The notes beneath the pieces are model-generated. The model saw only the letters and a program-made list of their open reading frames with translations. It was not told the DNA's origin and made no database searches. Positions 1-27,939 of a stretch of 27,939 bases of DNA are shown piece after piece. Source of the stretch: a virus; IMG/VR virus record IMGVR_UViG_3300006802_000421, positions 1 to 27,939 of that record. One strand, given 5' to 3'. The translations under genes were made by a program, and so were the position numbers. Each line of letters begins with the position of its first letter. Within the stretch, counting starts at the first letter, position 1.

Positions 1-1035
1 ACCTGCGAGACGGGGACGTTCGCGCTGAGTGGCGGCAGTCCGCAGCTCGCAAAGAGCTATGTGCTGGGCGCCGAGGCCGGATCCCTCGCGCTGACCGGCA
101 ACCCGGCAACCCTTGAGCACAACGTCCGGCTTGATCCCGTCGTCGGCACCTTTGCTCTGACAGGCGGCGAGCCGGCTCTGGTCCGCAGCTATTACCTCAG
201 CGGCGGTGCTGGCACCTTCACCGAGACCGGCCAGCCTGCCACGTTCCGCCGCACCTGGGCTATCCAGGGCGGTGTTGGCACGTTCACGCTTGCTGGCAAC
301 CCGGCCAGTCTGACCGAGCTGGGTGCCTACGAGATCGATCCGATTGTTGGGTCGTTCTCGCTCTCTGGGCAGTCGGCCACGCTGGCGCAGAGCCGAAGCT
401 TTGCCGTTGATGCGGGTTTGTTCAGCCTTGCTGGCAACCCGGCAACGCTCAGGCGCAGCTATGTCCTGGCTGGTGGCACGGGCGCCTTCGCTCTAACAGG
501 GCAGCCTGCCGCCCTTGCCGACACCGATCGACTTGAGGCAGCTGCGGGCACGTTCGCCTTAACGGGCAATCAAGCGACTTTCGTGCGCGGCTACGCCCTA
601 GCCGCGGCCACCGGCACCTTCTCCTTCACCGGTAACGCTGCAACCTTGCAAGCCCAGGCGGCGCTTCAGCTCAGCGCAGCCACCGGCGTATTCACCCTGG
701 CTGGGCCGCCGGCGTCACTGCTTGTCGATCGAGCTGTCCTAGTCGACACAGGAGCCTTCGCGCTTACCGGCGGCAGTGTTGCGTTTGCAGCAGGCCGCAC
801 CCTGCTTGCTGCAAATGCTGCATTCTCGCTGTCTGGCCAGTCGGCTTCCCTGCTTTACGGCCGAGCGCTGGCAGTCGACGCCGGCCTGTTTGCGCTCACC
901 GGCAACAGCGCGGCGCTTGCCAAAGCAGGCAATCTCCAGCTGATCGTCGACACAGGGGAATTCATCCTGACCGGCTTGTCAGCCACACTCGCCAAGACAA
1001 GCACCGCTCGCCGCCGCAACGTCCTGATCTTCTAG
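1..1035 (+). CDS. repeat-rich virion protein, 5' truncated
   Basis: The frame is open from the first base, so the true start is upstream. The visible 344 residues are about fifteen tandem copies of a 22-24 residue unit with consensus GTFALTGNPATL followed by a variable aromatic/basic stretch ending in a small-residue turn. The protein ends in a short basic tail (RRRNVLIF). No cysteines, membrane segment or catalytic motif are visible. Regular Gly/Thr/Ala-rich repeats suggest a beta-strand solenoid or fibre. The place just before the tail terminator, where head decoration or head-tail genes usually sit, suggests a virion surface or structural protein. The function is inferred from repeats and position only. 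Confidence 0.7.
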   Translation, partial: TCETGTFALSGGSPQLAKSYVLGAEAGSLALTGNPATLEHNVRLDPVVGTFALTGGEPALVRSYYLSGGAGTFTETGQPATFRRTWAIQGGVGTFTLAGNPASLTELGAYEIDPIVGSFSLSGQSATLAQSRSFAVDAGLFSLAGNPATLRRSYVLAGGTGAFALTGQPAALADTDRLEAAAGTFALTGNQATFVRGYALAAATGTFSFTGNAATLQAQAALQLSAATGVFTLAGPPASLLVDRAVLVDTGAFALTGGSVAFAAGRTLLAANAAFSLSGQSASLLYGRALAVDAGLFALTGNSAALAKAGNLQLIVDTGEFILTGLSATLAKTSTARRRNVLIF

Positions 1036-1090
1036 GAATGTCCCGGAATTGCCCGCGCCCTGCCCCGCTGTATGCAGTTAATCTGATGTC

Positions 1091-1513
1091 ATGACCAAGC
1101 GCGAAAACATCCTTGCCGCCATTCGTTCGGCGCTGACTGGTACCACCGGTGTCAGTACGCGGATCTATCGCAGCCGGGTCGAGCCGATGGCAAGGCAGGA
1201 AAGCCCGGCGATTGTGGTCGAGCCGCTTAAGGACAAGGCCGAGCAAAACACCAGTCTTCCAACCCTGGACTGGAGCCTGCTGGTGCGGGTGGCTGTCGTG
1301 ATCCGTGCGAACGTTCCAGACCAGGCCGCTGATCCGGTCGTGGAGTCATTGCACGCCAAGCTGATGGCAGACCTCACTCTTGGCGGTCTGGCCATGGATA
1401 TTCAGCCCATTCAAGTAGAGTTCCAAGCAATAGAGGCTGACGTTCCTGCTGGTGTCGTCATGTGCGACTACCTTGTCAGGTACAGAACCTCTGTCGACAA
1501 TCTCGGAGCCTGA
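1091..1513 (+). CDS. tail terminator / tail completion-like protein
   Basis: 140 residues, a usual size for proteins that cap the tail tube and join it to the head. The N-terminus (MTKRENILAAIRSAL) is a helix, followed by an alternating alpha/beta pattern with VVVEPLKDKAEQ and DWSLLVRVAVVIRAN strands, as in gpU/HK97-type terminators. It directly precedes the tail tube gene, the normal place for the terminator. The stop shares its last base with the next ATG (TGATG), which suggests coupled translation. No strong Shine-Dalgarno sequence is visible before ATG 1091. The family call is from length, order and fold pattern, without a signature motif. Confidence 0.55.
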   Translation: MTKRENILAAIRSALTGTTGVSTRIYRSRVEPMARQESPAIVVEPLKDKAEQNTSLPTLDWSLLVRVAVVIRANVPDQAADPVVESLHAKLMADLTLGGLAMDIQPIQVEFQAIEADVPAGVVMCDYLVRYRTSVDNLGA

Positions 1514-1692
1514 TGATGGCAATCACAGTCGATGAATACCATGGCCAAGGAGGGTCGTATCTAATCGATCCGAAAACCGGCAAGCGGAAGCCCGTAGTGC
1601 AAGAAGCGGCGCCGGCCAGCTCCACCCCCAACTCTGAGGTAACCAGCGATGCCGCTCCTGACACGCAAGCGCCTGATTCTGGCAAAAATTGA
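1513..1692 (+). CDS. small unknown protein between terminator and tail tube
   Basis: 59 residues beginning MMAITVDEYHGQGGSYLID, with a basic stretch (DPKTGKRKPV) and a disordered Ala/Ser/Pro/Asp-rich C-terminus. The start at 1513 overlaps the preceding stop (TGATG), and the end overlaps the tail tube start by 44 bases. This tight packing argues that it is translated. The N-terminal half could be a short beta hairpin. Similar short proteins occur between tail terminator and tube genes in other siphophages, but no function is visible. Confidence 0.5.
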   Translation: MMAITVDEYHGQGGSYLIDPKTGKRKPVVQEAAPASSTPNSEVTSDAAPDTQAPDSGKN

Positions 1693-2809
1693 GTCGACTT
1701 ACGCGACCGATTCGTCTCCGGCCGGTACTGACGCCATTCTCGTTCGCAACCTGGACATCACGCCGATCGAGGCTGATGTCGTCAGCCGCGACCTGATCCG
1801 CCCCTATCTGGGCAACTACGACCAGCTGCTTGCGCAGACCCGTGTCTCCATCACCTTCCAGGTAGAGATGGCTGGATCTGGTACTGGCGGCACCGCTCCG
1901 AAGTTCAACTCGCTGCTTCGCGCCTGCGGCCTGGCTGAGACCCTGCTGGCTGCTCCGGTCACCGGTTCTGCCGTGGCAGGCGCTGCTGGTTCGATCACCC
2001 TGGCTGTCGGCGCCAGCGCTGTGGATGATTTCTACAACGGCATGGTCATCTCGATCACCAGCGGCACCGGCAGTGGAAGCTCCGGCATCATCGTCGACTA
2101 CGTTGGCAGCACCAAGGTTGCCACTGTGCAACCGATCACGACTGCCTTTACTCCTGCAGCCTCAAGCGGCTACAGCATCGCTGCCAACGCTGGCTACAAG
2201 CCCGTGAGCAGCAGCTTTGAGTCGGCCACCATCTACTTCAACAACGATGGCGTGCTGCACAAGGCCACTGGTTGCCGTGGTTCCTTCAGCCTGAATGCCG
2301 AGGTGGGCCAGATCCCGACCATCGATTTTACGATGACCGGCATCTACAACGCTCCGACCGACACCGCCGCCCCTGCAGTCACCTACACCAACCAGGCGAC
2401 GCCGCAGATCTTTAAGGCCGGCAATGCCAGCGCCTTCAGCCTGCTGGATTACAGCGGTTGCCTGATGTCCTGCAGCTTCGACATTGCCAACGAGATCGTT
2501 TACCGCGAGCTCATTGGCTGCACCAAGTCGGTGCTGATCACCAACCGCGCCCCCAGCGGCACGGCCGTGATCGAGGCGCCTACCATCGCGCAGAAGGACT
2601 ACTTCTCGATTGCCAACAACGACACCACCGGTCGCCTGTCGCTGCTGCATGGCACGACTGCCGGCAACCAGGTCGGTATCGTGGCCAGCAAAGTCGACAT
2701 CGCCAACCCCACGTATAGTGACAGCGACGGCATCCAAATGCTGAACCTGCCTTACGTGGCCATCCCCACCGACGCAGGCAACGACGAGATCAACCTCGTC
2801 TTCTCTTGA
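1649..2809 (+). CDS. major tail tube protein
   Basis: 386 residues. The N-terminus (PLLTRKRLILAKIESTYATD) and the later segments TPIEADVVSRDLIRPYLG, GCRGSFSLNAEVGQIPTI and FTMTGIYNAPTDT are typical of the tail tube subunit that polymerises around the tape measure protein. Position after the terminator and before the frameshifted chaperones agrees. At about residues 100-180 the tube fold is interrupted by an extra beta domain with SITLAVGASAVDDFYNGM and SITSGTGSGSSGIIVDY, of a kind found grafted onto various phage structural proteins. It would lie on the outside of the tube. The start at 1649 lies inside the preceding gene. Confidence 0.85.
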   Translation: MPLLTRKRLILAKIESTYATDSSPAGTDAILVRNLDITPIEADVVSRDLIRPYLGNYDQLLAQTRVSITFQVEMAGSGTGGTAPKFNSLLRACGLAETLLAAPVTGSAVAGAAGSITLAVGASAVDDFYNGMVISITSGTGSGSSGIIVDYVGSTKVATVQPITTAFTPAASSGYSIAANAGYKPVSSSFESATIYFNNDGVLHKATGCRGSFSLNAEVGQIPTIDFTMTGIYNAPTDTAAPAVTYTNQATPQIFKAGNASAFSLLDYSGCLMSCSFDIANEIVYRELIGCTKSVLITNRAPSGTAVIEAPTIAQKDYFSIANNDTTGRLSLLHGTTAGNQVGIVASKVDIANPTYSDSDGIQMLNLPYVAIPTDAGNDEINLVFS

Positions 2810-2827
2810 TCCACGGAGCATTACTGC

Positions 2828-3154
2828 ATGGCTTTCGTTCGCAAGAAGTCTTCCACTTTCAAGTGGCCTGTCACCGTCGAATTCCCCATCGATGGCGGCC
2901 GCTTTGAGAAGGAGACCTTTGATGCTGTGTTCAAGCGCATCGGCCGCTCTGAATTTCAGAAGCTGGTCGACAAGGGCGACACAGACCTGATCGAAGCCGT
3001 GATGGCAGGCTGGGAGGGCATGCAGGACGAGTCCGCCAAGGACTTGCCCTTCTCCCTCTCGGCGCTCCGGGAGCAGCTTGAGGATCCTTGCTGGACCCGC
3101 GGTGTGATCAGCGCCTACCTGAAGAGCCTTGAGGGCGGCGCGGCAAAAAACTAG
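2828..3154 (+). CDS. tail assembly chaperone, G-type (0-frame product)
   Basis: 108 residues, starting 18 bases after the tail tube stop with GGAG upstream. It has the N-terminal beta-rich part (STFKWPVTVEFPIDGGRFEK) and acidic helical part (FQKLVDKGDTDLIEAVMAGWEG) usual for the short tail chaperone that keeps the tape measure protein soluble before tube assembly. It lies between tail tube and tape measure, as lambda gpG does. It ends at a slippery heptamer, so a minority of ribosomes should pass into the downstream frame and make a longer G-T fusion. The call rests on position, size and the frameshift signal together. Confidence 0.8.
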   Translation: MAFVRKKSSTFKWPVTVEFPIDGGRFEKETFDAVFKRIGRSEFQKLVDKGDTDLIEAVMAGWEGMQDESAKDLPFSLSALREQLEDPCWTRGVISAYLKSLEGGAAKN

Positions 3155-3180
3155 AAGAGGCGGCCCGTTATTGGGCTGCC
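3145..3180 (+). promoter_or_regulatory. -1 programmed ribosomal frameshift signal
   Basis: A canonical X XXY YYZ heptamer, A AAA AAC (3145-3151), lies in the 0 frame of the chaperone gene as gcA AAA AAC directly before its TAG stop. After a 7-base spacer comes a hairpin: GGCGGCCC (3159-3166), loop GTTATT, GGGCTGCC (3173-3180), 8 pairs with one G-U. A -1 slip enters the frame that reads CTA GAA GAG and continues without a stop to 3486. All three parts (heptamer, spacer, stem-loop) are seen directly. Confidence 0.9.
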
Positions 3181-3486
3181 GCTGGAGAAAAGGTCTCCGA
3201 TGGCACGAGCGAGGACGCTGCCCTAATGGGTATCGTCCTCCCGGAGCTAGAGGAGGAAAAGCCTGACGAGTTTGAGGTCTGGGACGAGAACTGGGACACG
3301 GTGATGATGTTCCTTCGTCTGGAGACTCAGTGGAACGTTGTGATGGGCGGCTTTACCGGCCTCAAGTACGAGGTGCTGCGGTGGATGTGCGACCTATACT
3401 CGGTGGAGGACCCGAAGGCGATGCTGGAGGGGATACAGGTCATGGAAGCGGCCGCCCTTCAGGAGCTGAACAAGGCAGATGACTGA
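3151..3486 (+). CDS. tail assembly chaperone, T-type extension (made by -1 frameshift)
   Basis: Expressed as a fusion, join(2828..3151, 3151..3486), about 219 residues. The extension has 111 residues, starts LEEAARYWAAAGEKVSDG, and contains a conserved-looking helical part FEVWDENWDTVMMFLRLETQW and FTGLKYEVLRWMCDLY. An internal ATG at 3226 exists but needs no separate start. In lambda-like phages the G-T fusion binds the tape measure protein through its T part and recruits tail tube subunits. Its stop overlaps the tape measure start by 8 bases. Confidence 0.8.
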   Translation, partial: LEEAARYWAAAGEKVSDGTSEDAALMGIVLPELEEEKPDEFEVWDENWDTVMMFLRLETQWNVVMGGFTGLKYEVLRWMCDLYSVEDPKAMLEGIQVMEAAALQELNKADD

Positions 3487-6400
3487 ATCGGTCGCACGGG
3501 TAAAGATTCTCGCCCAGATCGAGGGCCTAGAGGGCTTCGACAAGCTCAAGGGCGCGTTCAAGGGGCTGCAGACCGCGATCGGGCCGGCAGACAGCGAGCT
3601 GGAGAAAGCTCGGAAGTCGGTTCTTGAGTTTGGGAAGGCTGGGAAAGCCAGCGAGCAGGTTATTCAGGGGCAGATCAGTGCGCTGAAGGCACTGCAGGGG
3701 CAGGCGACTGTTGGTGGGACGGTTTATCGGCAGCTTGCCAAGGATGTGAAGGCGCTGGGCGGTGCCTATCAAGAGGCAGCCACCGGTGTAAAACAGTTCA
3801 CTGATGCTCAATTAAAAAGTCAGATTGTCGGCTCAAAACCGAGCACTTTTGACAAACAAATTTCCGCTCTTCGGCGCGGACTACAGGATCTCAGTGTTTA
3901 TTCTCGTCAGTACGCCGAGGCGTTGACTGAGATTCAGCGTCGGCAACTGCCGTTCAATACTGCACTTGGCCGGCAAAACGTCATTGCAGCTGCATCCGCT
4001 TACGCACAAGGCGGAAAGGGCGGCGCAGCCTTGCCTGAGCTGCCTAATACGAACGCAGCTCTCGCACAGCGAATCCAGGAAGTCACAGACCGCCTCGCCA
4101 ACCTCACTAGAGGCAGTGAGTCGTGGCGCCAGGCTGCAAATGAACTAAGGCGGCTGAACAGCGAGGTTGCAAACGGCTTCCAGTTCATGGGCGCTGGCGC
4201 AGCCCAAGCGAAGGCGCGCCTTGAGGAAATGCGCCGGACCATGGCGGCGGCCGGCAGTGGTTTTGCCAAATGGTCTCAAAACCCCACTGCGCTCACCGAC
4301 TCTGCGGCGGCCGAAGCGGCAATTCAGAAGTCGATCGAGCGCAACCGTCGGAAGCGTGGGGTTGCTGGAGCGCAGCTGTACGATTCTCCGATTGGGCCTC
4401 CGGAAGCGAGTGAGCTGTTCCGCAACATTGCCGGGATAGGCAATCAGACTGCTGCCAACCAGGCCCAGCTCATGGGGCGCAGCTACCAAGAGGTGGCAAA
4501 CCGGATTAAAGAAGTTGGCCGGGCGTCCGATGGAAGTGTCAACAGCCTGCAGAGGCAACGCGCCTCATGGGAAGCATTGCGAAACTCCGTCGACGCAAAC
4601 GGACGGGAATTCAGGGAGGCTACCCGCGAACTTGCGGCCCTAGACAAGCAGCTTGAGCGCACGCAGCCTGGCGGTCTCCGTGGCAAGATCGGCTACATCG
4701 GCCAAGGTATCGGCGCCGCAGCATCGGCTGGCATCTTCGGCGGGCCCGAGGGCGCTCTTGGTGGCATCGGTGGTGGTGCGATCGGCGCACTGCTCGGCGG
4801 TCCTGCTGGATTTGCTGCCGGCTCTTTTATCGGCTCTTCGGTTGGCGCTTATGCCGGCATGGGTCGCCAGGCGCTGGGTGGGTTCTCCACCTACGCCGCC
4901 GACATCAGCAAGCTCGAGATCGCGCTGAAGGGCGTCACCAAGACTCAGGACGAGTACCAGCGTGCGCTTGCTGCGTCGGCTTCTGTGACGCGGGACTTCA
5001 ATGTCCCGCAGCTCGAGGCCACCAGGGGCATGACCCAGCTGTCGGCAGCTGTGATCGGCGCCGGGGGTAAGGTCGCGGACGCCGAGGTGGTGTTCCGCAA
5101 TGTGACGGCTGCCATCAAGGCCAGCGGCGGAACGTCAGAAGACGTACAAGGCGCCTTGACGGCTCTTGGGCAGATCTTCTCGAAGGGCAAGGTTTCCGCT
5201 GAAGAACTGCAGGGCCAGCTCGGTGAACGCCTGCCAGGTGCGGTGACAATGTTCGCCAAGGCGACTGGCCGCACCCTGCCCCAGCTGCAGAAGGATCTCG
5301 AGCAGGGCGTGGTTGGCCTGGCCGACCTGATGAAGTTTGTGACTTCAGATCAGGGTCTTGGGCAGTTTGAGCAGCGGGCGAAAGACGTCGCCAAGTCAAG
5401 CGCTGATGCAGGTGCTCGACTGACTGCCACCTGGAACGACACGAAGCGTGCAATTGGGGAAGCGATTTTGCCGCTTGGTGCTCAAATTCAAGACTCGCTT
5501 GCTGGAGCGCTGAAAGCGGCCACACCGGCACTTGTAGAAATTGCGAAAGCCTTGGCTGGCTTCGTGAAGCTGATCGTCGACAACGCTGGAGCAATTGCGG
5601 CGATTGGCAAATTTGCCCTAACGCTTGGCGGCGCCGCGGTAAGCGTGAAAGCTTTTGGGCTTTTGCTTGGCCCTATTCAACAGGGGCTCGGACTGTTGGC
5701 AATGGCTTTTGGCAAAACAACCGCACAGGCGGTGGTTACCGAAGCGCGCTTAAAGGCATTTGGTGTAACAGCGAAAACCCTTGCTAGGTCTCTTGCCGCA
5801 CCAATTCTCCTAACGGTCGGCATTATTGGCGCTGAAGTTGTCTGGAATTGGTTAAGCAGGATCAAGGAGGCAAAAGATCGCCTAAAAGGAGCGACAAGCG
5901 ATATTCGCGGTGAAGCGTGGGTCAAGAGCATTGGCGGGGCGGCGCTTGACACGGAAGCGCTGACCAAGCAGGTTTCGGCAGCTGGCAAGGCATACCAGCT
6001 AGCCGCAGACAAGATCAAAGCTTACAAATCCGAGCTGAACAGTACTCCTTTTAAGCCTCGCAAGGAGTTCTTGCAGCAGCAAATCGCGGCAGAGGAGGCT
6101 GTTCTCAAGCTCGCGGAAAGCCGCTACAAAGCTGGCATCGAAGAGCTGTCTACTCGTAAGGGCGACAGGCAGCCCACCGGTCTCACTGATTTCTCTAATC
6201 CAGAAGGCAAAGATTCAGCAAAAGCAGCAGCCGACAAAGCCGCGCAAGACGCCGCCCGCCTTGCTGCTGAAGAGCAGCGTCTCAACGAAGAGACGGCAAA
6301 AGCTCAAATCGAGCTGAGCAAGACGGTCTTCAACAACCAGATCGAGCTGATTCGCAAGCGGTGGGATTACGAAGAAGAGCGCACGAGGCAGCAAAGAGAT

Positions 6401-8218
6401 CTGTGGGCTGGCACATTTGAAGGCGTTCGCGGCGAGTCAGCACGTGCTGCAGTTGAGCTGGCGACGCGACTAGAGGCAATTCGTCGTCGTCTGCGTGAAG
6501 CGACCCTTGGTGTTGTCACCGCTGAAAGCAATGCTGGCTTTGCTCAGCAGATGGAGGCGGTCACGTCCCAAGGGCTTGGCGGACAGGGCGTGCCAGTCTC
6601 GTCCACTGCCATTGTCGCAAGAACCGGAAACACAGGCGACAGCACGGGAGCGCACCTTGACTTGCGCTGGGGTGATGGTCGACCCATTACGCGAGCCGAT
6701 GCTGACAAGTATTTCTTGGTCAACGGCAAGGCGCCAAGCTCTTTTGGTGTCACCAGCCCTTATGGGCCGCGGAATCTATTTGGTCGCACATTCCACCGTG
6801 GCATTGACTTTGGCACGCCTGCTGGATCTGCCCTAAGCCTGAGGAACGGGGCCACGTTTGGCCGCAACCTTGGCAACACCGGCGCTGGCGGTTACGCCAT
6901 TAAGGTCATGACACCGGAAGGGCCGATGAGGGCCCTTCATCTCATGGCAAACAGTGCCATGAGGGGGACTGGGATTGCCGCCCAGCAGCGCCGAGATGTC
7001 CGAGCCGAAGGTCGCGTTGGTAGCACAAGCGCCGAGGTCACTCAAGCAAAAGCGCTTCTTGATCTAGAGACCAAGCGCGCTGAAGAGGAAAAGAAAAACG
7101 CAATCGCTGGCTACGTTCAAGATCGCACTAAGGCCCTGCGTGATGAGGCCAAGGCCATGGAGCTTGGCAACGAGCTAGCTCTCAAGCGCATGGTTCTTGA
7201 GCAGTCCGGAATGCGCCCGGAGCTCATTAGCGCAGCAATAAAAATTGCAGAAATTGACCAACAACGCGCGGAAAAAACAGCACAAATTGCTGCCAACACT
7301 GAAAAGTTTCCCGAAAATGCAGAAGCGAATCGGCTTGAGCTCGAGGCTGTCAATGCGCAGTACGACCGCCAGATCGCTGCGGTTAACGCCCTCGCCCAAG
7401 CCCAAACCGCCCAAGGCGTCGCCCTCGCCAACTACGTCGGCCAGCTGAAGCAGCAGCTTGACCAGCTCACCAACATCGAGAACGTGCTGATATCCGTCAG
7501 CCAAGTTGTGGAGACTGAAATCTCCACGGCAATGTCTTCTGCCGTGTCAGCTGTTGTTACCGGCTCGGGCTCAATTAAGCAGGCGCTCAGCCAGATGTTC
7601 GCCAGCATCGGCCAGGCATTTGTAAAGATGGCCACCGACATCATCGCGAAGCAGCTGGTGATAATCACGCTGAACAGCATTGCAAAAATCTTCGGCAGCG
7701 CCGGCGGCTTCGGGTTCAGCGGCGCCGGCCCGGTCTCCGGCGCTTCTGTTTTTGGCGGAGGCCAGGCCGGGTTCAACCCAGCTGCATTCACTGGCGGGTT
7801 CTCCTTCGCCAAGGGCGGAGTCATGACGCCACGCGGCCCTGTTCCGCTGAAGCGCTATGCCCAGGGTGGCGTCGCCAATCGCCCCCAGCTGGCCCTGTAC
7901 GGCGAAGGAAGCAAGCCGGAGGCCTATGTGCCACTGCCGGACGGTCGCCGCATCCCCGTGGCTCTGCAGGGGCAGGACAAGATGCGTGAGGTGATGGGTG
8001 CTGGTCCCGCGAAGGGCATGGGCGCTCCAGTGCTGAACATGAGCTTCCAGACCACCAACATCGGCGGCGTCGAGTACGTCAGCCGCGACCAGCTGGAGGC
8101 TGCCATGGCCGAGACCCGCCGCGCTGCTTCGCGTGATGGCGCCAAGCGTGGCATGAGCATGACTCTGGATAAACTGCAGCAGAGCCCATCGACCCGATCC
8201 CGTGTGGGGCTGCGCTAA
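3479..8218 (+). CDS. tape measure protein with embedded M23-like peptidase domain
   Basis: 1579 residues, the longest gene here, as expected for the protein that sets tail length. The N-terminal 400 residues are helical. Residues about 404-467 are a Gly/Ala-rich hydrophobic hairpin-like stretch. About 470-640 matches the tape measure N-terminal domain style, with KVSAEELQGQLGERLPGA. Hydrophobic stretches lie near 681-748 and 771-791. Residues about 1045-1165 resemble an M23 metallopeptidase (H1106/D1110 in HRGIDFG, H1154 in RALHLM), but the TGDSTGAHLDLRW strand (H1059, D1061) lies before rather than after them. A peptidase here could open the cell wall during DNA entry. The Gly-rich C-terminus (about 1404-1441) is followed by a segment like lambda gpH tails. 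Confidence 0.9.
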   Translation: MTESVARVKILAQIEGLEGFDKLKGAFKGLQTAIGPADSELEKARKSVLEFGKAGKASEQVIQGQISALKALQGQATVGGTVYRQLAKDVKALGGAYQEAATGVKQFTDAQLKSQIVGSKPSTFDKQISALRRGLQDLSVYSRQYAEALTEIQRRQLPFNTALGRQNVIAAASAYAQGGKGGAALPELPNTNAALAQRIQEVTDRLANLTRGSESWRQAANELRRLNSEVANGFQFMGAGAAQAKARLEEMRRTMAAAGSGFAKWSQNPTALTDSAAAEAAIQKSIERNRRKRGVAGAQLYDSPIGPPEASELFRNIAGIGNQTAANQAQLMGRSYQEVANRIKEVGRASDGSVNSLQRQRASWEALRNSVDANGREFREATRELAALDKQLERTQPGGLRGKIGYIGQGIGAAASAGIFGGPEGALGGIGGGAIGALLGGPAGFAAGSFIGSSVGAYAGMGRQALGGFSTYAADISKLEIALKGVTKTQDEYQRALAASASVTRDFNVPQLEATRGMTQLSAAVIGAGGKVADAEVVFRNVTAAIKASGGTSEDVQGALTALGQIFSKGKVSAEELQGQLGERLPGAVTMFAKATGRTLPQLQKDLEQGVVGLADLMKFVTSDQGLGQFEQRAKDVAKSSADAGARLTATWNDTKRAIGEAILPLGAQIQDSLAGALKAATPALVEIAKALAGFVKLIVDNAGAIAAIGKFALTLGGAAVSVKAFGLLLGPIQQGLGLLAMAFGKTTAQAVVTEARLKAFGVTAKTLARSLAAPILLTVGIIGAEVVWNWLSRIKEAKDRLKGATSDIRGEAWVKSIGGAALDTEALTKQVSAAGKAYQLAADKIKAYKSELNSTPFKPRKEFLQQQIAAEEAVLKLAESRYKAGIEELSTRKGDRQPTGLTDFSNPEGKDSAKAAADKAAQDAARLAAEEQRLNEETAKAQIELSKTVFNNQIELIRKRWDYEEERTRQQRDLWAGTFEGVRGESARAAVELATRLEAIRRRLREATLGVVTAESNAGFAQQMEAVTSQGLGGQGVPVSSTAIVARTGNTGDSTGAHLDLRWGDGRPITRADADKYFLVNGKAPSSFGVTSPYGPRNLFGRTFHRGIDFGTPAGSALSLRNGATFGRNLGNTGAGGYAIKVMTPEGPMRALHLMANSAMRGTGIAAQQRRDVRAEGRVGSTSAEVTQAKALLDLETKRAEEEKKNAIAGYVQDRTKALRDEAKAMELGNELALKRMVLEQSGMRPELISAAIKIAEIDQQRAEKTAQIAANTEKFPENAEANRLELEAVNAQYDRQIAAVNALAQAQTAQGVALANYVGQLKQQLDQLTNIENVLISVSQVVETEISTAMSSAVSAVVTGSGSIKQALSQMFASIGQAFVKMATDIIAKQLVIITLNSIAKIFGSAGGFGFSGAGPVSGASVFGGGQAGFNPAAFTGGFSFAKGGVMTPRGPVPLKRYAQGGVANRPQLALYGEGSKPEAYVPLPDGRRIPVALQGQDKMREVMGAGPAKGMGAPVLNMSFQTTNIGGVEYVSRDQLEAAMAETRRAASRDGAKRGMSMTLDKLQQSPSTRSRVGLR

Positions 8219-8607
8219 TGGCTGAGCAGTTTCCACCAATTAAGCCAAGCAATCGAAGCTTCAGGCTCGGCAACTTGCCGGTCAAGGTGTATCGGGCGCT
8301 GTCTGGCGCGACGACAAAGCGAGCTTTTGGCAACAGGGCAACTGGTTACGAGCTGAAGCTCGACTACGACAACATTTCCGACTCCATCACCGCTCAGCTG
8401 CTCGCGCATTACAACGGCAGCAACGGCACTTTCGAGCGCTTCACACTGCCGGCTGATCTGTTCGCTGGAATGAGCGACACGCTCCGCAGCTACATCCAAA
8501 GCCCTGCCAGCATTATGTGGGAATACGCTGCACCGCCTGAGGTGCAGTCGGTCTACGTCGGTCGCAGCCGGGTAGCGATCACGCTTCTCGGGGAGCTGAA
8601 CTACTGA
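8218..8607 (+). CDS. minor tail (tip) protein
   Basis: 129 residues, start overlapping the tape measure stop by one base (TAATG). N-terminal FPPIKPSNRSFRLGNLPVKVYRALSG, then beta-rich DYELKL-like strands and a segment ERFTLPADLFAGM. Its position just after the tape measure corresponds to the lambda M/L tip proteins. The pattern of a short protein aligning strands with turn-rich loops fits a distal tail ring component. The exact family is not assigned. The next gene starts on the last base of the stop (TGATG). Confidence 0.6.
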   Translation: MAEQFPPIKPSNRSFRLGNLPVKVYRALSGATTKRAFGNRATGYELKLDYDNISDSITAQLLAHYNGSNGTFERFTLPADLFAGMSDTLRSYIQSPASIMWEYAAPPEVQSVYVGRSRVAITLLGELNY

Positions 8608-9071
8608 TGCCTGAGCTGCGGATCTGCCAATTCTTCAAGCTGCTCACCACTGATGGCGTCACCCATCGGTACCAGAACTACTTCGTCGGCCAAAGCTCAA
8701 GTCTCCTGAGCGAAAGCTACGCCTTCGCCCCGTTTCGTGCTGAAGGTGCGCTTGCAACGCTGAACGGTGAAAACGCGCAGCTGCAGGTGCTATTTCCGCA
8801 TGTGGATTTTGCTTTGGTGCTGGTCGAGCGCGGTGACGGCAACCGGCTGAGCGAGCTGACGCTGACCACCGCCTGGCTGAACGCAGCGGGCAGCATCACC
8901 AACACCGTGAGCGACTACTTCATTGGGCTTGGCGCCAGCTTCAGCGAAACCACGATCGAGCTGCGCTTCCGCTCGGCAGTCGACAGCGTTGGCTCGGCGT
9001 TCCCGGCCCGCAGTCTCACCCGCGAGCTGGTTGGTCCGCTGCCGCTGAACAGCGAGCTGTATCTGCGATGA
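8607..9071 (+). CDS. minor tail (tip) protein, gpL/DUF1833-like position
   Basis: 154 residues, beta-rich, with LRICQFFKLLTTDGVTHRYQ at the N-terminus and ELTLTTAWLNAAGS in the middle. In lambda-type tails the gene between M-type and K-type proteins encodes the L protein, which caps the tail tube at the tip. The four cysteines that bind the iron-sulphur cluster in lambda gpL are not present here (only C7 is seen), so this is at most a cluster-less relative. Overlaps neighbours by 1 and 4 bases. Function is inferred from order. Confidence 0.55.
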   Translation: MPELRICQFFKLLTTDGVTHRYQNYFVGQSSSLLSESYAFAPFRAEGALATLNGENAQLQVLFPHVDFALVLVERGDGNRLSELTLTTAWLNAAGSITNTVSDYFIGLGASFSETTIELRFRSAVDSVGSAFPARSLTRELVGPLPLNSELYLR

Positions 9072-9445
9072 ACGATCTCGTGGGGCTGAAGTACGGCTGG
9101 GGGCACCGGCCAGGCGATGGCAGCGGCCGCACCGACTGCTTCCAGCTCGTCTGCGAGGTGCGCGATCGACTGGGCCTGAGCAGCTACCGCGAGCAGTTTG
9201 CGTGGGTCTACAGCGGCTGGACTGAGGAGACCTTCCCGCGTCGCATGCTGGCACGCTGGCTACTCGAGCACGGGAGGCGACTGCAGTTGCCGCAGACAGG
9301 TGCAGTAGCCTTGATGCCAGGGAATGCCGGCGGAGCGCTGGGAACCTTTGTGAACGACCGGACCATGTTTATTGGACCTGGGCAGGCGGTCATTCAGGCA
9401 TCCGTTCCGCTTCAGGCAGCACGTTTCTTCTGGATGGTGCGATGA
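9068..9445 (+). CDS. NlpC/P60-like tail protein (gpK position), catalytic His apparently lost
   Basis: 125 residues. The N-terminal YGWGHRPGDGSGRTDCFQLV carries the Cys-containing motif of NlpC/P60 peptidases (C24), and the order before the J gene matches lambda gpK, which trims peptidoglycan during infection. In the family a second block reads G-D-V-x-L-M ... H-V-x-V-Y. Here it reads TGAVALMPGNAGGALGTFVND, with no histidine in the expected place. It may be structural only, or use another residue. The start overlaps the previous stop by 4 bases, and its own stop overlaps the J start as ATGA. Confidence 0.65.
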   Translation: MNDLVGLKYGWGHRPGDGSGRTDCFQLVCEVRDRLGLSSYREQFAWVYSGWTEETFPRRMLARWLLEHGRRLQLPQTGAVALMPGNAGGALGTFVNDRTMFIGPGQAVIQASVPLQAARFFWMVR

Positions 9446-12400
9446 CGCGGAAGCTGCTCCCCTACGAATATGAGCTGATCCGTGCGCTCAAGATCTCCAA
9501 GGAGGAGTATCTCGACTTCCTGTCGGCGCAGCATGATTTCACCCGTTCACCGGAAGACAAGCTGCAGGAAGTGCAGGCTGACTTTGGTGTAACTGCGCTA
9601 GTGCTGACCATTGTCGGCACCTTGTTTCAGGTGGCCAGCGTGCTGCTGGCACCGAAGCCTGAGCTGCCCGAGCAGAAAAACCAGCGCCAACGCCGCGACC
9701 AAGTCTTTGCGCCACGCTTCGGCTTCAACTCGCAGCAGGAGCTGGCCAAGTATGGCGACCCGGTCAACCTGGTCTACTGCAACATCGACGACAATCCGAC
9801 AGGCGGCGTGCGTGTTGCAACGTCATTGATCTGGAGCGCTGTTCGCAGTGAAGGCAGCAGCCAGTTCATGCAGATGCTGACGGCTATTGGCGCGTCTGAC
9901 ATCGAGGCCATTGCGGCAGGGCGGATTGCTTTCGGGCAAACACCAATTCGTCAGCTCGCAGCTGGCAAGACGTGGACGTACTTGGGAGCAAACCGTCCCC
10001 TCCGCTTCAGCGACTTGATCCGCGGCGACGCATCAGATCCGACGCGAATTGGCGAGGCCGACAGTAGTTTTGCCTACCGTCCAACGCTGACCGGCAACGA
10101 GCACCAGGATGGCTTCAGCCAGGCGTTTTCACCGAGCACGATGACGCGCTTCGGCGTTTACGCGCCGATACCGATCAACGTCAACTACATCGACCGAGAC
10201 GAAGACGGCGATGAGAAGTCTGCACCGCTCAACATCGAGCTTGAGAATTTCAGCACCTATTGGCCGCTTAATGTTCTCGACGACACGCGCAACCCGGTGC
10301 CCATCGGGCATCGCATCACGCTGTTAATCAAGAGGGTAACAAACAGCGGCAACGACACGCAGCGCGCGGCGAAGGAGCTGCGGCGCACGCTGTCGAGCTA
10401 CATCGACGCCGCCAGCACGTACAAGCTTGGTTGCGCCAAATTCCGCATTGCCGAACCAATCAGCAATGTCGAGCTTGAGGATGGCTCGATGCGTGTCGTG
10501 ATGGAGTGCATCGAGTCGGGCATCATGCCGACCGAAGATTACGGCACGATGGACTTCAAGAAGAATGGAGTCGAAGCGCAAAATGAAATCGTTCTGCTGA
10601 CACAAGAAATAACAACCCTGCAAGAAACGTTGCTGCTCAACCCGCCGATTCTGCTGCCCGGCTTTGGCGACGCTGCGAACGCCAGGCTGGAAGAGCTGCG
10701 AGCACGCAAGCAGCAACTTGCTGATTTGACCGATCGGCAGTGGTCTGATGATGAGCTTGAGGGGATTCTCAACGGCAGCATTGATGTTGATGGTCCGGTT
10801 AAACGCGCTGCAGAAACATTGGATACGCTCAGAGACGAGCGTCGGGATCTGCAGTCCAAGATCGACGATGAACTCGACAAGCCAAGCGGCGAGCGCGACA
10901 GGGCTAAAATTAAAAAATGGAAAGAGCAGGTAGCCGAATACAACAAGGCAATCAAAAAAGCTCAGGCTCGCCTCGACCGGCGAATTGAGCGTTATGGTCT
11001 CGCTGATCGCGCCTACGACTGGAGCTATAGAGGCGACCGCAGGCGCACGGCCAAGGAAGAGCGCGCCTGGATCATCGACAGCGAAAAGGACACACTTAAT
11101 GAGCTGTACCAGATTGCCGGCAACGCCAACGCCGTTGATACGGCTGCGATGGACGCTCGTAACAATGAGCTGCGTCGCACAATAACCACCAAGCAAGAGC
11201 GCATTGAATCGCTCAAGCGCTATCTCGAAAACGAGAACAGCTGGAACGACTTCTTTAACACCAAATGCTTGGTGAAGATGGAGGAAGCGGGCTACGAGAC
11301 CATCACGGAATGCCGAGTGGTGGACTTCGCCCTCAAGGCTCGCGTCTTTAAGCGCATTCAAGGCCGTGCTTCCAAGTACGGCGAAGAGAAGGTTCGGAGG
11401 TATCGAGACAGCGACAACGGCACCAAAGTCCGCGCCGCCTTCTTCTGGCTGCTGTATCGGCGCACTGGCCAGGAGTGGAGCCGCGTGCCCTACATCTTCG
11501 GTGTCCGCCGCGGCGCTGATGTCGACAATTACATGTCACTGAAATTCATCGCTGACGACAACATCGGCAAGTGGCAGTTCCGTTTTGAGCCTATTGCCGA
11601 GACTGCTGCAGAGATGAAGTTTCATGGCAGGGTTGGGTTTGCTTATGTCGAGAACAGCGGAGACGTACAGAGCATCAGTGCCCCAGCAGGTGGCAGATTC
11701 GTTTTCCAAGGATCTCTGCGTGCTGTTGGCGGCCTCAAGCCACCCATCAACGTCAATCCCTACGAGGTCGACGAGTGGGGGCTGTTCTCGATGCGCTCCG
11801 ACACGCAAATCAGCTTCAGCTTTGAGGGCGGCCCTGAATTCTCCATCAGCGCTGTCACGGAGCAGCGCATTGAGCCGTTCGCCAATTACCCCAGCCTTTA
11901 CAGCGGCCTTTCGCTGCTTGGCTTCAACGCCTACAGCGGGCAGGGCATTCAAGATCTGCGCTCGCTTTCGGTGTTTGCCACCAAGGGCAAGAAGCTGCGC
12001 CGCCTGCGGGATGACGGCACCTATCCCAGCACGCCAGACGGAAGCAGCAGCTACGCGCCGGACATCTTCCTCGACACCATCCTCGACGGCGCCAATGGAA
12101 TCGGCCGCTACGCCAGGGTCGGCGGCATCGACCTACCTGCACTTGCCCTGGCCAAGCGCTTCTGTCGTCAGAACCAGCTGTTCATGGATGGCGTGATCGC
12201 TGATCAGACGGCGTGGCGGCAGTTCTGGGCTGAGGTTGGCCCCTACTCGCTGCTGGAGCTCGGACGTGTTGGCGGGCGCGAAACGCTGGTGCCCGCAGTG
12301 CCGTGTGACGACGCTGGCAACATCACCCGCCAAGTGCCGATCACGGCACTTTTCAACCAAGGCAACATCCTTGAGGACAGCTACCGCGAGGAGTTCATTG

Positions 12401-13065
12401 ACTTCGGCAGCAATGTTCAGGATCTGATCGCGTCAGTGATATACCGCGAAACCGAGCAGGACGGCGTTTTCGCACGCAATCGCAGCGTGGAGGTCAGCCG
12501 CCGGGACGCTGTGGAATCGAACAGCGTTCGCCAGTCCTTTGATCTGTCCCAATACGTCACCAACCGATCTCAGGCGATCCTGTTCGCCAAGTACCTGTGC
12601 AACCAGCGGCGCTACACCCGTCGAGCAATTGAGTTCTCGACCTTCCCAACGGACAGCGTGCTGGAGCCCGGCAGCTACATCTACGTCGCCATCGGCCAGA
12701 ACCAGTGGGACAACGTGAGCACCGGCATCATCGAGACAGGCGGTGCGCTGAACACGCCGATCGGTCAGACGCCAAACGGCAGCGGGTTCAAGGCGCTGGT
12801 CTATCAATCCGGCAGCGCCGTCGTCCAAGTCGATAACGTCAGCGTCAGCGGTGGCGTTGCATCGGCTTTGGCGCCTTACGCCGGCCGCCTGTTCGTGCTC
12901 GGAACCTCGATCACAAGAAAGCGGGTATTCCGGGTCACTGAGGTGCAGATGGATGAAGAGGGCGAAGTTTCTGTGAAAGCGATCGAACATCCATGCCTAG
13001 AGTCCGGCGCGCAGACCTTGAGCTTGATTGCCGACTTCGCGGATAGTGGGTTCACCATCCGCTAG
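9442..13065 (+). CDS. tail tip attachment / host specificity protein, J-like
   Basis: 1207 residues. Last and largest of the tip genes, the place of lambda J, which forms the central tip and contacts the receptor. A hydrophobic stretch at about 50-66 (VTALVLTIVGTLFQVASVLL) is followed by beta-rich domains. Residues about 373-625 are a highly charged, Glu/Lys/Arg-rich coiled coil (for example RAKIKKWKEQVAEYNKAIKK), inserted between beta domains. The phage-tail-type hub region follows from about residue 860, with VPAVPCDDAGNITRQVPIT near 950 and ALFNQGNILEDSYREEFID after it. The ATG overlaps the previous stop as ATGA. The family call is firm, the coiled-coil role unknown. Confidence 0.85.
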   Translation: MTRKLLPYEYELIRALKISKEEYLDFLSAQHDFTRSPEDKLQEVQADFGVTALVLTIVGTLFQVASVLLAPKPELPEQKNQRQRRDQVFAPRFGFNSQQELAKYGDPVNLVYCNIDDNPTGGVRVATSLIWSAVRSEGSSQFMQMLTAIGASDIEAIAAGRIAFGQTPIRQLAAGKTWTYLGANRPLRFSDLIRGDASDPTRIGEADSSFAYRPTLTGNEHQDGFSQAFSPSTMTRFGVYAPIPINVNYIDRDEDGDEKSAPLNIELENFSTYWPLNVLDDTRNPVPIGHRITLLIKRVTNSGNDTQRAAKELRRTLSSYIDAASTYKLGCAKFRIAEPISNVELEDGSMRVVMECIESGIMPTEDYGTMDFKKNGVEAQNEIVLLTQEITTLQETLLLNPPILLPGFGDAANARLEELRARKQQLADLTDRQWSDDELEGILNGSIDVDGPVKRAAETLDTLRDERRDLQSKIDDELDKPSGERDRAKIKKWKEQVAEYNKAIKKAQARLDRRIERYGLADRAYDWSYRGDRRRTAKEERAWIIDSEKDTLNELYQIAGNANAVDTAAMDARNNELRRTITTKQERIESLKRYLENENSWNDFFNTKCLVKMEEAGYETITECRVVDFALKARVFKRIQGRASKYGEEKVRRYRDSDNGTKVRAAFFWLLYRRTGQEWSRVPYIFGVRRGADVDNYMSLKFIADDNIGKWQFRFEPIAETAAEMKFHGRVGFAYVENSGDVQSISAPAGGRFVFQGSLRAVGGLKPPINVNPYEVDEWGLFSMRSDTQISFSFEGGPEFSISAVTEQRIEPFANYPSLYSGLSLLGFNAYSGQGIQDLRSLSVFATKGKKLRRLRDDGTYPSTPDGSSSYAPDIFLDTILDGANGIGRYARVGGIDLPALALAKRFCRQNQLFMDGVIADQTAWRQFWAEVGPYSLLELGRVGGRETLVPAVPCDDAGNITRQVPITALFNQGNILEDSYREEFIDFGSNVQDLIASVIYRETEQDGVFARNRSVEVSRRDAVESNSVRQSFDLSQYVTNRSQAILFAKYLCNQRRYTRRAIEFSTFPTDSVLEPGSYIYVAIGQNQWDNVSTGIIETGGALNTPIGQTPNGSGFKALVYQSGSAVVQVDNVSVSGGVASALAPYAGRLFVLGTSITRKRVFRVTEVQMDEEGEVSVKAIEHPCLESGAQTLSLIADFADSGFTIR

Positions 13066-13091
13066 CCTGACCTCAGACTGGGGCGCAGTTA

Positions 13092-13541
13092 ATGGGCTTT
13101 TACACCGGCCGCACCGGCAAGCTTGAGTTCTGGAACGGCTCGGCCTTCAAGCCGGTCGCGAAGATCCGCGACTGGTCGCTTGAAACCAGCCTAGAGCTGC
13201 TCAGCACCACTGTGGTCGACAGCACGGTCAGCACTTACACGCCTGGCATGAAGTCGGCCAGCGGCAGCGCCACGTTGCTGTATTACCGCTTGGAAGCAGG
13301 TGAGTCGGCAACGCTGGAGCAGTTCACCACGCTGCTGGCCAGGATCCAGAAGGTGGGCGCGATCACCGAGTCTGATCGCGTCAGACTCAGGCTGCGAGTT
13401 GGCGGCGACGCTGCCGATGACATTGAGTTTTACGCTTACATCACATCTGCTCAGGTGGGCGTCAGCACGGGCGAGCTGGTGTCGGTTCCAATTCAGTTCA
13501 CCGTTGACGGCGACTTTATTGCGAACGGAACGATCGCATGA
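13092..13541 (+). CDS. tail-tube-fold protein downstream of J
   Basis: 149 residues: GFYTGRTGKLEFWNGSAFKP, then VAKIRDWSLETSLELLST, and YTPGMKSASGSATLLYYR. This layout (short N-terminal arm, beta sheet, SGSATLLYY strand, C-terminal TGELVSVPIQFTVDGD) is that of TP901-1-type major tail proteins, not of the upstream tube protein. A second, unrelated-looking tube protein after J suggests a tip, collar or fibre-base ring rather than the main tube. The stop overlaps the next start (ATGA), so the two are probably made together. Confidence 0.6.
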   Translation: MGFYTGRTGKLEFWNGSAFKPVAKIRDWSLETSLELLSTTVVDSTVSTYTPGMKSASGSATLLYYRLEAGESATLEQFTTLLARIQKVGAITESDRVRLRLRVGGDAADDIEFYAYITSAQVGVSTGELVSVPIQFTVDGDFIANGTIA

Positions 13542-14413
13542 CCTTCTTTCTCGGCACTAAGGGCAACGTAAGACTGCGCCGCGCCACGTCGACCATCATC
13601 GGCGAACTGGCGGACTCAATTGATTCGGCTGATGTCAACACGACGCTAAACCGCCTGAGCTTTGACTCGGCAGCCGACAACCTGCTGACTGGTGATCGCG
13701 TCGACATCAGCACGACTGATGCGCGCGGATTGCTGTTTTTCAATGTGTCCAACTGGTCGAGTGGGGTCGTTGAAAATACAATCAGCGCCTACGTCAACGT
13801 CAACGCTGCTGGTGGTCTGCGTTTCTTTGGCACCTTTGAAAGCGCGATCAACAACACGCGAGCGAACGAATACCCGCTGGTTGCCTTTGTCGGCGCCCCA
13901 GTGCCGATCACCTATCAGGTTCGCGACGTCAGCTCCAGCGTTCTGGGCAACGTCATCGACTACACCTTCGCCACTGACCGCGAAGCGATTGACGCCACAT
14001 CGCTCAGCGACAAGTTTCGTCAGCTTTACAGCGCCGGCCTCCTGAGCGGCAGCGGCACTATCAACTGCGCGTTTGATTACACGACCTCTGGCGTAACCGA
14101 AACGCCGCTTTTGATGCTGCAACTGATTCAGCGTTTGGATATCGGCAGCGAGTTTGATTGCGGCCTATACCTGACCGACAAGGCTGTCGATGCTGGCGTT
14201 AATAACGTGTTTTACACGTTTCAGGCGATGATCACAAAGGCCGGCGTAGAGGTGCGAGCCGGCGACATTATTAACTGCGCAATCGACTTCGTTGCTACTG
14301 GCGAAATCCGCCTGCAGATCGGTCAGCTCAGCGAATACATCCTTAAGGAAGACGATGATCGCGTGAAGCTTGAGCAATCGCTCGACTTCCTGCTCAAGGA
14401 GATCGAGGACTAA
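13538..14413 (+). CDS. virion structural protein, partly tail-tube-like
   Basis: 291 residues, no cysteine-rich or catalytic motif. The N-terminal half (FFLGTKGNVRLRRATSTIIG, VDISTTDARGLLFFNVSNW) looks like a separate beta domain. The C-terminal half (SDKFRQLYSAGLLSGSGTIN, then MLQLIQRLDIGSEFDCGLYL) repeats the strand pattern of tail tube subunits. Coupled to the preceding tube-fold gene by an ATGA overlap and followed by the fibres, so it may link the tip to the fibres. The assignment is from fold pattern and order. Confidence 0.5.
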   Translation: MTFFLGTKGNVRLRRATSTIIGELADSIDSADVNTTLNRLSFDSAADNLLTGDRVDISTTDARGLLFFNVSNWSSGVVENTISAYVNVNAAGGLRFFGTFESAINNTRANEYPLVAFVGAPVPITYQVRDVSSSVLGNVIDYTFATDREAIDATSLSDKFRQLYSAGLLSGSGTINCAFDYTTSGVTETPLLMLQLIQRLDIGSEFDCGLYLTDKAVDAGVNNVFYTFQAMITKAGVEVRAGDIINCAIDFVATGEIRLQIGQLSEYILKEDDDRVKLEQSLDFLLKEIED

Positions 14414-14448
14414 CATGGCTCTAGTAATGGCGTCCATGGAGACGAGCC

Positions 14449-16767
14449 TTGGCTGACCAGCGTATTACCCAGCTCACAGCTCTGCCCAAGGCATCGGTCG
14501 CTGCGACGGATGTGCTGCCGATCGCGGATGTCTCCGCATCGCAAACCAAGAAGGTCACCGCCAAGGATCTGGTGGATGCCGGCCTTGACCTAGTAGACGC
14601 CGGCAGCATCGACCTCGACAAGCTCGATCAGTCCAGCACGACCAAGATCGGGGCCACCGCGCTTGGCACAGGCTCTGTCACCGCCATCAAGCTGGCAAAC
14701 AGCAGTTCGGTGGCAATCAGCGCATCGGCGCCGATCACCGACAACTTCGACGGCCGCGGCTGGCTCAACAGCAGCACTGGCGAGCTGCAGGTCTACCGCT
14801 CCGGCTCCTACGGCGCTGTCACGCCTGCGCTGGTGGATGGCTCGGTGACCACCGCCAAGCTGGCCGATGGCTCGGTCACCACGGCCAAGGCCAGCAACCT
14901 CGGCACCACAGCTCTTGCAAACGGAGCTGTCACATACGCCAAGATCCAGGACGTTTCCGCAACCGACAAGCTGCTTGGCCGCAGCAGCGCCGGCTCGGGT
15001 GATGTCGAGGAAATCACCTGCACCGCTGCCGGCCGCGCTCTGCTCGACGACGCTGATGCCACAGCCCAGCGCGCCACGCTCGGCCTCGGCACGCTGGCCA
15101 CGCAGTCCGGCACTTTCTCCGGCACGCACAGCGGCACCACTTCTGGCACCAACACCGGCGACCAGACGATCACGCTGACCGGCGACGTGACCGGCTCGGG
15201 CACTGGCAGCTTCGCCGTCACGATCGCCAGCAATGCCGTAACCGAGGCCAAGATCAGCGCCAATGCCGTCACCACCGCAAAGGTGGCCGACGACAATATC
15301 ACCGCGGCCAAGCTGGCCGACAACTCGGCTGCAGTGGTGGCCGCCACCGTGCCGGCAGGGTCCGGTGCGTTCATCGGTCAGCAGTGGGTCAACACCGCCA
15401 CCGCGATCGAATACACCTGGGACGGCGCCACATGGGTGCGGCAGGCGTCGCTGAGCACGATCACCTTCAGTGATTCCAGCCCGCTGAATTTCAGTGTCGC
15501 CTACCCCGACGCTTACAGCGCCACCATCACAACATCGCTGGATCTGCAATCCGCGAACCGCATCCTGGCTGGCCCGACGACAGGCTCGGATGCTGCGCCT
15601 ACCTTCCGCGCCTTGGTGCCATCCGACCTGCCGGACGCCACCAGTGTCACCAAGGGCATCATCCAGCCGGGCACCGGCCTGTCGATCAGCAGCGGCACGC
15701 TTAACCACAGCAACAGCACCACCGCCGGCACCTACACCAAGCTGACGGTCGACGCTCAAGGTCACGTCAGCAGCGGCACCACGCTGGCGGCTTCGGACAT
15801 CCCAGCGCTCGATACCAGCAAGATCACCACCGGCACGTTCGCCACGGCGCTGCTGGCCGACGATGCCGTCACAGCCGCCAAGCTGGCCGACTATTCGACC
15901 GCCCAGATCGGTGCATCGCTGCCCACCGCCGACTTCATCGGACAGCTGCACCTCAACCCGCTGGAGCGCACCGTCTACATGTGGGACGGCAACGTCTGGC
16001 AGCCAGTTGGCATCACAGCCGGCACCGTCATCTTCGGCGGCACCTACGACGCCAACACCAACCAGATCGCATCGGTCACAAGCGAGGGCGCATCGCTTGG
16101 CCTGAGCGTCGGCAGCGCACTGCCGGCTGCTAGCACCACCAACCAGAACTATTTCGTCATCGTCAGCAATGCCGGCACGGGTGTCAGCCCAGCGCCAGCT
16201 GTGGCGCTGCTGCCACCGGACCTGGTGCTTTCGACCGGCAGCGCATGGGTGCGGATCGAGTCGTCTGACGCCTACATCGCGCAGGTCGCCACGCAGGTGT
16301 CCTTCACCCCTGCTGGTCAGATTGCCAGCAGCAACGTGCAGGCCGCGATCGAGGAGGTCAGCAGCGAGTGCCGCAACGCCACCAACATCACCAGCGGCAC
16401 GCTGGCACCCACGGTCGGTGGCACCGGCATCACCACCTACGTCAAGGGCGATCTGATCGCCGGATCCGGCACGAACACGCTCGCAAAGCTGACTGCCGGC
16501 ACCAACGGCTATGTGCTCAAAGCGAACAGCAGCACAGCGACGGGGCTTGAGTGGGCGGCCTACGACGCGCTGGTGACTGGTGGCGGCACCATGACCGGCA
16601 ATCTGGAGATCGGCTCCAGCGCCGCGATCGTGTTCGAGGGCTCTACAGCCGACACCTACGAGACCACGCTGACCGTTGTTGATCCGACTGCAGATCGCAC
16701 GATCACGCTGCCGAACAACACTGGAACAGTGGCTCTCACCAGTGATCTCGATGAGGGAACTTACTGA
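14449..16767 (+). CDS. tail fibre protein, repeat-rich
   Basis: 772 residues from TTG 14449, chosen because MADQRITQLTALPKASVAATD is a common fibre N-terminus and GGAG lies 7 bases upstream (14438-14441). Repeated VTTAKLADGS / ITAAKLADNS units near residues 65-165 and 260-300 suggest a trimeric beta-helical shaft. GDQTITLTGDVTGSGTGSF is a module seen in many phage fibres. The C-terminus ends in ITLPNNTGTVALTSDLD, a common terminal strand. No chaperone domain follows, unlike the next gene. A 13-codon ORF from ATG 14415 overlaps the start and could be a leader, but may be chance. Confidence 0.8.
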   Translation: MADQRITQLTALPKASVAATDVLPIADVSASQTKKVTAKDLVDAGLDLVDAGSIDLDKLDQSSTTKIGATALGTGSVTAIKLANSSSVAISASAPITDNFDGRGWLNSSTGELQVYRSGSYGAVTPALVDGSVTTAKLADGSVTTAKASNLGTTALANGAVTYAKIQDVSATDKLLGRSSAGSGDVEEITCTAAGRALLDDADATAQRATLGLGTLATQSGTFSGTHSGTTSGTNTGDQTITLTGDVTGSGTGSFAVTIASNAVTEAKISANAVTTAKVADDNITAAKLADNSAAVVAATVPAGSGAFIGQQWVNTATAIEYTWDGATWVRQASLSTITFSDSSPLNFSVAYPDAYSATITTSLDLQSANRILAGPTTGSDAAPTFRALVPSDLPDATSVTKGIIQPGTGLSISSGTLNHSNSTTAGTYTKLTVDAQGHVSSGTTLAASDIPALDTSKITTGTFATALLADDAVTAAKLADYSTAQIGASLPTADFIGQLHLNPLERTVYMWDGNVWQPVGITAGTVIFGGTYDANTNQIASVTSEGASLGLSVGSALPAASTTNQNYFVIVSNAGTGVSPAPAVALLPPDLVLSTGSAWVRIESSDAYIAQVATQVSFTPAGQIASSNVQAAIEEVSSECRNATNITSGTLAPTVGGTGITTYVKGDLIAGSGTNTLAKLTAGTNGYVLKANSSTATGLEWAAYDALVTGGGTMTGNLEIGSSAAIVFEGSTADTYETTLTVVDPTADRTITLPNNTGTVALTSDLDEGTY

Positions 16768-16820
16768 GGGCCTCTAGACTGACGCGATAACTTCCGGCCC
16801 TGAAAGGAGGGCGTTAAGGA

Positions 16821-18974
16821 ATGGCACTGCAGCACCTGCGCTCTAGCACTGCAAACAAGCGCCCTACCCCGGCCGGCATGTCGGATGGCCAGCTGGCCAT
16901 GAACACCAACAGTGCCAGCCCTGGCTTGTTCTTGAAGGACAGCGCTGGCGCACTGGTGAAGGTGGGTCCGGTGCATGTTGGCACCACTGCGCCGAACGTC
17001 TCACCGGCCAGCGGCGGCCAAGCCGGCAACAGCACCGGCGAGCAGTGGTTGGATACAAGCGTCAGCCCAAACCAGATGAAGGTTTGGAATGGTAGTGCAT
17101 GGGTCGGCATTGTGGCCGACGAACTGCCTGTTAGCAAGTTGCAGGATGGTACTGCTGGGCAAATTGTCCAAACAGATAGCGCCGGTACGGGCGTGGAATG
17201 GAGCAGCACAACAAATCTGCCTATTGCTAGTGCCGCAGCACCTGCCTATAGCTTTCAGGGCGACCCGAACACCGGCCTCTACAGCCCCGGCGCGGACCAG
17301 CTGGCAATCAGCACGGCTGGCACGGGGAGAGTGTTTGTTGATGCGAATGGACGTGTTGGGATTGGCGGGTCTCCATCAACTGCGCTCCATCTTGGCGGAA
17401 GCTCATCGCAAACAATCCGAATCAACTCAAATACGAGTGCAGGCTTCGTCGGAACAACTGGCTATATCACGCAGATCGGGGCAAATCGAAATCCGATTGA
17501 CGGCTCCATTGTCAATACGGGTACGGCTACCGCTTTCATCAATCTTGAGGCTGATGTAAGCAACGGTAGTATCCAGTTCTGCACAACAGGAACAAATAAT
17601 GCCGCCGCGCTAGAGCGGATGCGCATCACCAGCGACGGCAAGGTCGGCATTGGGACGAGTTCGCCTGATTCGGCTTTGCAGGTCAACGGAGCAGGTGGAA
17701 TTAGAATTAACGAAGATGGCGCTGGCACCAAACTTGTTCAGTTAAGAAGTGATTACGCAGGGCAAGGGCCAGCAATCAATGTTTTTACTAATGATCCGCT
17801 GTTATTCCTAACAAATAACAGCGAACGCCTGCGCATCACCAGCGACGGGAAGGTGGGGATTGGGACGAGTAGCCCCGGAGGCGCTCTAGATGTTGTTGCT
17901 GGCAACACTAGCAACTATGCAATTATTGCAAACAACAGCTACTCAACCGGCGACCAAAACTTCCTTCAGTTCAAGGCTAGTTCCACGATCATCGGAGATT
18001 TCAACCGCCCCAATGGCACAAACGACGTCGAGTTCAATGCTGGATTTGGGGCGATTGCGTTTGGAACCGGAACTGCTGGCACAGCAACGGAGAAAGTCCG
18101 CATCGACAGCTCCGGCAGGCTGTTGGTGGGGACGAGTACGGCGCGTGACCCGGCCGGTGAATCAAAGATTGAAGTTTTTAATGGGCCAATCTCAGTCTCA
18201 ACATTTGCTAACTCGACTGGCTTCTACGGTCTTAACTTTATTAAGTCCAGAGGCACGTCTACTAACGTAATCGTTCAGAATAACGACAGCCTTGCTGCTG
18301 TAAGATTTTTTGGGGCTGACGGTACTACCTTCCCTGAAGCCGCGAGAATTGAATCTTTTGTAGACGGCGCCCCCGGCACCAACGATATGCCGGGCCGCCT
18401 GGTCTTCTACACCACCGCCGACGGAGCGAGCAGCCCGACGGAGCGGATGAGGGTTGACAGTCTAGGTCGAACGCACCTTTTTACTGGCAGCAACCATGTA
18501 CTAAGAGTTGCTTCGTCAACTGGTGCGGGTACATCGATCATTTTAATTCGTGGCCTGTATTCTGCAACAGATAACGCAGACTCAGGTTCAGAATCATTCC
18601 GTGTATTCACCAACGGAGACGTCGTCAATACCAACAACTCCTACGGCTCCATCTCCGACATCAAGCTAAAGGAGAACATCGTTGATGCCAACTCCCAATG
18701 GGATGATTTAAAAGCTCTCCAGGTCCGCAACTACAACTTCAAAGAAGGTCAGACCCACACCCAAATCGGCCTGATTGCCCAAGAAGTTGAGCAGGTTTCC
18801 CCTGGCCTCGTCACCGAATCTCCCGACCGTGATGAAAAAGGCAATGACCTTGGCACCGTCACCAAGAGCGTCAACTATTCGGTGCTCTACATGAAGGCAG
18901 TGAAGGCGCTGCAGGAAGCAATGGACCGCATCGAAACCCTTGAAGCCAAAGTTGCAGCCCTTGAGGGCGTGTGA
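16821..18974 (+). CDS. tail fibre/spike with C-terminal S74 intramolecular chaperone
   Basis: 717 residues. A strong AAGGAGGG lies at 16803-16810, 10 bases before the ATG. The N-terminus (ALQHLRSSTANKRPTPAGMS) and the EQWLDTS segment are usual for cyanophage fibres. The middle has MRITSDGKVGIGTSSP-type repeats. The C-terminal 106 residues form a peptidase S74 domain. S612 and K617 in SDIKLKEN are placed like the Ser-Lys dyad of the family, and a coiled coil (ALQEAMDRIETLEAKVAALE) ends the protein. S74 domains trimerise the fibre and then cut themselves off, here predicted just before S612. The mature fibre probably binds the cell surface. Confidence 0.88.
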   Translation: MALQHLRSSTANKRPTPAGMSDGQLAMNTNSASPGLFLKDSAGALVKVGPVHVGTTAPNVSPASGGQAGNSTGEQWLDTSVSPNQMKVWNGSAWVGIVADELPVSKLQDGTAGQIVQTDSAGTGVEWSSTTNLPIASAAAPAYSFQGDPNTGLYSPGADQLAISTAGTGRVFVDANGRVGIGGSPSTALHLGGSSSQTIRINSNTSAGFVGTTGYITQIGANRNPIDGSIVNTGTATAFINLEADVSNGSIQFCTTGTNNAAALERMRITSDGKVGIGTSSPDSALQVNGAGGIRINEDGAGTKLVQLRSDYAGQGPAINVFTNDPLLFLTNNSERLRITSDGKVGIGTSSPGGALDVVAGNTSNYAIIANNSYSTGDQNFLQFKASSTIIGDFNRPNGTNDVEFNAGFGAIAFGTGTAGTATEKVRIDSSGRLLVGTSTARDPAGESKIEVFNGPISVSTFANSTGFYGLNFIKSRGTSTNVIVQNNDSLAAVRFFGADGTTFPEAARIESFVDGAPGTNDMPGRLVFYTTADGASSPTERMRVDSLGRTHLFTGSNHVLRVASSTGAGTSIILIRGLYSATDNADSGSESFRVFTNGDVVNTNNSYGSISDIKLKENIVDANSQWDDLKALQVRNYNFKEGQTHTQIGLIAQEVEQVSPGLVTESPDRDEKGNDLGTVTKSVNYSVLYMKAVKALQEAMDRIETLEAKVAALEGV
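17621..17660 (+). repeat. intragenic direct repeat, copy 1
   Basis: 40 bp encoding the RITSDGKVGIGTSS strand-turn unit of the fibre. It differs at 3 positions from 17831-17870, and the offset is 210 bp (70 codons). The high DNA identity suggests recent duplication or a site for recombination between fibre genes. Confidence 0.8.
17831..17870 (+). repeat. intragenic direct repeat, copy 2
   Basis: Second copy of the 40-bp fibre unit (37 of 40 bases equal to 17621-17660). A more diverged third unit is seen near 18096-18137 (RIDSSGRLLVGTS in protein). Confidence 0.8.
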
Positions 18975-19007
18975 TCCCCGCTAACCTGCCAACATCGGAC
19001 CCAACCC

Positions 19008-19325
19008 ATGGCAAAATCCACCCCCGTCATCACCTGGGACATCGCCAACCTTGAGCGCGAGCTAAGCGATGGCTACGTCTACACCGCTCACTGGACGGTC
19101 AGCTCCGCCCTTGGCGAGTTCTCCGCCGGCGCCTACGGCTCGATCGGTTTTGAGCGCCCCGACGACGAGCTGATCCCGTTTGAAGACCTGACCAAGGAGC
19201 AGGTACTCGACTGGGTCAAAGACAAGCTCGGCGCCGAGCAGGTCGAAACCATCGAGGCCGGCCTCGCGTCACAAATCGCTCAACAGCAAGCGCCGCAGAA
19301 AGCCAGCGGCCTCCCCTGGGCCTAA
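19008..19325 (+). CDS. small conserved-looking phage protein after the fibres
   Basis: 105 residues. STPVITWDIANLERELSDGY and YTAHWTVSSALGEFSAGAYG form an amphipathic beta pattern, ending in an acidic helix and a Gln/Ala tail. I recognise proteins of this look downstream of fibre genes in cyanophages (a DUF7936-like style), but no biochemical role is known to me. Starts 33 bases after the S74 fibre. Could be a tail assembly or fibre-attachment factor, but this is only a guess from position. Confidence 0.6.
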   Translation: MAKSTPVITWDIANLERELSDGYVYTAHWTVSSALGEFSAGAYGSIGFERPDDELIPFEDLTKEQVLDWVKDKLGAEQVETIEAGLASQIAQQQAPQKASGLPWA

Positions 19326-19350
19326 ACTTCCAGCGTCCAAAGGACCACAC

Positions 19351-19521
19351 ATGAAAGAACAGCTCGTTCAACTCATCGACGCCTACGCCGCTGCACGCGC
19401 CAGCGGCAACGGCACCCTCCAGCAGTTCGCAGCCCAGCAGCTCTCCGGCTTCCTTGAGGCCATCGACGTTACTGCCAAGGAGCAGCCTGCTGCCGATGAA
19501 GGCGACGCCAGCGAAGGCTGA
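19351..19521 (+). CDS. small unknown protein
   Basis: 56 residues, MKEQLVQLIDAYAAARASGN at the start. A single amphipathic helix pair (LQQFAAQQLSGFLEAIDV) with an acidic tail (ADEGDASEG). AAAGGA lies 5 bases before the ATG. Its TGA shares a base with the next ATG (TGATGG), which supports translation as part of a coupled chain. Function unknown. Confidence 0.6.
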   Translation: MKEQLVQLIDAYAAARASGNGTLQQFAAQQLSGFLEAIDVTAKEQPAADEGDASEG

Positions 19522-19601
19522 TGGTCGCCACTCTCCTGCTGGCCATGCTCCTCCTGATGGGCTGGAGCATGCTGGCGATCAACCCGCGCACTGACGACTG
19601 A
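19521..19601 (+). CDS. tiny single-pass membrane protein
   Basis: 26 residues: MVATLLLAMLLLMGWSMLAI followed by NPRTDD. Nearly all of it is one hydrophobic helix with a charged C-terminus. Linked to both neighbours by one-base TGATG overlaps. Placed upstream of the lysis genes, so it may belong to them (for example as an antiholin or spanin-like part), but the sequence alone cannot show this. Confidence 0.5.
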   Translation: MVATLLLAMLLLMGWSMLAINPRTDD

Positions 19602-19738
19602 TGGCAGTCAAGTCCAAGGTCGGCACTGCTCGCGTCGAGCACCAGCCCGGCCGCCCAAAAACCACCAGCCAGGGGTACGGCCAAAACAGCCGGCCCCGGC
19701 GGCGTGGGCGCAAGCCTCTCCGCGGGCAGGGTCGGTAA
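19601..19738 (+). CDS. small, very basic protein
   Basis: 45 residues. Starts MAVKSKVGTARVEHQPGRPK and continues with Gln/Gly/Arg repeats (SRPRRRGRKPLRGQGR). Strongly basic and disordered, a likely nucleic-acid or membrane-surface binder. Proteins with this MAVKSKVGTA start are, to my recollection, frequent among cyanophages. Its TAA overlaps the next ATG by one base (TAATG). Confidence 0.6.
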   Translation: MAVKSKVGTARVEHQPGRPKTTSQGYGQNSRPRRRGRKPLRGQGR

Positions 19739-19881
19739 TGGATTCCGCCGAACGGGAGAACTGGCGAAAAGTCAAGGAAGCCCTTGAGAAGGCGGGAAAG
19801 ACCGACAACCACTACTACCGCCGCGCCCTTGCCATCCTTGCCACTGGCCGCGATCCTTTCGACAGCGAACCGCCTCGGTAG
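19738..19881 (+). CDS. small unknown protein, helical
   Basis: 47 residues, MDSAERENWRKVKEALEKAG at the start, then NHYYRRALAILATGRDP. Two predicted helices with a basic middle and no membrane segment. Start overlaps the preceding stop as TAATG. It ends 24 bases before the holin candidate. Function unknown. Confidence 0.6.
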   Translation: MDSAERENWRKVKEALEKAGKTDNHYYRRALAILATGRDPFDSEPPR

Positions 19882-19905
19882 AATCGTTCGGTCGAAGGAA
19901 GCAGC

Positions 19906-20178
19906 ATGGAGCGCGAGGTGTCACACAATGACATCTACCGTGAGCTCGGCGAGCTCAAGGGCATGATGTCTGCCCTCATCCTTCACAGGGAAAGGGATAA
20001 TGACGACAAAAAGGAAATTTTTAAGCGCATCGGCCTGCTTGAAACCCGGATGGGTCAGGTGGTCATCCTGGCCGTAGTCGCCAGTCTCGTGTTGCCACCC
20101 GTGTTCTCGTTCGTTGGCCAGCACTTCCAGCTCAATCTTCGCCCCACTGCTGCTGTCGTGAGCGGCAAGCAAGGCTAG
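19906..20178 (+). CDS. putative holin-type membrane protein
   Basis: 90 residues, with AAGGA upstream. Residues 1-48 form a charged amphipathic helix (YRELGELKGMMSALILHRER, KKEIFKRIGLLETRMGQ), residues about 51-72 a membrane helix (VVILAVVASLVLPPVFSFV), then a short tail. This resembles XhlA-type lysis accessory proteins in layout. It lies in the lysis region before the endolysin. Holin function is inferred from layout and place. A tail-associated membrane protein is the alternative. Confidence 0.55.
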   Translation: MEREVSHNDIYRELGELKGMMSALILHRERDNDDKKEIFKRIGLLETRMGQVVILAVVASLVLPPVFSFVGQHFQLNLRPTAAVVSGKQG

Positions 20179-20193
20179 CCTTGGAGAAACCTC

Positions 20194-20343
20194 ATGGTTC
20201 CCGGTATGGACCCCACCACCGCCGCTATCGTCGCCATCGCAGTCGCCGCCCTGTCTGAGGCCATCGCCCTCAGCCCGCTGCGTGCCAACAGCATCATTCA
20301 GCTGGTTCTCCAGTTCCTGCGCCTGGCCTTCCCAAAGCGCTGA
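20194..20343 (+). CDS. small membrane protein, holin candidate
   Basis: 49 residues: PGMDPTTAAIVAIAVAALSE then AIALSPLRANSIIQLVLQFL and a basic end (RLAFPKR). One or two hydrophobic segments with a conserved-looking SPLRANS turn. Short proteins with this pattern occur beside endolysins in cyanophages as I recall. TTGGAGAA lies 5 bases upstream. With the preceding protein it could form a holin pair, but which is holin or antiholin cannot be told. Confidence 0.6.
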   Translation: MVPGMDPTTAAIVAIAVAALSEAIALSPLRANSIIQLVLQFLRLAFPKR

Positions 20344-20402
20344 CGATCGGCCCAAGACTCGATCGCGCCATCGAGGACTGGCATGCAACCCAGCCACCCA
20401 GC

Positions 20403-20513
20403 ATGCCAGCCCCGGTGATCGAGCATCATCCGATCGACGAGGAGCTGCAGACCGGCGATAGCCGGCTGCTTGGTGGTGCAATGGAAATCAAGTCGCCTTG
20501 GAGCCGAGAGTGA
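20403..20513 (+). CDS. small unknown ORF before the endolysin
   Basis: 36 residues from ATG 20403: MPAPVIEHHPIDEELQTGDS, ending KSPWSRE. The frame is open further upstream to beyond CTG 20340 (GPRLDRAIEDWHATQPP), so a non-ATG start could make it about 57 residues and overlapping the previous gene. Its TGA overlaps the endolysin GTG (GTGA), the best evidence that it is real. Acidic, no membrane part, function unknown. Confidence 0.4.
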   Translation: MPAPVIEHHPIDEELQTGDSRLLGGAMEIKSPWSRE

Positions 20514-21697
20514 CCAATACCGCCTCGATCACGCTGCAGCAGCTGTTCCGGTACTACAAGGCCCTGCCTCACCAGGCAGCGGCCATCACTGAGCTGGAAG
20601 CTGACCTGCGTCAGAACGGCTACGAGGACGCCATGCGCCGCGATCGGCCGTGGTTCCAGGCCTGGAGCCAGGACGGCAAGCAGGCTGATCTTGCCCCTGC
20701 CCTGGCCATTATCAAAGAATTCGAGGGCTGCCGCCTGTCGGCCTACCCAGACCCCGCCTCCGGCGACGATCCCTGGACGATCGGCTACGGCACCACCCGC
20801 TACAGCGATGGCCGGCCGGTCAAGCGTGGCGACAAGATCAACGTGATCGAGGCTGACCTGCTGCTTCGGCAAGAGATCGATCGCATCTGTCAGAAACTCG
20901 CAGGCACCATCCCTGGCTGGAACGAGCTGGGCGATAACCAGAAGTCATCGCTCGTCTCCTTTGCCTACAACTTGGGTGATGGTTTCTACGGCGGCGCCAA
21001 CTTCAACACCATCACAAAGGCCCTGCGCGAAAAGCGCTGGCACGATGTGCCCGGCGCCATGATGCTCTACCGCAATCCCGGCACCAACGTAGAGGCCGGC
21101 CTTAAGCGCCGCAGAAAGGCCGAGGGCGATCTCTGGCTTAAGGACATGCCCGACATGCCCGGACGCCAGACGTTAGACGCCGTGAAGCTGAACGTGCCCT
21201 ACTTCAGCCAGCGGGACAACAAGTCCGGCCAGGGCTACCGCGAGTGCTTCAGCTCCAGCTGTGCGATGGTCGCGGCGTACTTTGGCGAGGTCAAAACTGA
21301 CGATCAGTACAACGTCACACGAGCCAAGTACGGCGATACCACTGAAGCCAATGCTCAGGTCAAAGCACTCACCGAGCTCGGCCTCAAGGCGCAGTTCCTG
21401 CAAAGTGGCACTGTGGCGATCCTCGAGCGTGAGATCCGCGCCAGCAGGCCCGTGGCGGTCGGCTGGCTGCACCATGGCACTGCAGCGGCGCCTTCGGGTG
21501 GCGGGCATTGGAGCGTAGTCATCGGGTTCGATAAAGAGTCCTTTCTGCTGAACGATCCCTACGGCGAGGCCGACGTCGTCAACGGCGGCTATGTCAACAC
21601 CAGCGGCGCCGGCGTGCGCTACTCACGCAAGAACTGGCAGCGGCGCTGGGAAGTCGACGGTCCGGGCAGCGGCTGGATGATGCTGGTCACGAAGTGA
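20510..21697 (+). CDS. two-domain endolysin: GH24 lysozyme plus C39-like peptidase
   Basis: 395 residues from GTG 20510, chosen for GGAG 6 bases upstream and GTGA coupling; TTG 20498 is the alternative. After an N-terminal helical part (about 1-60), residues 65-210 form a phage lysozyme with E72 (EFEGCRLSAYPD), D81 and T90 (WTIGYGTT), and the helix QKSSLVSFAYNLGDGF. Residues about 223-395 resemble a papain-like C39 peptidase: YRECFSSSCAMVAAYFG (C246), GGHWSVVIGF (H333), LLNDPYGE (N348/D349). It should cut both glycan and peptide parts of peptidoglycan, or the second domain may bind the wall. No signal peptide, so it needs a holin. Confidence 0.85.
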   Translation: MTNTASITLQQLFRYYKALPHQAAAITELEADLRQNGYEDAMRRDRPWFQAWSQDGKQADLAPALAIIKEFEGCRLSAYPDPASGDDPWTIGYGTTRYSDGRPVKRGDKINVIEADLLLRQEIDRICQKLAGTIPGWNELGDNQKSSLVSFAYNLGDGFYGGANFNTITKALREKRWHDVPGAMMLYRNPGTNVEAGLKRRRKAEGDLWLKDMPDMPGRQTLDAVKLNVPYFSQRDNKSGQGYRECFSSSCAMVAAYFGEVKTDDQYNVTRAKYGDTTEANAQVKALTELGLKAQFLQSGTVAILEREIRASRPVAVGWLHHGTAAAPSGGGHWSVVIGFDKESFLLNDPYGEADVVNGGYVNTSGAGVRYSRKNWQRRWEVDGPGSGWMMLVTK

Positions 21698-21714
21698 CGA
21701 ATTGCGACTGAATG

Positions 21715-21734
21715 GTCGAGCCTGTCGGTTCGGC
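21715..21734 (+). terminator. weak hairpin after the endolysin, possible terminator
   Basis: GTCGAGCC, loop TGTC, GGTTCGGC, with one G-U pair, then GGTAATTT. The stem is adequate but the T-run is poor. It sits in the 66-base gap between endolysin and dCTP deaminase genes. It could instead be part of a promoter region. No clear -35/-10 pair was found. Confidence 0.25.
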
Positions 21735-21763
21735 GGTAATTTGATTCATCCCATGCAAGTCGC

Positions 21764-22285
21764 ATGATCCTCCACGACCTTGAAATCCGCCGCCTGTGCC
21801 AAGACGAGCGGATGATCGTTCCCTTTGATCTCGACCAGCTCAACCCTGCCAGCTACGACCTGCTGCTGGGCAACGAGATCATGATCGAATCCGCCGTCAG
21901 CGATGATCTGGTGCGGGTCGACATCAGCGAATACTGCCAGGAAGATCCCTACTACCTGCGCCCCGGCCAGTGGATCCTCGCGGAGACCTGGGAGACGTTC
22001 AACATGCCCGACGACATCGCTGGGCTGTTCTTTCTCAAGTCCAGCCGCGCGCGTGAGGGCCTTGAGCACAGCCACGCCGGCTTTGCCGACCCTCAATGGA
22101 ACGGCTCCAAGCTGACCCTTGAGCTCACCAACGCCCGCCAGCTGCGCTCACTGCCGATCTGGCCGGGCAAGAAGATCGGTCAGATGGTGTTCTTCCTGAT
22201 GGCTGGGATCCCGGACATCTCTTACGCCGCCGTCGGACATTACAATTCGCAACCTCAGGTGATGCCGTCATGGGAGTCAAACTAA
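21764..22285 (+). CDS. dcd: dCTP deaminase-family protein
   Basis: 173 residues. FFLKSSRAREGLEHSHAGF and GSKLTLELTN (E120) are the family motifs: the Ser/Arg substrate loop and the catalytic Glu strand. QLNPASYDLLLGNEI is the typical N-terminal block. The enzyme turns dCTP into dUTP (or dUMP in bifunctional members; the sequence does not settle which), feeding dTMP synthesis. It overlaps thyX by 16 bases, whose enzyme uses the product line, so they act in sequence. No clear Shine-Dalgarno sequence. A tiny ATG-CAA-GTC-GCA-TGA upstream ORF ends on the start codon. Confidence 0.88.
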   Translation: MILHDLEIRRLCQDERMIVPFDLDQLNPASYDLLLGNEIMIESAVSDDLVRVDISEYCQEDPYYLRPGQWILAETWETFNMPDDIAGLFFLKSSRAREGLEHSHAGFADPQWNGSKLTLELTNARQLRSLPIWPGKKIGQMVFFLMAGIPDISYAAVGHYNSQPQVMPSWESN

Positions 22286-22893
22286 TCCACCGCACACCCG
22301 ACGCCGAGCGTCTGATCGTGAAGATGGCGCGGGTGTCGGCGCCGAACAACGCCAACAACATGGAGACTGGGCCAAAGCTGCTGCGTTACCTGATCAAGCA
22401 CAGGCACTGGAGCCCGTTTGAGATGGCTTCGATGTGCGTTCAGATTGACACTGAGCGTGACATCGCAGCGCAGATTCTGCGACATCGGTCGTTCAGCTTC
22501 CAAGAGTTCAGCACTCGCTATGCGAAAACTGGCATGGCGGAAATTCCAGCGCTCAGGCGTCAAGACACCGCCAACCGGCAAAACAGCATCGACGACCTCC
22601 CGGACAACCTGCAGTCCGAGATGGAGCGAAGAATGTGCGTGCTGATGATGGACTCGTTTCGCTTGTATGAGGACATGCTGCACGAAGGCATCGCCAAGGA
22701 AACCGCCCGCCGGATCCTGCCCCTCTGCACGCCCACCACGCTGTTCATGGTGGGTTCACTCCGGTCGTGGCTGCACTACATCGATGTGCGGTGCGATCCA
22801 TCGACTCAGCTTGAGCACCGCGAGATCGCCGAAGGCTGCCGGGCTATCTTCAAAGAACAGTTTCCGGTGATCGCCGAAGCCGCATGGGGATGA
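22270..22893 (+). CDS. thyX: flavin-dependent thymidylate synthase ThyX
   Basis: 207 residues, the normal length. RHRSFSFQEFSTR (71-83) is the ThyX signature RHRxxSxxxxSxR for dUMP and FAD binding. HWSPFE (46-51) and the C-terminal helix with SWLHYIDVRC also fit. It makes dTMP from dUMP with FAD and methylene-tetrahydrofolate. Cyanobacteria and their phages commonly use ThyX. In an operon with dcd (16-base overlap) and a small unknown gene overlapping its end. Confidence 0.93.
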   Translation: MGVKLIHRTPDAERLIVKMARVSAPNNANNMETGPKLLRYLIKHRHWSPFEMASMCVQIDTERDIAAQILRHRSFSFQEFSTRYAKTGMAEIPALRRQDTANRQNSIDDLPDNLQSEMERRMCVLMMDSFRLYEDMLHEGIAKETARRILPLCTPTTLFMVGSLRSWLHYIDVRCDPSTQLEHREIAEGCRAIFKEQFPVIAEAAWG

Positions 22894-23198
22894 GATTCGC
22901 CACCCGCGACGGCAGCGTCACTCCTGAGGAGGGTCTCAAGACCGCCTACGAGCTGTTTCGCGACGGCCGCCCAAAGGAGGCGGCCATGATGTTTCTCGTC
23001 TACGCCGATCCCGACGACATCGGCGTGGTCGGCGAGAGCGAGTACACCGCCCTGGCCAAGCACCTGACCGAGATCATGGCGAACGTCGCGATCTTCAACA
23101 TGCTCTGCGACGAGCAAGTGCAGCCGTTGCTCGATGAGAACGGCGAGCCGGCTTACAAAACCTCGCCCTGGTACGACGAGGACTACAGCCCCAGCTGA
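22884..23198 (+). CDS. small unknown protein, helical
   Basis: 104 residues from ATG 22884. ATG 22890 is as likely because it makes an ATGA overlap with the thyX stop. Helical acidic protein (SVTPEEGLKTAYELFRDGRP, then YTALAKHLTEIMANVAIFNM), Tyr/Asp-rich end. No membrane or metal motif. Its 3' end overlaps the convergent integrase gene by 16 bases. It may act with thyX, but nothing in the sequence says how. Confidence 0.65.
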   Translation: MGMRFATRDGSVTPEEGLKTAYELFRDGRPKEAAMMFLVYADPDDIGVVGESEYTALAKHLTEIMANVAIFNMLCDEQVQPLLDENGEPAYKTSPWYDEDYSPS

Positions 23199-24289
23199 TC
23201 AGCAACTGCTCCAGCCATCGCCTGCGCCCCATCCTCGAGCAGGTGAGCGTAACGGCTGGTTGTGAGCGGACTGGCGTGGCCGAGCAGGCTGCCGACTTGC
23301 GGCAGCGTCAGTCCGACTTTGGTGATCGCCACCGATGCCCAGTGATGCCGCAGGTCGTGCACCTTGAGGCCCTTGATGCCGGCTAGTCGCATCAGTTCCT
23401 CCCACAGCTTCTGATACCCGACTAGGTGGCCGTCGCCGTCCCCTGCGATAATCCACTGTGTATTGGATTTGAGACGCAGTTCTCGCAAGATGAGAATTCC
23501 TGCAGGAGGAATATGCACTACGCGCTCGTGGCCAACCTTCTCGCCGGTCTTATGACTGTCCGGCGGGATCACCATCAGCCCTGCATGCTCGTTGACCCAT
23601 TCCCATCTGCCACGGCAGATCTCGCCCACGCGGCAGCCCGTCAGCATCAGCAGCCGTACCAGCTGCGCAAAGCGCCAGCGCAGTGGCGTCGTGGCTATCG
23701 CATCCAGTGCAGCCACCAGCCGCTGCCGCTCTTCGTTTGACAGGTAACGCCGCCGCTTGCGCTCGGTGTTGCTTGGCACCTTGGCGCAGGGGTTGTCGGC
23801 CCGCATGCCCCACAGGATTGCCAGGTTGAACGCCTTGCGGAGCACCGCCAGCGTCCGGTTGGCCTGGATCGGCCGAATGCGGGAGAGCAGCCGCATTACA
23901 TCGGCGCTGGTGACCGTCTGCACCTTGTGGCGGCCGAGCGCCGGGATGATGTGGACCGCCCAGATGCTCTGATAGCCCTGCGCTGTGCGCAGCCGGAGCT
24001 TCGGATAGTGCTCGGCGAGCAGGCGCTGGTAGAGGTCGGCCATGTCCGGGCCGCGGCGCAGCTCCTGGCGGGCGCTGGTGGGTGCATGCCCACGTGCCAC
24101 GGCGGCGAGGATCTTGTGCGCCTCCTCGCGGGCCAGGGTGCGGTTGAGGACGTCGGCCCGGCCGATCTTGTGATGCTGCTGCTTGCCGCTCGGCTCGCGG
24201 TAGCGCAGGTACCAAGTTTCGACCCCGCTCGGCAGCACCAGCAGGCCCAGCCCGGTGACCTTGGTGTCGGGCTTCCACTCGCGTTTCAT
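23183..24289 (-). CDS. int: tyrosine site-specific recombinase (phage integrase)
   Basis: 368 residues. ATG 24289 is preferred because GGAGGG lies 4 bases upstream; ATG 24301 adds MEGR. The N-terminal 75 residues form an arm-type DNA-binding domain (LVLPSGVETWYLRYREPSGK), residues about 80-170 a core-binding helical domain, then the catalytic domain. Catalytic set in 368 numbering: R220 (TGCRVGEI), K247, H311 and R314 (HDLRHHWAS), H338 (LGHAS), Y347 (SRYAHL). All are present, so the protein is probably active. It recombines attP with a chromosomal attB. The gene points away from the att region and its start lies beside the first arm-type repeats, suggesting self-regulation. Confidence 0.93.
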   Translation of the reverse strand: MKREWKPDTKVTGLGLLVLPSGVETWYLRYREPSGKQQHHKIGRADVLNRTLAREEAHKILAAVARGHAPTSARQELRRGPDMADLYQRLLAEHYPKLRLRTAQGYQSIWAVHIIPALGRHKVQTVTSADVMRLLSRIRPIQANRTLAVLRKAFNLAILWGMRADNPCAKVPSNTERKRRRYLSNEERQRLVAALDAIATTPLRWRFAQLVRLLMLTGCRVGEICRGRWEWVNEHAGLMVIPPDSHKTGEKVGHERVVHIPPAGILILRELRLKSNTQWIIAGDGDGHLVGYQKLWEELMRLAGIKGLKVHDLRHHWASVAITKVGLTLPQVGSLLGHASPLTTSRYAHLLEDGAQAMAGAVADQLGL

Positions 24290-24300
24290 GCGTCCCTCCA

Positions 24301-24320
24301 TTCGCGCACTATTCGCGCAG
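24301..24320 (+). repeat. 20-bp direct repeat, copy 1 (P-arm, integrase arm-type sites)
   Basis: TTCGCGCACTA followed by TTCGCGCAG, that is, two TTCGCGCA octamers 11 bp apart. Identical over 20 bp to 24508-24527. It lies next to the integrase start. Paired, helically phased sites beside int are the usual look of arm-type binding sites. Confidence 0.8.
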
Positions 24321-24322
24321 AT

Positions 24323-24376
24323 TTGCGCGAATTAGCGGTAAGTTGCGCGAATGGCTCGGAAATTGCAAGCGCGAAT
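24323..24376 (+). promoter_or_regulatory. inverted integrase-site cluster (P-arm continuation)
   Basis: TTGCGCGAAT at 24323-24332 and again at 24343-24352 (20 bp apart, two helical turns), and GCGCGAAT at 24369-24376. These are the reverse complement of the ATTCGCGCA unit of the 20-bp repeats. Together with 24301-24320 there are five sites within 76 bp. They may also be operators for int expression. Confidence 0.6.
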
Positions 24377-24399
24377 ATCAATGTTGAATCATAGGTTTA

Positions 24400-24423
24400 G
24401 TGAGGTATCGTGAAGTTCCGTGA
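24400..24423 (+). promoter_or_regulatory. three GTGA repeats phased at 10 bp, Xis-like
   Basis: GTGA begins at 24400, 24410 and 24420, within TGAGGTATCG / TGAAGTTCCG / TGAGACC. Tandem 10-11-bp repeats between the P arm and the core are where excisionase proteins bind in lambda-type attP. Role inferred from spacing and place. Confidence 0.4.
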
Positions 24424-24436
24424 GACCATAAAAAAC

Positions 24437-24459
24437 GACTTTTAATCAGTTGTTCAGGG
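24437..24459 (+). other. putative attP core, tRNA-Lys(UUU)-like
   Basis: The 23 bp GACTTTTAATC then AGTTGTTCAGGG read like tRNA-Lys positions about 30-52: anticodon loop CTTTTAA, 3' anticodon stem, variable loop, start of the T arm. The homology then ends (CCGGAAATG instead of a TTCGA-type T loop). CGACTTTTAATC (24436-24447) is also present in the phage tRNA-Lys at 24557-24568. The region is AT-rich in a GC-rich genome and is flanked by arm-type repeats on both sides. Confidence 0.6.
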
Positions 24460-24507
24460 CCGGAAATGTGAACGAAAACAAAGGGTTGGCATTAGGCAAA
24501 AACACTG

Positions 24508-24527
24508 TTCGCGCACTATTCGCGCAG
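24508..24527 (+). repeat. 20-bp direct repeat, copy 2 (P'-arm)
   Basis: Perfect copy of 24301-24320, 207 bp away, on the other side of the core candidate. It ends 2 bases before the tRNA gene, so integrase bound here would lie on the tRNA promoter region. Confidence 0.8.
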
Positions 24528-24529
24528 TC

Positions 24530-24603
24530 GGGCCCATAGCTCAACGGTAGAGCAGTCGACTTTTAATCGATTTATCCGAGTTCGATTCTCGGTGGGCCTA
24601 CCA
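24530..24603 (+). tRNA. tRNA-Lys(UUU), complete with CCA
   Basis: All arms fold: acceptor GGGCCCA / TGGGCCT (first pair G-U), D stem GCTC/GAGC with a 7-base loop AACGGTA, anticodon stem GTCGA/TCGAT, loop CTTTTAA with anticodon TTT at 24562-24564, variable TTAT, T stem CCGAG/CTCGG with loop TTCGATT, discriminator A73 (as expected for Lys), CCA encoded. It is full-length and looks functional, though the acceptor and anticodon stems each have a G-U pair. Sequence after the anticodon differs from the attP-like core, which would stop the integrase from using it as a target. Probably phage-borne, since phage-type genes lie on both sides. Confidence 0.92.
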
Positions 24604-24683
24604 ATCCCGCACTGATCCCAAAGAAACCCTTGGCTCCAGGTGCTGATCGCTACCGTCTTTGAAGACCTTGTGCGGTGGCGCCC

Positions 24684-24917
24684 ATGGCGGCCTACCTCCT
24701 TGAAGTAAGCGCCAAGGTCGTGGTGCATTCCGACGTCGAGTCGATCGAGGAATTCCTCGAGAACGTCTACGCGCGGATCTCAGAGTTCATCCCGAGCGAC
24801 GAGCACATCGTCGACATTGAGCTGGATGCCTTTCCCCTACCCCAGGAATCAGGTGGATCACCAGATCTCGGATACGGAGCTGATACCGAGGAAGGAGGCG
24901 AAGCTCCGGTTTCGTGA
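24684..24917 (+). CDS. small acidic unknown protein
   Basis: 77 residues from ATG 24684 (GTG 24675 adds three). MAAYLLEVSAKVVVHSDVES, then EEFLENVYARISEFIPSDEH and a beta strand HIVDIELDAF, suggesting a small alpha/beta domain, with an acidic Gly-rich tail that overlaps the HNH gene by 92 bases in another frame. The large overlap means that either the tail or the HNH start is less certain. No function recognised. It is the first gene after the tRNA. Confidence 0.55.
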   Translation: MAAYLLEVSAKVVVHSDVESIEEFLENVYARISEFIPSDEHIVDIELDAFPLPQESGGSPDLGYGADTEEGGEAPVS

Positions 24918-25170
24918 CCAGATCCTGCTGAGGTGGGACTACTGCTGCGCCTACTGCGCCGAGCCGCTTGGAAGATCGGCCACGCTGGATCACGTTGTTC
25001 CGAAGGCTAAGGGCGGCGCCACTGAGCGCCAAAACTTGATTCCAGCATGCCTCGCGTGCAACGCGCACAAGCAACATCACGACTGGCTGCCGTGGTTTGA
25101 GTCTCAGTCGTTCTTTTCTGAGATCAGGGCCCAAATCATTCACGAATGGGTCTCGCAGCCCATAGATTGA
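24826..25170 (+). CDS. HNH endonuclease
   Basis: 114 residues from ATG 24826. The HNH core is complete: C41-A-Y-C44, D55-H56 (TLDHVVPKAKGGA), N70, C75-L-A-C78-N79 and H81. The paired cysteines bind structural zinc, and D-H and N-H form the nicking site. The N-terminal segment (DTELIPRKEAKLRFRDQILL) is usual for cyanobacterial HNH proteins of this type. It could be a homing-type nuclease or a packaging/repair nuclease. Lies beside att and the tRNA, far from any visible terminase. No intron or intein is seen. Confidence 0.8.
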   Translation: MPFPYPRNQVDHQISDTELIPRKEAKLRFRDQILLRWDYCCAYCAEPLGRSATLDHVVPKAKGGATERQNLIPACLACNAHKQHHDWLPWFESQSFFSEIRAQIIHEWVSQPID

Positions 25171-25256
25171 TGCTTCCTCTGATTGGCAGAGGGCGTTCCG
25201 TTGTGGCAGGCAGCGGTGAGGCGTGCGGATGCGTGAGTCGGCGTCACCTGCCACCC

Positions 25257-25430
25257 CTATCGCGCCAGCAGGTGGTCAAGGTACAGCTCCGCCTGCCAAA
25301 GGTCCGAGCTGTAGCGGCAATACCCCTTGGCGCAACTGACGTAGTACAGCTCGCCGCCGCCTTCCGGCTCAAGCGTCTCGATGTAGCCGCCGTCCCGCTC
25401 GTGACGGCTGATCACTATCGGGTGGGACAT
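25257..25430 (-). CDS. small unknown protein
   Basis: 57 residues: MSHPIVISRHERDGGYIETL, then GGGELYYVSCAKGYCRYSSD and a helix WQAELYLDHLLAR. Two cysteines (SCAKGYC). Overlaps the upstream gene by 16 bases and is the last gene of the - strand run. About 86 bases separate it from the convergent HNH gene, and I see no clear terminator there. A DNA-binding or excisionase role cannot be excluded, but nothing shows it. Confidence 0.5.
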   Translation of the reverse strand: MSHPIVISRHERDGGYIETLEPEGGGELYYVSCAKGYCRYSSDLWQAELYLDHLLAR

Positions 25431-25720
25431 GACTTAAAGACCGAGCACTGGGCAGCGAACCTTCCACCAGTCTGGCGAGCTTCAGGCCAGCCGAAGTCGC
25501 AGTCAGCATTCACTGGCAGCCAGTGGACGCACTGCCAGCACATGGGCTTGTTTTTGGCATTCTTTTGGTGTCTTCGGCGGAAATCGAAATAGATCCTTTC
25601 CGCCCTGAACACTGCCTCGTTCGCGTCGGATGTTTCTAGGCAGGTCTTCAGCTGCTGTTCAGCTGTCGACCCGAGCCTGATGCGCAGATACCAGATGCTG
25701 GCCTCCTGATGGAGGATCAT
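25415..25720 (-). CDS. small protein: integrase-arm-like N-terminus plus cysteine cluster
   Basis: 101 residues from ATG 25720, chosen for the ATGA overlap with the kinase stop (ATG 25750 adds ten). Residues about 1-45 (ASIWYLRIRLGSTAEQQLKT, then SDANEAVFRAERIYFDFRRR) have the pattern of the arm-type DNA-binding domain at the N-terminus of tyrosine integrases, but no catalytic domain follows. Instead there is a four-cysteine group, CWQC ... C ... C with a PEA motif, likely to bind a metal. It could be a DNA-binding regulator. The first similarity is by eye and weak. Confidence 0.5.
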   Translation of the reverse strand: MILHQEASIWYLRIRLGSTAEQQLKTCLETSDANEAVFRAERIYFDFRRRHQKNAKNKPMCWQCVHWLPVNADCDFGWPEARQTGGRFAAQCSVFKSCPTR

Positions 25721-26277
25721 GCGGCCGGCGTGGTATCGCTTTTGTGCCATCCGAGCGCTGCGTCGATCTTGCGACGAAATTCTTCAATGCTGCCGTCATT
25801 ATCGATGACAACATCAAATCCGTCCCAGTCGTCCAGACCACCTTCAGAAACGTGTCGGCCATCATGTACGGCTGATGGACGCACGATCTTCCAGAGCTGG
25901 CCGCCGGCGGCCTTGACAGTTTCCGCCTCGTTTAGGAAGCGGACATCGTCGGTGACGACATGGTCGTGCCGGCTGGCGCGGGCATGCCAACACTGCAGCC
26001 AAGTGTCTGCACCGATCCGCTCGCGGCCCCATTCTGTGCCGAGTGTCTGCAGAATCCACCGGACACTGCAGCCAAGCTCAGGCACGATGAAGCCTTTATC
26101 GATCCAGACCAACTTCAGGGCATGGTCTTCGCGATAGCCGAGGCTGACCAAGAACGACACCGCCATCCGCTTGAGCGGCTCGGCAAAGCTGACCGGCTGG
26201 AAGCAGTGGTGCGTGAGAACGGTTGCAACAAAGGTCTTCCCGGATTGCGGCGCCGGGCTGTAAAGGCCAATGATCAT
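25717..26277 (-). CDS. deoxynucleoside monophosphate kinase
   Basis: 186 residues from ATG 26277 (GGAG 8 bases upstream, ATGA overlap); a TTG at 26304 is the alternative. P-loop near the start (MIIGLYSPAPQSGKT, SGKT 12-15), then SFAEPLKRM, ILQTLGTEWGRE and VVTDDVRFLNEAE, the pattern of T4 gp1-type dNMP kinases, with the substrate-binding Arg-rich and DDVR blocks. It makes dNDPs from dTMP, dGMP and, in T4-like cases, modified dCMP. It complements the dcd-thyX pair elsewhere in the window by carrying dTMP on towards dTTP. Confidence 0.85.
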   Translation of the reverse strand: MIIGLYSPAPQSGKTFVATVLTHHCFQPVSFAEPLKRMAVSFLVSLGYREDHALKLVWIDKGFIVPELGCSVRWILQTLGTEWGRERIGADTWLQCWHARASRHDHVVTDDVRFLNEAETVKAAGGQLWKIVRPSAVHDGRHVSEGGLDDWDGFDVVIDNDGSIEEFRRKIDAALGWHKSDTTPAA

Positions 26278-26471
26278 CGGTCGAACTCCTGAACAGCCCA
26301 CCAAGCGGCGCGAGCCTCATCAGCGCTGTTGCGCATGAATTCTTGCCAGAGGCCGGTGTAGGTCTTGCGCAGCGGATGGCCCTTCGGCAGCTGGTCGCGA
26401 CCTGACTGCTCGTAGAGATATTCAAGAAATTCCGCCTTGGGTTGTTCTGTAGCGGGGTGGCAGTCAAACAT
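26274..26471 (-). CDS. small unknown protein
   Basis: 65 residues from ATG 26471 (TTG 26483 is possible). MFDCHPATEQPKAEFLEYLY, then HPLRKTYTGLWQEFMRNSAD and a Trp-rich end (AAWWAVQEFDR). Helical, mixed charge. Coupled to the kinase by ATGA and overlapping the upstream gene by 8 bases. No family recognised. Confidence 0.55.
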   Translation of the reverse strand: MFDCHPATEQPKAEFLEYLYEQSGRDQLPKGHPLRKTYTGLWQEFMRNSADEARAAWWAVQEFDR

Positions 26472-26661
26472 CGTGTCCAGCAAGCAAGCGAGCGTGTGCG
26501 AGAGCCTCTGAGTGGGTCACAAACGAAGGCCCCCAAGTGACGTAGTTGCCGTCGAAGCACCATGGCTGGAAGACCAAGCCAAGGCCGCGATCGACGGGGT
26601 GGACGCCATAGCAGGGATGGTTCTGGCCTTTCCAGACGCCCTGCTCAGAGTGAATCACCAT
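26464..26661 (-). CDS. small unknown protein, Trp/Gly-rich
   Basis: 65 residues: MVIHSEQGVWKGQNHPCYGV, then GLVFQPWCFDGNYVTWGPSF, and a helix SEALAHARLLAGHD. Strand-rich front with several aromatic residues and a single helix at the end, like small beta-beta-alpha phage proteins. Overlaps both neighbours by 7-8 bases. Function unknown. Confidence 0.55.
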   Translation of the reverse strand: MVIHSEQGVWKGQNHPCYGVHPVDRGLGLVFQPWCFDGNYVTWGPSFVTHSEALAHARLLAGHDV

Positions 26662-26810
26662 TCTGGGGCAAGGCCAAGCACTTCGACCTGGCAGCCAGGG
26701 TGAAGTTCAGCGGCGGTCCAGTGAGCGTTGGTGGCCGTGACGGCCCAGGTGCGCCAGAGCGTGGTAGTGCCGTCTGGTCGAGTGAGGCGGACGTTGTAGA
26801 AGCCGGGCAT
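26655..26810 (-). CDS. small unknown protein, beta-rich
   Basis: 51 residues from ATG 26810: MPGFYNVRLTRPDGTTTLWR, then TWAVTATNAHWTAAELHPGC. Looks like a small beta barrel of four strands and a helix. The ATG uses the last base of the preceding stop (TGATG), which supports this start over longer ones. Function unknown. Confidence 0.55.
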   Translation of the reverse strand: MPGFYNVRLTRPDGTTTLWRTWAVTATNAHWTAAELHPGCQVEVLGLAPEW

Positions 26811-26899
26811 CAGGGGAGGATCTTCTTGAGAACACAGATGGCTGCGATGCAGAACAGCCAGTAGCCGCAGGCTAGGAGAAGAGCGGTTTGGAGGGTCAT
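26810..26899 (-). CDS. tiny membrane protein
   Basis: 29 residues: MTLQTALLLACGYWLFCIAA then ICVLKKILP. One membrane helix with a basic C-terminus and two cysteines inside the helix. Start overlaps the upstream stop as ATGA and its stop overlaps the next start as TGATG, so it is probably translated. Function unknown. Confidence 0.5.
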   Translation of the reverse strand: MTLQTALLLACGYWLFCIAAICVLKKILP

Positions 26900-27066
26900 T
26901 GGGTGTCATCTACGGCTGCAGACTCGGCCAAGGCGGCGCGGGTGCGGTTGAGCAGTTGATGCACATGCTCAAGGCTGACGCCACTGACTCCAGAGGCAAT
27001 GATCAAGCCGTACCAGGAAGATAGCTGCTGCTCCAGCTCGGAGCACAGGGCTTTGTAATCAGTCAT
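26896..27066 (-). CDS. small helical unknown protein
   Basis: 56 residues from ATG 27066: MTDYKALCSELEQQLSSWYG, LIIASGVSGVSLEHVHQLLN, RTRAALAESA. Two helices around a loop with no membrane segment. The preceding ORF overlaps by 8 bases. ATG 27066 follows GGAGG in the - strand (GGAGGGGC), a good ribosome site. Function unknown. Confidence 0.55.
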   Translation of the reverse strand: MTDYKALCSELEQQLSSWYGLIIASGVSGVSLEHVHQLLNRTRAALAESAAVDDTQ

Positions 27067-27310
27067 GCCCCTCCAGCTCGGCGGCGATGGCGAGGAGTTC
27101 GGCGCGGATCTGATCGTGCGCGTCCCACCAGTCCACACTGTTGACAGCAGCGCGCAAGTAGTTGGCCGCATCCGGCACCACCTGATCGGCAGCAGCTCGC
27201 AAGGCGGCGGCGATGGCAGGCAGGTAGTGCCAGTCATCTGGCTTGCCACTGGCGGCACGGTTGAACTCCCAGAGCACTTGTTGCGCGGCGGGGGAGAGAG
27301 GTTTAGTCAT
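27059..27310 (-). CDS. small helical unknown protein
   Basis: 83 residues from ATG 27310: MTKPLSPAAQQVLWEFNRAA, then DWHYLPAIAAALRAAADQVV and RAELLAIAAELEGHD. Helical, Ala-rich, soluble. The pattern AAQQVLWEF...AIAAALRAAADQV recurs in small proteins of cyanobacterial genomes and phages as I recall, without known function. Coupled to the upstream gene through ATGA. Confidence 0.6.
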   Translation of the reverse strand: MTKPLSPAAQQVLWEFNRAASGKPDDWHYLPAIAAALRAAADQVVPDAANYLRAAVNSVDWWDAHDQIRAELLAIAAELEGHD

Positions 27311-27549
27311 TGGTTCCCCCAGCGGGCAAGGACGGCGCGGGCGAAGCCGACAGGATCGGCGCAGCCAAACTCTGGAGAGGTGCTGATCCAATAGTCGTAC
27401 AGCTCCTCATCCGTCGGCCCCTGCTGCTCGGGCTGGGCCAGGGCGGCGTAATGCCGCTCAATCAGTTGCACCAGCGTGTCGGCGTTGAAGTTGGTGACCC
27501 AGCCGCAGCGGATCAGCTTGTCGCGCAGGGTTTCAGTCATCGAGTTCAT
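27307..27549 (-). CDS. small unknown protein
   Basis: 80 residues. ATG 27549 is chosen because GGAG lies 6 bases upstream; ATG 27540 is possible. MNSMTETLRDKLIRCGWVTN, then ADTLVQLIERHYAALAQPEQ and DEELYDYWISTSPEF. Small helical protein with an aromatic middle. Function unknown. Confidence 0.6.
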   Translation of the reverse strand: MNSMTETLRDKLIRCGWVTNFNADTLVQLIERHYAALAQPEQQGPTDEELYDYWISTSPEFGCADPVGFARAVLARWGNQ

Positions 27550-27787
27550 CTGATTCTCCGCGCAAGATTGCTAAGTCGGATTCTGTTGCAGCCCTGAGTT
27601 GAACTTCGATGCCCAACATAGGGCCACTGACTTGCATTTGATCCATGAGTTCTTCAAGCCAAGCAAGCGCAAAATCCCTTGCTGACACCCATCCAGCGTC
27701 GTCGTCGTCATGCGGCAGTATGTAAGAGTCGTGCTCGCGACATGGGCCGCTGATTTCCCAAACAATCTTGGCGGTAATGTTAGTCAT
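27533..27787 (-). CDS. small acidic unknown protein
   Basis: 84 residues: MTNITAKIVWEISGPCREHD, then SYILPHDDDDAGWVSARDFA and LAWLEELMDQMQVSG. Alpha/beta, acidic. Overlaps the next gene by 17 bases and the previous by 8. Function unknown. Confidence 0.6.
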   Translation of the reverse strand: MTNITAKIVWEISGPCREHDSYILPHDDDDAGWVSARDFALAWLEELMDQMQVSGPMLGIEVQLRAATESDLAILRGESDELDD

Positions 27788-27939
27788 GGCGAGTCATGGG
27801 CCGAGTAGGTGCAAGCAGCCCGCAGTAGCAGGCCCAAAAGTCAGAAGCAGTCCAAGGTGTTCCGCTCTCGTGGAGCAGTGGCATGGCATTGCTGATGGCC
27901 TGCGCATCCCGGTAGTTGACGAAGCTGCCGTAGTCCTTG
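27780..27939 (-). CDS. unknown protein, 5' end beyond window
   Basis: The last 52 residues of a gene that enters from the right edge: KDYGSFVNYRDAQAISNAMP, then LLHESGTPWTASDFWACYCG and LLAPTRPMTRHD. Open from the edge to the TAA at 27780-27782, overlapping the next start. No family recognised. Confidence 0.5.
   Translation of the reverse strand, partial: KDYGSFVNYRDAQAISNAMPLLHESGTPWTASDFWACYCGLLAPTRPMTRHD

Follow-up and report, generated by a model that had tools for sequence, protein, structure and literature searches.

Results

A complete tRNA-Lys gene adjoins the integrase and attP of a cyanophage-like contig

The window, meaning the whole stretch of DNA analysed here, is a virus record of 27,939 bp with genes for tail, tape-measure and endolysin proteins on the + strand. 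Its 1207-aa tail protein had phage matches only in Microcystis phage Mic1 and Synechococcus phage S-LBS1, the top matches of its endolysin were Synechococcus phages (42–49% identity), and matches to its tail-fibre DNA were confined to Synechococcus phages. Because these three sequences resemble those of cyanophages, the host is likely cyanobacterial, probably Synechococcus-like, and the window is an apparent cyanophage-like contig. S-LBS1, an integrase-bearing freshwater phage with a proposed att motif in protein-coding genes (PMC6157547), was examined as a candidate close relative and set aside, because its integrase lies in a different context and its record lists no tRNA.

A tyrosine integrase of the lambda type (372 aa; arm-binding, core-binding and catalytic domains) is encoded at 23183–24301 on the − strand. 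Pfam assigned PF00589 (E 1.2e-16) and PF13356, Arm-DNA-bind_3 (E 2.6e-12), and the match to the PHROG 1 integrase had an E of 1.6e-56. Two arm-type integrase sites follow on the + strand, the P arm at 24301–24320 and the P′ arm at 24508–24527, both reading TTCGCGCACTATTCGCGCAG. They are exact 20-bp direct repeats, confirming the arm repeats that a sequence-only reading of the window had described around a tRNA-Lys-like stretch. Extra copies of GCGCGAAT occur near the P arm at 24325–24332, 24345–24352 and 24369–24376.

Between the arms, 24436–24451 (+) corresponds to the anticodon arm of tRNA-Lys(UUU), as recognized by similarity to the tRNA 3′ halves of relatives, and forms the putative attP core. 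The sequence CGACTTTTAATC is present twice, in this core (24436–24447) and within a complete tRNA-Lys (24557–24568). The core loop CTTTTAA (24439–24445) and its flanking TC are invariant across all Lys cores, and the loop is the probable crossover region. This attP lacks a T arm, acceptor stem and CCA beyond 24451; the slot that holds the remainder of the tRNA 3′ half in 48 relatives (24452–24507, +) is degenerate and truncated, and the distance from loop to P′ arm is ~42 bp shorter than in the attPs of those relatives.

The core had earlier been read as 23 bp (24437–24459). The stretch is as was described, but its exact run against the tRNA-Lys 3′ half (GACTTTTAATCAGTAGGTCGTGGG...) of four relatives (L003, L010, L078 and L109) is 14 bp, at 24437–24450, with partial agreement over the other 9 bp. 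Since, in addition, the tail past the anticodon stem is not conserved among the other relatives that lack a 3′ half, we put the working attP core at ~12–15 bp. With attPs that retain a 3′ half standing in for the host tRNA-Lys, runs rightward from the loop start were 9 or 12 bp in Lys members lacking it and 20 bp in the one member with a different isotype, L106. The exact 24-bp core had zero matches in viral contigs.

The complete tRNA-Lys(UUU), CCA included, occupies 24530–24603 (+), with its anticodon at 24562–24564. It was the single tRNA called by ARAGORN in the whole window, as tRNA-Lys(TTT), in agreement with the full gene noticed earlier, and it scored 71 bits against Rfam RF00005 (cut-off 29 bits; E 1.5e-17). 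The suggestion that this tRNA had diverged to escape the integrase finds no support, since it retains the 12-bp core.

Loss of the tRNA 3′ half coincides with an adjoining tRNA of the same isotype

We gathered 66 distinct attP regions from IMG/VR through the integrase or the arm motif, blind to tRNA content. Pairs of arm sites were kept across the 66; 60 were in the usual (forward) orientation and six had the tRNA 3′ half inverted relative to int. A complete tRNA 3′ half through CCA was present in 48 of the 60 forward attPs (repair type; tRNA-Lys, -Phe(GAA), -fMet(CAT), -Thr(TGT) and -Asn(GTT)), and no repair-type attP (0/48) had an adjoining tRNA gene. The 3′ half was missing from 12/60 (replacement type), 11 with Lys cores, including the window, and one with an initiator fMet core (L106). 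In all 12, a full tRNA sharing the isotype of the core started 4–10 bp past the distal arm, on the same strand as the core. The 2 × 2 table of 3′-half loss against adjoining tRNA is 12/0/0/48, with no exceptions, among attPs that are related by descent and so do not constitute 60 independent observations. Because the same arrangement was found again in 11 relatives, the layout of the window is more than chance. This coupling, with the independent fMet case, bears out the proposal first made from the window alone that a core unable to rebuild its gene is accompanied by a replacement tRNA. L106 pairs an initiator-Met core with an initiator-type tRNA-Met; the carried isotype follows the isotype of the core.

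The stems of the 11 phage tRNA-Lys genes form standard pairs in 99.6% of cells, as compared with ≤47% in shifted registers, and 12 of the 21 stem pairs are changed on both sides. None of 500 shuffles attained the observed pairing or covariation score. Because the stems co-vary, the sequences indicate that the carried tRNAs are under selection as tRNAs. Type-1 replacement tRNAs retain a wobble pair, G1-U72, at their acceptor end (24530 and 24599 in the window) in 7/7 phages. A common stretch of ~57 bp (TTGTTCGTACTTTACGAACACGTCCGTATTTTTTACGGGCACGTCCG) follows the type-2 and type-3 tRNA cassettes (L002, L004 and L008) and is absent after the window tRNA. Searches with the carried-tRNA sequences revealed no additional members of the window's integrase/attP family.

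We consider it very probable that the window holds a tRNA-dependent lysogeny module, lysogeny itself being deduced from the layout of the locus. The integrase would recombine the short anticodon-loop core of attP with a matching stretch in the host tRNA-Lys(UUU) gene, the presumed attB. The host gene would be split with neither junction encoding a working tRNA-Lys, because the attP of the window no longer holds the tRNA 3′ half. Integration would thus probably destroy a tRNA gene essential to the host; the complete phage-borne tRNA-Lys(UUU) would substitute for it, and integration lacking the carried tRNA would be predicted to be lethal.

The carried tRNA-Lys might alternatively serve lytic growth, boosting translation or replacing tRNA-Lys cut by a PrrC-like anticodon nuclease, with attP merely a convenient insertion site. 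PrrC does act on tRNA-Lys(UUU) (PMC10865867), and the carried tRNA is Lys in 11/12 cases. This role is nevertheless quite unlikely: the isotype tracks that of the core, as in L106, and a tRNA accompanies attP if, and only if, its 3′ half has been lost (12/12 versus 0/48). Furthermore, the carried tRNAs were the only tRNA genes in the fetched integrase surroundings of replacement members (up to 21 kb), and a simple consensus search turned up no promoter able to drive them in the free phage. Over the same fetched span, repair-type relatives had no tRNA gene except one tRNA-Leu in L163.

Most idealized replacement-type junctions yield no tRNA

The phage side of each core was joined to an idealized 5′ half, with anticodon and acceptor strands chosen for best pairing, and examined with ARAGORN. 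A tRNA was obtained from 48/48 repair-type attPs and from 1/12 replacement-type attPs, the exception being a marginal call in L006; the window gave none. The L006 call is the observation that favours the view that the carried tRNA is helpful yet unneeded for lysogeny, either because further tRNA-Lys(UUU) genes exist in the host or because the junction itself yields a usable tRNA. That view is very unlikely, given that the other 11 replacement attPs, including the window, yield no tRNA even with an idealized 5′ half and that repeated keeping of a tRNA alongside a truncated core implies need. The tRNA sets of picocyanobacteria are also small and largely single-copy.

A genome scan with the integrase profile, in which no cyanobacterial genome was covered, returned only distant integrases (≤36%), mostly proteobacterial, and no host or prophage. 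Among single-arm viral contigs inspected as candidate attL or attR, none had a host tRNA half joined to phage DNA; several were phages that seem to have lost int, and the others were chance matches in unrelated contigs or attPs interrupted by the end of the contig. Full tRNA-Lys genes of host-like appearance were sought by pattern; none had the AGCGCTCACCA end of repair cores, the nearest being L214, which ends in TGCGCTCACCA.

The identical 47-nt tRNA-Lys 3′ half of L003 and L010 occurs in ten viral contigs (L242, L243, L248, L252, L257, L270, L286, L290, L293 and L297) that lack the arm and core surroundings of the family. Because ten contigs without those surroundings share it, one tRNA-Lys gene seems to be a common integration site for several kinds of phage. 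Records of phages and plasmids with similarity to the 47-mer of the repair type were, among the matches listed, ≤95% alike, and none was cyanobacterial. Three repair-type tRNA-Lys 3′ halves (L074, L079 and L143) have non-canonical T loops, reading GGATCGTACC or GGGTCAGAAC and not GGTTCRANNC, yet their stems pair. L364–L369, with integrases ~50% identical, have a conserved GGCGAAGAACC and no obvious tRNA upstream of int where the core would be. In Aeromonas phage ST4 (L299, 2472–2544) and Achromobacter phage Mano (L300, 2473–2547) an annotated complete tRNA-Lys lies directly upstream of the integrase, possibly with attP inside the whole phage-borne tRNA.

attP lengths change in steps close to helical turns

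Nearly all forward attPs had 137–139 bp between loop and proximal arm. The distance from the loop to the distal arm, with the arm itself included, was 88–89 bp in replacement-type attPs, as compared with 110, 120–121 or 130–132 bp in the repair type, the distal steps being near 2, 3 and 4 turns of the helix. On the other side, L200 and the inverted attPs showed additional steps of ~1 and ~2 turns. Arm-to-arm length in forward attPs was accordingly quantized at 226–228, 248, 258–259, 268–270 and 280 bp, approximately one helical turn per step; examples are the window (24301–24526), L003, L060, L102 and L200. When five offsets were drawn at random in a simulation, ~5e-5 of draws matched the observed phasing, a figure that is suggestive only because the five states were picked after being seen. 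These lengths fit an intasome in which an inserted 3′ half would be tolerated only if helical phase is preserved.

Cores inverted relative to int (Arg-TCT, Gly-CCC and Thr-TGT) were seen in L072, L081, L083, L095, L097 and L179, and also in L176; in these members it is the proximal arm distance that is longer. For L072 and L081 ARAGORN reports a whole tRNA, with a doubtful 5′ half.

That the truncated core is a decayed, inactive att site in a now-lytic phage, with the tRNA a leftover, is extremely unlikely: no prophage of the window's integrase family was found in the genome scan (no cyanobacterial genome covered) or the single-arm viral contigs, which favours decay, but separate replacement lineages have kept the arm sites and the invariant loop, their spacing of 226–228 bp and an integrase that is intact, and compensatory changes keep the tRNA stems paired.

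Repair and replacement have interchanged repeatedly

The integrase tree required at least five changes between repair and replacement, all forced by well-supported branches. Sister integrases include L003 (repair) with L005 (replacement), L124 with L102, and L106 with L058. The carried tRNA accompanied loss of the 3′ half in 5/5 independent pairs (sign test, 0.0625; five pairs are too few to reach p < 0.05). The integrases of the window and L002 are 96% alike, and their tRNA-Lys genes are of two different types, which reappear in L124 and L146, replacement lineages that are distant from both. That close integrases hold different tRNA types that recur in distant lineages suggests that tRNA cassettes are exchanged at one spot.

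Discussion

Expression of the carried tRNA

If the window is a tRNA-dependent lysogeny module, integration would place the carried tRNA ~92 bp downstream of the crossover, oriented with the transcription of the broken host gene. The distance from loop to tRNA start is 92–98 bp, on the same strand, in 12/12 replacement attPs, and a simple consensus search found no sigma-70-like promoter between loop and tRNA in any of the 12. Most likely, transcription from the host tRNA promoter would cross the dead 5′ half and then the P′ arm before reaching the replacement tRNA, and that tRNA would be processed normally. Such promoter capture is favoured because the tRNA is on the same strand, no promoter was found, and the host promoter would be upstream after integration; its odds are about even, a weak or non-canonical promoter being an alternative. 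More tentatively, and at a strength somewhat below that balance, integration may turn on a silent or weak tRNA through the promoter of the gene it destroys, in a family that toggles between repair and replacement by swapping segments of whole helical turns, even for an initiator tRNA.

Comparison with known systems

tRNA-dependent lysogeny has been described for the actinobacteriophages Fionnbharth (K4) and Cain (K6), cluster L and Gaia (X) (Guerrero-Bustamante and Hatfull 2024, PMC10865867), and was demonstrated genetically in mycobacteriophages; replacement-mode attP cores are 8–17 bp there, and the close relatives Boilgate and Ximenita rebuild the host tRNA instead (PMC10865867). The window family has in common with these phages a lambda-like tyrosine integrase, a short core matching part of a tRNA gene, a host tRNA that would not be rebuilt, a carried cognate tRNA (there often also tRNA-Lys(UUU)) and relatives that either rebuild or replace. 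It differs in the place of the tRNA, fixed just past the P′ arm and on the same strand as the core; in Fionnbharth the tRNA overlaps a protein gene and is served by a strong promoter of its own. It differs also in including an initiator tRNA-fMet, which Table 2 of PMC10865867 does not list among its replacement cases. The mycobacteriophage system is proven by genetics, whereas the window family is known from sequence in apparent cyanophages.

Integration that restores the tRNA is known at tRNA-Leu in T7-like cyanophages (PMC8776855). The 48 restoring relatives share the integrase family, the anticodon-loop core and the arm sites of the window; unlike them, its attP has no 3′ half, and restoration of the gene would be impossible. 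Prophage Lj965 of Lactobacillus johnsonii and prophages of S. meliloti, as they are cited in PMC10865867 and PMC11476347, replace the host tRNA. By those citing accounts, there too a tRNA gene is broken on integration and its cognate tRNA arrives with the element; the hosts are different, and those elements are known from integrated copies, whereas the window is known from the attP form only.

Implications for lysogeny in cyanophages

The mechanism is thus already known from actinobacteriophages (2024); what is new is its probable occurrence in apparent cyanophages, the initiator-tRNA case, the fixed place of the tRNA past the P′ arm and how many paired attPs could be compared. The literature searched contained no account of a cyanophage with tRNA-dependent lysogeny. 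Lysogens are predicted at split tRNA-Lys and tRNA-fMet genes, and host tRNA-Lys(UUU) genes would contain GACTTTTAATCAGT if our reading is true. Intact prophages have been reported missing from marine picocyanobacterial isolates (PMC8776855). Prophage finders using long direct repeats may miss lysogens of the predicted kind, because attL and attR would share only ~12–15 bp. The 60 forward attPs with their 12 replacement types would constitute a natural experiment on how restoring and replacing modes interconvert, a question left open by PMC10865867.
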